58,225 nt of DNA, from positions 1 through 58,225 of the IMG/VR virus record IMGVR_UViG_3300018481_000025; one strand, 5' to 3'. The stretch comes from a virus. Each line of letters begins with the position of its first letter. The stretch's first letter is position 1. Positions 1-58,225 of the stretch are shown here, piece after piece. Both the position numbers and the translations under genes were made by a program. The notes beneath the pieces were generated by a model, which saw only the letters and a program-made list of their open reading frames with translations, was not told the DNA's origin and ran no database searches.

Positions 1-365
1 ACCAGTTTGCCCTCGTCGATGATGAACTCAGCGACCAGAGTGGTGTTCTCGATGTCAAACAGGTCGAGTGAGACAGCCGGGGGATTGAGGCGGAACGTCA
101 GCCGTCCGCTCTCTACTCCCGGCTTCCAATAAGGTCGAACCGTGTATTCTACGGCGAACGTCGCATGTTCCCCCATGAAGATCTGCTTCTCACGATAGAT
201 CGTGTCTTTGTCAGCTTCAATAAGTTTCCATTCAACGCCCGTTGTCCCGATATCGTTCATGCCAAACTCGGCCCGCACATGGGTGTAGCCCAGAAGGTCT
301 GGGTCACGCATCCACAGGCCGACGAACGCATCGAGGATTTGCTTGAGGTCTTGCCTTATATCCAT
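1..365 (-). CDS. Hypothetical protein, partial (runs off the left edge)
   Basis: Open minus-strand frame entering from the left edge; the 121 N-terminal residues are visible, starting MDIRQDLKQILDAFVGLW and reaching FIIDEGKL at base 1. No stop occurs before the edge. The ATG lies inside the dispersed palindrome at 354-370 (ATGGATATAAGG), and no good ribosome-binding site precedes it, so a start at the internal Met19 is possible. I do not recognise a family. It is mixed alpha/beta in appearance, with no membrane segment or signal peptide. It follows the 385-630 gene in the same direction and probably ends the same transcript. Confidence 0.6.
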   Translation of the reverse strand, partial: MDIRQDLKQILDAFVGLWMRDPDLLGYTHVRAEFGMNDIGTTGVEWKLIEADKDTIYREKQIFMGEHATFAVEYTVRPYWKPGVESGRLTFRLNPPAVSLDLFDIENTTLVAEFIIDEGKL

Positions 366-370
366 ATAAG
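354..370. repeat. Dispersed palindrome copy 1
   Basis: CCTTATATCCATATAAG; the last G of the right arm is replaced by C. It contains the start codon of the leftmost minus-strand gene and lies 9 bases from an ATGTGATGTGTT motif copy. Confidence 0.8.
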
Positions 371-378
371 CGCCGCCC

Positions 379-390
379 AACACATCACAT
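379..390 (-). promoter_or_regulatory. ATGTGATGTGTT motif copy 1
   Basis: Reads ATGTGATGTGTT on the minus strand, overlapping the stop codon of the 385-630 gene and preceding the leftmost gene. It is one of five exact 12-mers in the window. Function unknown; the position fits a regulatory or promoter element. Confidence 0.4.
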
Positions 391-630
391 CATCCTCCGG
401 TGGGCCACTTCAGCAGTTTCGCTCGCCCACTTCCGCAGCTCGAAGTGCATCTCTGATGCCAGAGCCGCCTTGCTCTCGTCGCCTTCCTCGGTCGACAATA
501 GTACGGCGAACACCGCCGCTGCCCCGGTGAAGAAGACGTGCTTGAACTCGGCACGATCCTGTGCCGAGACATGCTCCTCCATCACCATGCTCTCGTACTC
601 CTTCCACATCGCCTCGATATGGTTCTTCAT
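385..630 (-). CDS. Hypothetical protein, 81 aa
   Basis: Starts MKNHIEAMWKEYESMV and is preceded by a strong GGAGGGG ribosome-binding site inside the end of the upstream gene (ATGA overlap at 627-630). The protein is largely helical with a short hydrophobic stretch (VFFTGAAAVFAVLLS, residues about 31-45) that is too weak to call a transmembrane helix with confidence. It looks like a conserved small phage accessory protein, but I cannot name the family. Confidence 0.7.
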   Translation of the reverse strand: MKNHIEAMWKEYESMVMEEHVSAQDRAEFKHVFFTGAAAVFAVLLSTEEGDESKAALASEMHFELRKWASETAEVAHRRMM

Positions 631-893
631 GACCCCTCCTTTGTTCCGTCGATTACCTCGATACCAGCCGAGGCGAATTGCTTCTGGATCAGCAGGAAGT
701 CAGCCTGCTGATCGCTCTTAGGTTTATAGTCACCGCGCTCGATCAGTATCAGTTGGTTGCCGTGCTTCCTGAAGGTGAGGAGGGTGCGCGGCACCCCCCA
801 CACCCCCTCGTCTGCCAACTGAGCGAAAAGATTTCGGCACCACTCGCGATGAGGATCGGGGCTGCGATGTGCGCCGTCGATCTGCTTGCTCAT
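627..893 (-). CDS. Hypothetical protein, 88 aa
   Basis: Start chosen at MSKQIDGAHRSP because it overlaps the previous stop (ATGA, 890-893) and has an AGGAAATC-type site; the open frame extends further upstream without support. The C-terminal half (QADFLLIQKQFASAGIEVID) looks like a small alpha/beta domain. No family recognised. It is translationally coupled to both neighbours. Confidence 0.65.
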   Translation of the reverse strand: MSKQIDGAHRSPDPHREWCRNLFAQLADEGVWGVPRTLLTFRKHGNQLILIERGDYKPKSDQQADFLLIQKQFASAGIEVIDGTKEGS

Positions 894-1090
894 GATTTCC
901 TCTTGAGTAAGTAGACATTGATGTTCTCTGCGGCACGCGGCTCGAACGCATTGCGGCAGAAGGGGCAAACATACATCGCCCCCTTTTCATCGAGGTTTGG
1001 CACGCCAGAGATCCACACCCCGCACGTCCTATGAGGACATAGGACCGCCTCGATCGTCTCGACTGCTGGCAGCATTTGAAGTCCCCGCAT
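890..1090 (-). CDS. Small putative zinc-binding protein, 66 aa
   Basis: Start chosen at MRGLQMLPAVETIEAVL. It carries two Cys pairs, CPHRTC and CPFC, about 24 residues apart, a pattern typical of a zinc ribbon. C-terminal text NAFEPRAAENINVYLL shows no further domain. It overlaps the next upstream gene (1029-1208) by about 60 bases in another frame, so its exact start is uncertain; MLPAVE at 1075 is the alternative. Metal binding is inferred from the Cys spacing only. Confidence 0.6.
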   Translation of the reverse strand: MRGLQMLPAVETIEAVLCPHRTCGVWISGVPNLDEKGAMYVCPFCRNAFEPRAAENINVYLLKRKS

Positions 1091-1208
1091 CTTTGCGCCC
1101 CACAATAGGTTTGTAGTCGTCAGCCCAGAACCCTGCGTCATTGCAGGGTGGTATGAAGATTGGCTTCGGCTTCTCACGCAGGAACAACCGCCGTAGAAAC
1201 TTCATCAT
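1029..1208 (-). CDS. Hypothetical protein, 59 aa
   Basis: Starts MMKFLRRLFLREKPKP, coupled by an ATGA overlap to the stop of the 1205-1426 gene. The basic N-terminus precedes a short polar protein. Because it overlaps the zinc-protein gene at its 3' end, one of the two may be over-extended. No family recognised. Confidence 0.45.
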   Translation of the reverse strand: MMKFLRRLFLREKPKPIFIPPCNDAGFWADDYKPIVGRKDAGTSNAASSRDDRGGPMSS

Positions 1209-1426
1209 CGCCTTACCCCCATAGGTTCTCTGAACACTGGCATCGTATCCATCCACCAGCTCAGATGAAGTATCGACATGGCAAACGCTGTCATGAAGGT
1301 GATGATGCCCCACGCAAGCAGCTTGCGTGGGACACGATATTTTGGTCTGACCAAGCACGGCGCGGTCAGCCACATCGACAGCATGTCGATGGCCAGTAGC
1401 ATTGCCTCGGGTGTGAACGGCATATC
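1205..1426 (-). CDS. Small membrane protein, 73 aa
   Basis: Start chosen at MPFTPEAMLLAIDMLSMWL, just overlapping the upstream stop. Two hydrophobic segments are visible: residues about 7-22 and about 33-52 (LLAWGIITFMTAFAMSILHL), separated by a basic stretch RPKYRVPRK. That gives a likely one- or two-pass inner-membrane topology. It lies among cytoplasmic accessory genes rather than next to the endolysin, so calling it a holin is not supported. Confidence 0.6.
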   Translation of the reverse strand, partial: DMPFTPEAMLLAIDMLSMWLTAPCLVRPKYRVPRKLLAWGIITFMTAFAMSILHLSWWMDTMPVFREPMGVRR

Positions 1427-1649
1427 ACCCCCCTGTCTTGAGCCAGCGCCCGTCCTCCTGTTTGACGTAGCGCTGCCCTCTACCCACACCCAGTCCCGTG
1501 CCGTACCTGCCGAAGCAGGTTTGGCATAAGTTCCCCCAGCCACCGAACGTGGTGGCCGCGTCGTACATCATCTTGTCGAACGGCTTGTTGCAAACGTCGC
1601 ACTCTTTCGGATCGCCTGCCCAGTATCTCAGCTTGAGCGTCTTGCTCAT
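1425..1649 (-). CDS. Zinc-finger-like protein, 74 aa
   Basis: Starts MSKTLKLRYWAGDPKECDVC. Two CxxC knuckles, CDVC (residues 17-20) and CQTC (about 42-45), are 22 residues apart, as in treble-clef or zinc-ribbon proteins. The remainder is Gly- and Arg-rich. Role unknown; nucleic-acid or protein binding is the usual role for such knuckles. The stop overlaps the downstream membrane-protein start. Confidence 0.65.
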   Translation of the reverse strand: MSKTLKLRYWAGDPKECDVCNKPFDKMMYDAATTFGGWGNLCQTCFGRYGTGLGVGRGQRYVKQEDGRWLKTGG

Positions 1650-1840
1650 CGACGTACACCCATTCCCATGCGTGAGTTGCGGTCGGCACGTGAGGCGATC
1701 GAGTTGATGCGGTCGATCTCACGCTGCATGGCGATCACCTGATCGGCCAGCATGATCACGGTCTGCTTCAATAGTTCGTTGGTCGGGCCCTCCTTGCGGA
1801 TGGCGTTGACCAGTGCCTGCAATCGTCGATAGTCCATCAT
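1646..1840 (-). CDS. Hypothetical protein, 64 aa (helical)
   Basis: Starts MMDYRRLQALVNAIRKEG. The Shine-Dalgarno AAGGAGA is the right arm of the palindrome at 1849-1865, so if the palindrome folds in mRNA it would hide this site. The protein is predicted largely alpha-helical (VIMLADQVIAMQREIDRINS), perhaps a short coiled coil. It overlaps the 3' end of the 1837-2043 gene. Confidence 0.65.
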   Translation of the reverse strand: MMDYRRLQALVNAIRKEGPTNELLKQTVIMLADQVIAMQREIDRINSIASRADRNSRMGMGVRR

Positions 1841-2043
1841 CTTGGTCTCCTTATAGGCATATAAGTCATGCGGTTCTTCCTCCGCGTCTTGATCGGGTTG
1901 TCACGGTAGTACGGGTCGCCTTGGGCACGCTCTTGGCGACGTTCGTAAGACGAGAGCTTGTCATGCGCCCGCATGTAAGCCCGCAGCTGGTAGATAAACT
2001 CCAAGAACTCATCGTCATCGAGATCATATGGAAATCTCGCCAT
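1837..2043 (-). CDS. Hypothetical protein, 68 aa
   Basis: Starts MARFPYDLDDDEFLEF and ends in an Arg-rich tail. The last residues (YMPIRRPR) are encoded across the dispersed palindrome at 1849-1865, so the repeat contributes coding sequence here. An acidic N-terminus and basic C-terminus are the only clear traits; no family recognised. Confidence 0.65.
   Translation of the reverse strand: MARFPYDLDDDEFLEFIYQLRAYMRAHDKLSSYERRQERAQGDPYYRDNPIKTRRKNRMTYMPIRRPR
1849..1865. repeat. Dispersed palindrome copy 2
   Basis: CCTTATAGGCATATAAG. It encodes the end of the 1837-2043 protein and supplies the AAGGAGA ribosome-binding site for the 1646-1840 gene. Confidence 0.8.
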
Positions 2044-2052
2044 GTCTCCTCC

Positions 2053-2361
2053 CTAGTCCATGCGTGAGATTTGCCATGTGTCGTCGGGTGCAATGATCAT
2101 CACCCAACCATGCGGATAGAGCACGATGCGCTCGTCACGAAAGAACATCGCGCTCTTTGGTCTTAGTGGTGGGTCGCCTTTGTAGAGGAGTTCCCCCGTG
2201 ATCGTGTCGAACTCGAACCCCGGAAAGGGGTTCCAGCCGCCGATATAGTTCTCGTTGAACTGCTCGGCGGCCGGTCGTGGATCGTCATTGTCGAGAAAGG
2301 TCGGGATGATGCCCCAGTCCTCGGGCTCACCGCCCACCATGACGACAACGAGTGTTTTCAT
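2053..2361 (-). CDS. Hypothetical protein, 102 aa
   Basis: Start chosen at MKTLVVVMVGGEPEDWG with a GGGAGGATCAGCT site; the open frame upstream is a shadow of the neighbouring gene. The N-terminus has a Rossmann-like beta strand (TLVVVMVGG) and the C-terminus another (GWVMIIAP). A small cytoplasmic alpha/beta protein of unknown role, coupled to the 2358-2534 gene by an ATGA-type overlap. Confidence 0.65.
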   Translation of the reverse strand: MKTLVVVMVGGEPEDWGIIPTFLDNDDPRPAAEQFNENYIGGWNPFPGFEFDTITGELLYKGDPPLRPKSAMFFRDERIVLYPHGWVMIIAPDDTWQISRMD

Positions 2362-2534
2362 AGCTGATCCTCCCTCTTGTCCGGTATGCGTTCGTCTTGG
2401 CAGATCACATCGTAGCGTGCCCGCTCGTAGGCCGAGCGAGCAAACAGCGCATCCCACGCAAACAGCACCATGAGCCACCAGCCATGACGCGGTGTCGGCT
2501 TGACGTTGAGGTCGTAGACGTCGGGCTCGTTCAT
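2358..2534 (-). CDS. Hypothetical protein, 58 aa
   Basis: Start chosen at MNEPDVYDLNVKPTPRHG by the overlap with the upstream stop (2531-2534). One hydrophobic segment (WWLMVLFAWDALFA, residues 19-32) could insert in the membrane. The longer in-frame extension is an unlikely coding region. Role unknown. Confidence 0.55.
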   Translation of the reverse strand: MNEPDVYDLNVKPTPRHGWWLMVLFAWDALFARSAYERARYDVICQDERIPDKREDQL

Positions 2535-2884
2535 CGGTGCCGCCTCGCCAGTTCGAGACGCGCCGGTATCACCTCCATGCTGTTGCAGTAGTTGCAGCAT
2601 CTCCCCTCGTTCACCGGCCGGGCATTGTTGCCCATGCCGTCCATACGCGTGTGGCATATCGAGCAGCTCAGCTGCTCCTGTGCCAGTCGTGGGTGGATCG
2701 GTCCGTTCAGCTTGTAGACGTCGCGCAGCCAGTTGATGCGGTTGACGATGGACTGCATCAGGCTGTCGAGCACCTGCACCTGCTGCGGACCCGTCAGCCT
2801 GTGCATGGCGTTGTGGATTGGTTGCAGGCATTCCTCCGTAATCCTGTCGAGGCGCTTCTTGCTGATCGGTCGTGGTGCTTTCAT
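2531..2884 (-). CDS. Hypothetical protein with CxxC knuckles, 117 aa
   Basis: Start chosen at MKAPRPISKKRLDRITEE because its ATGA overlaps the upstream stop and GGAAGGA lies in front. The N-terminal two thirds is helical (THNAMHRL-like, VQVLDSLMQSIVNRIN). The C-terminus has CSIC and CNYC about 26 residues apart with an extra Cys, a probable zinc ribbon. It may be a small nucleic-acid-associated protein; this is inference from the Cys pattern. Confidence 0.65.
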   Translation of the reverse strand: MKAPRPISKKRLDRITEECLQPIHNAMHRLTGPQQVQVLDSLMQSIVNRINWLRDVYKLNGPIHPRLAQEQLSCSICHTRMDGMGNNARPVNEGRCCNYCNSMEVIPARLELARRHR

Positions 2885-3294
2885 TTGCTGTCCTTCCATG
2901 CGTAACCATATGCCTGCATGTTGACGATGCAGTTGAATTCAGGGTCGAGCCTGATGAACTTCTTGCGGATGCGCTTGATGCACGAGCGCACGTTGGTATG
3001 AAACCCGTCGTCGCCATAGCCAGCGCGGAAGCCGGGTATGCCTTTCAGTTTGTCGTAGATGGTGCGGTACTCGACATACTCGCCGCGTGCCGCCACCAAG
3101 GTGGTGATGATGCGAAGCTCGCCCATGGTCGCGCCGATGCTGACGTTGCGCCAGTAGACGGCACTCTCGGTGATGATGAGGTCGGTTTTCCTCTGCCACC
3201 GGGGGCAGCCCGAGCATGGGTTGGTGACGGGATGCGGTGGGTCGACCAGCGCAGGCAAAGCTTCGGCCATCGTTCCATTTACGTTGCTGCTCAT
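2881..3294 (-). CDS. Winged-helix DNA-binding protein, PhoB/OmpR effector-domain type
   Basis: 137 aa from MSSNVNG (GGGAGAACACC in front; an upstream in-frame Met lacks support). Residues about 45-135 match the layout of the Trans_reg_C winged helix: a leading beta region (YWRNVSIG), two helices (GELRIITTLVA, YRTIYDKL), a basic recognition helix (NVRSCIKRIRKKF, about 101-113) and the closing hairpin ending in the characteristic GYAW (130-133). There is no receiver domain; instead a short N-terminus carries CSGC. Such isolated effector domains bind DNA repeats. It is the best candidate transcription regulator in the window and sits beside a palindrome-terminator. Target unknown. Confidence 0.75.
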   Translation of the reverse strand: MSSNVNGTMAEALPALVDPPHPVTNPCSGCPRWQRKTDLIITESAVYWRNVSIGATMGELRIITTLVAARGEYVEYRTIYDKLKGIPGFRAGYGDDGFHTNVRSCIKRIRKKFIRLDPEFNCIVNMQAYGYAWKDSK

Positions 3295-3339
3295 GTGGTG
3301 TTCTCCCTGCTTGAAGCTCTGAATGTACATCATGCAAAA

Positions 3340-3369
3340 CCGGGGCCTTATATGAATATAAGGCCCCGG
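3340..3369 (-). terminator. Palindrome copy 3 with GC-extended stem; likely terminator
   Basis: The core CCTTATATGAATATAAGG (3346-3363) is extended outward by six further pairs (CCGGGG/CCCCGG in total), giving a 14-bp stem. On the minus strand it is followed by TTTTGC, as in an intrinsic terminator. It lies between the 3491-3727 gene and the winged-helix gene. Confidence 0.65.
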
Positions 3370-3378
3370 CGATCAGTC

Positions 3379-3426
3379 CCCGCCCACCACCGTCACGTTC
3401 CCTATTAAGGCACGGTGATGGGCGGG
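3379..3426. repeat. Imperfect inverted repeat
   Basis: CCCGCCCACCACCGT (3379-3393) pairs with ACGGTGATGGGCGGG (3412-3426) with one wobble pair, around an 18-base loop. It lies in the 120-base gap after the 3491-3727 gene, directly beside the palindrome terminator. Could be a second terminator, an RNA structure or an operator. The rest of the 3370-3490 gap shows no gene. Confidence 0.5.
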
Positions 3427-3490
3427 CCCTCGGCGTTCGGATCCAATCCAACGCGCAGTTGCGCGGGGGACTTGTCTATGCGCCGAAGCT

Positions 3491-3727
3491 CTACTCGACC
3501 TTGCCGGTGGCGTATGGCCTGCGGGCGATTGACCCGAGGTCAACCGCACGCGGACCGTTCTCCATGACAAGCTTGGTATAGGCGTGAACCACTTGGACGA
3601 CGCTTGAGGCATCGACGTCGATGGTGCGGGCCCGCCATTCTTCGAGCCATGTCAGTAGTGGCCACGGCTCGTCGCTCTCGTACATGGTGCGAGCCTGTGC
3701 CCGCACCTCGGTATGACCCATTCTCAT
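3491..3727 (-). CDS. Hypothetical protein, 78 aa
   Basis: Starts MRMGHTEVRAQARTMY with GAGAGGAGTACTCAA before it, overlapping the stop of the upstream gene by four bases. Helical protein with a Trp-rich patch (EPWPLLTWLEEWRA). No family recognised; last gene before the hairpins at 3340-3426. Confidence 0.6.
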   Translation of the reverse strand: MRMGHTEVRAQARTMYESDEPWPLLTWLEEWRARTIDVDASSVVQVVHAYTKLVMENGPRAVDLGSIARRPYATGKVE

Positions 3728-3930
3728 TTGAGTACTCCTCTCTCGATGCCACGCAGGGCATCACCACTGGCCTCGTGTATATCGACCAGTTTCTCCAGCA
3801 CGCGGCCAATGTCGCGCAGGTGGTTGGCCACGCGCTCGGTGGCCAAGGTCAGCGCCGACAAGTCATCGGCGATGGAGGCAAGCGATACCTCCGGGTGTTT
3901 TATGTCTTTACCCACTGGCTTCTCCTTCAT
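3724..3930 (-). CDS. Hypothetical helical protein, 68 aa
   Basis: Start chosen at MKEKPVGKDIKHPEVS, 15 bases downstream of an ATGTGATGTGTT motif copy; the upstream extension would run through a palindrome and is rejected. The sequence is mainly helical with heptad-like leucines (LASIADDLSALTLATERVAN), suggesting a short coiled coil. Role unknown. Confidence 0.6.
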   Translation of the reverse strand: MKEKPVGKDIKHPEVSLASIADDLSALTLATERVANHLRDIGRVLEKLVDIHEASGDALRGIERGVLK

Positions 3931-3944
3931 GCTGACGTCGCGAA

Positions 3945-3956
3945 AACACATCACAT
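3945..3956 (-). promoter_or_regulatory. ATGTGATGTGTT motif copy 2
   Basis: Minus-strand ATGTGATGTGTT followed by TT, 14 bases ahead of the 3724-3930 start codon and downstream of the palindrome at 3976-4005. Placed like a promoter or leader element. Confidence 0.45.
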
Positions 3957-3975
3957 TTGATGGGGGAATGGGAGG

Positions 3976-4005
3976 GCCCGGCCTTATATGGATATAAGGC
4001 CGGGC
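3976..4005. repeat. Dispersed palindrome copy 4 with GC-extended stem
   Basis: Core CCTTATATGGATATAAGG (3982-3999), extended to a perfect GCCCGG/CCGGGC 14-bp stem. No T-run on either side, so termination is less certain than at copy 3. It lies at the end of the 4013-4330 gene. Confidence 0.8.
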
Positions 4006-4012
4006 ACTCGGG

Positions 4013-4330
4013 CTACTCATCGGCAGGAATGTTGTTCCACACGATGGGCTTCTTGTTCGACTTCGGCGTCTTGGCCTTGGTCAGCACAAGGGGCTTGACG
4101 CTCGGACCAGTAGCGTGCGCGAGCGGGCCGGGCGACAGAACCGGACGACGTGACTGCTGCGCCATGTCGATGGTGCGGCGCAGGTTGCTGGCGGCACGCT
4201 GCAATAGCAGCGTGCGCACCATCTCAGCGAGGTAGGTGTTGTTGGTGGTGTCGATGCCGTCATAGACGTCACCGATCTGCAATAGGCGAGCCTCAAGGTG
4301 GTTGAGGTCGATGTCGATGTTGATACGCAT
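4013..4330 (-). CDS. Hypothetical protein, 105 aa
   Basis: Starts MRINIDIDLNHLEARLLQ with AAAGGCTAATCC upstream. The N-terminal half is helical (TYLAEMVRTLLLQRAASNLRR); the C-terminal half is Pro/Lys-rich and probably disordered. No family recognised. A palindrome immediately follows its stop. Confidence 0.65.
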   Translation of the reverse strand: MRINIDIDLNHLEARLLQIGDVYDGIDTTNNTYLAEMVRTLLLQRAASNLRRTIDMAQQSRRPVLSPGPLAHATGPSVKPLVLTKAKTPKSNKKPIVWNNIPADE

Positions 4331-4342
4331 TGGATTAGCCTT

Positions 4343-5071
4343 TCAGGTGCTGTGCTGGTGGATGATCTCCCCGGTCGGCAGACGCCAACCGAAGCAGGCG
4401 GCCTCGAACCCGCACTCGACGGCGAAGCCCCGGTCGAATGCCTGCACGAGGTAGTCACTCATGTCGTTGCCGGTGATCGGGCCCGACGCTGGCTGCTCGA
4501 TGAAGGCCAGCATTTTGGCGGGTGACGCTGTGCCCAGCACCGCCCTACCAAATCGTTCATAGATGATGATCTCACCTTGGGTGCGGTCGTGCACCTCAGG
4601 CGATTGCATCTTCTCGATGTTGTCATCGTTCAGCCACTCGACGCTGCGATCGTGCGCCTTGTCGATGGTCTCGCTGGTTACAGCGAGATTATCGGCGAGC
4701 GTTGGCTTCCCGCTGGTTACAGCGGGACTGTCGTCGGGGTCGACGATTGCCTTGATGCGTGCGATCCACTCGGCATCGAGCACGACGGCATCGAGCTTGT
4801 TGTCGATCGCTCCGCGATAGAGCAGGTCGAGCAGCTCGTATGCCTTCTGGCCGTAGTCCTCCTTGGCCATGTGCATCTCGTCGTGATAGCAGAACATCAG
4901 GTGCAACTCCTCTCCCCGGATGACCCGCTGCTCGTTGTAGGTGCTGCCATAGAGGAAGATCTCACCTTCATCCATGTTGGCGATTGTCTCGATGATCTTG
5001 TCATACTGCTCAGCCTTGGCCGCCTGCACGATCTGATCGTCGGACGGGTCGCTGTTGTCACGCTCAGTCAT
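4343..5071 (-). CDS. Hypothetical protein, 242 aa
   Basis: Starts MTERDNSDPSDDQIVQ after GAGGAGGGCATGACCA-type spacing. Two halves are joined by a linker at about residues 115-135 that contains AVTSGK and AVTSET, encoded by two near-identical DNA hairpins (4669-4688 and 4708-4727). The N-terminal half is acidic and includes HLMFCYHDEMHMAKED; the C-terminal half has a hydrophobic core (GEIIIYERFGRAVLG). I do not recognise a family or catalytic motif. It is the largest gene of the left accessory run apart from the 291-aa gene. Confidence 0.7.
   Translation of the reverse strand: MTERDNSDPSDDQIVQAAKAEQYDKIIETIANMDEGEIFLYGSTYNEQRVIRGEELHLMFCYHDEMHMAKEDYGQKAYELLDLLYRGAIDNKLDAVVLDAEWIARIKAIVDPDDSPAVTSGKPTLADNLAVTSETIDKAHDRSVEWLNDDNIEKMQSPEVHDRTQGEIIIYERFGRAVLGTASPAKMLAFIEQPASGPITGNDMSDYLVQAFDRGFAVECGFEAACFGWRLPTGEIIHQHST
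4669..4727. repeat. Twin hairpins with the same loop
   Basis: TCTCGCTGGTTACAGCGAGA (4669-4688) and TCCCGCTGGTTACAGCGGGA (4708-4727): each is an 8-bp perfect stem with a GTTA loop. They differ by one compensated pair (T-A to C-G). Both lie inside the 4343-5071 coding region in a linker. Confidence 0.75.
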
Positions 5072-5085
5072 TGGTCATGCCCTCC

Positions 5086-5346
5086 TCAGGCATCGTTGGT
5101 CAGTTTGAGTTGGTTGGTCTGCCAGTCGTCCAGCATGTCGAGCCATCCCGAGGTTTCGTTGATGACGCGATGCAGCTGGATGGTTGTCTCAGCGTTGATG
5201 ATGCGCACCATGTACTCCTCCCACTTGTTGCGGGCTTTGGTACTGGCACCAATGCTGAACTCGTAGGTGGCATCGGTGAGATAGCTCACTGCTGCCATCT
5301 TGTTGGGTAAGAGGTCCCGACGCACATGCTTATGCGTCAGGCCCAT
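5086..5346 (-). CDS. Hypothetical protein, 86 aa
   Basis: Start placed at MGLTHKHVRRDLLPNKMA because AAGGAGGTGGCGAAG gives an excellent ribosome-binding site; the in-frame MTTSLTII at 5403 would overlap the upstream gene by 74 bases. The basic N-terminus is followed by a helical region (ARNKWEEYMVRIINAETT) and WLDMLDDWQ. No family recognised. Confidence 0.65.
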   Translation of the reverse strand: MGLTHKHVRRDLLPNKMAAVSYLTDATYEFSIGASTKARNKWEEYMVRIINAETTIQLHRVINETSGWLDMLDDWQTNQLKLTNDA

Positions 5347-5632
5347 CTTCGCCACCTCCTTCTGGAGGTTGCGAAGCCGTATGATTGTCAGGCTCGTTGT
5401 CATCTCTGCATTGCTCCTCCATTTGCTCAATCATCATGAACATTGCCTCGGCACTGCGCTCGTCACCGATGCAGGCAGCGCACAAGTTGAATGGCGAGGT
5501 GCGCAATCTTGTACGCACCTCGGTCGGCAGGTCGTCATAGCAGTGCATGGTCTCGCGTCCTCTGACGGAGGCGTAGCACAGCAGCTGCCGCTTGATGCGG
5601 TTGAAGCGCCTTATAGTCATATAAGGTTTCAT
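5330..5632 (-). CDS. Hypothetical protein, 100 aa
   Basis: Starts MKPYMTIRRFNRIKRQ; the first codons are formed by the dispersed palindrome at 5609-5626. GAAGGATGAGG precedes the start. One CxxC pair (CAAC, about residues 51-54) and an acidic, Gly/Pro-rich tail. No family recognised. Confidence 0.6.
   Translation of the reverse strand: MKPYMTIRRFNRIKRQLLCYASVRGRETMHCYDDLPTEVRTRLRTSPFNLCAACIGDERSAEAMFMMIEQMEEQCRDDNEPDNHTASQPPEGGGEDGPDA
5609..5626. repeat. Dispersed palindrome copy 5
   Basis: CCTTATAGTCATATAAGG, codons 3-8 of the 5330-5632 gene (read PYMTIR). Confidence 0.8.
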
Positions 5633-5641
5633 GACTGCGCC

Positions 5642-6082
5642 TCATCCTTCGGTCCGCTTGAACAGCATGTCGACCGCACTGGCCGACATGACTTGCTTGG
5701 TCTCACTCTGGGCATGGGCGAATGCACAAAGACATGCCCATGATCTTGCGTGAGCGATCGTCCTCTTGTTCTTGAGCACGATCAGACGCGCCAGCGCCGT
5801 CTGCAGCGCCCTTACGCCATCTATGTCGGTGCGTCTGCCCAACACGATGAACGCCCGCAGGTCTTTCGATATGTCGGGGTTGTCGTTGCCCGATCCTTCT
5901 TTCATTGCCTGCATCACGGCGGGGGCATCGTCTGGCTCCAATAGTTGGTCGTCGTCCTGTGCACGGGCGCATAGGAACGTAGCCAGTACAAAGCGACCGA
6001 TTGGTCCGCGCCCATGCTCGCGGCCCATCTGGCGCACGAATGCGAGAACGCTCTCCAGTTCAAACTCTCGGCTGGATACCAT
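5642..6082 (-). CDS. Hypothetical protein, 146 aa
   Basis: Start chosen at MVSSREFELESVLAF with CAGGGGAGTTCGCCA in front, 27 bases after an ATGTGATGTGTT motif. All-helical in appearance, with hydrophobic helices (IGRFVLATFLCARA; ARLIVLKN) and a Cys/Ala-rich segment (ARSWACLCAFAHA). No recognised motif. It may form a soluble helical bundle. Confidence 0.65.
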   Translation of the reverse strand: MVSSREFELESVLAFVRQMGREHGRGPIGRFVLATFLCARAQDDDQLLEPDDAPAVMQAMKEGSGNDNPDISKDLRAFIVLGRRTDIDGVRALQTALARLIVLKNKRTIAHARSWACLCAFAHAQSETKQVMSASAVDMLFKRTEG

Positions 6083-6109
6083 TGGCGAACTCCCCTGCCT
6101 GCGCCGCAA

Positions 6110-6121
6110 AACACATCACAT
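6110..6121 (-). promoter_or_regulatory. ATGTGATGTGTT motif copy 3
   Basis: Minus-strand ATGTGATGTGTTTTGCG in the gap between the 6177-6449 and 5642-6082 genes, upstream of the ribosome-binding site of the latter. Confidence 0.45.
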
Positions 6122-6176
6122 TGGCGAGCGGCGGCGCAGGCATAGCCCGTCCGCCAATGTACTTTGAGGTACTTTC

Positions 6177-6449
6177 TCATTGAACAAGACGCAGGTGTGG
6201 CGCACCGAATTTGGTTTCCATCTGCTTGTCGAACAGGGTCATGCCCTCCTCGGCACTCAGCATGGTGTAGCCAAATCGTTCAGCCGATATCGTAGCCGCA
6301 CGGATGCTGGGCCAGCCGCCGCTCAGCAGCATGAATGCACCACTGGGTGATTGTACAACGAGCATGTACATACCGAGCAGGTTTGGGGTCCACGCAGGAT
6401 GATCGCTATCCTCGGGGTATGGGATGCAGAAAGCTTTGTTGTTTGGCAT
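6177..6449 (-). CDS. Hypothetical protein, 90 aa
   Basis: Starts MPNNKAFCIPYPEDSDHP; GGAGTACAACATGCC gives the site. A beta-rich middle (LLGMYMLVVQSPSGAFMLLSGG) and a helical end. No family recognised. It is the second gene after the AT-rich control region. Confidence 0.65.
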   Translation of the reverse strand: MPNNKAFCIPYPEDSDHPAWTPNLLGMYMLVVQSPSGAFMLLSGGWPSIRAATISAERFGYTMLSAEEGMTLFDKQMETKFGAPHLRLVQ

Positions 6450-6461
6450 GTTGTACTCCGT

Positions 6462-6701
6462 TTAGTCGAAAGGCCACTTTGGTATGCGGCTGTTCCACCG
6501 CACTGCGTATGGCTTGCCGTAGCCACGTTTTATCAGATGCTTTGCTGCCCAATAGGCAGCACCGTCATGGGTTTCCTCCGTCGCTATTCGATGGATAGTC
6601 ATTTGTGAAACCTGAAACTTTTTCGCGATACTTTTCTTCGTCTCTCCTTTCCAGATACGAATGACAATCTCGATGGCATCGTCGTCACTGAGCTTTCCCA
6701 T
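6462..6701 (-). CDS. Small helix-turn-helix protein, 79 aa
   Basis: Starts MGKLSDDDAIEIVIRIW, with AAGGAGGTACA as the site. Residues about 19-42 (ETKKSIAKKFQVSQMTIHRI) form a clear helix-turn-helix of the resolvase/sigma-region-4 kind: a positioning helix with Ala, a turn at VSQ and a recognition helix MTIHRIA. The tail is basic and aromatic. It is the first gene downstream of the AT-rich region on the minus strand, a usual place for a regulator of that region. DNA target unknown. Confidence 0.7.
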   Translation of the reverse strand: MGKLSDDDAIEIVIRIWKGETKKSIAKKFQVSQMTIHRIATEETHDGAAYWAAKHLIKRGYGKPYAVRWNSRIPKWPFD

Positions 6702-6794
6702 TGTACCTCCTTGCTGGCTTGGCTATTACGGGCGCTAATGCGGGGAAGCCCGCCGCATTTGATGGAACTAATGTCAAGTCGATAAGTACTTGAT

Positions 6795-6811
6795 CTTATA
6801 GGCATATAAGG
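6795..6811. repeat. Dispersed palindrome copy 6
   Basis: CTTATAGGCATATAAG(G) upstream of the helix-turn-helix gene, at the edge of the AT-rich region. Confidence 0.8.
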
Positions 6812-7095
6812 CGTCGTGTACAGTGGATAGATTTAAATGCGTCGGGCTGCGCGGCACAGGTGTGTTCTTAAGGGGGATAGTTACTTTGGGATAGCATTAG
6901 TTACTTATACTCACTATGTAATCTCTTAAGCCATCCCCCTATATATCCCGTATTTCCGTATTACATTTATTATTAGGGGGAAAATGCCTTATTTCATTAC
7001 ACTTTCTGCATGTACATGTTAATACGGCGAACCGACGCATTAGCGCCGCATTTAGCATTTGCCGTCCACCATCCGCCGCCATGCCTCAGACGACG

Positions 7096-7107
7096 AACAC
7101 ATCACAT
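7096..7107 (-). promoter_or_regulatory. ATGTGATGTGTT motif copy 4
   Basis: Minus-strand ATGTGATGTGTTCG inside the non-coding region, downstream of the tandem terminators and upstream of the AT-rich core. The position fits a promoter for the left-hand minus-strand run. Confidence 0.45.
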
Positions 7108-7145
7108 TGCCCGTCCGGGCGAGAAAGTTTCGACTGGACGCGCCG

Positions 7146-7163
7146 CCTTATAGGCATATAAGG
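7146..7163. repeat. Dispersed palindrome copy 7
   Basis: CCTTATAGGCATATAAGG with one extra flanking G-C pair, immediately after the tandem terminators of the 7272-8147 gene. Confidence 0.8.
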
Positions 7164-7184
7164 CAGGAGCCGGACGCACGAAAA

Positions 7185-7208
7185 TGCCCGCGCGAGCGGG
7201 CGCGGGCA
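7185..7208 (-). terminator. Second tandem terminator after the 291-aa gene
   Basis: A GC stem (9 bp, TGCCCGCGC/GCGCGGGCA-type) followed on the minus strand by ATTTTCGTGCG. It shares the flanks AAACTTTC and ATTTTCGTGCG with the hairpin at 7235-7258, so the two look like a duplicated terminator unit. Confidence 0.75.
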
Positions 7209-7234
7209 GAAAGTTTTGATTGAACGCACGAAAA

Positions 7235-7258
7235 TCCCCCGCGCTTGCGCGCGGGGGA
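7235..7258 (-). terminator. First tandem terminator after the 291-aa gene
   Basis: Perfect 10-bp stem TCCCCCGCGC/GCGCGGGGGA with TTGC loop (read on plus), followed on the minus strand by ATTTTCG. It is 13 bases past the stop of the 7272-8147 gene. Confidence 0.85.
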
Positions 7259-7271
7259 AGTTTCCGTTTGA

Positions 7272-8147
7272 CTACGCCGTGCCGACGCCGTTGCTGCCAT
7301 CGGCAGCGGGGGCCAGCAGCGCGGCGAACTTGGCGTTCGCCTCGACGTTGCGCTGGGCAGCGGTCTTACCCTTGCCCTTGCCCTTCGTGCCCTTCTTGGG
7401 CTTGGCCGCATCTTCGACGGCCTTGCGGGCCTTGAAGTAGGCGGCAGCGGCGACGCCGTAGGCTTCGACCGCCCTCTTTGCCTCGATCGCCAACTTGGCG
7501 AGCGCGGGGTCATCTTTGCACACGGCGAGGAAATCCTTTGCCGTGCCGATCTTGCCGATTGCGTTGACGAGAACAACGCTCGCGGCCTTCAGTTCCGATG
7601 ACGTGGTGCTGTTGCGCCGCGCCGTCGCCTTCTTCTTCGCGTAGTCGGCCAGCTCCTTATCGGTCGGAGCGGTCTTGTCGAACTCATCCATGAGCGCATT
7701 TGCGAGCGCACCCATGTTGGGCATCGACATCATGTAGCTCTCGCCGGGCTGCTTCTGCTCGGCGATCCATCGCGCGACCCGCTTACGGTCGTCGATTTCC
7801 TTCCAGTTGATGAACGCGCCGAGGTTGCCGAGCTTAACCAATGCGTTGCCGTATTGATCTTCGCCCTTCAACTTGCCGTTCTCATCCGTGCCGGGACGCT
7901 TGCGGTCGCCGACGTAGAACACCGGCACGAACTCCTTTTCCCACACGGGGCGGGCGTCGAACTTCTCCTCCCCGCGCACGGTCGCCGCGATGCCCGCGCC
8001 GACCATCTTGATGGCCAGCGTCCGCAGGATGCTGCCATCCGACGGCTTGCTCGCCAGCTCGCGAACGTCCGCGCGGAATTGTTCCGCCGACATTGCGATC
8101 ACGTTGTCCAGTTCGTCGCCTTCCACCTTGACTACCTTCGCGGCCAT
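7272..8147 (-). CDS. Hypothetical protein, 291 aa, Lys-rich C-terminus
   Basis: Starts MAAKVVKVEGDELDN with a good AGGAGGCCGTT site. Residues 1-150 look like a compact alpha/beta domain (RTLAIKMVGAGIAATV, FVPVFYVGDRKRPG, MMSMPNMGALANALMDEF). Residues 165-260 are Ala/Lys-rich helices, followed by a highly basic KPKKGTKGKGKGK stretch (about 252-265) and an Ala-rich tail. The basic tail suggests DNA or RNA contact. It has its own double terminator, so it is expressed separately, probably strongly. No family recognised; an early abundant DNA-associated protein is a guess. Confidence 0.75.
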   Translation of the reverse strand: MAAKVVKVEGDELDNVIAMSAEQFRADVRELASKPSDGSILRTLAIKMVGAGIAATVRGEEKFDARPVWEKEFVPVFYVGDRKRPGTDENGKLKGEDQYGNALVKLGNLGAFINWKEIDDRKRVARWIAEQKQPGESYMMSMPNMGALANALMDEFDKTAPTDKELADYAKKKATARRNSTTSSELKAASVVLVNAIGKIGTAKDFLAVCKDDPALAKLAIEAKRAVEAYGVAAAAYFKARKAVEDAAKPKKGTKGKGKGKTAAQRNVEANAKFAALLAPAADGSNGVGTA

Positions 8148-8165
8148 AACGGCCTCCTATCGTTT

Positions 8166-8185
8166 GGCTTATATCCATATAAGCC
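8166..8185. repeat. Dispersed palindrome copy 8
   Basis: GGCTTATATCCATATAAGCC: the CC/GG ends of the usual core are swapped to GG/CC, preserving pairing. It lies in the leader of the 7272-8147 gene within the divergent gap 8148-8384. Confidence 0.8.
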
Positions 8186-8256
8186 GGGTTAAAGGGCGGC
8201 TTGTTCCCGCCCCATACTCTATGTGAAACGAAACAGGCCGCAGGGCTTGGCTCGTT

Positions 8257-8274
8257 CCTTATAGGCATATAAGG
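8257..8274. repeat. Dispersed palindrome copy 9
   Basis: CCTTATAGGCATATAAGG in the divergent gap between the 291-aa gene and the HNH gene. Confidence 0.8.
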
Positions 8275-8349
8275 CCGCGAACCCACGGGGGAGATGGACA
8301 GACCGGCCGCCCCCATGCCCGCGCTTTTAGCATCGAAAAAATCTAGGAG

Positions 8350-8378
8350 TTGAAAAATACAAGTTTCCCTCTTAACAT
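8350..8378 (+). promoter_or_regulatory. Candidate sigma70-type promoter for the HNH gene
   Basis: TTGAAA, 17 bases, TAACAT. The predicted start of transcription falls on or next to the HNH gene start codon at 8385, which has no ribosome-binding site, so the message could be leaderless. Based on sequence match only. Confidence 0.35.
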
Positions 8379-8384
8379 GGCTTC

Positions 8385-8867
8385 ATGGAAACTTGGAAAC
8401 CTATCAGAGGCTACCCCTATTCAGTGAGCGATCAAGGGAGGGTCCGAAATGACCGAACTGGTAGGATTTTAAAACCCAGTCCAAACACGGGTGGTTATCC
8501 TCACGTCATTCTTCACAACAAGGGCGACTATTGGGGGGCCCCAATTCACACACTGGTTCTGAAAACGTTTGTGGGTCCTCGGCCTCCGGGCAAAGAGTGC
8601 CGCCACCTCGATAGACAAAAGAGGAACAATCGACTAAACAACCTCTGTTGGGGGACGCGCCATGAGAACCGCATGGATCAGCGTCGCCACGGCACGGACA
8701 TGGCAGGTGAAAGAAACGGTCGGTCTGTGCTTACGGAGCAACAGGCTCGGAAGATCAAGCAGCTCATTCCGGTCTATGGGGTACGGCCCCTAGCGCGTCT
8801 TCTCGGATTGCCACGACATCTGGTGCACAACATTCACATTGGAATTTCTTGGAAACATCTTACTTAA
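8385..8867 (+). CDS. NUMOD4/HNH homing-type endonuclease
   Basis: 160 aa. Residues 1-45 match NUMOD4: W4-P-I-x-G-Y, YSVSDQGRVRN, ILKP, GGYPHVILH. Residues 50-95 carry the HNH core: HTLVLKTFVG (H55), CRHLD (H74) and NNRLNNLCWGT (N82, N85), the pattern of phage free-standing HNH endonucleases. The C-terminus (LTEQQARKIKQLIPVYGVRPLARLLGLPRHLVHNI) is a helix-turn-helix, probably for target recognition. Its base composition is less GC-rich than its neighbours and a 9-base direct repeat ATGTGAAAC (8221, 8880) brackets it, in line with arrival as a mobile gene. It likely nicks or cuts DNA to spread itself. Confidence 0.9.
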   Translation: METWKPIRGYPYSVSDQGRVRNDRTGRILKPSPNTGGYPHVILHNKGDYWGAPIHTLVLKTFVGPRPPGKECRHLDRQKRNNRLNNLCWGTRHENRMDQRRHGTDMAGERNGRSVLTEQQARKIKQLIPVYGVRPLARLLGLPRHLVHNIHIGISWKHLT

Positions 8868-8874
8868 CGTTTAC

Positions 8875-8888
8875 GTTTCATGTGAAAC
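8875..8888. repeat. Palindrome GTTTCATGTGAAAC
   Basis: Perfect 14-base palindrome in the 46-base gap after the HNH gene. Its right half, ATGTGAAAC, recurs at 8221-8229 on the other side of the HNH gene. Operator or insertion footprint; both are guesses. Confidence 0.45.
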
Positions 8889-8913
8889 AGTGGAGGCTTA
8901 GATCGCGTACGAT

Positions 8914-9384
8914 GTGCCCTTGCGCAGTGACCCTGCGCCTCTCCCTCTGAAACCCTCGGTCCTGCTCTTGGTCAACAAACGCCGCCGAGCGGTGTACGTG
9001 TCCTACACGACGAACGCTCGTGGTCGGGCGGCGGTGCTGGCTTCGATGATCCGTCACCGCGCCAAGACCAAGCGTAACCACCTGCGCGACATGCCGGACG
9101 GAACCATCGGCGAATTCGCCCTGCTGGCGGTCGATGTCGACCTCGCGCCGAGGAAAGCGGCTGACCGCATCGAAAAGTACCAGAAGAAGTTTTTGCGCGA
9201 CGGCTACCGTCTGTTCGGCGGGCCGCGTTCAGCGGTTCCCCTCGTTGCGCTCAACGGCCGTCGCATGACCTTGGTCGAGGCGATTGCCGAGAGCAAAACC
9301 AAGACCGCCTATCAGACGGTCTACCGTCGCATCCAGCGTGGCTGGCCAATCAAGCAGGCTCTCGACATGGAGGAGAGGGGATGA
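8914..9384 (+). CDS. Putative GIY-YIG-like protein with C-terminal NUMOD-like helix-turn-helix
   Basis: 156 aa from a GTG; GGAGG lies 17 bases upstream, an unusual distance, but a stop at 8899 leaves no other start. Residues about 15-100 begin with hydrophobic strands and VYVSY, resembling a degenerate GIY-YIG fold. Residues 110-150 (NGRRMTLVEAIAESK, TAYQTVYRRIQRGWPIKQAL) match the short DNA-recognition motif (GxxxTLxEA...TVxxRixxGWxxxxAL) seen at the ends of homing endonucleases. The C-terminal call is firmer than the nuclease call. It follows the HNH gene and couples to 9381. Confidence 0.55.
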   Translation: MPLRSDPAPLPLKPSVLLLVNKRRRAVYVSYTTNARGRAAVLASMIRHRAKTKRNHLRDMPDGTIGEFALLAVDVDLAPRKAADRIEKYQKKFLRDGYRLFGGPRSAVPLVALNGRRMTLVEAIAESKTKTAYQTVYRRIQRGWPIKQALDMEERG

Positions 9385-9581
9385 ACCGAGGTGGCAACAG
9401 CGACCTGCACGACATTGCCGTTGAACTGAAGATGGAAACTGGCAAGGCATGGTTGGTTTCCGACGGCATGCATGAAGCATGGCTGCCGAAGTCTCAATGT
9501 GAACTGGAAAAAGTGCGCGATAAGCATCTCTGGATGCTGACTGCGCCGGAATGGCTGCTGCACGACAAGGGGTTAATCTGA
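9381..9581 (+). CDS. Conserved small phage protein, 66 aa
   Basis: Starts MNRGGNSDLHDIAVELKM with GAGAGGGG in front, overlapping the previous stop. Core text AVELKMETGKAWLVSDG followed by AWLPKSQCE is of a kind often seen in small phage accessory proteins, forming a beta-sheet with a signature KAWLV. Function unknown. It is immediately upstream of the Acb2/Tad1-like gene, with overlapping stop and start (TGATG). Confidence 0.7.
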   Translation: MNRGGNSDLHDIAVELKMETGKAWLVSDGMHEAWLPKSQCELEKVRDKHLWMLTAPEWLLHDKGLI

Positions 9582-9781
9582 TGACCGAACCACTGCTCCA
9601 ATTTTTCGCCTACGCTCACCTGCCCGACCATCTGCAGCAGGTGTCGATACCGTTTTCCGATCTGGCGTCGATCATCGTCAGCACCCTGCCGCGCAACCCC
9701 GAGCGAACCACGGCCTTGCGCAAGCTGCTCGAAGCCAAGGACTGCGCCGTGCGCGCCGTACTGTGGAAGGACCCGTCATGA
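9581..9781 (+). CDS. Candidate Acb2/Tad1-type hairpin protein (anti-CBASS/anti-Thoeris sponge family)
   Basis: 66 aa from MTEPLLQFF. The pattern FFAYAHLP (8-15), LQ..S (18-22), PF.DLA (24-29), LPRNPERT (36-43) and ALRKLLEAKDCAVRA (45-59) matches, from memory, the widespread two-helix phage family grouped with the Acb2/Tad1 hairpin domain. Known members bind cyclic nucleotides or gcADPR and so block CBASS or Thoeris signalling. It lies in an accessory plus-strand block. The family link is by motif; the ligand is inferred and unproved. Many relatives have no tested function. Confidence 0.55.
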   Translation: MTEPLLQFFAYAHLPDHLQQVSIPFSDLASIIVSTLPRNPERTTALRKLLEAKDCAVRAVLWKDPS

Positions 9782-9957
9782 CCGAGAAAGAACTGGTTGT
9801 CGTCAGCAACATGCTGGGGCTGATGCGCCATATGCGCGATCACTTCGGCTACGACTACCCGCGCTGGCAGCTGCTCGACAGCGTGATCGAGGACGCCGAG
9901 CTGACCTTCCCCAAGGAATGGACCATCCATGATGCGCAAACACCTGACCATACCTGA
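9778..9957 (+). CDS. Hypothetical protein, 59 aa
   Basis: Starts MTEKELVVVSNMLGLM, with its ATGA overlapping the previous stop, so translation is coupled. Helical with an aromatic patch (HFGYDYPRWQLLDSV) and acidic C-terminus. No family recognised; being coupled to the Acb2-like gene it may be part of the same accessory unit. Confidence 0.65.
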   Translation: MTEKELVVVSNMLGLMRHMRDHFGYDYPRWQLLDSVIEDAELTFPKEWTIHDAQTPDHT

Positions 9958-10231
9958 ATGCCGGGGCATGCTCTTGGTCATTGCCCGTGAGCTTTGGCGG
10001 CAAACCCTCGACGATCAGGCAGCGGCCCGGCGCATCCGTGCCATCATCACTCACATGCATCGGCGCAAGGCGCACAAAGGGCGGCGCACCGCACCGCCGA
10101 CCTACACCGTCAAACAGAAAATCCTCAATTACAAGAAAACCAACCCCCACCTCAGCAATCAGGAAATAGCCATTGCGCTCAAGGTGTCTTCCGGGCGGGT
10201 GTCGGAAGTGCTACATGGCAAGAGGCGGTAG
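9929..10231 (+). CDS. Helix-turn-helix protein, 100 aa
   Basis: Starts MMRKHLTIPECRGMLL (either Met possible; AAGGAA precedes). It overlaps the 9778-9957 gene by 29 bases. The C-terminal half (YTVKQKILNYKKTNP, then LSNQEIAIALKVSSGRVSEVL, about residues 59-96) is a clear helix-turn-helix with recognition helix SSGRVSEVLHG. The N-terminal half is helical and basic. A small regulator of the plus-strand block is likely; target unknown. Confidence 0.7.
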   Translation: MMRKHLTIPECRGMLLVIARELWRQTLDDQAAARRIRAIITHMHRRKAHKGRRTAPPTYTVKQKILNYKKTNPHLSNQEIAIALKVSSGRVSEVLHGKRR

Positions 10232-10268
10232 GTTCTCTCTGCCGTCATCCCCTCTACAGGAGAACGCC

Positions 10269-10955
10269 ATGTCTGATCCGACTGCCAGCCAGCTGCCCGC
10301 AGCGCCTGCCGAGCCAGCGCCGCCGTCGTTCGTCGCTCCGTCCGGTGGTGCCGGTCAGGGTCTCGATGCCGAGCAACAGGCGGGCCGACAGGCCGCCGAG
10401 GCCAACGCCAAAAATCAGGAAGAGGCGCGTGATCGGCGTTCGCGTGAAACCCTCAATGCACGCGATATCGCCTCACGCCGTGAAGCCGCCAGTGATGAGG
10501 ATGCCGCCAAGCGGGTCGATGCCGTGCGCGGCATGGTCAAGGATCGCCTGCCGCCACCGGGGCCCGGCCTGCCCGAGATTGATCAGGTGGCAATCATCGC
10601 CACGATGGACCCCAACAACCCGGTGCTCAACCCCGACATGAGCGAGATGGGGCGCACCCGCAATCTGCCAGCCGGTGCCCGTGTGCCCGCGCCAGTCCTC
10701 CCTCAGGACACCGTGCAGACCCAGTTTGCATCGAAGCCGCCGACCGAGGAGCATGCCAAGGAAGGCGCGGAGGTGGCTAAGGGACTGGACGTCTATCCAC
10801 CGCCCGGCAGCCAGCCGACGGTTGAGCTGACGCCCGAGGAGGAGAAGCAGCAGGGTCGCCTTGGCGGTCCGCAGCCCACCCAGTATCCGGCCGATCCGCT
10901 GGCAGCGCCGCAGCAGCCCTACGATCCGCGCTATCCGCAGGGAGGCCCGCGCTAA
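10269..10955 (+). CDS. Pro/Ala-rich hypothetical protein, 228 aa
   Basis: Start at MSDPTASQLPAAPAEP with AGGAGAACGCC in front. Low-complexity N-terminus, a charged helical middle (RRSRETLNARDIASRREAAS), then Pro/Gln-rich sequence to the end. It looks intrinsically disordered. It stands between the accessory genes and the convergent terminase, next to another low-complexity protein. Possibly a virion-associated or scaffold-like protein, but nothing specific supports this. Confidence 0.65.
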   Translation: MSDPTASQLPAAPAEPAPPSFVAPSGGAGQGLDAEQQAGRQAAEANAKNQEEARDRRSRETLNARDIASRREAASDEDAAKRVDAVRGMVKDRLPPPGPGLPEIDQVAIIATMDPNNPVLNPDMSEMGRTRNLPAGARVPAPVLPQDTVQTQFASKPPTEEHAKEGAEVAKGLDVYPPPGSQPTVELTPEEEKQQGRLGGPQPTQYPADPLAAPQQPYDPRYPQGGPR

Positions 10956-11326
10956 TGGCCGATACCGAGCAACAGCAGGCGCAGGAGCTTTACGACAAGC
11001 TCAAGCCCGAGGCGCAGGCGGTCTACATCGACCACATCGTGTCGCGCACGCCGCCCCAGCTGCAGGACGAGATGAAGGCGATCGCGCAGGATGATCTGGG
11101 CGGTGCCGAGCCTGATCCGACGGTCGCTATGGTGACGAATGGTGCCAGCGTCGTCGTCAATGACAGCCTCGGTGCTGCCGCACCGGGATCGCCCGGCACG
11201 GCGGCCGTCGCCGCCGGATCGCTTACTGCTGTCACGTTGGGCCCGGTTGCCCTGCGGCAAGGCCAGAGCCAAGGCCCCGCTTCGCCAGCGGGCGTGCGCA
11301 CTGGCACGATCAACCCGAAACGCTAA
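10955..11326 (+). CDS. Hypothetical protein, 123 aa
   Basis: Start and previous stop overlap (TAATG). Residues 1-50 are helical (QELYDKLKPEAQAVYIDHIV, LQDEMKAIAQDDL); the remainder is Ala/Gly/Thr/Val-rich and probably beta or disordered. No family recognised. Last gene of the plus-strand block before the convergent terminase genes. Confidence 0.65.
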   Translation: MADTEQQQAQELYDKLKPEAQAVYIDHIVSRTPPQLQDEMKAIAQDDLGGAEPDPTVAMVTNGASVVVNDSLGAAAPGSPGTAAVAAGSLTAVTLGPVALRQGQSQGPASPAGVRTGTINPKR

Positions 11327-11373
11327 ACACGAGGCTGCGGCCTTCCCATCCGCTTACCCCCCTCGTGCCTGCT

Positions 11374-11399
11374 CCACCCGGTTGCCCACAACCGGGTGG
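11374..11399. terminator. Hairpin between convergent genes, possible bidirectional terminator
   Basis: Perfect 11-bp stem CCACCCGGTTG/CAACCGGGTGG with a CCCA loop, in the 82-base gap between two converging genes. No T-run on either side, so rho-independent release is uncertain. Confidence 0.55.
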
Positions 11400-11408
11400 G
11401 GCTCCCAT

Positions 11409-12863
11409 CTAAGTCCATCCACCTGCACTGGGAGCCGGTCGACGATGGGTCTGCGTCGCCATCTCACGCTGCCGCGTCACCCGGCGAGCGATCGTTGTAG
11501 CCGTGTTGCCGCTCGCCCCCTGACACAAATACTGGTGCGCGTCGGCTATATGGGACCAGCGGTTCTTGTCGGGGATCGGCTGGCTTTCCCCGATCGTGTT
11601 GTACAGGAACCGGTAGCCGCCGTTGAGCGCGCCGACCAAAGTCGGGCACTTCGACCGGTTGATCAGCATGGCGGCGGTGCCGCCCCGGCTCTCGGTCAGG
11701 AACCGTTCGACCGCATTGAGACGGGGCTGCAGACGGTTGCTCGGTGCGGGAATGGCCATGAAGCCAAACGAGCGGATAACGTCATACGAGGTAAGTTCGT
11801 CGTGGTTCGACTTCGACATTCCTGACGGGTCGAAAATGATGCAGGCCGGGCAGCCGACGTAGGACCGGCCGCCTAAAACCTGTCGGAGACGGGGGAGCTG
11901 AAGTTTGAGCCCAATGTCGTCGGCGGGAACCTCCTCGTGCACCAGTAGGCGAGACATGCTGTCAATCTGGCCGAGTAGCGCCCACGGGTCACGACCAAGG
12001 TCGAGGCCGATGAGAATAGGGGCACCGGGGATGACAAGGAGTTCGTCACGGCAATGAAACCCTATAAAAAACATCCCACTGTACACCGCCGCGCCGCTGG
12101 GATCAGGACCGAATTCTGCCATTACATAACGCTTGACCCACGCCGGGTTCGTACTCGTACTAAGCCGCAGATAGTATTCTCGCCCCTTCGCCAAGCGATC
12201 TGGATGATCAATCGGAAGTTTCAGGGTGTCCGGGGTCTGCAGCAGCCAGTTAAGATTTTCAGCCTCGTCGGAGAGCCCTGACGGCTGGACAAACACTTGC
12301 CACTCCGGTGGCGGCGTGCGCACCGCCACCTCCCACGGTGTGCCCTCGGTCGGCATGTTGCTGTCCAGCACCATGCCGTACCAGCTCGCCCCGCCGTCGG
12401 CCGAGGACGGGTAACGGCCACAGCGACCGGCAATCGCCACCATCAGGTCGAAGTCGATCTCGATCGCCTCTGAGACGAACGCGCCTGTCAGGTTCATCGA
12501 CAGGATGCGCTTCTGGTCCTCCGGCGTTTCCAGCGGCAGCAGGATCCATTCGGATACCACGTCGCCGAACTTGAAGTGGACGGTGCTCTCGGAAACCTTC
12601 CAGTCGCACAACGGACCAAACCACTGGATGACGTCTTTCAGCACGGTGTTTTTTAATTGGCTCAACGTCTGGCGCAGCAGGGCGAACCGGGTGCGCCGCA
12701 CGCCGTCCATGCCGGGTCGCTGCTCGCAGGCGCGGCGCACCAGCTCGAATAATACTGTTGTCGTTTTGCCGCTGCCCAAGGGGCCTAAAATCATGCGGTA
12801 GAACGCGTCGCTCATCATGAACTGCGCGCCGGTCGGCGGCGGCGTGAAGGTGATCTCGATCAT
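11409..12863 (-). CDS. terL: Terminase large subunit
   Basis: 484 aa packaging ATPase and nuclease. The Walker A motif GPLGSGKT is at 27-34, a coupling/Walker B-like segment GAFVSEAIEI at about 127-136 (E132), and nuclease-domain acidic residues at GLDLGRDP (D288), IFDP (D345) and HIADAHQYL (438-446). Length is normal for terL. It would cut concatemeric DNA and pump it through the portal into the prohead. Its start overlaps the terS stop (ATGA). Unusually, both terminase genes face away from the portal gene, so they depend on a different promoter from the head genes. Confidence 0.92.
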   Translation of the reverse strand: MIEITFTPPPTGAQFMMSDAFYRMILGPLGSGKTTTVLFELVRRACEQRPGMDGVRRTRFALLRQTLSQLKNTVLKDVIQWFGPLCDWKVSESTVHFKFGDVVSEWILLPLETPEDQKRILSMNLTGAFVSEAIEIDFDLMVAIAGRCGRYPSSADGGASWYGMVLDSNMPTEGTPWEVAVRTPPPEWQVFVQPSGLSDEAENLNWLLQTPDTLKLPIDHPDRLAKGREYYLRLSTSTNPAWVKRYVMAEFGPDPSGAAVYSGMFFIGFHCRDELLVIPGAPILIGLDLGRDPWALLGQIDSMSRLLVHEEVPADDIGLKLQLPRLRQVLGGRSYVGCPACIIFDPSGMSKSNHDELTSYDVIRSFGFMAIPAPSNRLQPRLNAVERFLTESRGGTAAMLINRSKCPTLVGALNGGYRFLYNTIGESQPIPDKNRWSHIADAHQYLCQGASGNTATTIARRVTRQREMATQTHRRPAPSAGGWT

Positions 12864-13348
12864 GGCTGCTCACTGACGTCGAGCGCCTGTTGGTCGATTA
12901 CGCTGTCCTTGTCGAACTGAAGCTTCTGGCCGCCGATCAGGATGTTGATCGTCACCCGGCCCGACCCATCATCTTGTGTCATGGCGTTCTCGCCGAGCTG
13001 GCCGAGCTTGGCCAAGAACTGCAATGCCTGCACTCGTGCCGCGCCGGGAATGTCGGGGTTCTGGATGATCTGAATGGCATCGACCATCAGCTCCTCGACG
13101 GCGGCGACGGCCTTGATGGCGACCCGCTCGCGCATGTTGCTCTTGGTCGAGGCCGCCCACAGCGACGCCTCCTCGACCATGCGGGTCTGAAAAATCGGGT
13201 TGTCCTTGATGCGGTCGAACTGCTCGGCGTCGACCCCGAGCTTCTCCAAAGTGAGTTCCAGCGGGCGCAAATCACGGGCGATTTCTCGCGCCAAACGGGA
13301 AATATCCACTTCCGTGATCTCGCGCTGGCGGGTAATGCTCAGCGGCAT
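12860..13348 (-). CDS. terS: Terminase small subunit
   Basis: 162 aa, starts MPLSITRQREITEVDI with AAGGAGGGCTGAA as the site. The N-terminal half is helical with a possible DNA-binding region (LELTLEKLGVDAEQFDRIKDNPIF, read as an atypical helix-turn-helix); the central part (ERVAIKAVAAVEELMVDAIQII) is a likely oligomerisation coiled coil; the C-terminus is beta (GRVTINILIGG). It overlaps terL by four bases. Identity rests on its position next to terL, its size and its architecture; it would recognise phage DNA for packaging. Confidence 0.75.
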   Translation of the reverse strand: MPLSITRQREITEVDISRLAREIARDLRPLELTLEKLGVDAEQFDRIKDNPIFQTRMVEEASLWAASTKSNMRERVAIKAVAAVEELMVDAIQIIQNPDIPGAARVQALQFLAKLGQLGENAMTQDDGSGRVTINILIGGQKLQFDKDSVIDQQALDVSEQP

Positions 13349-13359
13349 TTCAGCCCTCC

Positions 13360-13388
13360 TTGTGGGGTTTCTTCGGGAAAGCTACTAT
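13360..13388 (+). promoter_or_regulatory. Candidate sigma70-type promoter for the structural operon
   Basis: TTGTGG, 17 bases, TACTAT, in the 52-base divergent gap between terS and portal. The predicted transcript start is about six bases before the portal ATG at 13401, giving an almost leaderless message unless the start at 13452 is used. Match-based only. Confidence 0.35.
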
Positions 13389-13400
13389 CCTTTGTGAAAA

Positions 13401-15647
13401 ATGGCACGAGGTGCCAGTCGCGTTGACGACAACGCGATAGGGAAACCATCCATGCCGCCACCGTTCGAGCCCGCGCCCGAGCCGCCGACCGTGCCCATGC
13501 AGGGCCGGTTTCCAGCGTCACTACGGGTCGTCACTAATGACGGCATCGACGCAATGGAGGCCCAAGCAGCGGCCGATCAGATCGCCAACGAACAGGCAGC
13601 CAGTACCCCGTACACCGGTCTCATCGGCTACATCCGCAACGAATGGGACATGATGCGCCGACACCGTGACACGGTGGTCGGCTGGACCGAGCGACTGCTC
13701 GGCGCGCTCAGAACTTTCAACGGCGTCTACGATCCCCAGAAGCTAATGGAGATCAAGAGGTTCGGCGGGTCTGAGGTGTACGCCCGGCTTGTCGCAGCCA
13801 AATGCCGGGGCGCGTCGTCGTTACTCCGCGACGTCTATCTCGGGGCTGACCGGGCTTGGGGTCTGGAACCGGAGGCGGATCCTCCGGTTCCGCCTGAAAT
13901 CGAGCAGTCGATCCAGCAGCTGATGCAGAGCGAACTCGCGGAGGCGCAGTCGATCGGCATGCAGATCGGCCCGCAGCAAATCAGAGAACGCATGTGGGCG
14001 CTGATGGCCAAGGCGCGCACAGCGGCCAAAAAGACCAGCGAGGACAAGACCAGCCTCGCTGAGGACAAGCTCGACGAGTTGTTGACCGAGGGGAACTTTT
14101 ACGGGGCGCTGTCAGACATTCTGGTCGACGTCCCGCTTTTCCCGTACGCCGTGCTTAAAGGTCCATCGGTCCGCATGGTGTTCGAAGTCGACTGGTCGAC
14201 CGGGCGTCCCGCCATGCGACGCAAACCGAAGCTGTGGTGGGAACGGATCTCGCCATTCGATATCTACTGGACCCCCGGCGCGGCTGATATTGAAGACGCT
14301 GCCATCATAGAGCGGACACGGCTCACGCGAAACGATCTCAACGATCTTCTCGACGTCGAAGGCTACGATCACGCAGCCATCAGGACCGTGCTCGACCAGT
14401 ATGGTCGCGGTGGTATCTCCAGCGAATGGGACATGGCCGAGAGCCCGCGCGCAACGCTTGAGAGCCGCGAGGATCCTTGGTTTAACCAGAGCCATATGAT
14501 CTCCTGCCTCCAGTACACTGGAAATGTTCAGGGACGCACACTGCTCGATCACGGCTTTACCGCCAACGACATTCCCGACCCACTACGCGATTACGCCATC
14601 GAGGCGTGGCTGATCGGCCAGTACCTCATCAAGGTGCAGCTCAGCGTCAGTCCGCGCCGCCGTCACAAGTACTACATGACGAGCTGGGAGAAGGTGCCGG
14701 GCACTCCGCTCGGAAACGCAATTCCTGATCAGATCTCCGATCTGCAGGAGGTTTGCAATGCCACTCTTCGATCCTTGGTCAACAACGTCTCGATCGCGTC
14801 GGGACCGCAGGTCGTGGTCAACGATGATCGTCTGGCTGGCCTTGAGACGGGAGAAGACCTCTATCCGTGGAAGCGCTGGCACGTCACCAATCCGCTGCTC
14901 ACCAGCTCTTCGGAAAAGCCTGTCGAATTTTTCAACCCGCAATCGAACGCCAACGAATTGCTGACCGTGTTCAAGGCGTTCTACGACTTGTCGGATGATG
15001 TCTCGGCCATCCCTAGATACTTGTCCGGCAACTCGCCCGGAGGCGGTGCAGGGCGGACTGCCTCCGGGCTTGCCATGCTGATGGGCAACGCCAGCAAGAT
15101 CCTGCAAACCGTATGTCATAACATTGACCGCGACATGATGAGCCCGGCGCTCACCAACCTGATGGATCTGGTGCTGCTCACCGACCAGACAGGGATGCTG
15201 CAGGGCACCGAGAGCGTGACCCCCAAGGGGGTCGCGGTGGCGATGCAGCGCGAGACCATGCGGGCGCGTCAGCTCGAATTCCTGCAGCTCACCGCCAATC
15301 CGATCGACATGGCGATCATGGGTCCCAAAGGACGGGCAGCGGTGCTGCGCAACGTCAGCAACACGATCGGCATGCCGGGCGAGGAGATCGTGCCGTCGGC
15401 CGAGGAGATCCAGCAGCAACAGCAGCAGGCAATGCTCAACGCCGAGGCTCAGGGCAAGGCTGGAGCGGCACAAGATCCGCCGGAGGCCGAGGAGAAGGGT
15501 GGCGGCCAGAGGCCACCGGGCGGGCCGCCTAAGCCCGCTGGTGGGCCCGGTGGCGGCAACCCGCAGCAGCAGCCTGCGCCGGGCGGCGAGAGCACCAAGG
15601 CGCAGGCACCGCGTCAATCGCTGTTCCTGCAACGTCCCCGAGGTTGA
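13401..15647 (+). CDS. Portal protein
   Basis: 748 aa, the size of P22-type long portals. The first ATG (13401) has no ribosome-binding site; MPPPFEP at 13452 is an alternative with a weak AGGGAAA. After a Pro-rich N-terminus, residues 65-130 and 200-600 show portal-like text (YNPKK-type DPQKLMEIKRFGGSEVYARLV; MVFEVDWSTGRPAMRRKPKLWWERISPFDIYW split over the wing region). The C-terminal 110 residues are Gln/Pro/Gly-rich (a possible barrel followed by a disordered tail). It forms the dodecameric DNA channel at one vertex and docks the terminase. First gene of the 35-kb structural run. Confidence 0.85.
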   Translation: MARGASRVDDNAIGKPSMPPPFEPAPEPPTVPMQGRFPASLRVVTNDGIDAMEAQAAADQIANEQAASTPYTGLIGYIRNEWDMMRRHRDTVVGWTERLLGALRTFNGVYDPQKLMEIKRFGGSEVYARLVAAKCRGASSLLRDVYLGADRAWGLEPEADPPVPPEIEQSIQQLMQSELAEAQSIGMQIGPQQIRERMWALMAKARTAAKKTSEDKTSLAEDKLDELLTEGNFYGALSDILVDVPLFPYAVLKGPSVRMVFEVDWSTGRPAMRRKPKLWWERISPFDIYWTPGAADIEDAAIIERTRLTRNDLNDLLDVEGYDHAAIRTVLDQYGRGGISSEWDMAESPRATLESREDPWFNQSHMISCLQYTGNVQGRTLLDHGFTANDIPDPLRDYAIEAWLIGQYLIKVQLSVSPRRRHKYYMTSWEKVPGTPLGNAIPDQISDLQEVCNATLRSLVNNVSIASGPQVVVNDDRLAGLETGEDLYPWKRWHVTNPLLTSSSEKPVEFFNPQSNANELLTVFKAFYDLSDDVSAIPRYLSGNSPGGGAGRTASGLAMLMGNASKILQTVCHNIDRDMMSPALTNLMDLVLLTDQTGMLQGTESVTPKGVAVAMQRETMRARQLEFLQLTANPIDMAIMGPKGRAAVLRNVSNTIGMPGEEIVPSAEEIQQQQQQAMLNAEAQGKAGAAQDPPEAEEKGGGQRPPGGPPKPAGGPGGGNPQQQPAPGGESTKAQAPRQSLFLQRPRG

Positions 15648-15691
15648 TTTTTTATTAGCTTTATCTTGGTCTGAAACAGAAGGAGAACATC

Positions 15692-16015
15692 ATGGCGACA
15701 GGCAATCGGGCCCCGTTCCTGAGCGGCGGCACTCATTCGATGGCTCCGGCGCGCGGCGTCGGCGCACAGAAGCCCGGCGTAGCATCACAGGAAGGGTCGA
15801 GCGCCATCAGCTCCAGTCAGGAGCCACAGGCCGGACCGTCCAGCGCCGGGTTCTATTCCAGCGGCACGACCAACAAGGACCATGCCGGTACCCAGACACC
15901 GGGCATCTCAGGGTCCAAGAAGTCGAGCAACACCAAGTGGGCCGAGGGCGGCAAGCACGCGATGTTCAGCAATCGCGGTTCCAGCCCGTGCAAGCCCGGC
16001 CAAAGCGGGTGCTGA
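15692..16015 (+). CDS. Ser/Gly-rich hypothetical protein, 107 aa
   Basis: Starts MATGNRAPFLSGGTHSM with a strong AGAAGGAGAACATC site. Ser/Gly/Ala-rich throughout with no predicted fold (GVASQEGSSAISSSQEPQ). Probably a disordered, virion-associated protein; located between portal and scaffold. No family recognised. Confidence 0.65.
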   Translation: MATGNRAPFLSGGTHSMAPARGVGAQKPGVASQEGSSAISSSQEPQAGPSSAGFYSSGTTNKDHAGTQTPGISGSKKSSNTKWAEGGKHAMFSNRGSSPCKPGQSGC

Positions 16016-16016
16016 C

Positions 16017-16265
16017 GTGGTAGGCTTCAAGAAGAAACAGCCAATGTCGGCGGCCATGCGGCCGGGCGGCTTTGGCACCGTGCCACCGGTCAAGCCGACC
16101 GGGCAGGTGAAGTCGGTTGGCAAGTTCGACCTCGGATCGCTCAAGGGGCCGAAGGATGCCATCAACCCCGGCAGCTCGACCAAGATCGGCAAAGGCGTGT
16201 CTGCACCGAAGGCTCCGTCGCCGCCCAAAGCGCCCAAGCCTCCGGGGATGCCGAGGTTCAAATGA
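16017..16265 (+). CDS. Basic Pro/Lys/Gly-rich protein, 82 aa
   Basis: A GTG at 16017 directly after the previous stop reads VVGFKKKQPMSAAMRPGG; ATG at 16044 is the alternative. Low complexity with repeated KAP/KPP units (KAPSPPKAPKPPGMPRF). Likely disordered and DNA- or capsid-associated. It overlaps the next start by four bases (ATGA). Confidence 0.5.
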   Translation: MVGFKKKQPMSAAMRPGGFGTVPPVKPTGQVKSVGKFDLGSLKGPKDAINPGSSTKIGKGVSAPKAPSPPKAPKPPGMPRFK

Positions 16266-16498
16266 AGTTCGGGTCCAAGCGCATCAACCCCGGTACCGGT
16301 CGGCTGGTGACGAACCGTGGCAAGGGCGACAAGCTGCTGCCGTCACCAGCTGCGGTTCATAAGCTGGCTCATGGCAATCCGTCTGAGCGGTCGTTCCAGA
16401 GCTATGCCAAGCACACGCCCAGCGGTCGTAATGCCCCATTCGACTACCAGACCATCATCGACATGGGGACGCTGGGGGCGGGCGTCCGTGGCAAGTAA
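16262..16498 (+). CDS. Hypothetical basic protein, 78 aa
   Basis: Starts MKFGSKRINPGTGRLVTN, coupled to the previous gene. Basic N-terminus, then a short helical region (AAVHKLAHGNPSERSFQ). No family recognised. Sits in the run of small genes between portal and scaffold. Confidence 0.6.
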   Translation: MKFGSKRINPGTGRLVTNRGKGDKLLPSPAAVHKLAHGNPSERSFQSYAKHTPSGRNAPFDYQTIIDMGTLGAGVRGK

Positions 16499-16757
16499 TC
16501 CACTGGCTGAGATCGTCATGGCGGCCAGCCAGATGAAGGCTGCTGCGCCCAACCATTTTCAGACGCTGTGTGAAGCTTTTCGTGCCTATGAAGTGCAGAC
16601 CATTCTCGAACTCGGCGCGGCTGATGGCAACGACATCTACCGTGCCCAAGGTAAATTGAAAACGGTGCAGCAGCTGCGCAAGCACCTCTATGAGTGCTAC
16701 GAGCTGCGCGACACCTACACCCGGAGAGACCAAAATGCCCGATCCAGTGCCTCCTAA
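16488..16757 (+). CDS. Conserved-looking small head-region protein, about 89 aa
   Basis: A GTG at 16488 overlaps the previous gene; the first ATG (MAASQMKAAAPNHF) is at 16518. All-helical: FQTLCEAFRAYEVQTILELG, then AQGKLKTVQQLRKHLYECYEL. Small proteins with an AQG...LxxLxxxLxxC pattern just before the scaffold gene are common in podovirus-like genomes, but I cannot name a function. It overlaps the scaffold start. Confidence 0.6.
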   Translation: MASNPLAEIVMAASQMKAAAPNHFQTLCEAFRAYEVQTILELGAADGNDIYRAQGKLKTVQQLRKHLYECYELRDTYTRRDQNARSSAS

Positions 16758-17835
16758 CCAGCAAGTGCCGTCCAATGGTGTCGACCCGAATGTTACGTTA
16801 CCGCCAGAGGTCCGCGCCAGCATCGCACGCGGTAACGATGCTCATGCTGCGCACTATGCGCCTCAACCGAACGGGGCTCCGCCTGCGCCGCCGAACGGTG
16901 CGCAGGCCGAGTTACCGCTACAGCAGCCTGAGCTTCCAGAAACGAACCCTGATGGCTCGGTTAACTGGGAGAACCGGTTCCGCGCACTGAAGGGTCGCTA
17001 CGACGCCGACAGCAGGCGGTGGGGTGAGACCCAGCAGCAGTACGACACGCGCATGCGCGAGCTGACCAACGAGCGTGAGCGCCTGATGCGCGGACCGTTG
17101 CCCGGCGAGAATGTCGACGAGCCGCCAGTCCTGATCTCGGAGAAGGAGAAAGCCGACTACGGCGAGGATCTGATCGAGATCATGAAGCGGGCTGCCGTCG
17201 AGGCGGTCATGCCGATGTTGAAGCCGATCGCGACGACGGTCGGTCAGATGCAGGCACGGGTCGAAACGACTGAGACCGAGAGTGGTCGACAGTTCCTCAG
17301 CCGCATGCATAGTTCAATGGACAGCATGGTGCCGGGGTGGAACGACCTGAACAAGGATCCGAATTTCATTGCGTGGACCAAACGGCAGGACGTATATTCC
17401 GGCCTCAACCGGCAAGAGCTACTTCAGAAGGCGTGGTACGCAGGCGATAGCAACCGTGTCGCTGCCTTCTTTCAGGGGTACCTTGCAGAGGAGGCTGCCA
17501 CGGACCCGGCAGCGTTCGCAGCGCGCCAGCAGGCGTACGGAGGACAGGGAGGACACGCCGCAGGGCCTGCTTCTCCTACCCCCCAAGCCCCTGCCCGAGT
17601 GACGCTCGAACAGCTGGCGGCTCCCGGCAGAGCCCGAGCGGCGACGACAGTCCCCGCAGGCAAGCCCGTCTGGACAGCTGACGGCATCAGCCAATTCTAC
17701 ATGGACTGTGCCCAAGGCAAGTTCCGAGGACGGGATGCTGAGCGCGTCGCGACTGAGGCCGACCTGATGTCGGCGCAGCGCGAAGGACGCATTGTCGTCA
17801 ACCCTCGCACGGCGACCACGCTGACGGGCCATTGA
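16735..17835 (+). CDS. Capsid scaffolding protein (putative)
   Basis: 366 aa from MPDPVPPNQQVPSNG (GGAGAGACCAAA site). Acidic and Pro-rich N-terminus, then long predicted helices (WGETQQQYDTRMRELTN, EKADYGEDLIEIMKRAAVEAV, TTVGQMQARVETTE) and an Ala/Gln-rich middle, ending in a basic segment (about residues 335-360). This organisation, and the place directly before the major capsid gene, is that of tailed-phage scaffolds, which guide prohead assembly and then leave. There is no catalytic protease motif. Confidence 0.75.
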   Translation: MPDPVPPNQQVPSNGVDPNVTLPPEVRASIARGNDAHAAHYAPQPNGAPPAPPNGAQAELPLQQPELPETNPDGSVNWENRFRALKGRYDADSRRWGETQQQYDTRMRELTNERERLMRGPLPGENVDEPPVLISEKEKADYGEDLIEIMKRAAVEAVMPMLKPIATTVGQMQARVETTETESGRQFLSRMHSSMDSMVPGWNDLNKDPNFIAWTKRQDVYSGLNRQELLQKAWYAGDSNRVAAFFQGYLAEEAATDPAAFAARQQAYGGQGGHAAGPASPTPQAPARVTLEQLAAPGRARAATTVPAGKPVWTADGISQFYMDCAQGKFRGRDAERVATEADLMSAQREGRIVVNPRTATTLTGH

Positions 17836-17845
17836 TAAATATCAA

Positions 17846-17872
17846 GGCTCCTGCGGGGTAGCCGCAGGAGCC
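17846..17872 (+). promoter_or_regulatory. Hairpin covering the major capsid ribosome-binding site
   Basis: Perfect 11-bp stem GGCTCCTGCGG/CCGCAGGAGCC with loop GGTAG. The right arm contains the capsid gene Shine-Dalgarno AGGAG (17866-17870), six bases from ATG 17877. It could be a processing site, a stabilising 5' structure, an attenuator or a translational switch. Confidence 0.7.
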
Positions 17873-17876
17873 TCCC

Positions 17877-18887
17877 ATGGCCGTCTATCCTCTCGCTGGA
17901 TCAGGCACCACGCCTGCCATCTATCCTTCCGGTTCACTAACCCCTAGCCCGGCTTACTCGCATACCGTCATCCCCGAGATCTGGTCGGGGAAGTTGCTGG
18001 AGAAGTTTTACGCCAGCACAGTGCTGGCAGCGATCAGCAACACGGCGTACGAGGGCGAGATCAAGAACCAAGGCGACACGGTTCATATCCGCACCAAGCC
18101 AACTATCACGATCAACGACTACCTCGCCGACGGTGGTATCGTTGTCGAGCGGCCGTCGTCCAACATCATCGACCTCGTGATCAACAAGGGTAAGTACTTC
18201 GCCACCATCCTCGACGACGTGATGGAGGTGCAGTCCGACCTCAACCTGCTCGGCATCTGGTCGGATGACGCCAGCCAGCAGATGAAGATCAAGATCGACC
18301 AAGACGTCCTGCTCGGCCTGCTCGGTCAGGCTGATGCCTCCAACCGGGGGGCGACCGCAGGCAAGATCTCGGCGGCAATTAACCTCGGCGTCACCGGCAC
18401 ACCGCTTACCGTCTCGTCTGTTACCGGCACGCCTGCCGGTGCGGTCTCGGTGCTCGACGTGCTGCTGCGCATGGGACAGGCGCTCGACGAGCAGAACATT
18501 CCTGAAGAGGGACGCTGGGCAATCATCCCAACGTGGGCAGCGACCAAGATCAAGCAGTCGGAACTGCGGCAGGCGTATTTGTCGGGCGACAGCGTGTCGA
18601 TGCTGCGCAACGGCCGCCTCGGCATGGTCGACCGCTTTACCATCTACGTGTCCAACCTTCTCCCGAAAGGTGTGGTCACGGGACCCCCGGCACTGGCGGC
18701 AGGCGAGTGGGTGATCTATGCGGGACATCCGCACGGTCTCACTTTCGCGTCTCAAGTCTCGAAGGTCGAGACGCTGCGCTCCGAACACACCTTCGGCCAG
18801 ATCCTGCGCGGCTTGCAGGTCTACGGCTACAAGGTGATCGACGGAGTTGCGATCACGCAAGCGATCGTCACGCCAGCAGCGGGCTAG
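17877..18887 (+). CDS. Major capsid protein
   Basis: 336 aa from MAVYPLAGSGTTPAIYP. Features of a HK97-fold coat protein of the podovirus kind: PEIWSGKLLEKFYASTVLAA near the N-terminus, KNQGDTVHIRTKPTITINDY, then ATILDDVMEVQSDLN, a central A-domain with WAIIPTWAATKIKQ, and GEWVIYAGHPHGLTFAS towards the end. It follows the scaffold and is the last gene before a terminator at 18898, so the abundant coat message can end here. Forms the icosahedral shell. Confidence 0.9.
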   Translation: MAVYPLAGSGTTPAIYPSGSLTPSPAYSHTVIPEIWSGKLLEKFYASTVLAAISNTAYEGEIKNQGDTVHIRTKPTITINDYLADGGIVVERPSSNIIDLVINKGKYFATILDDVMEVQSDLNLLGIWSDDASQQMKIKIDQDVLLGLLGQADASNRGATAGKISAAINLGVTGTPLTVSSVTGTPAGAVSVLDVLLRMGQALDEQNIPEEGRWAIIPTWAATKIKQSELRQAYLSGDSVSMLRNGRLGMVDRFTIYVSNLLPKGVVTGPPALAAGEWVIYAGHPHGLTFASQVSKVETLRSEHTFGQILRGLQVYGYKVIDGVAITQAIVTPAAG

Positions 18888-18897
18888 CTCCCAGTAC

Positions 18898-18927
18898 GAC
18901 CCGCCTTATATGCCTATAAGGCGGGTC
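18898..18927 (+). terminator. Palindrome copy 10 with GC-extended stem; terminator after the capsid gene
   Basis: Core CCTTATATGCCTATAAGG (18904-18921) is extended to a perfect GACCCG/CGGGTC stem and followed by GTTCTTTCCTC. Located 11 bases after the capsid stop; probably partial, as the fibre genes follow on the same strand. Confidence 0.7.
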
Positions 18928-18954
18928 GTTCTTTCCTCTTAACCGGGGGCTGGG

Positions 18955-20892
18955 ATGGCCGCTTGGACGGATAGTCCTGAAGCGCCAGCATCGCCGACCG
19001 TCGGTGATGGCTGGCACAACACGACCAACGACCGACGGTATGTCTGGACGAGTGATGCGCGTGGCATGGGCGCATGGTTCCAGATACCGCGACGTCCAGT
19101 CTCCGTTCCTCCTGCACCCCCTATCCCATCGGTCTACAAGGCGGTTGCGCTGAGCGATGCGCCAACTGTCACCAACGACACACCCAAGCACACGTTGAGC
19201 GATGTGCCGCCGCCCACCCCATCGGTGGGCGATTTCTGGTGGGATACAACACGCGGCTTTCTGTTCACTTGGTACGACGACGGCAGCACCTTGCAGTGGG
19301 TGGTGTCTAACCCCGGTCAGGGTGGTGAAGTTGGTCCGCCCGGTCAGACCGGCGACAAGGGCGATACCGGTGAGACGGGACCGCAGGGAGAGCCGGGCGA
19401 GGTTGGTCCGCAGGGTCCGCCGGGTCAGGTGGGTCCGATCGGACCGCAGGGTCCGCAAGGTGAGCAGGGTATTCAAGGTGAGACTGGCGCTGCCAGTACT
19501 GTGCCGGGTCCTGTTGGTCCGATGGGACCACAAGGCGAGCAGGGCATTCAGGGTGAGACGGGTGCGCAGGGACCGCAGGGCATTCAAGGGCCGCAAGGTA
19601 TTCAAGGCGCAACGGGCGCAACGGGCGCAACGGGTGCTGACAGCACGGTGCCGGGGCCACAAGGTCCGCAGGGCATTCAAGGTGAGGCGGGTGTGCAAGG
19701 CCCGGTTGGACCGCAGGGTCCGCAGGGTGCAGCAGGCACCGGCATCAATTTCAAAGGCGAGGTGCCAACCGAGGCTAACCTGCCGGTGGCAGGCAACGCG
19801 CAGGGTGATGCCTACCTCACCAGCGATACCGACGAGCTGTTTGTCTGGGACGCTGCGACAGGAACGTGGGTCAGCGGCGGCAGTATCCAAGGTCCGCAGG
19901 GTGTGCAGGGGCCGCAAGGCATTCAGGGACCGCAGGGCATTCAGGGACCGACGGGAGCAACGGGTCCGGCGGGGGCTGACAGCACGGTACCGGGACCGCA
20001 GGGTCCGCAAGGCGTCAAAGGCGATACCGGCGCTCAGGGCATTCAGGGACCGCAGGGTGTCAAAGGTGACACGGGTGCAACGGGTGCCACGGGGCCGACG
20101 GGTCCGATGGGCACGACGTTCACCGGCCCGACGCCGCCACCAGACCCAACTCCCGGTCAGCTGTGGTACTGGACCGAGGCTACGACCGGCGGCGGCTGTC
20201 TGTTCATCTGGTACAACGATGGCACGTCGAGCCAATGGGTCCCTGCGGTCGCGCAGCCAGCAGCCAACGCGATCCCGGCTGGCGTGATCAACGACTTCGC
20301 GGGAGCAAACGCGCCGACTGGCTGGTTGATGGCCAATGGTCAAGCAGTCAGCCGGACAGCGTTCGCCGCGTTGTTCAATGTCATCGGCGTGAACTACGGC
20401 CCCGGCGATGGCACGACGACGTTCAACGTGCCTGATCTCTGCGGCCGTGTGACGGCTGGTCTCGACAACATGGGCGGCATCACCGCCAAGGGACGGTGGG
20501 CGGCTGCGCTTACCTTGGGCTACGTGGCGGGCACGGAGACTGTCACGCTCGACGCCAACACGATGCCGGTGCACACCCACGGTATCAGCGATCCGACGCA
20601 CGTCCATGCCATTGCCGATCCGGGCCACAGCCATGGCATTGGCGACCCGACCCATCAGCACTGGATTGAAGGCTACAACAATGGTTGCGGTTGCACGGGC
20701 GGCGGCGCAACACAGTGGACGGGTGGTGCGTACACGGGCCTTGCGGGAACTGGTATCTGGACCGGCGGCGCGGGGACCGGCGTCTACAACGATTACCGTT
20801 ACACGGGGGTCACTGCTGCCAACGCAGGCGGCGGGTTGGCGCATGCCAACGTGCAGCCAACGATGGCGCTGAATAAAATCATTAAAACTTAG
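18955..20892 (+). CDS. Collagen-like tail fibre with C-terminal collar domain
   Basis: 645 aa. The N-terminus has two copies of a module ([11 protein letters not shown]...[11 protein letters not shown]) that recurs in the following genes. Residues about 125-260 and 305-380 are Gly-X-Y collagen repeats ([10 protein letters not shown] units), which trimerise. A third module copy (GQLWYWTE...[11 protein letters not shown]) leads into a phage tail-collar domain at about 440-520 ([30 protein letters not shown]). Next is a His-rich [22 protein letters not shown] segment, split here at residues about 540-565, likely binding metal as in long tail-fibre tips. Probable receptor-binding fibre. Confidence 0.88.
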
Positions 20893-20901
20893 GAGAGATC
20901 A

Positions 20902-21219
20902 ATGTCGGAAACTGTCAGCTACGTCGTCACTGGCTTCTTGAATGAAGCACTTATCGTCAAGTTTATGCTGGGTGATGCAAACGAGGTTTTGAGTTTTAAG
21001 TATGACGGGTTGCGACCGATCAAGGAGTTCCTCGACGAGCAAGCGATGTGGGTGATGCCGACGCTGCGGCAGAAGGTGCGGCAAGCTCCAGTCGATCTGA
21101 TGACGCTTGTTGGTGTTGCTGGGTCGGTTGTCGTCCCTGATTTGCCTGCACCGCCGCCTCCGCCGCAGGCGCAGTTCTTCCACGAGCATCCTGATCCTGC
21201 CCAAGTGACCAAGCGATAA
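20902..21219 (+). CDS. Hypothetical protein, 105 aa
   Basis: Starts MSETVSYVVTGFLNEAL with TAGGAGAGATCA. Residues 1-75 form a small alpha/beta domain (LIVKFMLGDANEVLSF, LRQKVRQAPVDLMTLVG); a Pro-rich tail (DLPAPPPPPQAQFF) follows. It sits between two fibre genes; it may be a fibre chaperone or attachment protein. No direct evidence. Confidence 0.65.
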   Translation: MSETVSYVVTGFLNEALIVKFMLGDANEVLSFKYDGLRPIKEFLDEQAMWVMPTLRQKVRQAPVDLMTLVGVAGSVVVPDLPAPPPPPQAQFFHEHPDPAQVTKR

Positions 21220-21863
21220 TGGCCACTCTCGACTTCCCCACCGCGCCAACCATTGGCCAGTACTACGTTGCTGGCAACGGTGTGACGTACCAATGGAACG
21301 GCACCATGTGGCTGCCGGTCGGGGGGACGACTGGGCTTTACATCGGGCTGACGCCGCCACCGTCGCCGGGCGCGGGCCAGCTGTGGTTCAACCCCGAGCA
21401 TGCGCGGCTCTACGTCTACTACAACGACGGCAACACGACGCAGTGGGTGCCGAGCGCGCCGATACCGGGGACGCAGGCGATACCGGCGGTGACGATGCCC
21501 GGTGCTGATCCGGGCTGCAAGACGACGTTGCTCGCGGGGCAGACATCTCTGGCGACTACTTGGACGAACCTCATCTCCACGGGGACAATAGGTCTTGCCA
21601 ATCAAAAATGGAAAATCAGTGCGTTCATCGCCATCAACAACAATCCTGCAAACTGGTCTTACATCGAAGTCATCGACGGCGCTGGTGGGACGTGGATGAA
21701 CGCTGCGGTTTACAATTCGGTAAACGGTGCGACGGCTAACGCTTTCATGGAGCGTATCATCGTGATGACCGCGCCGATGGCTTTCACGTTGCGCGCCTAC
21801 GCTCCTACTGCGGCGACTGCCCAAAGTGGGGCGACTGGGCTTACGGCGGAGAGGCTCACCTGA
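21219..21863 (+). CDS. Modular tail-fibre-like protein, 214 aa
   Basis: Start overlaps the previous stop (TAATG). N-terminal module B, FPTAPTIGQYYVAGNGVTYQW (about 6-26), then module A, GQLWFNPEHARLYVYYNDGN..QWV (about 53-77), both shared with neighbouring genes. The unique C-terminal 120 residues (ATTWTNLISTGTIG; WSYIEVIDGAGGTW) look like a beta-sandwich, as in sugar-binding tips. Probably a virion-surface decoration or fibre protein. Confidence 0.75.
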   Translation: MATLDFPTAPTIGQYYVAGNGVTYQWNGTMWLPVGGTTGLYIGLTPPPSPGAGQLWFNPEHARLYVYYNDGNTTQWVPSAPIPGTQAIPAVTMPGADPGCKTTLLAGQTSLATTWTNLISTGTIGLANQKWKISAFIAINNNPANWSYIEVIDGAGGTWMNAAVYNSVNGATANAFMERIIVMTAPMAFTLRAYAPTAATAQSGATGLTAERLT

Positions 21864-22618
21864 TGGCCGCCATCGACTTCCCCGCCTCACCCGCGCTCGA
21901 TCAGGTGTTCAACGCGTCTAACGGTTCGACGTATCAGTGGAATGGGACGGTATGGATACCGACCGGCGTCTCGGGCTCGCAGATTGTCATGGGCGATACG
22001 CCGCCAGCCACCCCCAATCCCGGCCAGCTGTGGTTCAACTCGGCGCTCGGTCAGTTGTTCATCTGGTACAGCGACGGTACGTCGAGCCAGTGGGTGCCAA
22101 CCAACCCGGTGCCAGTCGCGGCAGGCGGCGGCATCATCCGCGAGGTGATCGTGACGACGCCGCAGCCGACGATTGATCTTTTCAGTCTCGGCGTGAAGTC
22201 GGTGAAGTTGATGTTCAAGCTACAGCCAGTAACGAACGGCGGCGATCTTCTGTTGCGCCATGCCAACGGGACGACGCCGATCACGACAGCGACCTACGCT
22301 AATCTGCTCATGTACAATATCCATACGAGCCCGACACCCCCCAGCGGACTTTTTTCCAACGCCGCTACGGGGTATCTCCTCGCCAACCTCGTCAGCAACA
22401 ACGCACAGCATTGGGTTTCGGGAGAGATTTGTTTTCCCGATCTTACCGGAAGGCAACAGGGCACCGCCTCGGTCGGCTTCTGGCAGACCGTATTTCTTAA
22501 TTTTCAAGGCCAGCTTGTAGGGGACATCGCGGGTAGCGGGTTCAACGGTCTTCAATTTGTTCTCACTGCGGGAAACTTCGCAGTGGGCAGTTTCGTCCGC
22601 GTCATTGGATGGCCGTGA
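21863..22618 (+). CDS. Modular tail-fibre-like protein, 251 aa
   Basis: ATG overlaps the previous stop (TGATGG). Module B (FPASPALDQVFNASNGSTYQW) and module A (GQLWFNSALGQLFIWYSDGT..QWV) open the protein; the C-terminal 150 residues are a different beta-rich domain (LFSLGVKSVKLMFKLQP, FVLTAGNFAVGSFVRVIGWP). The end GSFVRVIGW is like the end of the next paralogue (NSLARAIGW), suggesting homologous C-domains too. Confidence 0.75.
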   Translation: MAAIDFPASPALDQVFNASNGSTYQWNGTVWIPTGVSGSQIVMGDTPPATPNPGQLWFNSALGQLFIWYSDGTSSQWVPTNPVPVAAGGGIIREVIVTTPQPTIDLFSLGVKSVKLMFKLQPVTNGGDLLLRHANGTTPITTATYANLLMYNIHTSPTPPSGLFSNAATGYLLANLVSNNAQHWVSGEICFPDLTGRQQGTASVGFWQTVFLNFQGQLVGDIAGSGFNGLQFVLTAGNFAVGSFVRVIGWP

Positions 22619-23667
22619 TGATCAACTTCCCCAACACTCCCACCATCGGCGACGTCTACTACGCACCCAGCAGCGGCGTCAGCTATCGCTGGGACGGTAC
22701 GCTGTGGCTAGGCTATCCCAGCGCAGGGCCGGGCTACGGACCGAGTGGCGATTTTTGTGCCAACATTTATCAGGGAGGAACTGCGACACCGACAGCTTTG
22801 TCCCTGCTGACGACTATGCCCGTGACGTCTGGCAATGCAGGCAACTGGTACAACCCTGCTACGGGTCGTTACCAGCCGCCGCCCGGTCGCTATTACATCA
22901 TGGGGACGACATGCATCTATGCGACGACCAGCGCTGTGCATCACGACCTCTATCTTAAAAAGAACGGTGCCTACGTCCTCTACGCCGGGGACACTATCGG
23001 TGCGAACGCTTGGTATACCGATCCGCAGGTAGCTGGGGTCTTTGATTGTAACGGCTCGGATTACTTCGAGCTGTGGGCTTGCTCGCGGGGCGCGTCAGGG
23101 ACGTGGCAGAACATCACCTTCCTCGCCTTCCCCATTTCGGGGGCGAAGGGACCACCGGGTGACAAGGGCGCACCGGGTGTAACTGGCGGCCAGTTGCTGG
23201 CCGAGCAAGTAGCCACGGTCAATACAGCAGCCTTTAACCTGACGAACTTGGGCGGAGCGAAAACGGTCGAGATTGGCTTCGTCATGATGTCGTCGGCGGC
23301 TGATGACGGCATTCGTATGCGCGTGCTGAGTGGCGGGACACCGCTCGGGAGCGGCTACGCCATGCGGCGGACGTATATTTCTAGCGCTAGCGCGCCGGGT
23401 GGAGACGCTAATTCTCTTGCGTACTTTGACCTTGGTGCGGGTAACGCCAACACCGCGACCTATCCGACGATGGGCAAAATCTCGATCATGAACATGGGCG
23501 CACCGCTGGGCCTGCGTGCAATGGCGCAATACTGGTACACCGGACCCACTACCAACTACACGTTCAATGCTTCGTTTAATGGGCCGGTTGGAGATGGCAT
23601 CCAATTGTATTGGGGGACTGGGCAGATTGCACCAAATAGCCTCGCCCGTGCGATTGGTTGGACATAG
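22609..23667 (+). CDS. Modular tail-fibre-like protein with short collagen stretch, 352 aa
   Basis: Starts MAVMINFPNTPTIGDVYY, overlapping the previous gene by ten bases. Module B (FPNTPTIGDVYYAPSSGVSY) is followed by a jelly-roll-like domain (about 45-180: YYIMGTTCIYATTSAVHHDL, YFELWACSRGASGTW), a short Gly-X-Y segment (GAKGPPGDKGAPGVTGG, about 184-200), then a second beta domain ending IAPNSLARAIGWT. The middle domain resembles C1q/TNF-like sandwiches found in fibres, by appearance only. Confidence 0.75.
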   Translation: MAVMINFPNTPTIGDVYYAPSSGVSYRWDGTLWLGYPSAGPGYGPSGDFCANIYQGGTATPTALSLLTTMPVTSGNAGNWYNPATGRYQPPPGRYYIMGTTCIYATTSAVHHDLYLKKNGAYVLYAGDTIGANAWYTDPQVAGVFDCNGSDYFELWACSRGASGTWQNITFLAFPISGAKGPPGDKGAPGVTGGQLLAEQVATVNTAAFNLTNLGGAKTVEIGFVMMSSAADDGIRMRVLSGGTPLGSGYAMRRTYISSASAPGGDANSLAYFDLGAGNANTATYPTMGKISIMNMGAPLGLRAMAQYWYTGPTTNYTFNASFNGPVGDGIQLYWGTGQIAPNSLARAIGWT

Positions 23668-23685
23668 GGGGGATCGGTATGACCC

Positions 23686-23919
23686 GTGAAGGAACCCTTC
23701 GACCCAATACGAGCGAGCTTCTACCTGATTGCGTCGATCCTCGGTGTGCAATGTGTCGTGGCGCTGGCTGGGCTGGCTGCCTGCATCTACTGGAGCGGGG
23801 CAGTGGTGGAGGGCAAGTGGAGCTGCGAGAACATCAATTCAACGCTCAACCAGCTGCTGACTGGCGCACTCGCAGCCGCCCTCGCCTTCGCTGCCGGGTT
23901 CACGCGGAAGGATAAGTGA
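23686..23919 (+). CDS. Small two-helix membrane protein, possible holin
   Basis: 77 aa from GTG at 23686 ([14 protein letters not shown]); a GGGGGG tract lies upstream. Two hydrophobic segments: residues about 12-37 ([20 protein letters not shown]) and about 55-70 ([16 protein letters not shown]), then a charged end RKDK. The size and shape fit a small class II holin, but the endolysin gene is far away on the other strand, so a virion-associated membrane role is equally possible. Confidence 0.5.
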
Positions 23920-24353
23920 TGCAATTTGAAATTCCCAGTGTACCTCTCGTCGGTCAGTTCTTCACCGGACCGAACAACACGGTTTATCGCTGGAGCGGCT
24001 TCGCATGGGAGACGGTCGACTGGCGTACGGCGGGACGGACGCCAACGATCACGATGGCACCGACCCCACCCGACCTGCCGATCCCCGGCGACATGTGGTT
24101 CAACACCGAGAAGGGCTACCTGTACCTCTGGTACGACGACGGCTCGACCACGCAGTGGGTCGTGGCTAATCCCGGCCGTGGTACGATCGAGGGACCGCCG
24201 GGACAAACAGGGCCACCGGGCCCGATCGGTCCAGTCGGCCCTGTCGGACCGGAGGGTCCAATTGGACCCGTTGGACCACCGGGACCAGAGGGCGCACAAG
24301 GGCCAGAGGGACCGCAGGGACCGCCGGGTGAACCCGCAGGGTTTAGGAGCTAG
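23916..24353 (+). CDS. Modular collagen-like fibre protein, 145 aa
   Basis: Starts [17 protein letters not shown] with the previous stop overlapping. Module B ([21 protein letters not shown]) and module A ([23 protein letters not shown]), then about 48 residues of Gly-X-Y repeat ([20 protein letters not shown]) ending abruptly at PAGFRS. It lacks a receptor-binding tip, so it looks like a fibre shaft or a truncated copy. Confidence 0.75.
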
Positions 24354-24355
24354 CC

Positions 24356-24832
24356 ATGGCTGAGATGGACTTCCCGCCACTTCCCGTAATCGGGCAGCAC
24401 TACACAGCTCCGTCGGGCATCGTCTATCAGTTCGATGGCTACGGCTGGGTCATCGGCTTCTACGACACCGATGATGATGCCCTCTATACGCTGGGCGACC
24501 TGCTCGATCAGATCCGCATCCTGTTGCAGGACACTGACACGTCGGGCAGCGAGTACCGCTACTCCACCGGCTCGCTCGTGCTCAACATCAATCAGGGTCT
24601 GCTGGAGATGTACCGCATCCGCCCGGACATATTTCTCGAACTCAAATTCAAAGTGCCAACTTACAGCGACGCTCAGCTCGACACGGCACTGGCTATCGAG
24701 CCGCAGCATGTCCCGGCGCTGGTCTACTACGCCGTCGGTATGGCTCAGCTGCGCGATGACGAAGGTACGCAGGACCAGCGTGCCAGTGCGTTCCTGACCA
24801 AGTTTGTCTCCATGCTGGCGTCTCTCGCCTGA
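24356..24832 (+). CDS. Head-tail adaptor-like protein fused to a fibre-type N-terminal module
   Basis: 158 aa, starts MAEMDFPPLPVIGQHYTA. Residues 5-32 are module B (FPPLPVIGQHYTAPSGIVYQF), as in the upstream fibre genes. Residues 40-158 (LGDLLDQIRILLQDTD, LVLNINQGLLEMYRIRPDIF, ALVYYAVGMAQLRDDEG, FLTKFVSMLASL) match the all-helical head-tail adaptor proteins found beside the tail-nozzle genes of podovirus-like phages. Such adaptors bind beneath the portal. The module B fusion is unusual and implies that module B is a virion-docking element. Confidence 0.65.
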   Translation: MAEMDFPPLPVIGQHYTAPSGIVYQFDGYGWVIGFYDTDDDALYTLGDLLDQIRILLQDTDTSGSEYRYSTGSLVLNINQGLLEMYRIRPDIFLELKFKVPTYSDAQLDTALAIEPQHVPALVYYAVGMAQLRDDEGTQDQRASAFLTKFVSMLASLA

Positions 24833-24840
24833 GGTGATCC

Positions 24841-25512
24841 ATGCCCGGACCTTTTGATCGCATCTTCGCCGACGTTCGCAAAGACCTCCCTAGCGTGGTC
24901 GATGCCACTTTGCGGCAAGAGCTGTTCCGGGTGATGGACGACTTCACCCAGCACACCAACATCTGGCAGGAGCATGTGGCTTTCGAAGTCGTACCGCATG
25001 TGACGACCTACAAGGTGACGATGGCAACCGGCAAGCCGAACCGGCTGATGACCGTCTACGACGACAACGGACCGTATTTTGGACCGTTGATTTATCCAGC
25101 ACCTCCCCGTGACAGCCTTCCGCCCAACCCGACATTCTGGCCCGGCGGTCCGGTGACGATGCGCGTGCCCGGCACCTTGCAGCTGCCGAGAGACAGGAAC
25201 ATGAGCGCGGTCTGGTGGGCAGTGATTGCCAAGCGCACGGCAGAGCCGCTCGATGCTGACAAGTATCCGGTGATCGACGAGTGGATCGTCGACAAGTACG
25301 CCGACACGATCGGTCGCGGTGTGCTCGCCCGCCTGTTGGCCGAGCCACAGAAACCCTACTCCAACCCGATGCTCGCTGCGATGAACCAGAAGGCGTACAT
25401 CAGTGGTCGGTCAGAAGCTCGCGTCAACGACAGCCACGCCAACATCTTCGACGGCGCGAACTGGCGCTTCCCGCAGTCGTTCGCGACGGTCAATAGAAAG
25501 GGCTTCACCTAA
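24841..25512 (+). CDS. Tail tubular/neck protein (putative)
   Basis: 223 aa, starts MPGPFDRIFADVRKDLPS. A helical N-terminus (ATLRQELFRVMDDFTQHTN) is followed by a beta domain (FEVVPHVTTYKVTMATGKP, TMRVPGTLQLPRDRN), then helices with RGVLARLLAEPQKPYSNP and an N-rich end. This layout matches neck/tubular A-like proteins following the adaptor in podovirus-like genomes. The next gene overlaps by one base. Confidence 0.65.
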   Translation: MPGPFDRIFADVRKDLPSVVDATLRQELFRVMDDFTQHTNIWQEHVAFEVVPHVTTYKVTMATGKPNRLMTVYDDNGPYFGPLIYPAPPRDSLPPNPTFWPGGPVTMRVPGTLQLPRDRNMSAVWWAVIAKRTAEPLDADKYPVIDEWIVDKYADTIGRGVLARLLAEPQKPYSNPMLAAMNQKAYISGRSEARVNDSHANIFDGANWRFPQSFATVNRKGFT

Positions 25513-26249
25513 TGGCCTACTGGATCCGACATAAGTTCGTCACGGCCAAGGGCGATGGCACTAACACGACCTTGGTCAAGCCGTCGAACTGGAACGAGGA
25601 CCACGACATCTGGATGGACGAGGGGACGGTCATCGGTCGCCCTCCCGGTTCAGGTCCGGGGCCGGGGCAGGAGATACCGATCTCTGCTTTGTTCCCGGCG
25701 GGCATGGTTACACCATATGCTGGTTCTACCGCCCCGGCAGGTTGGTTGTTGTGTGCAGGCCAATCACTCCTGCGCGCCGACTATCCAAACCTGTTTGCGG
25801 CGATTGGTGGGACCTATGGTGCAGTAGATGCGACGCACTTCAGTCTTCCCGACATGCGTGGACGCACCGCTGTTGGTGTCGATCCCGGCACGGGTCGTAT
25901 CGGTGCTTACGTCGCTGGCGCACTGGGTAGTTCAGGCGGTCAGGAGAGCGAGCAGCAATACTGCGACGTCACTGTTGGCGGCACGATGTACGGCTATACC
26001 CAAGGGTCGATCAGCGTGAACGTCGCTATGAATACCCACAACGAAAGTTCCGGTGTCGGCGGACTTCAGTTCGGCGGCAGCGGTTACGCGGCGCAAACCC
26101 ATTACCATTACATGGATGGCTGGTTTAACACTCAAGGCGCGCTCCGAACGTACGTCAACGAAGGCAATATGACTGGCGGTGGCTGGACGCGACTGGCGTC
26201 GAACATGCAGCCATCACTCGTGCTGAATTACATCATCAAGGTGTCGTAG
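25512..26249 (+). CDS. Tail-collar fibre protein, 245 aa
   Basis: Starts MAYWIRHKFVTAKGDGTN, sharing its A with the previous stop. Residues about 60-125 are a phage tail-collar domain (MVTPYAGSTAPAGWLLCAGQ, FSLPDMRGRTAVGVDPG), closely parallel to that of the 18955 fibre. The remaining residues are Gly/Tyr-rich with HYHYMDGW and end in the typical PSLVLNYIIKV. Likely a short fibre on the virion surface. Confidence 0.82.
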   Translation: MAYWIRHKFVTAKGDGTNTTLVKPSNWNEDHDIWMDEGTVIGRPPGSGPGPGQEIPISALFPAGMVTPYAGSTAPAGWLLCAGQSLLRADYPNLFAAIGGTYGAVDATHFSLPDMRGRTAVGVDPGTGRIGAYVAGALGSSGGQESEQQYCDVTVGGTMYGYTQGSISVNVAMNTHNESSGVGGLQFGGSGYAAQTHYHYMDGWFNTQGALRTYVNEGNMTGGGWTRLASNMQPSLVLNYIIKVS

Positions 26250-26257
26250 GAGGTCAT

Positions 26258-26497
26258 ATGGAACCCGAACTCTCTGAACAGACCAAGCTTGAACAGGAAG
26301 TCGGCCGCAAGACGGCCGCTGCAAATGCTGCGGCGTTGGTCGCCGCTGAACAGATGCGCGCTGCCGAGGCGGCCGGTCCGCCAGAGGTGGACGAGGCACA
26401 GAAGGCGGTGGATGAGGCCAAGCCGTTGCCTGTCGAGGAGCGCGAGCCGGTGTTCCCTGTGGCGGGTCGGAAGGCCAAGAACGATGGTCGCACTTAA
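26258..26497 (+). CDS. Small charged helical protein, 79 aa
   Basis: Starts MEPELSEQTKLEQEVGRK with GTAGGAGGTCAT. Ala/Glu/Lys-rich, strongly helical up to residue 60, then EREPVFPVAGRK. No family recognised. Its end overlaps the tail-nozzle start by 14 bases. Confidence 0.6.
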   Translation: MEPELSEQTKLEQEVGRKTAAANAAALVAAEQMRAAEAAGPPEVDEAQKAVDEAKPLPVEEREPVFPVAGRKAKNDGRT

Positions 26498-28247
26498 GTT
26501 TGAAAAGTTCGGCGGTCAGATCCCGGCGATCGACAGCTTGCTGCTGCCGATCGAGAACTCGTCGTACGCCGAAAATGCCTTTCTGCAGGCAGGTCGGCTT
26601 GAGCCGCTGGCCGCCGACATTCCGATCCACACCTTGGCGAACTCGGAAGCGCGCTATGCCTTCCGCGTTCCCATCACGTCGCCCGCCATCGACAACCTCG
26701 TCGACAGCTACTGGCTGGAATTCGAGGACGCCAACACGACCGTCGTTCGCAGTCCGGTGACGGACCTTCTGGACGGCGGTCGGTTCTATTGGGCGAATGG
26801 CGCGGGGATACCGGGGTACACGACCAAGGAGCGGATTGAGGCAGCCCTGCCGCCTCTGCTGCTTGGCGTGCCTCGGCCAGAGGTGGCACCCGGTGTGACG
26901 GTATCGGGCGGGACGACACCGACCGGTACACGGGCTTACGTCTATACATGGGTGACGGTCTCACTGGAGGAAGGTCAGCCCAGTCCGCCGACTGTAGCGA
27001 CCGGCAATCTGAATGGGACGTGGACGATTACGATGACGGCACCGACCGTCGAGGAGACTAACAACCGAACGCTCACCTACACGCGTATTTACCGTACCGA
27101 GGTCGGACCAGCAGGCGAGGTCGGGTTCTTCTTCGTTGCGCAAATCCCGATCGCGACGCTGAGCTATCCCGACAACATGTCGAGCGACATTGTGGCGAAC
27201 AGCGAGCAGATGATGAGCGAAGACTGGTCGATGCCACCTGCGCTCGTTGGTCTGGTGTCGATGCCAAACGGCATGATTGCCGGATGGAAAGATAACGAGG
27301 TGTGGTTCTGCGAGCCGTACCGGCCGCATGCATGGCCTGCCAAGTACACGATCAACGTCGAGTTCCCCATCGTCGGCTTGGGCACGATCGACCAGAACGT
27401 GATGATCCTGACGTCAGGTCAGCCCTACGTCGCTACCGGAATTCACCCCGAGATCATGGCTATGCGGCAGGTGCAGCCGGTTGAGCCGTGCACGGCGCAG
27501 GGCTCCATCGTGAGTACGCCGCAGGGAGTACTCTATACAAGCTACAACGGCCTAATCCTGATCGGACCGGGTGGCGGCAGGAACCTGACGTTTGACATCA
27601 TCCGCAAGGATGAGTGGCTGCGGCTGGTCAACCTGAACACGCTGCACGCCACCTACTTCATGAACGGCTATTACACCTACTCAGGTGCGGTCGAGGGCGT
27701 GTTCCAAGAAGATGCGTTCCAGCTGTTCGACGATCCTGCCACGGCGGGCGTTGATGATAGCGCTTATCAGTCCAGCAACTTCCTCGGCACGATGATCGGC
27801 GCGCATATCAACCTGACCAATGAACGGCTTGGGTTCATGACGCTGCGCACTGACAGCCCGACCTACAATGTCATGCTGGACAGCTGGACCGGTGAGACCT
27901 TCGTCATCCGGGCAGGCAAAGTATTCCATGTTGACCGCCGCCAGTACGTCCCCCGCCAGAGCTATCTATGGCAGTCCAAGGTCATACAAACGAACTGGCA
28001 AGAGAACTTTGCCGCTGTTAAGGTCTTCTTCTCCCCGCCCCTCGGACAGCCAGCGTCCGAGCCTACGTACTTTCGCTACTACGTTGATAAACGCCTGCGG
28101 TACACGCGTCCGATCACAAAGTCGGGCGAGCAGTTCCGCCTGCCGTCGGGGTTCAAATCTAACTTAGTGATGTTCGAGCTATCGGGCCAGCTCATGATCC
28201 ACAACATGCAGGTCGCCACGTCGGCCCGCGAATTGAGGGGTGTCTGA
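26484..28247 (+). CDS. Tail nozzle/tubular B-like protein
   Basis: 587 aa from MVALKFEKFGGQIPAID; the open frame upstream is a shadow. The N-terminus (GGQIPAIDSLLLPIENSSYAENAFL) and beta-rich body (AYVYTWVTVSLEEGQPSPP, PNGMIAGWKDNEVWFCEPYRPHAWP split at about 250-275, QNVMILTSGQPYVATG) are like the large nozzle proteins of podovirus-like tails. They form a beta-propeller ring that ends the tail channel. The text RTYTRIYRTEVGP-like fibronectin-type repeat occupies about 135-220. Followed closely by internal virion proteins. Confidence 0.75.
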   Translation: MVALKFEKFGGQIPAIDSLLLPIENSSYAENAFLQAGRLEPLAADIPIHTLANSEARYAFRVPITSPAIDNLVDSYWLEFEDANTTVVRSPVTDLLDGGRFYWANGAGIPGYTTKERIEAALPPLLLGVPRPEVAPGVTVSGGTTPTGTRAYVYTWVTVSLEEGQPSPPTVATGNLNGTWTITMTAPTVEETNNRTLTYTRIYRTEVGPAGEVGFFFVAQIPIATLSYPDNMSSDIVANSEQMMSEDWSMPPALVGLVSMPNGMIAGWKDNEVWFCEPYRPHAWPAKYTINVEFPIVGLGTIDQNVMILTSGQPYVATGIHPEIMAMRQVQPVEPCTAQGSIVSTPQGVLYTSYNGLILIGPGGGRNLTFDIIRKDEWLRLVNLNTLHATYFMNGYYTYSGAVEGVFQEDAFQLFDDPATAGVDDSAYQSSNFLGTMIGAHINLTNERLGFMTLRTDSPTYNVMLDSWTGETFVIRAGKVFHVDRRQYVPRQSYLWQSKVIQTNWQENFAAVKVFFSPPLGQPASEPTYFRYYVDKRLRYTRPITKSGEQFRLPSGFKSNLVMFELSGQLMIHNMQVATSARELRGV

Positions 28248-28450
28248 TGTCAACCCAAGTTCCGGTCATGCAGACGTCGGTCCCGACGCCTAACGAGGAT
28301 CCTGCATCGCTTGTCCAGTCGGTGCTCGCTATCAAGCAAACCCTAGAACACGACCACGGTTTCGCGCTGGGCAAGTCGCGGCGGCCGCTGACAGCGGCAG
28401 GCATTGCCGTCAACGCGGCGATCAGCGCTGTCACCAAGACCTTGCCGTAG
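28247..28450 (+). CDS. Conserved-looking small protein, 67 aa
   Basis: Starts MSTQVPVMQTSVPTPNED; ATG overlaps the previous stop (TGATG). A helical segment ASLVQSVLAIKQTLEHDHG is followed by AGIAVNAAISAVTK. Located between the nozzle and the first internal virion protein; function unknown. Confidence 0.65.
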   Translation: MSTQVPVMQTSVPTPNEDPASLVQSVLAIKQTLEHDHGFALGKSRRPLTAAGIAVNAAISAVTKTLP

Positions 28451-28459
28451 GAGACGACC

Positions 28460-30445
28460 ATGGCGGTGAGCAACTATGCTTCTGGTCCCGACGACAGCTA
28501 TAGCGGTGGCAGTCAAACGGAAGGTCCGCTCGACCTTAGCAAATACATCTCGGGCGTTACTGATCGCGCTTATAAGAATTGGGGTCGCGCCGAAGATCAA
28601 TATCAGTGGGCGAAGGATCAGTATGCCAAAGACCGGGGCATTACCGATCAGGTAACGCAGCGGGCGCTCGATACTCAAGCGAAGATGGGGGGTTGGGCCG
28701 ACGAAGACCGGGCGTTCTGGACGGGCACCTATAAGCCCGCGATGGAACAGCAGATGGCGTACGCTCGCGAGTACACCACGCCGGGGCGGATGGACGCCAA
28801 CCGTGGTGCTGCTATGGCGGGCAGCAATCTGGCGTTCGACAGCGCTGCTGACATGGCCAAGCGCAATCTATCGAGCTACGGCGTTGACCCATCGTCCGGT
28901 CGATATGCTGGGCTCGATGCTGGGCTGGCGGCCAAGCGCGCTGCCGGTGCAGCGGCAGCGGGCACCAAGTCAGACCGCGACACCGAGATGTTGGGACAGG
29001 AGTACCTCGATCGGGCTATCCGAACGGGTGCGTCGCTGCCGGGACAGGCTGGCAATTTTGAAGGCATCGGCATGGCGGCTGGCAATCAGGCGGTGAACGC
29101 CGGACTGGCGACGACTGCCTCAGGTGCTAACACCATGGGAAGGCCGACTGACTGGGCTGGCCTCGGCAACGACATGTACAAAGAATGGTCGCGGGCGGCA
29201 CAGGCGCAGACCCAAGCTGGCTTGCAAGGCCAAGAATTGGAGCTGAAGCGTAAGGAGGCTGAAGGCAAAGAGAGCAGCGGTATGGGTGCGGCGCTCGGTG
29301 CCGGTATGGGCATTCTCGGCAAGCTCGGCAGCTCATACATGTCCGGCGGCATGGGCGGCATGATGGGCGGGGGCGGCGGCATGATGGGTGGCGGCAGCGG
29401 CATGACCTTCGAGAGAGGCGGCGTTGTGCCCAAGCAAAAGCGCATCAAGAAATTCTTCAGTGGCGGCTTCTCTGGGTTCTCTGCGCCCGACATCCAGCCG
29501 ATCGACTGGGGCGGTGGACAGGCGTTCGACCCATACGATCCGGGCGCGTCGCTGTGGGGCGCGTTCGACAACGACAATCCTGAGCTTGAGGACAACGAAG
29601 GCGAGGGCATCGGCCGGGGTGTCGGCGGTCAGGTCGGCGGCATGGTCGGCCAGATCTGGGGACCGATCGGTCAGATGGCTGGCCGCGAGATCGGTCAGAA
29701 AGTCGGCGGTGGTGTCGGCGCTGCGGTGCAGGGCGACTGGGGTGGGGCAGCGGAAAGCCTCGTCGAGGGCACGCCGTTCGACATGTTCTTCCGGGCTGGT
29801 GGCGCGGTGCCTGAGATCGAGGAAACAAAAGATCGCAACATTCGCCGTGGCTATCGTCCCGGCGTAAGGGACAAGGCGGCCAAGTTCCGCACCATGCCGC
29901 AAGACACCACCATGCAGGATAGGTTCGAGAGGCCCGACAGCGACACCAACGTAGAAGGTCAGGACGAGCCTAATTGGGTGCCTAACTACGGCGACGATCC
30001 CGCTGGCGAATACGAAGAAGGCGGCCGGGTCCGTCAGATCGGTCGCGAGGTGTGGGGCGATCAGATCGTGCCTGCCTACGCTGAAGGCGGCGAGGTCGAA
30101 GACGATATGGTCGACACGCCTGATGATGAAGGCTTGATGCCTGAAGGCGAGATGCCCGAAGACGAGATGGGTATGGGGCCGCCGCCCCAAGAGGCCAACG
30201 TTGTACCACCGGAGGCGTCACCGTCGGGCGGTGAAGAGACTGACGATGTGCACGCGTTGCTGAACGAGGGCGAGTTCGTCATCCCTAAGAAGGTGGTGAA
30301 CTGGCACGGCGAGAAGTTTTTCCAGAAGCTGATCGAGAAAGCCTACAACGAGATGGCGGGGCCGAAGACGGCTGAGCCAGAAGAAGGTCCGCCAATGCAG
30401 GCGATGGCGATCTCGCCGCCGTCCTTCCAAAGCGCCGGGGGTTGA
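28460..30445 (+). CDS. Internal virion protein (putative), 661 aa, with [FY]xxGGxV motifs
   Basis: Starts MAVSNYASGPDDSYSGG with GTAGGAGACGACC. Residues 40-290 are helical and polar (QYQWAKDQYAKDRGITDQV), like ejection-type internal core proteins. A Gly/Met-rich stretch (about 290-315, GGMGGMMGGGGGMMGGG) precedes a Gly-rich membrane-like segment with alternating GxxxG (GRGVGGQVGGMVGQIWG). Four short motifs FERGGVV (317), FRAGGAV (444), YEEGGRV (518) and YAEGGEV (540) recur in other structural genes. The C-terminus (HALLNEGEFVIPKKVVNWHG) resembles a conserved block in podovirus virion proteins. Probably packaged inside the head and ejected with DNA. Confidence 0.65.
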   Translation: MAVSNYASGPDDSYSGGSQTEGPLDLSKYISGVTDRAYKNWGRAEDQYQWAKDQYAKDRGITDQVTQRALDTQAKMGGWADEDRAFWTGTYKPAMEQQMAYAREYTTPGRMDANRGAAMAGSNLAFDSAADMAKRNLSSYGVDPSSGRYAGLDAGLAAKRAAGAAAAGTKSDRDTEMLGQEYLDRAIRTGASLPGQAGNFEGIGMAAGNQAVNAGLATTASGANTMGRPTDWAGLGNDMYKEWSRAAQAQTQAGLQGQELELKRKEAEGKESSGMGAALGAGMGILGKLGSSYMSGGMGGMMGGGGGMMGGGSGMTFERGGVVPKQKRIKKFFSGGFSGFSAPDIQPIDWGGGQAFDPYDPGASLWGAFDNDNPELEDNEGEGIGRGVGGQVGGMVGQIWGPIGQMAGREIGQKVGGGVGAAVQGDWGGAAESLVEGTPFDMFFRAGGAVPEIEETKDRNIRRGYRPGVRDKAAKFRTMPQDTTMQDRFERPDSDTNVEGQDEPNWVPNYGDDPAGEYEEGGRVRQIGREVWGDQIVPAYAEGGEVEDDMVDTPDDEGLMPEGEMPEDEMGMGPPPQEANVVPPEASPSGGEETDDVHALLNEGEFVIPKKVVNWHGEKFFQKLIEKAYNEMAGPKTAEPEEGPPMQAMAISPPSFQSAGG

Positions 30446-30446
30446 G

Positions 30447-32855
30447 ATGGCACTCAGGAACGAAGTCTTCGACGCGATTGCGGCATACAAGGCACTCGAC
30501 AATCCGCAGGATAAATACGCTGAGGAGATGTACAAGAAACAGCGACGGTCCAACCGGCGCGACGACGAGGTTGATCGGGCTGCACAAAGAGAAATAGACG
30601 AGGAGAACCGGCGACGCGCTGCTGGCCTGCCGCCGGTGCAGACCATCGCTTCAACGGGGACGCCCGGCACGAACTCTCCTGAGCAGCCGTCATTCGGTAG
30701 CGTGATGGAGCAGGGTGCGCTGAACACGCAGTCGCCGCAGTTTAAGTTTCGTCGTGGTGGTCGTGTCGGCCGCTACGATCGTGGTGGTCCCGCTACTTAT
30801 GGCGGAAGTCCTGATCCTGCCGAACTCCTGCACGATGAAGCAGAGGGTCGGCCAAACCAGCGATACGATCCGCTCGCGGCCAATGTAAACCGTACGACAG
30901 CTGCTCCCGATTTTGCCGACCAGAACGACGCGATCGTGCAGCAGCTACTGAAGGACGATCCTGCAGGGACGCCAGCGAGCATCAGCCGTGGCTTGCCGAA
31001 GCAAGAGCAGGCACTCGATCCCGGCCTGCAATACCAGACTGAAGCGAAGCAGATGGCGGCGCAGCAGTTCGCCAACGTTCCAGCAGACACGATGCCACCG
31101 CTGCCTGACGTGAACAGGAACCTAAAGGGGCCGCCAGAGAAGCGGACGTCGATGATCGGCCGTGCACTTGCGCCGATTGCACGGCGCGCGGGTGCAGTTG
31201 GCGGTGAAGTGCTGGGCGACCTCACAAGGTCCGACCTGAACCCGACGGGCTACAAATCGCACCTTTACGGCACGGGTGATCCAGACAACGCCTTCCCGAA
31301 CTACAACGACGACCCTGAACTTTACCAGCGCATCATCCGCCAGCGCGAGATGGACCGAGTGCGTATGGGTCCAATGACGGCGGCGGGACCAACAGAGAAG
31401 GCTGAACGTGAAGCAGCTCTTGAGCAGCTGAGGACTGAGGGGGACCGGCCAGTACCTCCTCCGCAACCTGCGCCACCTGCAGGACCGCCTGCCTACCAGC
31501 AGCCCTATACGGGCCTGCGTAACGAGCCAGCGCAGCCACCCGGACCGGCTGCGCCACCGCCCGCGCCGCCCGCGCCACCGGCTGCAGCTCCCGCAGCACC
31601 GGGCGCACCAGCTCGACCGGGCGCACCCCCCGCGCCGCCGTCTACCCAAGCGCCACCGGGCGCACCAAAGCCCGCTCCACCCCCACCCGCACCGAGGCCC
31701 CCAGCCGATCCAAGGGCACTCGACTATCGGGCGTTCGACGAACGGGCTACCCCGCCGGTGCCGGGAACTCCGGGGTACCCCGCCAAGCCAGTAACACCGG
31801 GGCCTGCCGTCACGGCTGGTGGTGCTCGTTCGGCGAATGCAGGCGGGCAGGGTTCCAGCGGACCGGGAGGAGGCAACGCTACACAGCCCGCGCCGCCGCC
31901 CGGTGCAGCCAGCGCGAACGCACCCTCGACTGCACTCAAGACGAACGCGCCTAGAGGGTCGCTGGGCGACCAGAGCCGCACGGCAGCGTTCGACCCGACC
32001 GGTAAGACGGTGCCGGGCGACCTCACCGACCCACGCAATATCGGTGCGGTCGACCAAGCCGGTGTCGACATTCGCGGCACGGGCGTGTCACCGGCCGATC
32101 TGCGGACGACGATTAACGGTGCGATGTCAGTTGCACCGGCCAACGGTGCGAACGTTGCTGGCAACGGCGCGGTGCAGCGTGACACCTACCGGTCGTTCGT
32201 CGCGGCACACAATCAGGGTGGCAAGCTCACAGCCGGTCAGGCGCTGCTGGTCGGCATGGTTGGGCGGTACAAGGCATTGCTGTCGCAGGGTCGTCAGCAG
32301 GAAGCGGCACAGATGGCGTGGGGCCTCATTCAGGCAGCCAACATCGAGGCAGCATCCTACGGCAAGGTAGCGATGGACCAGCTGCGGGCGGGTGATCCGA
32401 GAGCGGTGCAGAGCCTCGCCAACGGTGCTGACCATCTGCCGGATGGTAGAGACCATCGTGCCAGCGCTGACGGTCGGTTCATCGAGACGTACGATGAGAA
32501 TGGCAAGCTGGTCGGCCGTGTAGCGATGGACGGCAAGATGGCACTTCAACTGGCCATGGGCTTGGCCAACGGCAGCCTAATGTGGGACGCACTGCAGCAG
32601 ACTGTCGCCAGCATGAAGACGCCCGACAAGAACGCCGAGGGCCGAGCACTCGACAACGAGTACAAGCGCCTGAGGATTGCCAAGATGATGCAGCCGAACG
32701 TCGGGCGCGGTGCCAAGGTGGCACCGGCCAAGAGTGAGAGAGCGTCAGCCTTGGATGCCAAGCTGGGCATCCAGCCGCCGCCGTCGACACCGCCGCCGAT
32801 CTATCAGGGTAGTAACAGCGACGATACTTGGCCTTCTGTGAGAGATCAGGACTAA
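30447..32855 (+). CDS. Internal virion protein (putative), 802 aa, Pro-rich centre
   Basis: Starts MALRNEVFDAIAAYKALD. The N-terminus is helical and charged (KYAEEMYKKQRRSNRRDDE) and has one motif FRRGGRV at residue 101. Residues about 335-435 are a long Pro/Ala/Gly linker (PPAPPAPPAAAPAAPGAP). The C-terminal 250 residues are helical (LTAGQALLVGMVGRYKALLS, QAANIEAASYGKVAMDQL) with a degenerate central region. Size and location fit an ejection protein. It overlaps the next gene by one base. Confidence 0.6.
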   Translation: MALRNEVFDAIAAYKALDNPQDKYAEEMYKKQRRSNRRDDEVDRAAQREIDEENRRRAAGLPPVQTIASTGTPGTNSPEQPSFGSVMEQGALNTQSPQFKFRRGGRVGRYDRGGPATYGGSPDPAELLHDEAEGRPNQRYDPLAANVNRTTAAPDFADQNDAIVQQLLKDDPAGTPASISRGLPKQEQALDPGLQYQTEAKQMAAQQFANVPADTMPPLPDVNRNLKGPPEKRTSMIGRALAPIARRAGAVGGEVLGDLTRSDLNPTGYKSHLYGTGDPDNAFPNYNDDPELYQRIIRQREMDRVRMGPMTAAGPTEKAEREAALEQLRTEGDRPVPPPQPAPPAGPPAYQQPYTGLRNEPAQPPGPAAPPPAPPAPPAAAPAAPGAPARPGAPPAPPSTQAPPGAPKPAPPPPAPRPPADPRALDYRAFDERATPPVPGTPGYPAKPVTPGPAVTAGGARSANAGGQGSSGPGGGNATQPAPPPGAASANAPSTALKTNAPRGSLGDQSRTAAFDPTGKTVPGDLTDPRNIGAVDQAGVDIRGTGVSPADLRTTINGAMSVAPANGANVAGNGAVQRDTYRSFVAAHNQGGKLTAGQALLVGMVGRYKALLSQGRQQEAAQMAWGLIQAANIEAASYGKVAMDQLRAGDPRAVQSLANGADHLPDGRDHRASADGRFIETYDENGKLVGRVAMDGKMALQLAMGLANGSLMWDALQQTVASMKTPDKNAEGRALDNEYKRLRIAKMMQPNVGRGAKVAPAKSERASALDAKLGIQPPPSTPPPIYQGSNSDDTWPSVRDQD

Positions 32856-34057
32856 TGGCTGACACGGCGTTTGATCCGAACCCACCACCTCAGATCACGC
32901 AAGGTCCCGGCGGCGAACGCTTGGTGTGGGACGGACGTGACTGGGTGCAGAGCGCCGTCGGTGCTGACACGGCGGCTCCTGCGGCTGGACCACCACCTGC
33001 ACCAGCGCCGACGTCCGCGCCGCCGCAACAGAACATTCAGTTCTTCCGGCAGGGTCAGCAGGAACCGATCGTCGTCCATCAGGGCGATGCGCAGTCCGAT
33101 GCACAGGGTGTTCAGACGAGACTGCCGCCACCGCCACCTCGGCCCGCGTATACGATCGACTTCGACGACCAAGCTGACTACGTACTGTCCCAGCAAAATG
33201 AATGGCAAGCCTACGACAAGAACGTGCTGTCGCATAAGACCGGCCGAGCCCAGCCCCTCCGTGTGACGGAGCAAGAGCATCCTGAATGGGGCAACTGGCA
33301 GTCGATTTTGGATGACTGGAATAAGCTCGATAAGCGCGAGCAGACGTCCGGCCGCCGGTACGCCATGGAGAAGCTGTACAATCGGATCCAGAGCGACACG
33401 AAGCGGGCAGAGGCAGAACTGCGGGAGAAGCGGCGGCAGGAGGCACATGGTCTGGATGCACCGCGCTTGACCCAAGAGGCCCGCGATAAGATCGGCACCT
33501 TGATGAGCGGCTACGTTGATCAGGAGTTCAACAAGACGAATGATGTGGCGACCCGACACTCTGACCCAGAGAAGAAGCGGCAGGCCGACTTCGAGCTGAA
33601 GACATCGCCGCTGACGACGATGAAGTACAAGGACCGCGACGGTAAGGAGAACCTCAATCCGTTGCGCGACGTGGTGACGTCAATCTCTCAACTGAATGAT
33701 GGCGTGTCGAACGATGCCATCGTGCGCTATACGCTGGGCATCGGTTCACCGGTCGGGTTCGACAAAGAGGGCAGACCGCTGCCGGGCATGAACGAAGTTG
33801 GTGGTCGGTACATCCGAGGCAAAGGTGCAACCAACTATAGGCCGCTCGGTCGTGACGCAGCCGACAATATAATCATTCGTATGGACGACGGTCAGGAACT
33901 GCGCATCCCACCGCAGGCCATGCGTCTTTTAGGCAAGGCGCGCGAGCAGGGTTACGAGAACGCCAAGCGGTGGATGGAAGACGACAAGAAGGCCCGTGAG
34001 CATAAGGGTCTTGGCACGCGCTTGCTGGAGCGGATCATTCCGCCGAAAGGCTTCTGA
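32855..34057 (+). CDS. Virion-associated protein (putative), 400 aa
   Basis: Start MADTAFDPNPPPQITQG at the TAATG junction. A Pro-rich N-terminus (about 1-95) is followed by charged helical text (EKLYNRIQSDTKRAEAELRE, KIGTLMSGYVDQEFNKTND) and a C-terminal alpha/beta segment (NIIIRMDDGQELRIPPQAMR). Located between an internal virion protein and the giant polyvalent protein, sharing TGATG with the latter. No family recognised. Confidence 0.6.
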   Translation: MADTAFDPNPPPQITQGPGGERLVWDGRDWVQSAVGADTAAPAAGPPPAPAPTSAPPQQNIQFFRQGQQEPIVVHQGDAQSDAQGVQTRLPPPPPRPAYTIDFDDQADYVLSQQNEWQAYDKNVLSHKTGRAQPLRVTEQEHPEWGNWQSILDDWNKLDKREQTSGRRYAMEKLYNRIQSDTKRAEAELREKRRQEAHGLDAPRLTQEARDKIGTLMSGYVDQEFNKTNDVATRHSDPEKKRQADFELKTSPLTTMKYKDRDGKENLNPLRDVVTSISQLNDGVSNDAIVRYTLGIGSPVGFDKEGRPLPGMNEVGGRYIRGKGATNYRPLGRDAADNIIIRMDDGQELRIPPQAMRLLGKAREQGYENAKRWMEDDKKAREHKGLGTRLLERIIPPKGF

Positions 34058-37000
34058 TGCGCAACAGGTTTGGCACGGCGCAGTATCTTTCGGGTGAGGT
34101 CTATCGCGACCCCAACCAGCCAGAAGAACCCAACAAGGATAGCCGCACGTGGACCGAGACGGCGATCGACACGGCGTCCGATTTCCTCGGTGCGGCTGCT
34201 ACCATCCCGCGTACGATCACGCATGCGATGCGTGCGGGCACTGCCTACCTGCCGGAGAAGACAGCGATACCGGGAACGCCGGGGGAAATCAGCGAGGTGC
34301 CCATCCCCGGTCAGGACGTGTTCGGAACGCCCGCTTCAGGTGTGATGCGCGATATCGACGTCGGCATGGGCGAGGTCGAGAAGAATATCAGAGACTGGCA
34401 GTCACCCTACAGTAAGGAGCTTGCTAAAGCATCTGTGCTGCCGGGCTACGGTGAGCGTAGCTTCTGGGATACGCCCTTCGCTTCAACTGGAAAGTTCCTC
34501 GCTGGCAGCGCCCCCTATGCAATACTTGCTCTAGCAACAGGCGGCGGCAGCCTCGTTGCGCAAGGCACAGGCGTAGCTGCTCAGGGCGTGTTTGGCCAAG
34601 CTGAAGGCTGGAACCAGCTGCAGGATTACACCGACCAGACACCGAGGGAGAAGCTCCTCAAAGACAGCCCGGTGTTTGAGGAGTACCTCCGGCAATACCC
34701 CGGCGATGAGAAGGCAGCCCGGCAGGCGCTGTACAACGATACGGTTGACCTCAAAGCGCAGTTCGCCAGCGGTATTGCTAATGCTGCCGAGTTCGGTGCG
34801 CTGCTCGACGGTCTTAACAAGTCGAAGCGCAGCCTCGCCCTCGGCATGGCGCGCTTCATTCCCGTCGTCGGTAAGTTCCTTCCTGCACGCGTTGGCAGAG
34901 CTGTCGGTGGTACGCTCGAAGGTGGGGTGTCAGGTTTTGCTGAAGGTGCAACCGACGCCTACATTTCGGAGCTGGCCAAGGTCCGCACCGGCGAGCAGGA
35001 AGCGATCAACGTCAGCGAGATCCCGAAGGGTGGCTGGCAGGGTGCTGGGTTCGGTCCGGGTGTGGGTGCATGGCATGCGATCGCACCGAGCCCGGTCAAG
35101 GAGTGGGACAAGGGCATCCTTCAGACGCTGGGCAGTCAGATCAACGGCGGCACGACACAGCAGCAACCGGCACCGGGACAAGGGACGCCGCCTGCTGGTG
35201 GGCCGGGTGCACCGCCACCGGGCGGACCCGCAGGAGCGCCCGGCGCTATGCCGCCGGGCGGACCGGGTGCTGCACCACCGGGCGGACCGACGCCGGGTGG
35301 TGGGCCGACACGTCGGCGCGGTCCGGTCACTGACGTCGAGGATACGTCAGGCCAGCCAACGGCACCGCTGGTAGTACCCGGCCGTCAAATTCGGCCTGAA
35401 GAACTTGGGGTCGAAACGGGACAACAGGCAGCGGCACCACTCGATCGCGCACCACCGATGCCGGACGACTTCGTGCCGGAGGGTGATCCTGCCTATCAGT
35501 TCACGACCGGCAAGGGGTCGCGGTACTGGCACTTCGACGACAACACGACGGTGCGCAACAAGGCTCCTCGGCCCGAGCATCCCGGCGACCAAGGGTTCAA
35601 GGCCAAGTCAGAGACGACGTTCTACGCCAACGAGGACCATCTCAACCAGATGGGCTCGCTGATGCAGGCGACGTCCACCTTCGGCAAGGTGATGGCGCAG
35701 CACCCGAGGACTGGCCAGTGGGGTGTGATGTACACCAGCGGTCCCAGCAAGGGTAAGTGGGAACGCCGCACGATGGGTACGGTGTCGACCGAGCCTCAGG
35801 TCGGCCTGTATCCGGTCGAGACTTGGAACCGAGGCAAGCGCTTCCACTTTGGCAATGCGATCACTGAGGTGAAGCCGCTGCGAGCGGCTGCACCGGCTGC
35901 TGCTGCGGGCGCTGCTGCCCCCGCCACCCCTACAGCGCCTGCGGCGGCAGCCCCTGCACAGCCTTATATGGATATAAGCTCGCAGGAAGTTGGTCCGCCG
36001 ACCCAGCCCGCTGGACCGGCAACGTGGGCAGCAGGTGACTTCCAGTACGACGTTGAGGTTACGCCTGCTCCACCGGAGCAGGGCCCTGACGGTCGCATGT
36101 ACCAGCAGGTGCTGCATGAGGGTCAGGCTCAATGGGTGCCTGCCGATGAGCTGACAGCACGCGCCGACAGATCACGCTCGGAGAGCCCGGAGGTCGAGAA
36201 GGCCCGGCGTGCCTTCGAGCAGCACGAAGGGCGGGCGTCGGCGCAGCAGATGCGTCAGGCGGCGTGGCAGCAGGAAAGCGACCGGCTCTACAACGCTTGG
36301 AAAGAAGCGGAGATGGAGGAGCGGCGCGAAGGCGCTGGCCTGCCCCGCAAGTCGCCGGTCGCGCCGAGGAGCGTGTCGGCCAAGGCGCTGACCAAGGATC
36401 AGATCCTCAAGATCCGTGCCGGTATGGCGGTGCTTGACCCTGACACCCGCCGTGCTTTCGCAACTAACCTGCACCGCAGGCAGAGCGCGACGCAAGACGT
36501 CGACCGCCACAGCATCCCCGAGTGGATGAGCGCAGAGGGCGGACCGCTCACCGACAAGCAGTATGCAGCGCTCGCCAATGCGCTCGACAATAACCCGGAT
36601 CAGACGATCGAGCTGATCGGGCAGCGGCCGTTCGAGACGACCCGTGAAGGTGTGCAGGAGCACTACACGCAGCGCGTCGCCGAGAGGAAAGAGGCAGAGG
36701 CAGAGGAAGCACAGCAAGCAGAGGAGGCTACGCAGCGCGCGAGAGGTGAGCGGCGGCCCAGTGCCGACGTCACCATACCAGACCTTAAGCGCCCGCCCCG
36801 GCGAGTGACGGCCGAACTCAATACCGAGATGCAGGCGCTTGAGGCGTCGCTGCGCGGCTATCAGGTCAACCGCAAGCAACAGACGCCGCAGCGCTGGCGC
36901 GCTCTACGCCGCCGGGCCGAGCTGATTGACCGTGAACTGCAAGCCCAAGGTTTCCAACCACGCTTCGTCAACTGGCTGGGCCCGGCACCTGCCGAGACGG

Positions 37001-40000
37001 TGCGGGCAGCTGGCATCACCGGGCCATCGCTGGCGGCGCGCGAGCAAAAGCAGGCGTTTGAGAAGACCAAGCGACGGCTACGGCGACCGAAGACGTCGGT
37101 CAGTGAACGGGTGCTGCAGCGTCGGCGGAACAACCTTGCCAACGACATTGCCGCGTTCAATGAAAAGCTTGGTACGCTGTCTGATCCGAAAACCGGCACG
37201 TTGCACTTACGGCGACCGGCGGCACGAGCCGAGCGGCAGGCGCTGCTCGACCGCATTCAGAAGCTGGGCGATCCCGACAACATCATGTCTCGTGCCTTGC
37301 TTGACCTAAAGCCGGTCGCAACGCCGACGGAACGGTTCAATCAAATTACCAACCAACTGGAGGCGATGGGGCACCTGTCGTCGTTGGAGTTTGTGCGCTC
37401 CCCGCAGGTCTATGATTTGCTGACCGAGATGCAGACAATCAATGCGGAGCGCGAAAGGACGAGCCGTCAGCCGCTCCCCGTTCCGGCTTGGCTGCAGAAG
37501 AAGATCAGGACGGGTCAGGCTCGGGCCCGCCTGCCGAAGCCGGTCAATGAAAATATCCAGCGTCGTTACGAAACGGCCCGCAGCTGGTACATGCAGCGCA
37601 TGTCGCGGGAGTGGCAGGAGGTTATTCAAGATAACGCTCCTACTCCGGTCTACGACTTCCCGCGCCCCGGTGGTGAGGAAGCGCAGCTGCCTGAAGGCAC
37701 CAAGCTATCTGAGTTTACACCTGCCGGGTTCCGACGCGTCCATGATGTGCGGTGGGATCCAGAAGAGAAAGCGTGGGTACCTAAGGGAGAAGGTCGTTGG
37801 CAGGCCAAGGGTGATTGGGCAGGCAGGGTTGCCAACATTCCCCGGCATCAGGGTGAAGTGACAACCGAGACGGCTGAGCCGCAGGCGCGTAAGTGGCAGG
37901 CCAAGCCGCAGATTTGGGATCCGAAAAGGGAAGTCTGGCGGGACATGTACCCGCGCGAGTTTGACATGCGCAGGCAGCTGCTCGACGTCAAGCCGCTTCC
38001 GCTGGCGGATGCAGAGCAGCGAGCGGCCGAGGAAAGGTACGCGCAGGCATATCTCGCACGGCGTGAGGCGGCAGCACGGCAGCGTGCCATCGAGGGTAAG
38101 CCACCGCTTGTCGGCAAGGAGAAGCTGCCGACCCTGCAGGAGATGATCGAGAAGTTCCGTAAGGGTCGCTACAAGCGGAGCCGCAGCCAGCAGGCCACCG
38201 ACCTCAAGGCGGACTACTATGTAGACCGAGAACTCGAATACAGGAATTCCATCTGGACGCAGCTGAAGCGCAGCTTCGGCGGCCCGGAGAAAATGCAGGC
38301 GTTCCTGATGGAGTTGATGGCAGTCAGCGCACGGCGGTTCCCAGCGCAGCCAGAGGAGCTACGGCACCGTGCCGTCGCCGAGAAGGGCCGCCAGCTCGCC
38401 ATCCCGATGACGCCTGAAGAAGCCGTCAACATCGAGCTGTACGGCACACCTGCTCAGATGAAGGAAGCGGAGCAGCTGGCGCTTAAGAAAAGTGAGCGGA
38501 ATGTTTTCACGATCAGGCAGGCGCAACAGGCCCGCCCCGAAACAGTGGCAGAGCGTGAAGCCCGTGAGCTGGCTGAGTTTACCGGGGAAGCCAAGCGTGC
38601 TCGTGCAACGGCAGCACCGAAAGTCAGCCAATTTGTATTGAACAAATATCATGAGGAGGTGGACGCCTACTACGTAGCCAAGGAAAAGCAGTATGCCATG
38701 ACGCGGCGGCTGCAGAAGTTCCTCGACGATGCGATTGCCCGCACGCAGAAGGACATCCTTAGCTTTACGAAAAAGAACAACATCACGGCAGGTAGAGGCC
38801 AAGGATCTATCAATTGGCTGCTGCCTGAGCCCAAGCGAGAGAGGCGTGAGATCCCCGGCCTTGCCCAGATGACGAAAGAGGAGGCAGAGGTAGCGATTGC
38901 CGCGTCGATCATGGAGGTGATGAACAAGAAGCAGTACGCGGTCGGCGTCAATAACCCACGCTTCGACTGGTACAACATTGCCACCGACATGCTCAAGTTG
39001 TCGGAGACATTGCGCCACGCATTGGCGGGTGCCGCTCCGGCGTTCGATGCAAAGCTGAAAATCCGTGACCAGTTCACCGGCGAAGACGTCACACGGTTTG
39101 GCACGGGGGTGTTGCCGCAAGACATAGCCCGTCGCTATCTGGTACCGCTCAGTGCCACCCGCACATCGTCCGGTCTGCTGGCCGACTACCTGCTCGACCT
39201 GCACGCGATGGCCAACCTCGACTTGGATACGATCCGCTACGGTCGCAAGCTGCGGTCGGAGGCGACGACGGATCGCTACACCGAGGCAGGCATCCTCGCT
39301 GGTGTCGAGGGCGAGCTGGCACAGGAACGGCTCGACGAACTCATTGCCCGCCAGTCCGACCTGCCCGAGCAGCTGCTGCTCGGTGGGTCGAAGGCAATGA
39401 CGACCAAGGAAAAACCCGACGATCAGGTCGTCCAGAATATCTACGAGCAGCAGCTCAAGGACCAGCAGGAGGAGCGTGAGCGCCTGAAGAAGCGCGGTGA
39501 CAACCGCACCTTGGATGAGATCCGTCAGGAGCAGGCAGAGGCGCTGGCCAAGGAGTTCCCGTTATCTAACACGGCGGTTGGCGGCGTAGCTCCTCGACGG
39601 CCGTTCACTGGCGTCGCGCGCAAGACCGAAATGAACAGGCCGACCCGTGTGCTGACGGATGCGCAGTATGCCAAGTACGGACGACGGGTGGGCATCGGTG
39701 ATGTCGTCACGCCTGCGATGGAGACGACCAAGGGCGACTATATGATCGACCCCAAGGGTCGTATTTACCTGCTGAAGGATAGTCACCCAGCGACCTTCAC
39801 CGCGATGGATCGTGAGGCAGGCTACGACGTCGACAACGAAGAAAGCCTCTATACGACCGGCGACAATCCGTTAGTGCGGGTGTCGTCGTTTACCTATCAT
39901 CCCGACGCAGATGATCCGGCAGGCACTGACTACAATCATTCAGTCAACGTCGAAGCCTACAAAGGCGGCGTAACGCGTGCACAGAAGACTACCATCGACC

Positions 40001-43000
40001 GCATTCGGGCGGCAGCCAAGGAAGCTGCCCGTGAAGGTTGGAACGTCAACCATACTGAGGAAGTAACCACCGACTACGGCGGCAACTACTACGTTAACAT
40101 GGATGCCGTCACTATTACGGATGAGCCCTACCGGGGAATGCCGCTCGATGGCGACATAAGCAACATCGAGGTCGTCGATGGTCGTGGCTTGCCGATCAAT
40201 CGCCTGCGGCCTCGGCCACCGAGTGTACGACGTGGCCGCGACGAGTACGGCGTCGACCGTTGGAACCCGTCTCGCGAATACGAGGTGATGGACGAGGCGT
40301 ATAACGAACTCGCCGCACCGGGTGAGCCATCGCACCCGCTGATCTCGACACCTGAGACGACCCGCGATGCCCTCGAACGGCTGAGCGATATGGTGAACAC
40401 GGGCGAGGTCGGGAACCTGCCGAAGCAGTATATCTCACCACGCCTGCTCGACCAGCTCGCTACCATCACCAGCGGCACCAGCCTCTACCACGCGCCGTAC
40501 GATGCCGTGAGCAACGTCGGCAACACCGGACCCGGATACTACGATATCAGCACCGACCGCATCAGCGTGTCGTCTGACGTCCACCCGGAACTCTACGCCC
40601 AGACCGTTCTGCATGAGGTTGGCCACGCTGCCACCAATGCACTGCTGACAAGCGATGTGCGGTTCGGCGAGACGATGCGTGACCTTCTGGTCAAGGCGGT
40701 GACTAAGGCAGGTGATGATGGTGTCAACCTCAACCGGTTGCCCGACCATCTCTACGGCCTGACAGGCGTCCACGAGATCATCCCCGAGATGATGGCGAAC
40801 CAGCGGTTCCGTGACTTCCTGCAGACGGTGCCGTCAGGAGAGCATCCGGTTATTACTGGTGCGAAGAACGTCGCCAACGCCATCTACCGCGCCATCCTCG
40901 ACGCTTTCCGTCGCGTGATGGGTACGTACAATGGGAAGACTGCCCTCGACATTCTGTTCTATGACCAGTCGACGGTGCTCGGCAAAGCCGACCGCATGGT
41001 GCAGAACAAGCTCAAGAAAATGGAGCGCACTGGCCGTCCTGCCTACTCGCCGGTCGACGTTCAGCAACGGCAGTTCCGGCCGGGCATCGAGGTGCCGGGG
41101 TCGAACCGTCTTTACCTCGGTGCCGGAGCCAAGGCGTTCGCCGCCGACATGGCTGAAGGCTTTGGCCGAGCAGGCAGCCGCATGGGCTACCACCTGCAGT
41201 CGGCCGTCAAAGGCGACAAGGTACGGGCGCGCGGTCTGGATTGGATGACCACCTCCGACATGACGCAGATTGGCTCGGAGGAATTCCGTCGTCTGTCGGA
41301 GAATGCGTTCGAGACGATGGAGAAAATCTTCGCGCTGGGCAACGAGCTGCGTGACAAGGACCGCAAGGAACTGAAGGCGATCGCTGACATCTACAACGGC
41401 TGGAGCAAGGAAGCCCGGCAGGACGTTGCGGCATTCTCGATCGACCTCACCATGCATGGTGCCTTCACGGGTGAAGTCGTGCGCGGCCGGTGGACCCCCT
41501 ACTCGCTGATCCACAGCAAGAACCGGCATGTCGACCCGACCAGCATCGCATGGGAGCAGGTCGTCCAAGAACACAAGAAGATGCAGGACCGCCACGTCGA
41601 CCTGCGGCAGCTGCCAAAGTTCGATGAGTTCCTCGATCGCATCCTGAAGTTCGGCGAGCAGCACGAGGAGCAGATCCGCAAGGCCCGCCTGCGCGATCTG
41701 ATCAAGTTCTCCAGCTTCATCCCCGACAACATCGTCGAAGGCACGCCCGAGCATGCACGGCTGGTCGATGCGCTGGAGCGGCTGATCAGCCTTGAACCCC
41801 GACGTGACGTCAACGGCAACATCATCGGCATGAACTTGGCGTATATCCAGCGCAAGCTCAGCCCTGCCGACGTTGCGCTCATCCAGCAGCATGTCGACCT
41901 GACCGATGAAGTGACCAAGGAGCTGATGCGGGACCTGCACAAGGTGCCCGACATTCAGAAGCTGCAGGGTCCGTATCTGCCGCTGACCCGGCAAGGTGAC
42001 TGGGCGCTGTCGGGTGAGTTCACCCTGCCTGCCGCACCCAACGGCTTCCAGCTGCACGGTGACGTCAACCGCCTGACCGGTGCGCCGATCGACGAAGGCA
42101 AGGTGGCGTTCCGCACCAAGGATGAGGCCAAGGCGTACGTCAAGAAGGTGACGGAGGAGCTGGGCATCACCCAGACTGACGGCGGCGAAGTCTGGATCGA
42201 CATGGACAGCGGCCAACGTCCAAGGGTGCGCGGCTTGAAGCCGCCGAGGAAGAAGCAGGCGACGCGCGACCCGACCAAGAAGGCAGCACGGGCTGGTGAA
42301 AACCTCGAAGCAGAAAATCTGGCGCTGGCGACCGACAAGCAGATCCAAGACCTGATCGACCAAGGCGCGAACATCCAGAAGGTCTACTGGGTGCAGTTCC
42401 AGCGCAAAGTACTGACGATGCACGCCAACGAGTACGAGGCGCAGCAGGCATACGAGGGATGGCGGCGGCCGGTGAAGGAGGGCGGGCGGGGCATGACCGA
42501 GGCCCAGCTCAAGCTCACCGAGCCCAAGGACGTGCTGCAGTACGACGCCCGGCAGAACGAGCAGTACGTCTCGACGGCGATGCAGAAGCTGATCAACCAC
42601 ATGCGCCAGTCGCCTGCCTACAAACGGCTCGACGCGGCAGCGCAGTCAGCACTGACCCGTGTGATGACGTTGGCATCGGAGACTTACGCCATGCGGCGCG
42701 GCGTCAAGCAGCGCTACCTGCCGCGCGGCTACGTCGAAGGTGCATCGCATAACATCCTGCAGTCGCTCGACGACTACTCGGCGATGGCGACGCACTACGA
42801 GGCAAAGGTCGAGCACGCCAGCGAGCTGGCTAACACCACACGGGCACAGAAGGAGTACATCACCAGCCGTCCATACGAGAGCGGCGACCGCAACACGCTG
42901 GCTCATCAGCGTGTCTACAACGCCATGCAAAAGCGCATTCACGCGCCCAAGCAGAACCCGCGCGACACGATGCTGAACCGCAACGTCGACCGGGCACTGC

Positions 43001-44637
43001 GCTGGACCATGCTCGATAAGCTGCCAAGCATCGGCTACTTCACCGCCAACGCCACACAGGCATGGGCGGTAGCCGCGCCGCTGATGATGGGTCGACACAG
43101 CCCGCTGCGCGTCGCCTCGACGATGTGGCAGATGTACAAGATCTTCGGCCTCACCAAGATGCTGAGAAACGCAGGCCATGATCTGGCGCAGGCCATCAAG
43201 CGCGGTGAGAACAAGGTCGACTACCTCGTCGAGATGACCAACGCGGTCAATGCGTCGAAGCTGTCGCCGGAGCGTAAGGCTGGCCTGATCGCTATGCTGG
43301 AGAAAGGTGCCAAGCGCGGTGCGTTCGACCGCAGCGGCAGCATCGAGTATCAGGGCGGCTTCGCCGACAATCCCAACATGGTCGACCGTGCTGCCGACTG
43401 GGCACAGGGCGTCTTCCAAGGCGTCAACAGCTCGATCGAGGCGATGAACCGGTTCGTCACCTTGGCGACTGCCTACTCGCTGGAGGCTGACAAGGGCACG
43501 GCCCACGACGAAGCGTCGCGTTACGCCTTCCGCATTACGCACAATTCGAACGGACAGTACGCCAACTACAACGCACCGGAACGGTTCAATACCGGACCGA
43601 TCGCCCGCATGCTGTTCCAGTTCAAGAAGTTCCCCCAGATGCTGGCGATGAACTACATCCGGGGAGCACAGGGTGTGATCGGACTGGTGCGTGGTGAGCG
43701 CACGGCGGAGAACATCGAGCGGGCCCGGCAGCTGGCGGCACTGCTGGCGGTGCAGTTCCTGCTGGCCGGTGCGCTCGGTATGCCGACCGAGCTGTTCGCC
43801 ATCCCGATCAACACGCTGCACTTCTTGGGCTTCATCAAGTACAACACCAACGATATCTCCGCTGGCTTCCGCCAGTGGGCCGCCGACAAGTTCGGTGTGA
43901 CCGGCGGCGTCGCCGTTTCGCACGGTATGCTCGATGCTCTGACCGGCCTCAGCATCTCGTCCCGCCTCAGCCAGTCATCGGTGCTGACGTCGGGTGCGGC
44001 ACGCACAACCAAGCCGCAGGATATCAACGGCATGCTCGGAGCGTTCTTCTTCGGTGCCACCGCCAGCACCGGCATCGAGCTGGCGCAGGCGTCGCAGCAT
44101 CTCAATCAGGGGATCACGGCGCTGAGCCAAGGTGCGGACGACGTGGCCGTCCATCAGTTCATGAAGTTCGGCGAGAAGGTCGTGCTGTTCCGCACCTTCG
44201 CTGACGTCATGGCGGCGTCCAATGGTTTGACCCAAGAAGGCATGCGTGGTCCGTCCGGTCGTCAGCGGCAGGAGACCTACGGACCCTTCGAGTTCCTCGC
44301 CCGTGTTGCCGGGTTCCGGCCGCTGCGTGAGGCGGAGAGTGTCGAGGGTGCGATGGCGATCCGCAGCGCCACCGACCGCATCAAGGCCGAGCGCAAGGCA
44401 TTCAGCGATAACTGGGCGCGCTCGACGTCAGCCCAGCAGCAACAGATGTGGCCGACCATTCAGGAATGGAACAAAGGTAGACCGCCGGAACATCAGCTGA
44501 CCCGCAGCGAGCTGCTGAGGGCAGAGGCGACGCGGCTCAAGGCGGAGAAGCAGCCGCTCAAGGATCTCGGGCTGGCGACCGACCGGCAGATGCGGCCGTT
44601 CCTGCCGATGGCCAAGGCGTACGCGACAGGAGGTTAA
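34057..44637 (+). CDS. Giant polyvalent virion protein with zincin metallopeptidase motif
   Basis: 3526 aa, about 18% of the window. Visible regions: weakly hydrophobic stretch 150-178; Gly/Pro linker 365-425 (PPGGPGAPPPGGP); Ala/Pro linker 612-640 containing a dispersed palindrome; long charged helices about 680-1130; zincin-type HEVGH at 2186-2190 with a downstream HEIIPEMMAN (H2239, E2240, E2244) as possible third ligand; helical C-terminal region 2970-3270 (NATQAWAVAAPLMMGRHSP; ITHNSNGQYANYNAPERFN; RMLFQFKKFPQMLAMNYIRG) of the kind seen in large polyvalent phage proteins (LPD38 type, from memory), with a hydrophobic stretch at about 3225-3259. Such proteins ride in the virion and are ejected into the host. 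No RNA-polymerase motifs found. Confidence 0.8.
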   Translation: MRNRFGTAQYLSGEVYRDPNQPEEPNKDSRTWTETAIDTASDFLGAAATIPRTITHAMRAGTAYLPEKTAIPGTPGEISEVPIPGQDVFGTPASGVMRDIDVGMGEVEKNIRDWQSPYSKELAKASVLPGYGERSFWDTPFASTGKFLAGSAPYAILALATGGGSLVAQGTGVAAQGVFGQAEGWNQLQDYTDQTPREKLLKDSPVFEEYLRQYPGDEKAARQALYNDTVDLKAQFASGIANAAEFGALLDGLNKSKRSLALGMARFIPVVGKFLPARVGRAVGGTLEGGVSGFAEGATDAYISELAKVRTGEQEAINVSEIPKGGWQGAGFGPGVGAWHAIAPSPVKEWDKGILQTLGSQINGGTTQQQPAPGQGTPPAGGPGAPPPGGPAGAPGAMPPGGPGAAPPGGPTPGGGPTRRRGPVTDVEDTSGQPTAPLVVPGRQIRPEELGVETGQQAAAPLDRAPPMPDDFVPEGDPAYQFTTGKGSRYWHFDDNTTVRNKAPRPEHPGDQGFKAKSETTFYANEDHLNQMGSLMQATSTFGKVMAQHPRTGQWGVMYTSGPSKGKWERRTMGTVSTEPQVGLYPVETWNRGKRFHFGNAITEVKPLRAAAPAAAAGAAAPATPTAPAAAAPAQPYMDISSQEVGPPTQPAGPATWAAGDFQYDVEVTPAPPEQGPDGRMYQQVLHEGQAQWVPADELTARADRSRSESPEVEKARRAFEQHEGRASAQQMRQAAWQQESDRLYNAWKEAEMEERREGAGLPRKSPVAPRSVSAKALTKDQILKIRAGMAVLDPDTRRAFATNLHRRQSATQDVDRHSIPEWMSAEGGPLTDKQYAALANALDNNPDQTIELIGQRPFETTREGVQEHYTQRVAERKEAEAEEAQQAEEATQRARGERRPSADVTIPDLKRPPRRVTAELNTEMQALEASLRGYQVNRKQQTPQRWRALRRRAELIDRELQAQGFQPRFVNWLGPAPAETVRAAGITGPSLAAREQKQAFEKTKRRLRRPKTSVSERVLQRRRNNLANDIAAFNEKLGTLSDPKTGTLHLRRPAARAERQALLDRIQKLGDPDNIMSRALLDLKPVATPTERFNQITNQLEAMGHLSSLEFVRSPQVYDLLTEMQTINAERERTSRQPLPVPAWLQKKIRTGQARARLPKPVNENIQRRYETARSWYMQRMSREWQEVIQDNAPTPVYDFPRPGGEEAQLPEGTKLSEFTPAGFRRVHDVRWDPEEKAWVPKGEGRWQAKGDWAGRVANIPRHQGEVTTETAEPQARKWQAKPQIWDPKREVWRDMYPREFDMRRQLLDVKPLPLADAEQRAAEERYAQAYLARREAAARQRAIEGKPPLVGKEKLPTLQEMIEKFRKGRYKRSRSQQATDLKADYYVDRELEYRNSIWTQLKRSFGGPEKMQAFLMELMAVSARRFPAQPEELRHRAVAEKGRQLAIPMTPEEAVNIELYGTPAQMKEAEQLALKKSERNVFTIRQAQQARPETVAEREARELAEFTGEAKRARATAAPKVSQFVLNKYHEEVDAYYVAKEKQYAMTRRLQKFLDDAIARTQKDILSFTKKNNITAGRGQGSINWLLPEPKRERREIPGLAQMTKEEAEVAIAASIMEVMNKKQYAVGVNNPRFDWYNIATDMLKLSETLRHALAGAAPAFDAKLKIRDQFTGEDVTRFGTGVLPQDIARRYLVPLSATRTSSGLLADYLLDLHAMANLDLDTIRYGRKLRSEATTDRYTEAGILAGVEGELAQERLDELIARQSDLPEQLLLGGSKAMTTKEKPDDQVVQNIYEQQLKDQQEERERLKKRGDNRTLDEIRQEQAEALAKEFPLSNTAVGGVAPRRPFTGVARKTEMNRPTRVLTDAQYAKYGRRVGIGDVVTPAMETTKGDYMIDPKGRIYLLKDSHPATFTAMDREAGYDVDNEESLYTTGDNPLVRVSSFTYHPDADDPAGTDYNHSVNVEAYKGGVTRAQKTTIDRIRAAAKEAAREGWNVNHTEEVTTDYGGNYYVNMDAVTITDEPYRGMPLDGDISNIEVVDGRGLPINRLRPRPPSVRRGRDEYGVDRWNPSREYEVMDEAYNELAAPGEPSHPLISTPETTRDALERLSDMVNTGEVGNLPKQYISPRLLDQLATITSGTSLYHAPYDAVSNVGNTGPGYYDISTDRISVSSDVHPELYAQTVLHEVGHAATNALLTSDVRFGETMRDLLVKAVTKAGDDGVNLNRLPDHLYGLTGVHEIIPEMMANQRFRDFLQTVPSGEHPVITGAKNVANAIYRAILDAFRRVMGTYNGKTALDILFYDQSTVLGKADRMVQNKLKKMERTGRPAYSPVDVQQRQFRPGIEVPGSNRLYLGAGAKAFAADMAEGFGRAGSRMGYHLQSAVKGDKVRARGLDWMTTSDMTQIGSEEFRRLSENAFETMEKIFALGNELRDKDRKELKAIADIYNGWSKEARQDVAAFSIDLTMHGAFTGEVVRGRWTPYSLIHSKNRHVDPTSIAWEQVVQEHKKMQDRHVDLRQLPKFDEFLDRILKFGEQHEEQIRKARLRDLIKFSSFIPDNIVEGTPEHARLVDALERLISLEPRRDVNGNIIGMNLAYIQRKLSPADVALIQQHVDLTDEVTKELMRDLHKVPDIQKLQGPYLPLTRQGDWALSGEFTLPAAPNGFQLHGDVNRLTGAPIDEGKVAFRTKDEAKAYVKKVTEELGITQTDGGEVWIDMDSGQRPRVRGLKPPRKKQATRDPTKKAARAGENLEAENLALATDKQIQDLIDQGANIQKVYWVQFQRKVLTMHANEYEAQQAYEGWRRPVKEGGRGMTEAQLKLTEPKDVLQYDARQNEQYVSTAMQKLINHMRQSPAYKRLDAAAQSALTRVMTLASETYAMRRGVKQRYLPRGYVEGASHNILQSLDDYSAMATHYEAKVEHASELANTTRAQKEYITSRPYESGDRNTLAHQRVYNAMQKRIHAPKQNPRDTMLNRNVDRALRWTMLDKLPSIGYFTANATQAWAVAAPLMMGRHSPLRVASTMWQMYKIFGLTKMLRNAGHDLAQAIKRGENKVDYLVEMTNAVNASKLSPERKAGLIAMLEKGAKRGAFDRSGSIEYQGGFADNPNMVDRAADWAQGVFQGVNSSIEAMNRFVTLATAYSLEADKGTAHDEASRYAFRITHNSNGQYANYNAPERFNTGPIARMLFQFKKFPQMLAMNYIRGAQGVIGLVRGERTAENIERARQLAALLAVQFLLAGALGMPTELFAIPINTLHFLGFIKYNTNDISAGFRQWAADKFGVTGGVAVSHGMLDALTGLSISSRLSQSSVLTSGAARTTKPQDINGMLGAFFFGATASTGIELAQASQHLNQGITALSQGADDVAVHQFMKFGEKVVLFRTFADVMAASNGLTQEGMRGPSGRQRQETYGPFEFLARVAGFRPLREAESVEGAMAIRSATDRIKAERKAFSDNWARSTSAQQQQMWPTIQEWNKGRPPEHQLTRSELLRAEATRLKAEKQPLKDLGLATDRQMRPFLPMAKAYATGG
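35962..35978. repeat. Dispersed palindrome copy 11, inside the giant gene
   Basis: CCTTATATGGATATAAG in frame in an Ala/Pro-rich linker, read as PYMDIS at about residue 636. Confidence 0.8.
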
Positions 44638-44638
44638 T

Positions 44639-44812
44639 GTGGACGACGCCAAGATCAGGAGGCTGGTCGACGACCCGGACAACGGCCGCTGGAAGACCGT
44701 GAAGGGGCGGCGGATGTTCACGCCGAACATGGGCATCTTCGACAAAATCCAGCCCATGGAACTTGCCAAGTACTTCGACGGCAGCGAGAAAGAACTTCTC
44801 AATATGCCGTAG
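44639..44812 (+). CDS. Hypothetical protein, 57 aa (GTG start)
   Basis: Begins GTG at 44639 (MDDAKIRRLVDDPDNG) with an excellent ACAGGAGGTTAAT site; the ATG two bases earlier is in a frame that stops quickly. Short, charged protein with KGRRMFTPNMGIFDKI. Its stop is two bases before a palindrome copy. No family recognised. Confidence 0.7.
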   Translation: MDDAKIRRLVDDPDNGRWKTVKGRRMFTPNMGIFDKIQPMELAKYFDGSEKELLNMP

Positions 44813-44829
44813 CTTATATGCATATAAGG
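44813..44829. repeat. Dispersed palindrome copy 12
   Basis: CTTATATGCATATAAGG; the core is fully self-complementary including the centre. The right arm runs into AAGGAG, the ribosome-binding site of the next gene. Confidence 0.8.
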
Positions 44830-44837
44830 AGCGCGCC

Positions 44838-44996
44838 ATGAAGGTCGTGAAAGCCAAGCCCAAGAACAACATCGTGTCGGCGGCCAAGCCGATGCCCAGC
44901 ATCACCGAGAAGGAAGACAATGATAAGGGCTCGGTCAGCTTTCGCGGGCCGGGGGTCAACGTCAAGACGACCAAGAGCTACAAGAAGGGGAAGTGA
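44838..44996 (+). CDS. Small basic protein, 52 aa
   Basis: Starts MKVVKAKPKNNIVSAAK with AAGGAG (from the palindrome) ten bases upstream. Lys-rich; ends SYKKGK. The last codons plus junction (AAGGGGAAGTGACATGGC) are nearly repeated at the end of the next gene (KDYRKGK), hinting at duplication of the segment. Confidence 0.65.
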   Translation: MKVVKAKPKNNIVSAAKPMPSITEKEDNDKGSVSFRGPGVNVKTTKSYKKGK

Positions 44997-44997
44997 C

Positions 44998-45720
44998 ATG
45001 GCCCAGCAAAACAAAACTTTCGGCGAGACGCTGGCCGAGCAGTCGGGTGGTAGGCCACGTCAAACACGGGAAGAGTTCCTCGCTGACCCCGAGACCCAGC
45101 GCATCATGAAAGAGGCGCAGGATGCGGTCATGCAGGGCTATCAGTACAAGACGGATGACAGCCTGCGCGCTGACCCGACAGACAAGCCACGAGCGGGGCC
45201 ACCGGCTGCACGAGGACCGGCACCACCGCTGAACCAGCCGCCGATCGCCCCGCCCTCGACACCGGGTCAACCCATCGTGCGCGGCAAGGGCGCGCGTCCC
45301 GGCATGCCGCGTGCCGGTGGCGGGAGGGGCGGACCCGTCCATCCGATCATGCCGCAGATGCGGCCGAGTATGCCCAACCCGGATGCCCCCACTAACCCGC
45401 TCGGGCTCAGTCCCAACAGTCCGTTCAAGTATGAAAGCGGCGGTGCGGTGAAGAAGTCGTCGTCCCCCAGAGGCGGTGCGAAAGGTAAGGACGGCAGAGA
45501 AGCGGTCGCCGGTCTTCTTAGCGATTACTTGGGAGACCGGCTGATGAGAAGGTATAGGGAGGAAGCCGCTATAGACGCGCAGTTACGGCCTGTCAGTGCC
45601 GGGCCGTCACCATCGGTATCGGGCGTCCCGATGTACGCTAAGGGCGGCAGGGTTTCCGACTTCGGCTTCGCCAAAGGCGGCGGCACCAACTACGGCAAGG
45701 ATTACCGCAAGGGGAAGTGA
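44998..45720 (+). CDS. Virion-associated-like protein, 240 aa, with GGxV motifs
   Basis: Starts MAQQNKTFGETLAEQSG. Helical N-terminus (FLADPETQRIMKEAQDAVMQ), Pro/Gly-rich middle, then motifs YESGGAV (145) and YAKGGRV (213), a charged helical patch (LLSDYLGDRLMRRYREEA) and a tail GGGTNYGKDYRKGK. The motif links it to the 28460 and 30447 proteins, so it is probably a structural or ejected component. No named family. Confidence 0.6.
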   Translation: MAQQNKTFGETLAEQSGGRPRQTREEFLADPETQRIMKEAQDAVMQGYQYKTDDSLRADPTDKPRAGPPAARGPAPPLNQPPIAPPSTPGQPIVRGKGARPGMPRAGGGRGGPVHPIMPQMRPSMPNPDAPTNPLGLSPNSPFKYESGGAVKKSSSPRGGAKGKDGREAVAGLLSDYLGDRLMRRYREEAAIDAQLRPVSAGPSPSVSGVPMYAKGGRVSDFGFAKGGGTNYGKDYRKGK

Positions 45721-45721
45721 C

Positions 45722-46255
45722 ATGGCGACCTATCGCGGCGGCGAGGCACCGGATTACGAAGGCTTCCAAGAGCACCTCGGCAAGCAGGGTACGCCCGGCC
45801 TAGAGAACATCGAGGAGGAGCTGAACCTGTGGCCCGAGGCAGGCACCGACCGTACCCGACGCCCCGGCGAGAAGGGCTACATGAAGGAGCAGCACATCGC
45901 TGGCTCGCCGACGCCCCGGATTAGGGGCAACCTGCCAGAGCCTGTAGGTGTAGACCGTGACGAAAGCCAAGGTCGTGAACTCCCGCAGCGACCCATGGAA
46001 TGGTACGAGCGGTCTCAGCCAAAGGGTACAAGCGCTGCAGGCAATTACGCACCCAATCCATGGGGGCCTTATCCCAAGCCGCCACCCGGCATATCAGCCG
46101 GGCGCGGCATGACCGACGCCGAGCTGGCCGAACTTCACCGAACCAACCCAGAGTATTACGGCGACCCAAAGGAGCAGTTTCAGCATGGCGGCATGGTCGA
46201 GCAGCCCAGCTGCAAGCACGGGTCGTCAACCGTTGTCACATGCAGGAGCAAGTGA
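45722..46255 (+). CDS. Hypothetical protein, 177 aa, with GGxV motif
   Basis: Starts MATYRGGEAPDYEGFQ, one base after the previous stop. Polar, Pro/Gly-rich and probably extended; C-terminal FQHGGMV (residue 153) is another copy of the shared motif, followed by a Cys pair (SCKHGSSTVVTC). No enzymatic signature. Overlaps the next start (TGATG). Confidence 0.6.
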   Translation: MATYRGGEAPDYEGFQEHLGKQGTPGLENIEEELNLWPEAGTDRTRRPGEKGYMKEQHIAGSPTPRIRGNLPEPVGVDRDESQGRELPQRPMEWYERSQPKGTSAAGNYAPNPWGPYPKPPPGISAGRGMTDAELAELHRTNPEYYGDPKEQFQHGGMVEQPSCKHGSSTVVTCRSK

Positions 46256-46413
46256 TGCCGCTGAAAAAGGGAACTTCCCAGAAGGTCGTCTCGCAGAACA
46301 TCCGTACCGAGGTCGCGCATGGCAAGCCGCAAAAACAGGCCGTTGCCATTGCGATGGAGACCGCTCGGCGTAGCGGGGGCGGCACCGCTACTAAGCTGAA
46401 GAAAGCCAAGTAG
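46255..46413 (+). CDS. DUF6496-like small basic protein, 52 aa
   Basis: Starts MPLKKGTSQKVVSQNI; CAGGAGCAAG site. The pattern MPLKKGxSQKxxSxNIxxE followed by GKPQKQAVAIAMETAR is shared by a very common small phage/bacterial protein (DUF6496-like, from memory). Function unknown. Likely DNA- or protein-binding because of its charge. Confidence 0.7.
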   Translation: MPLKKGTSQKVVSQNIRTEVAHGKPQKQAVAIAMETARRSGGGTATKLKKAK

Positions 46414-46415
46414 AA

Positions 46416-46667
46416 ATGGCCGCCCCCTCTGGCCGCGTCTACGACGCCTACGACCTAGCCTACTCGCGCCGCCCCGAGGTAAAGAAGAAACATGCCGAGC
46501 GTGTAAAAGCACGCCGCTGGATGATAAAGCGCTATGGCAAGGCAGCACTTGCTGGTAAAGACATCGACCACATCAGGTCGCTGAAGGCGGGGGGCACCAC
46601 GACAATGGGCAACATCCGCCCCCGCGACATCAGTGAGAACCGTGCAGACAAAACCTATTACAATTAG
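46416..46667 (+). CDS. HNH-like small protein, 83 aa
   Basis: Starts MAAPSGRVYDAYDLAYS. The C-terminal half KDIDHIRSLKAGGTTTMGNIRP is a minimal HNH/beta-beta-alpha-metal motif: D-H at residues 51-52, GG, and Asn at 66. The last residues (SENRADKTYY) fit the third helix position. Phage HNH proteins near terminase genes assist packaging; this one is far from terminase, so a free-standing nuclease or remnant is possible. Confidence 0.7.
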   Translation: MAAPSGRVYDAYDLAYSRRPEVKKKHAERVKARRWMIKRYGKAALAGKDIDHIRSLKAGGTTTMGNIRPRDISENRADKTYYN

Positions 46668-46675
46668 GAGACAGC

Positions 46676-46825
46676 ATGGCGATCTTCAAAAAGGATGAAC
46701 CGGAGCAGAAGCTCCCCCCACCCCGCAGCCAATGGCCGAACCTCGAACAGCCGATCCGTGACACCACGCACGGCCATCCCGGCCTGCCACCCAAGGACTA
46801 CAAGGCACCGAAGGAGCGTCGATGA
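46676..46825 (+). CDS. Hypothetical protein, 49 aa
   Basis: Starts MAIFKKDEPEQKLPPPRS with a strong AGGAGACAGC site; the stop overlaps the tailspike start (ATGA). Short, Pro-rich and polar. No family recognised. Confidence 0.65.
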   Translation: MAIFKKDEPEQKLPPPRSQWPNLEQPIRDTTHGHPGLPPKDYKAPKERR

Positions 46826-48012
46826 CCCCTCCGTATCGGATGATCGACCAAGCTACCGGTGAGACTGCCACCGGACCTAATGGGGAGGCGTGGGAGTACA
46901 TCGACGTTCCCCCCGGACATAAAATGGAACTTTTCGATACCACAGCGACCGACGGATCGCCGTGGCCTCGCGTATCCCCCAGTGAGATCGTGCGACCGGG
47001 CGAGACGCCTCCGATCGAGCCACCGATCGAACCGCCGATCGAGCCGCCCATTATTCCACCCGTCATCCCGCCAACAGGTGCAGGCATGGACTATCCGACC
47101 AATGAGCAGCAGCTGAACGAGTGCCTCCAGATGTACGCGGCGTCGACCTACGTCGGCGTGCTTGACCCGAGGGTCAACATCGAGACCACCTCGCCGATCG
47201 TGCTACAGGCACCGGGCTCGGGCGTGCCGTGGGGTGTAAACGGCAACTATGCGAAGATCACTTACCGAGGATCGGGCGATGACCTACTTAGGATCGAAGG
47301 GACTAATGGCGTTAACAATCGAGGTCTCACCATCCGCAATCTCGTCCTCGATGGTGGTGACGGCGGTAACATGTCGGGTGGCGGCGCTGCCGCCTGCCTG
47401 CGCGTCACTGCTCCCTTGGGAGACAACGGACCCATTTACCGTTTCGGCATCATGGACGTCTTCACCAGCGGATCAGTCAACGGACTGATCCTCGAAGGCG
47501 GCGTCTATGAAGGTGAGCTTCGAGGATTGTACTGCGAGAACCACACGGGCGATGGCATCATCCTGCGCCACCTTCCTGCGTCGGACGTGGCTAAGGGGCC
47601 CATCGTTAGCAACGTTCTGATGTGGCACATCAACTCCTCCCGCAACTACGGCGCGGGTCTCCGCACGGTGTATTCCGTATACCTCTTCGGCGGCAGCTTC
47701 ATCCTCAACGGTGGTGGGGGTGTCGTCGCTCCCGATGGTATTCGCGGCGCGTGGGGCTGTAATGGCGAGAATACGGGCGGTGAGAAGCAGTGTGTGTTCG
47801 ACGTGCCGTCAAATGGATATGGTTCGGTGATCGTCGGCGGCGAGGCGTCGAGCGACGGCGCTACGCACTGCCGCAAGTGGAACGGCAGCGACTGGGAGAG
47901 CGTTGGCAAGCCACTGCTCTATTACATTGCCTGCGATGACAACGTGATCCAGCAGGCCAACCACGTCAGCTACTATGGTGGTGGCGACAACCCGATGCGT
48001 GTGAAAGCATAA
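46822..48012 (+). CDS. Beta-helix tailspike protein
   Basis: 396 aa, starts MTPPYRMIDQATGETATG. N-terminal adaptor (1-55), a Pro-rich spacer with PPIEPPIEPPIEPPI repeats (about 70-90), then about 300 residues of right-handed beta-helix text with short hydrophobic/Gly/Asn turns (LTIRNLVLDGGDGGN, GLILEGGVYEGELRGLYCEN, GPIVSNVLMWHINSS). Such spikes bind and often cleave surface polysaccharide; the acidic catalytic residues cannot be identified here. Receptor specificity unknown. Confidence 0.8.
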   Translation: MTPPYRMIDQATGETATGPNGEAWEYIDVPPGHKMELFDTTATDGSPWPRVSPSEIVRPGETPPIEPPIEPPIEPPIIPPVIPPTGAGMDYPTNEQQLNECLQMYAASTYVGVLDPRVNIETTSPIVLQAPGSGVPWGVNGNYAKITYRGSGDDLLRIEGTNGVNNRGLTIRNLVLDGGDGGNMSGGGAAACLRVTAPLGDNGPIYRFGIMDVFTSGSVNGLILEGGVYEGELRGLYCENHTGDGIILRHLPASDVAKGPIVSNVLMWHINSSRNYGAGLRTVYSVYLFGGSFILNGGGGVVAPDGIRGAWGCNGENTGGEKQCVFDVPSNGYGSVIVGGEASSDGATHCRKWNGSDWESVGKPLLYYIACDDNVIQQANHVSYYGGGDNPMRVKA

Positions 48013-48040
48013 ACCCCAAACCTGAAAGGAACGTACCCAT

Positions 48041-48577
48041 ATGCTTGCTTACATCCGTGCCGTCGGAACCGACGGCCTCTACGTTGTCCAGCCAGTCGAC
48101 CCGGTTGATCCCGGCTTTGGTCATCCGGGTGGCGGTGTTGATCCCGGCTACGGTCAGGGTCGTCCGGGCGGTCGTCCCGATCAGGGCTTGCCGGGCGGAC
48201 GTCCGGGCATCCCGAGCAACGAGCTGCCTGATACGCCGCCGCCCAACCTCGCACCGGGCTGGACGCTCGTACTGATCCGGCATGACGGCCAGTGGCAGTA
48301 CGCTGCCATCGCGCCGGGCTCGCCGCCGCCGCGTCCGCTGCCGAACCCGCCGGAGCATGTCGGCGGTCGTCCGCCGGGACAGGGCATGCCGGATCGTCCT
48401 GATCAGGGCCTGCCGTCGGGACCGGGCCGCCCTGACAACACCTTGCCGGGTCAGCCGGGTGGGCCGACCTACCCGTCGGGTGGACCGGTGCCGCCGATGG
48501 TTGGTGGTGGTCCGATGCCAACGCCTCCTCCGATGCCGGGTCAGCCGCTGCCGCCTACGGCAGAGCCCAAGCGCTAA
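48041..48577 (+). CDS. Gly/Pro-rich protein with small beta domain, 178 aa
   Basis: Starts MLAYIRAVGTDGLYVVQP with AAAGGAACGTACCC. Pro/Gly/Asp repeats (PDQGLPGGRPG, PDNTLPGQPGG) surround a short beta unit (GWTLVLIRHDGQWQYAAIAPG, about 73-93). Similar low-complexity proteins occur at the ends of phage structural operons; function unknown. Last gene of the structural run, followed by a strong terminator. Confidence 0.65.
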   Translation: MLAYIRAVGTDGLYVVQPVDPVDPGFGHPGGGVDPGYGQGRPGGRPDQGLPGGRPGIPSNELPDTPPPNLAPGWTLVLIRHDGQWQYAAIAPGSPPPRPLPNPPEHVGGRPPGQGMPDRPDQGLPSGPGRPDNTLPGQPGGPTYPSGGPVPPMVGGGPMPTPPPMPGQPLPPTAEPKR

Positions 48578-48583
48578 AACAAA

Positions 48584-48620
48584 GAACCCCCAAATCAAAA
48601 ATTTGGGGGTTCATTTTTTT
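48584..48620 (+). terminator. Strong intrinsic terminator at the end of the structural run
   Basis: 12-bp stem GAACCCCCAAAT/ATTTGGGGGTTC with CAAAA loop, then a seven-base T tract (48614-48620). It separates the plus-strand structural genes from the converging minus-strand replication genes. Confidence 0.95.
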
Positions 48621-48625
48621 AAGTT

Positions 48626-48751
48626 TTATCTATTTGACATCCTTATATCCATATAAGGTTCACGGATCTGGGCCATCAGCGGGCTCTCGCCCTCATCGCT
48701 CTCGGTGATCTCAGCATGCACCTTGCGCAGCCGTTCCACAATGTCGGTCAT
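48626..48751 (-). CDS. Small protein, 41 aa, paralogue of the next gene's N-terminus
   Basis: Starts MTDIVERLRKVHAEITE and ends EPYMDIRMSNR, the PYMDIR part encoded by the palindrome at 48641-48658. The first ten residues are identical to those of the 48748-48942 protein, and a 35-base DNA repeat with one mismatch covers both starts. Probably a duplicated and shortened gene. Start overlaps the upstream stop (ATGA). Confidence 0.55.
   Translation of the reverse strand: MTDIVERLRKVHAEITESDEGESPLMAQIREPYMDIRMSNR
48641..48658. repeat. Dispersed palindrome copy 13
   Basis: CCTTATATCCATATAAGG, at the 3' end of the last minus-strand small gene and close to the convergent terminator. Confidence 0.85.
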
Positions 48752-48947
48752 GGCTTGCGGTCCCCGAGTGCGCGACGCAGAACATCAGGGAACTCATCTA
48801 TCGTTCGCTCATAATTATCCACCAGCTTCCGCAGCCGTTCGATCTCGTCGGCGGCTTCATCGAGAAGCGGGCCGGTCACCATCTTTTGGTTGTCGATGTG
48901 CCATCCAGCCTGCTTGCGCAGCCGTTCCACGATGTCGGTCATGGCTT
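48722..48947. repeat. 35-base direct repeat (two copies)
   Basis: 48722-48756 and 48913-48947 differ at one position; each spans a ribosome-binding region and the codons for MTDIVERLRK. This marks a gene-start duplication. Confidence 0.8.
48748..48942 (-). CDS. Small coiled-coil-like protein, 64 aa
   Basis: Starts MTDIVERLRKQAGWHID. Strongly helical with internal similarity (DIVERLRK, DEIERLRKLVDNYER). Ends DVLRRALGDRKP. No family recognised. Similar short MTDIVERLR proteins are frequent in phage accessory clusters. Confidence 0.65.
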   Translation of the reverse strand: MTDIVERLRKQAGWHIDNQKMVTGPLLDEAADEIERLRKLVDNYERTIDEFPDVLRRALGDRKP

Positions 48948-49114
48948 TACCGGCCCTCACGGTGCTCGACTTCGTTGACGGCCTCGACCAGCTTGCGCAT
49001 TTCGGTGAAGTTCTCACCTTGGCAGATGCCGCCTTCACCCGTGCGCATGATGACGTAGGTCACTTCACCGGTATGGGTGACGAAGCGTTCCAGTCGGTAG
49101 GGATAGTCATACAT
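48947..49114 (-). CDS. Hypothetical protein, 55 aa
   Basis: Starts MYDYPYRLERFVTHTGE with CAGGAGAGACCG; a beta-hairpin N-terminus (EVTYVIMRTGEGG) and a helical C-terminus (NFTEMRKLVEAVNEVE). No family recognised. Overlaps the end of the prim-pol gene by eight bases. Confidence 0.65.
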   Translation of the reverse strand: MYDYPYRLERFVTHTGEVTYVIMRTGEGGICQGENFTEMRKLVEAVNEVEHREGR

Positions 49115-52067
49115 CGGTCTCTCCTGTCAGTCGTAGAGGTTCATTGCACGCCAGACTGAGATCGAATTCCAAGACGATCTCCTTGGCCCCGGTAAACTGC
49201 TCCCCGCAACCACCGCCGATCGTGCGCTGGTTCTTCGAATTGCGGATGCAGTAATGATGTTGGAGCAGCGTCGCTCTCATCTGCTCGTAGCTCCAGCGAT
49301 CGTGGGAATACGCCTTCAGCTTAGCCTCGCTGACCCACAACAGCTGCTCCTTGATGGCATAGCGGGCGACAAACTCGTTGACGCCGAAGATGTACTGGCT
49401 GTTGTGAACCATCATCTTCCCCGGATTGCCCTTCTTGGGCATGGCGTCGGTGATGATGCGGTTGCGGATTTTATCGTTGAGGAACTGACCAATACGGTAA
49501 AGCTGAGTTGCCGGGTCGTCGGCATCGACGTTCATATCCTTCACGACGACGCGCTGGTTGCGGTAAATCTCCAGCAGCTTCCGTTTCATCGCAACAATAT
49601 CAAAGTCCACCAGCTCCAGCGCCTTGGCCAGCCGTGCACCGACAAGGATTGTCGTAATGGCAGCGAGCCAGTAGCGTTCATCGTGTTGGTAGTTACCGAT
49701 CTCGATGCGCAGTTCTTTCATCACGTCGAGCACCAACTGCTTGAGGCCCTCATGTTTCATGCCCAGCACTGCGCAATAGACCACGGCGGCTACGCCAAAG
49801 TTGCTGTCGAGCAAGTGCTTACCGACGGCAACCTCCTCCGGCATCGCATTCTGACCGAGGTTGGGCATGGGGATTTCCAGCACGCGTGCTGCCTGTGCGT
49901 TGGTGTCCCGTCCGCTGGACGACTGCACCAGCGACATGTTGGCGGCGCTGACCATGATAGTGCAGCACTCGCCACGGGCCTGCTGCGTGCCTCTCTGGGT
50001 AAGACGATCCCGGCCGCTACCTGACGAGGCGTCGAGGATCAGCTTGGCGAAGTTACGGCCTCGAACACCTCGATCTTCCTCGGTCAGCATCTCATCAACG
50101 TAGAGCGGCAGGTTGTTCAGGTCGGTCATTTTCTGATTGATCGAGTTGAGCGTGGTGTTCTGCACGCGTGCCTTACGCTTGCTCCATACCGACTGAGCAA
50201 TCTCGATCGCTGCCGACTTCCCCTTACCTGAGCCCGACGATCGGGCGTGAACGACGAGCCCGTCGACCATCGTGAAGATGACCAGCGGCGCGGCGAACGC
50301 TGTAGCGATCAGGATCTCGACCTCGGTGTAGCCCTTGCCGATCAGAGGACCGATCGCCTTCTTCCAGTTGTCGAGGGTGCCCACCGGTGCATCAGGCTGA
50401 TGCCCCGGCATGCGATGTGCGCCCGCCTGATCGAACGTGTGGCCACACGCAGCGAACCCGGTGATCTGGCCGGGCGTGGGCATGATCCAGCCGTTCTTGT
50501 TCTGTTGGAATACCAGCCTGCTCTGCTGGATCGTCGTTGCCCAGTCCATGCACGTTTCCATCGCTAGTTTGGGGTTCTTGCTGGTCAGCAGCCGGTTGCC
50601 CGTGACCTTGAGAAATTCCTTCTGGTTCTGGATGATGCCAATGGGAATTTCAGCGTGCGTACGACCGCCGACGTCACTGGTACGGCTATCGAAGTCGACC
50701 CGCAGGTGAGCGTCACCTGCCACCGAGATCACCTGCACGTCGTAGATCGGCACGGTGAAGGCTCGCTTGCCGTCCTCGTTTGAGACGATGTAGCCGTCGT
50801 CATCACGGTGGATCTTCTCGGTACGGAAGATGATCGGCGTGTCCACGCCGTCGGCGTAGGTCGTGGCGCTGCCGTTGACCTTGCTGCGGACAGCGAAGTG
50901 GATCGGCGACTTGCCCTTGCCGTAGTGCGGGCAGGCTTTGCACACCTCGGCTGCTTCCGGCCCGGTCTGCTCGAACGTCGTGCAGTGCGGCCAGCCCAGC
51001 GCCTCGACCTTATCGAACTTGTCGTCGGCGTCGGCCTCGTCGTAGTCGGAGTGCTTGAAGCTCAGCCAGTGGAAGGCGTCGCGGCCGTCCTGCAGGTAGT
51101 GGCAGAGCTTGGCGTGGACGTACCAAAGCGGCTCGTGATCTGTCGCCCCGCCCTCGCTGAGGCTGCGGCGCACCAGCGGGCACTCCCCCGCCACCAGCTC
51201 GACCGAGGTTGCTTCACGGGACTGTTCAAGGTCAGCCTGTGCCCGGTCCGCCTCCTGCGGGTCGACCGGCGGCATGTTCTTGGGTGGTGGGCCGAGGTGG
51301 CTGAGGTCGATGCCGTTACCGTTCGGCCGTCGATATTCTGCTCGAACAGGGGAATAGTTTTGTAAAGCTGTGACCACCGCCTCGGCTGTCATGGTGGTGC
51401 CAAGGTCTAAGACCCTGCACTCCGCTAGGTTATTGGGGTCCTTGCGGTTGAAGCTGGTCGGCATCCGCAGGATGCGCACCGGGTCGGTGGTGACACCCCA
51501 GTCCGCCTTGAGGCCGTGGGCCTGCGCCGCCGCCACCAATCTCCGCGCAAGATTGTTGCGCAATTCCGGTACCACCGGCTGGTCGAAGGCGATGTAGGCA
51601 TGGATGCCCGTGCCAGTACTGACGATTGGGCCGGGCAGGAGCCCGATCTGTGCGCAAAACGGCAGCCAAGCGGCCAAAGCTTGGCGCTGGGAGGAATAGC
51701 GGTCTGGCTTGACGTCGAGGTCAAGGACCAGAGATTTGTACCAGACGGGCTTTATGCCCTTCCTGAGCGCTCGCAAATATCTGACGCTGTGCTCACGATC
51801 ATAGTCGTTGACCGCTGCGCAGCAGAAAAAGACCTCAGCCTCTATGCGGTTAAGGTAGTCGACGAAGCTCTGTGCTTCGGCCGGGCCCTCGGGTCCGGCG
51901 AAGGCGCGGCCTCCACCCCGGAACGGGGTGGCGATCGTCCCGCCAAAGGCATGGACGTTCACATAGCTGTCAGGCGGATCGGCTAGGCTCCACGCCACGA
52001 CCCGGTGCAGGAATGCCTGCACAGGATCGGGCGTGAAGGTGCCGCCACCAAACGGTGACGTCGCCAT
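49107..52067 (-). CDS. Primase-polymerase (AEP) fused to DUF927-type helicase
   Basis: 986 aa. N-terminal AEP prim-pol: LVLDLDVK with D116 and D118 (motif I), STGTGIHAYIAF with H156 (motif II), DPVRILRMPTSF at about 195-207 (motif III). A Cys cluster C296, C362, C376, C379 resembles a zinc/Fe-S site of primase C-terminal domains. From about 415, DUF927 helicase: GWIMPTPGQITGF (526-538), Walker A GSGKGKS (612-618), Walker B LPLYVDEM (653-660, D658 E659). It would prime and unwind DNA at the phage fork with the family A polymerase at the window edge. Comparable fusions occur in phages and plasmids. Confidence 0.85.
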   Translation of the reverse strand: MATSPFGGGTFTPDPVQAFLHRVVAWSLADPPDSYVNVHAFGGTIATPFRGGGRAFAGPEGPAEAQSFVDYLNRIEAEVFFCCAAVNDYDREHSVRYLRALRKGIKPVWYKSLVLDLDVKPDRYSSQRQALAAWLPFCAQIGLLPGPIVSTGTGIHAYIAFDQPVVPELRNNLARRLVAAAQAHGLKADWGVTTDPVRILRMPTSFNRKDPNNLAECRVLDLGTTMTAEAVVTALQNYSPVRAEYRRPNGNGIDLSHLGPPPKNMPPVDPQEADRAQADLEQSREATSVELVAGECPLVRRSLSEGGATDHEPLWYVHAKLCHYLQDGRDAFHWLSFKHSDYDEADADDKFDKVEALGWPHCTTFEQTGPEAAEVCKACPHYGKGKSPIHFAVRSKVNGSATTYADGVDTPIIFRTEKIHRDDDGYIVSNEDGKRAFTVPIYDVQVISVAGDAHLRVDFDSRTSDVGGRTHAEIPIGIIQNQKEFLKVTGNRLLTSKNPKLAMETCMDWATTIQQSRLVFQQNKNGWIMPTPGQITGFAACGHTFDQAGAHRMPGHQPDAPVGTLDNWKKAIGPLIGKGYTEVEILIATAFAAPLVIFTMVDGLVVHARSSGSGKGKSAAIEIAQSVWSKRKARVQNTTLNSINQKMTDLNNLPLYVDEMLTEEDRGVRGRNFAKLILDASSGSGRDRLTQRGTQQARGECCTIMVSAANMSLVQSSSGRDTNAQAARVLEIPMPNLGQNAMPEEVAVGKHLLDSNFGVAAVVYCAVLGMKHEGLKQLVLDVMKELRIEIGNYQHDERYWLAAITTILVGARLAKALELVDFDIVAMKRKLLEIYRNQRVVVKDMNVDADDPATQLYRIGQFLNDKIRNRIITDAMPKKGNPGKMMVHNSQYIFGVNEFVARYAIKEQLLWVSEAKLKAYSHDRWSYEQMRATLLQHHYCIRNSKNQRTIGGGCGEQFTGAKEIVLEFDLSLACNEPLRLTGETDV

Positions 52068-52088
52068 AGAGTGCCCCCCGGTTAGTGG

Positions 52089-53387
52089 TTAGGGCTTCAG
52101 CAGCTTGTCGATCCGATCGTCGAGATCGGGCGGCGTGTCTCCGTCGTCATCGGACTGGTCGTCGGGGGGTACCGACGGCTGGCCCAGTTGCTGGGTGAAA
52201 GGGGTCGCCTGCGCCGGAGGGGTCGGCGCAGGCGGCGTGACCGCTACCGACGGCTGGTTGCCGTTCGGCGTGACGGGGGAAGACCGTCTACGGCCACGCG
52301 TAGGCTTGCCGCTGGCGGCTGCCAGCTCCGCCTCAAGGCGGGCGATCTTCTGCTCCGCCGTCTCAGCGGCAGCCTCCGGTGGGGGCTGAACGTTGGCTGC
52401 GGGCTGAGGCTGTTGCGTGTAAACGGGCGGTGCGGCTGGTGGCACGGCTGCACCGTTCGTCCCCGGCGGCGGAGCGGGGTTGAACGCCGTTTGCTGGACC
52501 ATCGCAGCGTGGTGCTGCTGCGTTGGCGTCTGCGGTGGCGGGAAGGGCACCACCTGTGCCGTCACCGGACGCTCGGCCGGGTCAGCCTGACCGGGATCAG
52601 CCGTCACCTCGACCAGCTCCTCGGACAGGATCCGATCGACGATCTCGTGGGTCTGCCAGTTCAGCACTTCCTGCATCTGATAGTCGTCGAGCACGCCGAC
52701 CGGGGTGAAGATGAGCTTGGGGAAGGCCGCCTGCGGGTCGAACGACAGGCGCATGCGCAGCGCGAAATAGTTGTAACCCTGCATGTGCAGCTGGTTCTCC
52801 AGCTCGGACAGGCCAGCGAACGAGGACGGCGGCAGCTTCAGTAGCATCGGGCCACCAAAGCCCTCGTTGCGAATGTCATCGGCAGGCACGATGGCCAGCC
52901 GCTTGCTGTCGGCGCACGCCTTGGCGTTGCGGCCGTCGTCCATCTGGCGCGAGCCGAAGGCGTCCCACTTGCAGCCCCGGCAGGTCTCGTTCTGCCGCTT
53001 GGGGGCAGCCGGGTCAGGCCGTATGCCGTTGGTCGACCAGCAATCGGGCTGACGGAAGTCACCCTCCTTGTACTTGTCGAGATAGAACGTCTTGCTGATC
53101 GCCGTGGCCGACTTGACGATGATCACATCGACGGTCGGGATCGCGCCGAGGATGGCACCGTTGGCGTCGCGCGCCAGCAGCTGCTGGGTCTTGCCACGGT
53201 ACCGGAGACCCCACGTCTTGCCTTTGAAGGTCATCACGGCGAACGACGCCTTGATGCCAGCGGCGAGTGCCCGTGGATCGACGATCGAGTGCTGGACCAA
53301 TTGTGACTGCTGACCGAGACCGGCGATCAGCTGAGCAAGGTTACGCGGTGCTTGGTTGGGGTTGTACGGGGTCGGTGGTTGGCTCAT
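52089..53387 (-). CDS. Single-strand DNA-binding-like protein with acidic tail
   Basis: 432 aa, starts MSQPPTPYNPNQAPRN with AGGAGTAGTC. Residues 40-250 form the folded part, containing four Cys (C116, C136, C139, C158) spaced as a zinc site (ETCRGC, KACADS). The rest is Pro/Gln-rich, then a strongly acidic end (DDQSDDDGDTPPDLDDRID) like the tails of phage and bacterial SSBs. It lies between the prim-pol and helicase genes. The role is inferred from the acidic tail and location; the family is seen widely in phages. Confidence 0.6.
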   Translation of the reverse strand: MSQPPTPYNPNQAPRNLAQLIAGLGQQSQLVQHSIVDPRALAAGIKASFAVMTFKGKTWGLRYRGKTQQLLARDANGAILGAIPTVDVIIVKSATAISKTFYLDKYKEGDFRQPDCWSTNGIRPDPAAPKRQNETCRGCKWDAFGSRQMDDGRNAKACADSKRLAIVPADDIRNEGFGGPMLLKLPPSSFAGLSELENQLHMQGYNYFALRMRLSFDPQAAFPKLIFTPVGVLDDYQMQEVLNWQTHEIVDRILSEELVEVTADPGQADPAERPVTAQVVPFPPPQTPTQQHHAAMVQQTAFNPAPPPGTNGAAVPPAAPPVYTQQPQPAANVQPPPEAAAETAEQKIARLEAELAAASGKPTRGRRRSSPVTPNGNQPSVAVTPPAPTPPAQATPFTQQLGQPSVPPDDQSDDDGDTPPDLDDRIDKLLKP

Positions 53388-53389
53388 GA

Positions 53390-53842
53390 CTACTCCTTCT
53401 CTCCGGGGCTACGAAAGCGAACGGCAGTAAAGGTCGAGGCGTTGACGCCGGGTGGCGGTGAACCGTTACCGACGGCTTCGATGAACTCAAAAACGGCACG
53501 GGGGTTGGCTTTCCAATCGACAAGCTCGAACATGCCTGTCTCTTCCACGAACTGGCGGAAGGCACCACGATCTTGGATCGTGGCCCGAGGTGTGGTGGAT
53601 TGGTATGCAGTTCCGCTGGGCGTGGCGACGCTATCAATGCCAGCATCCTGCATGTGCTTCATCAACTGGGCTTCGATCTCGCCCATGATGGTAGTGTAGG
53701 GACGCAGCTCGTCCTTGTGGCGTGCTTCCATCTCACGCTTGCGGTCACGCAGCTTGACGTACTGGCCGATCAGCTTGTCGACGTCCAGCAGCGGCGCTTT
53801 GCTCGCCGAGGTACTCTCGGCGGCACGATCAGTTCTATTCAT
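53390..53842 (-). CDS. Hypothetical replication-cluster protein, 150 aa
   Basis: Starts MNRTDRAAESTSASKAP. A long helix (LIGQYVKLRDRKREMEARHKDEL, residues about 24-46) leads to GEIEAQLMKHMQDAGIDSV and a beta/alpha C-terminus (ATPSGTAYQS, FRQFVEETGMFELVDW). This resembles phage Gp157-type proteins in layout (coiled-coil then small domain), but I would not assert the family. Its stop adjoins the SSB-like start. Confidence 0.65.
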   Translation of the reverse strand: MNRTDRAAESTSASKAPLLDVDKLIGQYVKLRDRKREMEARHKDELRPYTTIMGEIEAQLMKHMQDAGIDSVATPSGTAYQSTTPRATIQDRGAFRQFVEETGMFELVDWKANPRAVFEFIEAVGNGSPPPGVNASTFTAVRFRSPGEKE

Positions 53843-53865
53843 TTGACGTCTCCTGTATTGCTAAC

Positions 53866-55386
53866 CTAATCCCACGATGCGTCTTCAAGCAAGTGGAGAA
53901 AGCTATCTTGTTGGAGCAGCCGATCGGTCAGCAGTTTGTAGACCTGCCGCTCGATCGGCGTGCTCGATAGGTGAATGAAAAGCTGTTTGTGTTTTTGCCC
54001 TACGCGCCTGATGCGCGCGTTGCATTGGTCGTACGTCTCGGCCGAGAGGGGAGGGCCGAACCATACAACGGTGTCAGCAGCCGTCAGTGTGAGACCGTGG
54101 CTGATGCACTTCGGGTAGACCACGAGCGGTGAGGGATCGCTGGTGTTCTGGAATGAGTTGAAGATGATGTTGCGTGCCTTGGGTGACGTACCCCCATGGA
54201 TTAGATGCGGGGTGTATTCTTTTGCACATAGGTAATCGTAGACACCCTGCAGGGCATGCAGATAATTGACGAACACAATGACCTTGCCCGTGGCGGCATC
54301 TATGATGTCGGCCAGCGCCTGCAGTCGTGCCTCGCCACCGAGATCGTGCTCTACCCTGTTCTTGCCGTAGACCCAGCCTGCCGACACCTGCAGCAGCTTG
54401 TTCATCAGCACACCGGCATTCGCCGCCGTCACTTCCCCGGCAGCGATCTTGGCCAAGGCGTACTTGCGCAGCATGTCGTAGGTCTTCTGCTGGTCAGGGC
54501 TCAGCGCCGTCTGCATCGGTGGCGGCACCACCGCCTCGGGCAGCTCGGTGATATCGTCGAGGGTGTAGCGCACCGAGGGCTGGAAGTAGTTGAACGCACG
54601 CTCGATCGCACCGGGCTTGTTCACCCACTTCCACTGCGTCAGGCGATACATCAGTTCATCACGCAGGTGGGTGAAGTGCTTGGGCACCCGTGCTGGAGTG
54701 ATCAGCTTGATCTGATTGTAGATGTCGGTGACGTAGTTGGGCATCGGTGCCCCGGTCATGCCCCACACCGCTGGCTTGTTGGCGACAACCTTGGCGGCGA
54801 TCTTGGTACGCAGGGTGTTGTTGCGGTAGACCGCAAGCTCGTCGAGGATGATGACGTCTATGTCGGCGCGGTCGACAATCTCCTTGGCGACGATGCGCAG
54901 GCCATCATGATTGATGATGTAGACGTCAACATCATCGGCCAATAGTTCGCGCCGCTTCGCAGCGGTGCCGTGCAGCACGCGCGACGTCAGGTGCGGAGCA
55001 GCCTTCAATATTTCAGCCTGCCATGTGAACGACATGGTGGAGAGCGGGCAGACTACCAGCAGCTTGTTCACCAGCCCGAGCTTCTTCAGGTAGTCGAACG
55101 ACCACAGCCCGCATCGTGTCTTGCCGGTGCCCATGCTGTTGAGTACGTACGATCTTGGGTTCTCCGTCATGCTCTCGCAGGTCAGCACCTGAATGTCGAA
55201 CGGCTTGCCGCCATTCCAGTCGTAGGTGGTACGGATTGAGGGCGGTACGTTATAGCCCATCGCGCGCAGCGGGATGGTGGTGCGCGGCGTGTGCTCCAGC
55301 ACCAGCTTGCCGTCGACCGGCAACACCTCAGGGAAGATCGCTTTCAGGCCCTCCGTAGCATCGACGGTCAAGGATCCAACGTTCAT
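53866..55386 (-). CDS. SNF2-type superfamily 2 helicase
   Basis: 506 aa. Motif I SMGTGKT (84-90, K89), motif Ia region LLVVCPLSTMSFTW (109-122), motif II DELA (182-185, a DEAH variant), motif III TGAP (211-214), a second RecA-like domain from about 355 (GKVIVFVNYLHALQ), and motif VI QCNARIRRVGQKH (454-466) with arginine fingers. This is the compact phage form of SNF2/Rad54-like translocases, used in replication or recombination. It overlaps the VRR-NUC gene start by 59 bases, the usual companion arrangement in phages. Confidence 0.88.
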   Translation of the reverse strand: MNVGSLTVDATEGLKAIFPEVLPVDGKLVLEHTPRTTIPLRAMGYNVPPSIRTTYDWNGGKPFDIQVLTCESMTENPRSYVLNSMGTGKTRCGLWSFDYLKKLGLVNKLLVVCPLSTMSFTWQAEILKAAPHLTSRVLHGTAAKRRELLADDVDVYIINHDGLRIVAKEIVDRADIDVIILDELAVYRNNTLRTKIAAKVVANKPAVWGMTGAPMPNYVTDIYNQIKLITPARVPKHFTHLRDELMYRLTQWKWVNKPGAIERAFNYFQPSVRYTLDDITELPEAVVPPPMQTALSPDQQKTYDMLRKYALAKIAAGEVTAANAGVLMNKLLQVSAGWVYGKNRVEHDLGGEARLQALADIIDAATGKVIVFVNYLHALQGVYDYLCAKEYTPHLIHGGTSPKARNIIFNSFQNTSDPSPLVVYPKCISHGLTLTAADTVVWFGPPLSAETYDQCNARIRRVGQKHKQLFIHLSSTPIERQVYKLLTDRLLQQDSFLHLLEDASWD

Positions 55387-55696
55387 GGCGCTTCACCCAA
55401 TCCTTGAATGCCTGCAAGCCTACGGCCCCGGAGATGATGAACACCGTGGCCCCTGAATAATACATGTTGCGGCAGGTCAGTCGCTGCTGTGGTGTCAGCC
55501 ACTCTCCCGGCGCTTTCGTCTCGATCGCTACGAAGTGCCCGGCAAGGCAGAGAGTATAGTCCAGTGAGTTGCGCTTGCCGTAGCCAGTCGGTACGAACAT
55601 CGAAGTGTACATTTCGAAGCCGTGTATGTCAAGGTATTTCGCCAGTTCCTCAAGGTAAGAGGAAACTAATTTCTTTACCCGACCTTCTGGCGTCAT
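55328..55696 (-). CDS. VRR-NUC domain nuclease
   Basis: 122 aa, starts MTPEGRVKKLVSSYLEEL. The PD-(D/E)xK core is SLDYTLCLAGHFVAIETK with D46, E59 and K61, followed by TPQQRLTCRNMYYSGATVFI (Q69-Q71). This is the VRR-NUC family, which in phages stands next to SNF2 helicases. Likely a structure-specific DNA nuclease. Start is 5' of a 76-base gap (55697-55772) that holds only a palindrome. Confidence 0.85.
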   Translation of the reverse strand: MTPEGRVKKLVSSYLEELAKYLDIHGFEMYTSMFVPTGYGKRNSLDYTLCLAGHFVAIETKAPGEWLTPQQRLTCRNMYYSGATVFIISGAVGLQAFKDWVKRHERWILDRRCYGGPESDLP

Positions 55697-55754
55697 TAGA
55701 TCGGCCCCGTTGAAAAATTGGCGGTTGTCGGAATACAGTTTTATCTACTTAACG

Positions 55755-55772
55755 CCTTATAGGCATATAAGG
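55755..55772. repeat. Dispersed palindrome copy 14
   Basis: CCTTATAGGCATATAAGG with one extra flanking G-C pair, at the stop of the 55773-55964 gene and upstream of the nuclease gene. Confidence 0.85.
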
Positions 55773-55964
55773 CTATTGCTCGCCCCGCATTGTCTTTCGA
55801 CCATGTAGCAATGCGTCATGCACGATCCAACGAATGATCTCAGCAGCTTTCGCAGGGTCGGGGTGTTCCTCGCCCATATAATTTTCGACGGCTTCCAGCG
55901 CTGCCATAAGACGCACTACCGTCTTGAGCAACCCGCTTTCCGTCCAGTACGAACCGCTATCCAT
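55773..55964 (-). CDS. Hypothetical helical protein, 63 aa
   Basis: Starts MDSGSYWTESGLLKTVVR. Mostly helical (TVVRLMAALEAVENYMGEE, KAAEIIRWIVHDALLHG). No family recognised. Overlaps the upstream nuclease stop by eight bases. Confidence 0.65.
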   Translation of the reverse strand: MDSGSYWTESGLLKTVVRLMAALEAVENYMGEEHPDPAKAAEIIRWIVHDALLHGRKTMRGEQ

Positions 55965-56685
55965 TTAGTCCTTTCCCGTGGTACTCGCACGCCGTCACAC
56001 CACAGTGCCGCTTGCACAAGCCGGACGGACGGGGCGGAAAGTGGTCATTGACGACTGCACGATTGAGCACCCCGGCAATCTCGTACATCTGCGGGGCGAA
56101 TTCGCGCAGATCCTCCCGCAGCATGTCGAACGCGGTCGAGGTGTCCTCGTTCAGGTAGACGTATTTGCTGGTGACGTTCCGTACCTGCGGGAAGTGCAGG
56201 AAGATCAGCAAGGCGGTGAGGCGCAGCTGGAAGTTGGGCGGTAGCAGGGCGTATCGGGCATCGGGCTCCTTGCCGGTTTTCCAGTCGATGCTGAGCGCGT
56301 GCTCGCCGTTCACCACCAGCATGTCGGCCTGTGATCGCAGCCAAACCTTCTTCTTGCGATCGAAGTACTCGCAAGGCTCCAGCCCGAACGTGCAGGCCAT
56401 CTTGTATTCGGCGAATACCCGGTCGCCGGGCTGCCGCTCCGGCACCCACTTGGCGTAGTGCTTGGGGATCGCCGTGCCGTTCTCGATGAAGTCGGCCATC
56501 GCCTTATGCACGCGGAACCCTTCCCGCATGTTCTCATTCTCGGGTTCCTTGATGATCTTGGCGATCTCGTAGGCGTGGAACTTACGCGGGCAATTGTAGA
56601 ACTTGTCAGCCTGCGAGAACGACCAGTGCCGTCGTTCGACGATCGGCCGACCGGTGCTATCCGTGCGCGTTAGAGTGTTGTCCAT
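55957..56685 (-). CDS. Cas4/RecB-like PD-(D/E)xK nuclease with Fe-S cysteines
   Basis: 242 aa. WSFSQADKFYNCPRKFHAY (residues 21-39) is the typical start of Cas4/AddB-like nucleases. Nuclease residues: H60 (FRVHKAM), D121 (QADML), D134 and K136 (SIDWKTG), Q153. Four Cys suit a 4Fe-4S cluster: C32 at the front and C224, C228, C233 at the end. Such phage proteins act as 5'-3' exonucleases in recombination; some Cas4 relatives affect CRISPR acquisition. Here it stands in the replication cluster. Confidence 0.85.
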   Translation of the reverse strand: MDNTLTRTDSTGRPIVERRHWSFSQADKFYNCPRKFHAYEIAKIIKEPENENMREGFRVHKAMADFIENGTAIPKHYAKWVPERQPGDRVFAEYKMACTFGLEPCEYFDRKKKVWLRSQADMLVVNGEHALSIDWKTGKEPDARYALLPPNFQLRLTALLIFLHFPQVRNVTSKYVYLNEDTSTAFDMLREDLREFAPQMYEIAGVLNRAVVNDHFPPRPSGLCKRHCGVTACEYHGKGLNG

Positions 56686-56881
56686 TGGATACCTGCCGCA
56701 TCGTGTGTTCGGCGTTCTTCTCGGCGTGGAAACTGGTGAAGTCGGAAACCGAGATCAGGATACGCCCGCTCGGTCTATGTCGCCATCTGTAGTGGCTCTT
56801 TGTTGTCTCGCCGACAAACTCAAAATCGTACCTCGCAGCCATCTCCTTCAGCGTTCTCAGTACTTTGGATTTGCGGGCCAT
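56657..56881 (-). CDS. HicA-like small basic protein (putative)
   Basis: 74 aa, starts MARKSKVLRTLKEMAARY with AGGAGGAACC. The layout helix (KVLRTLKEMAARYDFEFV), strand with SHYRWRHRPSGRILISVS and helix resembles the dsRBD-like HicA fold. HicA toxins use a His in this place (here H30 or H34). No HicB-type antitoxin is nearby, so a toxin-antitoxin pair is not supported; it may be a phage RNA-binding protein. Overlaps the Cas4-like start. Confidence 0.4.
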   Translation of the reverse strand: MARKSKVLRTLKEMAARYDFEFVGETTKSHYRWRHRPSGRILISVSDFTSFHAEKNAEHTMRQVSNGQHSNAHG

Positions 56882-56927
56882 GGTTCCTCCTATCTACTAG
56901 ATATGGTATCAAATGGGAACTTTCAAG

Positions 56928-57212
56928 TCACGCCTTATGCGTGAGCTGATCCTGCCGAACAGGCTCGACAATCTGCCAGTCATCGGACAGCAGGTCGGCA
57001 TGACTGCTGCAGTAGGGCATCAGGCCGTCATACTCGGTCTTGATCCACAACGACGGCTCAACGCGATAGCCGCCGCCATACTTGTGTGGCACCTGCATCC
57101 CAGCGTCGGGCACCATGAAGAGCCAGATCTTGTCAGGCCAGCTATTGCGCCTGACATTCTTGCCCAGCTTCAGATTGAACAAGGCGTCTTCAAAACTAAT
57201 TGGCTTAGGCAT
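56928..57212 (-). CDS. Tad2-like (DUF2829) anti-Thoeris candidate
   Basis: 94 aa. ISFEDALFNLKLGKNVRRNSW (5-25) and the C-terminal PYCSSHADLLSDDWQIVE (66-83) match the DUF2829 pattern (FxxALxxLKxGKxVxRxxW ... SxxDLLxxDW). Tad2, the Thoeris anti-defence protein 2, belongs to this family and sequesters the 1''-3' gcADPR signal. The middle (MQVPHKYGGGYRVEPSLWIK) is where ligand contacts lie in known structures. Co-encoded with a DUF3309-like peptide and a HicA-like protein. Function not tested here. Confidence 0.75.
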   Translation of the reverse strand: MPKPISFEDALFNLKLGKNVRRNSWPDKIWLFMVPDAGMQVPHKYGGGYRVEPSLWIKTEYDGLMPYCSSHADLLSDDWQIVEPVRQDQLTHKA

Positions 57213-57369
57213 GAATAGCTCCGAGATTACCCGTCAGCCACAGGATCAGCAGGATGATGAGGACGAGGCCGACGACGCCCCCCAACCCGTTGTAGCCGTA
57301 CCTGCCGTAGCCCCAGTAGCCGCCACCGAACAGCACAAGCAAAAGCAAGATGATAATGATCAGGGTCAT
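57205..57369 (-). CDS. DUF3309-like small membrane peptide, 54 aa
   Basis: Starts MTLIIIILLLLVLFGGG with AGGAGGTTGCA. Two hydrophobic segments flank a Gly/Tyr loop (GGGYWGYGRYGYNGLGG), the layout of DUF3309 peptides common in phage and bacterial genomes. It is next to the endolysin gene and could serve in lysis (spanin or holin-like), but the family has no proven function. Overlaps the Tad2-like start by eight bases. Confidence 0.75.
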   Translation of the reverse strand: MTLIIIILLLLVLFGGGYWGYGRYGYNGLGGVVGLVLIILLILWLTGNLGAIHA

Positions 57370-57378
57370 TGCAACCTC

Positions 57379-57816
57379 CTAGAGGGCGAAGCACTCATTA
57401 CGCGGTTCACCTTCACAGAGCCCAACATGGACCCAGTGTGCACCTCCACCCGTCTCGTCGATCAGCTGATCAATTTCGAGATCGGCAAGGTGAGGCGTGA
57501 CGGCAATGCAGATGTCAGTCGGCGTGCCGTAGTCGGGAATGACGATATCGGCCGCCAACCCATACCGATGGGCGCTGTCAGCGACCCCGCCCACCTCCTC
57601 GTTTAGTGCTTCGCAGCGGTAGCCGGAGTTCACGATCACGGGGTAGCTGCCACACAGTACGCGGATTTCCTCCAACACATCACATAGGCGCTTGAGATTG
57701 GCCTCGATCTCGGGCGGCGGCGTGTTGTCGATGCCGCAGGCATTGGCGGTATCGGAGTGGCACATCTCGGCCAAGGTGAAATGCTCAGTGAGATACCCCT
57801 CGGGCAGCTCGCTCAT
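57379..57816 (-). CDS. Peptidase M15-type endolysin
   Basis: 145 aa from MSELPEGYLTEHFTLAEM. Matches the M15A pattern: EHFTLAEM..SDTA...GIDNTPP, then VNSGYRCEALNEEVGGVADSAH split at 62-83, zinc ligands H83 and D90 (SAHRYGLAAD), and a third ligand H130 (HWVHVG). It hydrolyses the peptide stem (D-Ala containing) of peptidoglycan for lysis or entry. No signal peptide, so release would need a holin. Confidence 0.88.
   Translation of the reverse strand: MSELPEGYLTEHFTLAEMCHSDTANACGIDNTPPPEIEANLKRLCDVLEEIRVLCGSYPVIVNSGYRCEALNEEVGGVADSAHRYGLAADIVIPDYGTPTDICIAVTPHLADLEIDQLIDETGGGAHWVHVGLCEGEPRNECFAL
57674..57685 (-). promoter_or_regulatory. ATGTGATGTGTT motif copy 5 (inside the endolysin gene)
   Basis: Exact 12-mer coding for part of RLCDVLEE; may be chance. 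Confidence 0.2.
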
Positions 57817-57982
57817 GGGCTTGCTCCTCTTTGATATGGTCAAGGGCACGCTGGGCTTCGTCGAGGACATACATGGCCTCGGCGAACATCTTGCCCTTCT
57901 GCTTCTCACGCGCAAAATTGACCGCCGCCTGAGCCATGCGGGCGTGTTTTTCGAGGGCGCGGATCAGAAGGCCGTAGTTCAT
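57785..57982 (-). CDS. Hypothetical helical protein, 65 aa
   Basis: Starts MNYGLLIRALEKHARMAQ. Helical throughout (EAMYVLDEAQRALDHIKEE) and probably forms a hairpin; ends RGVSH. Overlaps the endolysin start by 32 bases. No family recognised. Confidence 0.65.
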   Translation of the reverse strand: MNYGLLIRALEKHARMAQAAVNFAREKQKGKMFAEAMYVLDEAQRALDHIKEEQAHERAARGVSH

Positions 57983-57990
57983 GGCGGAAC

Positions 57991-58028
57991 GAAAAAATGG
58001 GCCGCCTTATATGAATATAAGGCGGCCC
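57991..58028 (-). terminator. Palindrome copy 15 with GC-extended stem; terminator of the DNA polymerase gene
   Basis: Core CCTTATATGAATATAAGG (58005-58022) is extended by GGGCCG/CGGCCC to a 14-bp stem (57999-58028). On the minus strand it is followed by ATTTTTTCG (T6 at 57992-57997). It lies about 75 bases after the polymerase stop; the 58029-58103 stretch shows no gene. Confidence 0.8.
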
Positions 58029-58103
58029 GAAACGACGGTTGCTGCGTTACAGGAGATGGGCAACCGCCCCCTCTACGTTGCTCGTACATAAGATAATTCT
58101 GGC

Positions 58104-58225
58104 TCACTTACAATCCCCGTAGCGCTGTCCGACACCGCTCTCGACGTCGAGCGGCAGGTCGGATGCCCATGATGGTGGGCGTCGCATCTCCAGCTCCACC
58201 CACATCTTGGCGTGTTCTATATTTG
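58104..58225 (-). CDS. DNA polymerase I-type (family A) C-terminus, partial
   Basis: Minus-strand frame entering from the right edge; last 40 residues NIEHAKMWVELEMRRPP then SWASDLPLDVESGVGQRYGD and stop. The end pattern (M..A..L..P..W...LPL.VE.GVG..WG..K) matches the extreme C-terminus of family A DNA polymerases of phages. The bulk is outside the window. It would be the replicative polymerase working with the prim-pol/helicase and SSB-like proteins downstream on this strand. Confidence 0.6.
   Translation of the reverse strand, partial: NIEHAKMWVELEMRRPPSWASDLPLDVESGVGQRYGDCK

Follow-up and report, generated by a model that had tools for sequence, protein, structure and literature searches.

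The window, a stretch of 58,225 nucleotides of viral DNA, carries a gene for a real, divergent member of the Tad2-like family (PF11195, DUF2829) that has the Tad2 fold. In our judgement the chances are slightly better than even that this is an accessory gene for a nucleotide-signal sponge of that family whose pocket has been remodelled; when this reading is pooled with its canonical rivals, sponge function of some kind appears fairly likely. There is nothing unusual in a phage Tad2 homolog; it is the altered pocket, together with a position in a genomic slot that holds sponge genes, that sets the window protein apart as a variant.

A Tad2-family gene and its predicted fold

The gene is an intact minus-strand open reading frame (ORF) with an ATG start, an included stop codon and a CGGAG motif 5' of the ATG (Table 1). 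Its composition is coding-like (GC1/2/3 0.56/0.38/0.74), unlike that of an antisense ORF at 56913-57218 (0.71/0.37/0.56). The intact ORF and its composition speak against a plain pseudogene, which we rejected; a relic is retained only within one of the rival readings below.

In a profile search the protein scores 52.4 bits against the PF11195 cut-off of 25 (E 7.9e-14), and both motif blocks on which the initial annotation had based its family assignment are present (FEDALFNLKLGKNVRRNSW and SSHADLLSDDW), so that assignment stands. Among PDB sequences, phmmer found ModTad2 as the best match (3.1e-5), followed by SPO1 Tad2 (8.0e-5) and, weakly, HgmTad2/AcrIIA7. A pattern search of IMG/VR yielded no close relatives of the window protein, and a helicase query likewise yielded none.

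The initial annotation had also proposed a comparison of the predicted structure with Tad2. AlphaFold2, given an alignment of 74 sequences that left out rows from public phage records, produced a single-chain model with a pLDDT of 87; prediction from the single sequence reached a pLDDT of 40 only. The model consists of a helix (residues 7-15), four strands (19-22, 30-34, 54-58 and 64-66), a second helix (71-75) and a final strand (79-82). All 24 Foldseek matches in the PDB with E <= 0.001 are Tad2/AcrIIA7 chains, led by SPO1 Tad2 (TM 0.73, E 1.4e-7), and ModTad2 with hisADPR has a TM of 0.69 to the model. The confident structural matches are therefore confined to the family that had been named.

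Table 1. Features of the window in and around the polymerase-exonuclease slot
Feature	Position	Strand	Evidence
RecB-like PD-(D/E)XK exonuclease, conserved slot flank	55957..56685	-	PF12705 55.6 bits; phrog_69
Conserved 74-aa gene, slot boundary on exonuclease side (earlier 'HicA-like')	56657..56881	-	homologs in L285, L286 and G001, same place
Tad2-like (PF11195) protein, 94 aa	56928..57212	-	PF11195 52.4 bits; AlphaFold2 pLDDT 87; PDB fold match to SPO1 Tad2 and ModTad2
Codons 67-75 (YCSSHADLL), β4-α3 loop and helix α3, replacing WLASQTDLL: W67Y, Q71H	56988..57014	-	column counts
Codons 23-29 (NSWPDKI), β1-β2 loop, replacing xGWNGKGM: G24S, N26P, G27D	57126..57146	-	column counts, 76 relatives
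DUF3309 small hydrophobic peptide, 54 aa	57205..57369	-	PF11752 36.1 bits, cut-off 22.3
M15 peptidase (endolysin-like)	57379..57828	-	PF08291 65.1 bits; phrog_894 endolysin 1.8e-34
Conserved 65-aa slot gene orf57785	57785..57982	-	L285 homolog 41% over 54 aa
Family-A DNA polymerase C-terminal end, conserved flank, cut by window end	58104..58223	-	67% over 39 aa to G001 polymerase

A hypervariable slot between polymerase and exonuclease genes

The genome is podovirus-like, with a terminase, a head-tail adaptor, a major head protein and a 3526-aa PLxRFG protein. The last is the product of the phage's largest gene, a single ORF at 34057-44637, and has its PLxRFG (tail-700) domain near the C-terminal end. 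In its major capsid protein the phage shares 71% identity with Rhizobium phages RHph_TM3_14A, TM27A/B and TM29, and up to 91% with IMG/VR contigs. The window is a linear record whose right end falls inside the gene for a family-A DNA polymerase; the related polymerase of phage G001 matches PF00476.

The Tad2-like gene lies in a slot between this polymerase and a RecB-like exonuclease, which bears out the accessory position on the replication strand that had been ascribed to it. The window's own slot comprises orf57785 and genes for an M15 peptidase, a DUF3309 peptide, the Tad2-like protein and a conserved 74-aa protein. We located 80 IMG/VR loci with an exonuclease alignment, and 69 of them have the order polymerase, slot, exonuclease, with 180 to 3764 bases in between. 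The content of the slot is hypervariable, differing between phages. When we scanned 134 slot ORFs from other phages against Pfam, the matches besides sponges were mainly to families of nucleotide metabolism (dGTP diphosphohydrolase, deaminases and MazG) and to DUF4406. Because most of these ORFs match no Pfam family, the slot can be mined for further anti-defence genes.

Two small neighbours of the Tad2-like gene had been named in the initial annotation. The DUF3309-like peptide is confirmed (Table 1); its gene is preceded by a strong AGGAGG, and its 3' end overlaps the start of the Tad2-like gene by 8 bases. A tblastn search of phage and plasmid collections gave no match to the peptide, and its gene is probably host-derived and rare in phages. 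The HicA-like identity of the other neighbour was dropped, since the 74-aa protein has no match in Pfam, PHROGs, NCBIfam, PADLOC, PDB sequences or phage records, and no HicB lies alongside. This small, basic protein is conserved (homologs at L285:3778-4026, L286:3781-4020 and L087:15623-15862), and K-x-H and (S/T)GR motifs are common to the four homologs. The K-x-H motif could reflect a remote relation to HicA.

Two sponge families in the slots of sister phages

The window forms an inner group with L285, L286 and G001, the three loci whose exonucleases are closest (55-60%). In all four phages the 74-aa gene overlaps or abuts the start of the exonuclease gene, and in all four the slot contains a gene of a sponge family. 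In L285 an orf57785 homolog lies directly upstream of a canonical Tad2-like gene, which scores 83.2 bits and is followed by the 74-aa gene. In G001 (the same as L287, capsid 88% identical) a single Acb2_Tad1_hairpin protein (30.0 bits, cut-off 27) precedes the 74-aa gene. In L286 an M15 gene is followed by a gene whose product shares 63% identity with the G001 sponge, by further ORFs and by the 74-aa gene.

The scores behind the Acb2/Tad1 assignment are weak, near the cut-off of 27 bits for G001 and below it for L286, whose protein alone reaches 17.6 bits on Pfam. When the proteins of G001, L286 and G041 were combined into a profile and compared with strong Acb2/Tad1 members, hhalign gave a probability of 96.7%, which supports the predicted assignment. 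Among the other 66 slot loci, sponge genes occur only in L302 (51.6 bits) and L363 (67.2 bits). The slot hairpin proteins lie at L087:15944-16366, L286:2342-2794, L302:3284-3532 and L363:3709-3933; those of G001 and L286, at 140-150 aa, are longer and represent a divergent type that scores close to the Pfam cut-off.

The strongest pointer to function is that the slot accommodates sponges of two different families. As sister phages carry either Tad2 or Acb2/Tad1 there, sponge function is supported independently of the window protein's own similarity to Tad2, although the four inner-group phages are related and so do not represent independent events. Phage Tad2-like proteins are now often named anti-Thoeris on the Pfam name alone, and a different sponge family in the slot of a sister phage is a stronger argument for sponge function than such a name.

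Related phages carry sponge genes at several sites, namely near the terminase, beside the primase or in the polymerase-exonuclease slot. Among 50 related records, PF11195 occurs in four (G005, G008, G025 and G033) and PF24729 in six (G001, G019, G021, G035, G038 and G041); no record has both, and zero overlap is expected by chance at such counts. In the terminase-side region where related phages carry Tad2-like genes, the window has a free-standing, homing-type HNH endonuclease with a NUMOD4 motif (8385-8867).

M15 genes also recur beside sponge genes. The Tad2-like gene adjoins an M15 gene in G005 and L120, and in the window only the DUF3309 peptide gene intervenes. Endolysin-like M15 genes near sponge genes (57379-57828 in the window, L120:2972-3385, G005:52502-52888, L286:1625-2194 and G008:13823-14278) lie at varied sites, as if the two kinds of gene travelled together or shared insertion sites.

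Altered residues in the pocket loops

According to a review (PMC12043709), the gcADPR pocket of Tad2 is built from the β1-β2 loop, the β3-β4 loop and strand β4 of one protomer, and from the β1-β2 loop, the β4-α3 loop and helix α3 of a second. Placed on our model by the review's loop description, these elements correspond to residues 23-29, 59-63, 64-66, 67-70 and 71-75. We compared the window protein with 76 relatives at the positions that are at least 90% conserved among them. It keeps 11 of 16 such positions and loses G24 (95% conserved), N26 (95%), G27 (96%), Q71 (92%) and W67 (76 of 76), all of which belong to the β1-β2 loop or the β4-α3/α3 region (Table 1). A hypergeometric count for this clustering gives 0.005; as adjacent positions do not vary independently, this figure is only a rough guide. 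The search pattern itself accounts for part of the conservation around residues 70-79, but has no such effect on positions 24-27 and 67. The scaffold residues R22, W25, D73, L75, D78 and W79 are intact.

Four of the five lost residues (G24, N26, G27 and W67) are found in every solved Tad2 protein, and Q71 is not universal in that set, being V in ModTad2. The initial annotation had called the gene a candidate anti-Thoeris protein and had extended to it the binding of 1''-3' gcADPR by Tad2. Family, fold and the sponges in the slot strengthen the anti-defence part of this proposal; the loss of these four residues from the pocket loops leaves the extension to that ligand unsupported. The pocket has likely been remodelled or, possibly, lost. 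With the loop residues changed, we can assign none of gcADPR, His-ADPR and cyclic dinucleotides as the ligand, which probably differs from those of SPO1 Tad2 (gcADPR) and ModTad2 (His-ADPR).

A canonical Tad2 would bind 1''-3' gcADPR (or His-ADPR) despite the substitutions and defeat type I or II Thoeris. ModTad2 and SPO1 Tad2 are indeed the best sequence and fold matches, and their β2-β3 segment, at 23-24 residues, is similar to that of the window protein (18 residues), which also has no cyclic-dinucleotide insertion. Both proteins, however, keep the four pocket-loop residues that are lost here, and we consider this reading unlikely.

The same segment bears on a sponge of the HgmTad2/AcrIIA7 type directed against CBASS. 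Such a protein would belong to the same fold family, but HgmTad2-type proteins bind cyclic dinucleotides by means of an insertion (PMC12043709), with 36-42 residues in the β2-β3 segment of SptTad2 and HgmTad2, and SPO1 Tad2, which also has no insertion, does not bind 3'3'-cGAMP (PMC11722364). As the insertion is missing from the window protein, we set this kind of binding aside as very improbable.

In a tree of the family, the terminal branch of the window protein is long (1.87, compared with a median of 0.24). Its neighbours, with weak support (SH-aLRT 87), are the L112 protein and the G005/G008/L120 proteins, in which N26 is also lost.

Chromosomal relatives

PF11195-type proteins of about 73 aa are also encoded in the chromosomes of Firmicutes (Enterococcus, Vagococcus, Oceanobacillus, Gracilibacillus and Sporosarcina), at loci among L193-L266 (e.g. 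L229:5222-6646, L194:5259-6593, L249, L193 and L200). In all 12 loci compared, a gene for an SDR oxidoreductase directly follows, and in 9 of the 12 a QueT queuosine-precursor transporter gene is nearby (PF06177 confirmed in three). No preQ1 riboswitch was detected near the 12 loci at the gathering threshold, and our literature search found no paper that names both a PF11195-type protein and queT. These proteins do not have the loop residues of the sponges, with GW[SGP]G in the first loop and F at the position of W67. The branch may be a cellular relative of phage Tad2 sponges, and it is unlikely to be anti-phage. Since PF11195 includes this branch beside queT, the family is broader than phage sponges.

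The window protein might accordingly be no sponge, and instead either a pocketless relic or a PF11195 protein with another role, for example a metabolic or small-molecule one, as beside queT. Such a role would suit a protein that has lost pocket positions on an intact scaffold, that sits on a very long branch and that resembles the chromosomal proteins in its changes. We nevertheless think it improbable: the intact ORF has a ribosome-binding site and the composition of a coding sequence, sponges are retained in the slot of related phages, and the GWNG loop also varies in other Tad2-like proteins of the phage group.

Defence signalling on the host side

The nearest cultured relatives of the phage infect Rhizobium; tRNA genes, which might have pointed to a host, were not found. 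Of 289 genomes that we sampled from the class to which Roseicyclus belongs (Alphaproteobacteria), 44 encode ThsB-type TIR proteins, so TIR signalling is present in Alphaproteobacteria. Few of the sampled genomes have either of the two classical Thoeris effectors, macro-domain ThsA (ThsA_Macro) being found in two and STALD ThsA in one, which is a further argument against the canonical reading.

Proposed function and its implications

Under the remodelled-pocket reading that we prefer, an accessory gene of the replication region would supply a divergent Tad2-fold protein that most likely works as a sponge, sequestering stoichiometrically a nucleotide immune signal that the host makes during infection. 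The captured signal would probably be of the ADP-ribose type and come from a TIR enzyme. It would be held in interprotomer pockets built by the β1-β2 and β4-α3 loops, so that an infection-aborting effector would stay off. For the window protein itself we infer the oligomeric state, ligand binding, the anti-defence effect and the time of expression. The slot of the gene would be an exchangeable one, occupied in sister phages by sponges of the Tad2 or Acb2/Tad1 kind.

A more specific version, in which the remodelled pocket binds a signal bound by no known Tad2 and the slot exchanges Tad2 and Acb2/Tad1 sponges, is tentative and on present evidence rather unlikely. Binding of a new signal, if it occurs, would suggest a signalling defence, so far undescribed, among the hosts of this group of soil podoviruses. 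As binding loops can be rebuilt, the ligand has to be measured.

Comparison with known systems

ModTad2, from a Myroides odoratus prophage (PDB 8v3e, and 9eib with hisADPR; L223:5001-5255), has family, fold and length class in common with the window protein, to which it is 34% identical, and like it has no cyclic-dinucleotide insertion. It keeps GWNGKGM and W67, whereas the window protein has SWPDK-I and Y67. SPO1 Tad2 (gp34.65; PDB 8sme, and 8smf with 1''-3' gcADPR) is of the same family and fold at 33% identity, and keeps GWNGKNM, W67 and Q71, all of which are altered in the window protein. Sponges of the SPO1/ModTad2 type are homotetramers with two pockets between protomers; by binding gcADPR or His-ADPR they allow phages to evade Thoeris. 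Our model of the window protein covers a single chain.

HgmTad2/AcrIIA7 and SptTad2 (PDB 8kbi, 8kbj and 8wjd) belong to the same fold family; they have the long β2-β3 insertion for cyclic dinucleotides as well as GWNGKGM, and the window protein has neither. Another predicted PF11195 protein of a rhizobial podovirus is P015 of Sinorhizobium phage AP-20-A (about 95 aa), which is reported to be 50.5% identical to ModTad2, as against 34% for the window protein; the core genes of AP-20-A are reportedly closest to those of Paenibacillus podoviruses (PMC13299392). In the equivalent slot, the PF11195 protein of L285 (IMGVR_UViG_3300046683_000390, 3337-3561) is 32% identical to the window protein and has a shorter middle segment, with canonical GWNGKGMW and PWLCSQTD where the loops of the window protein are altered.
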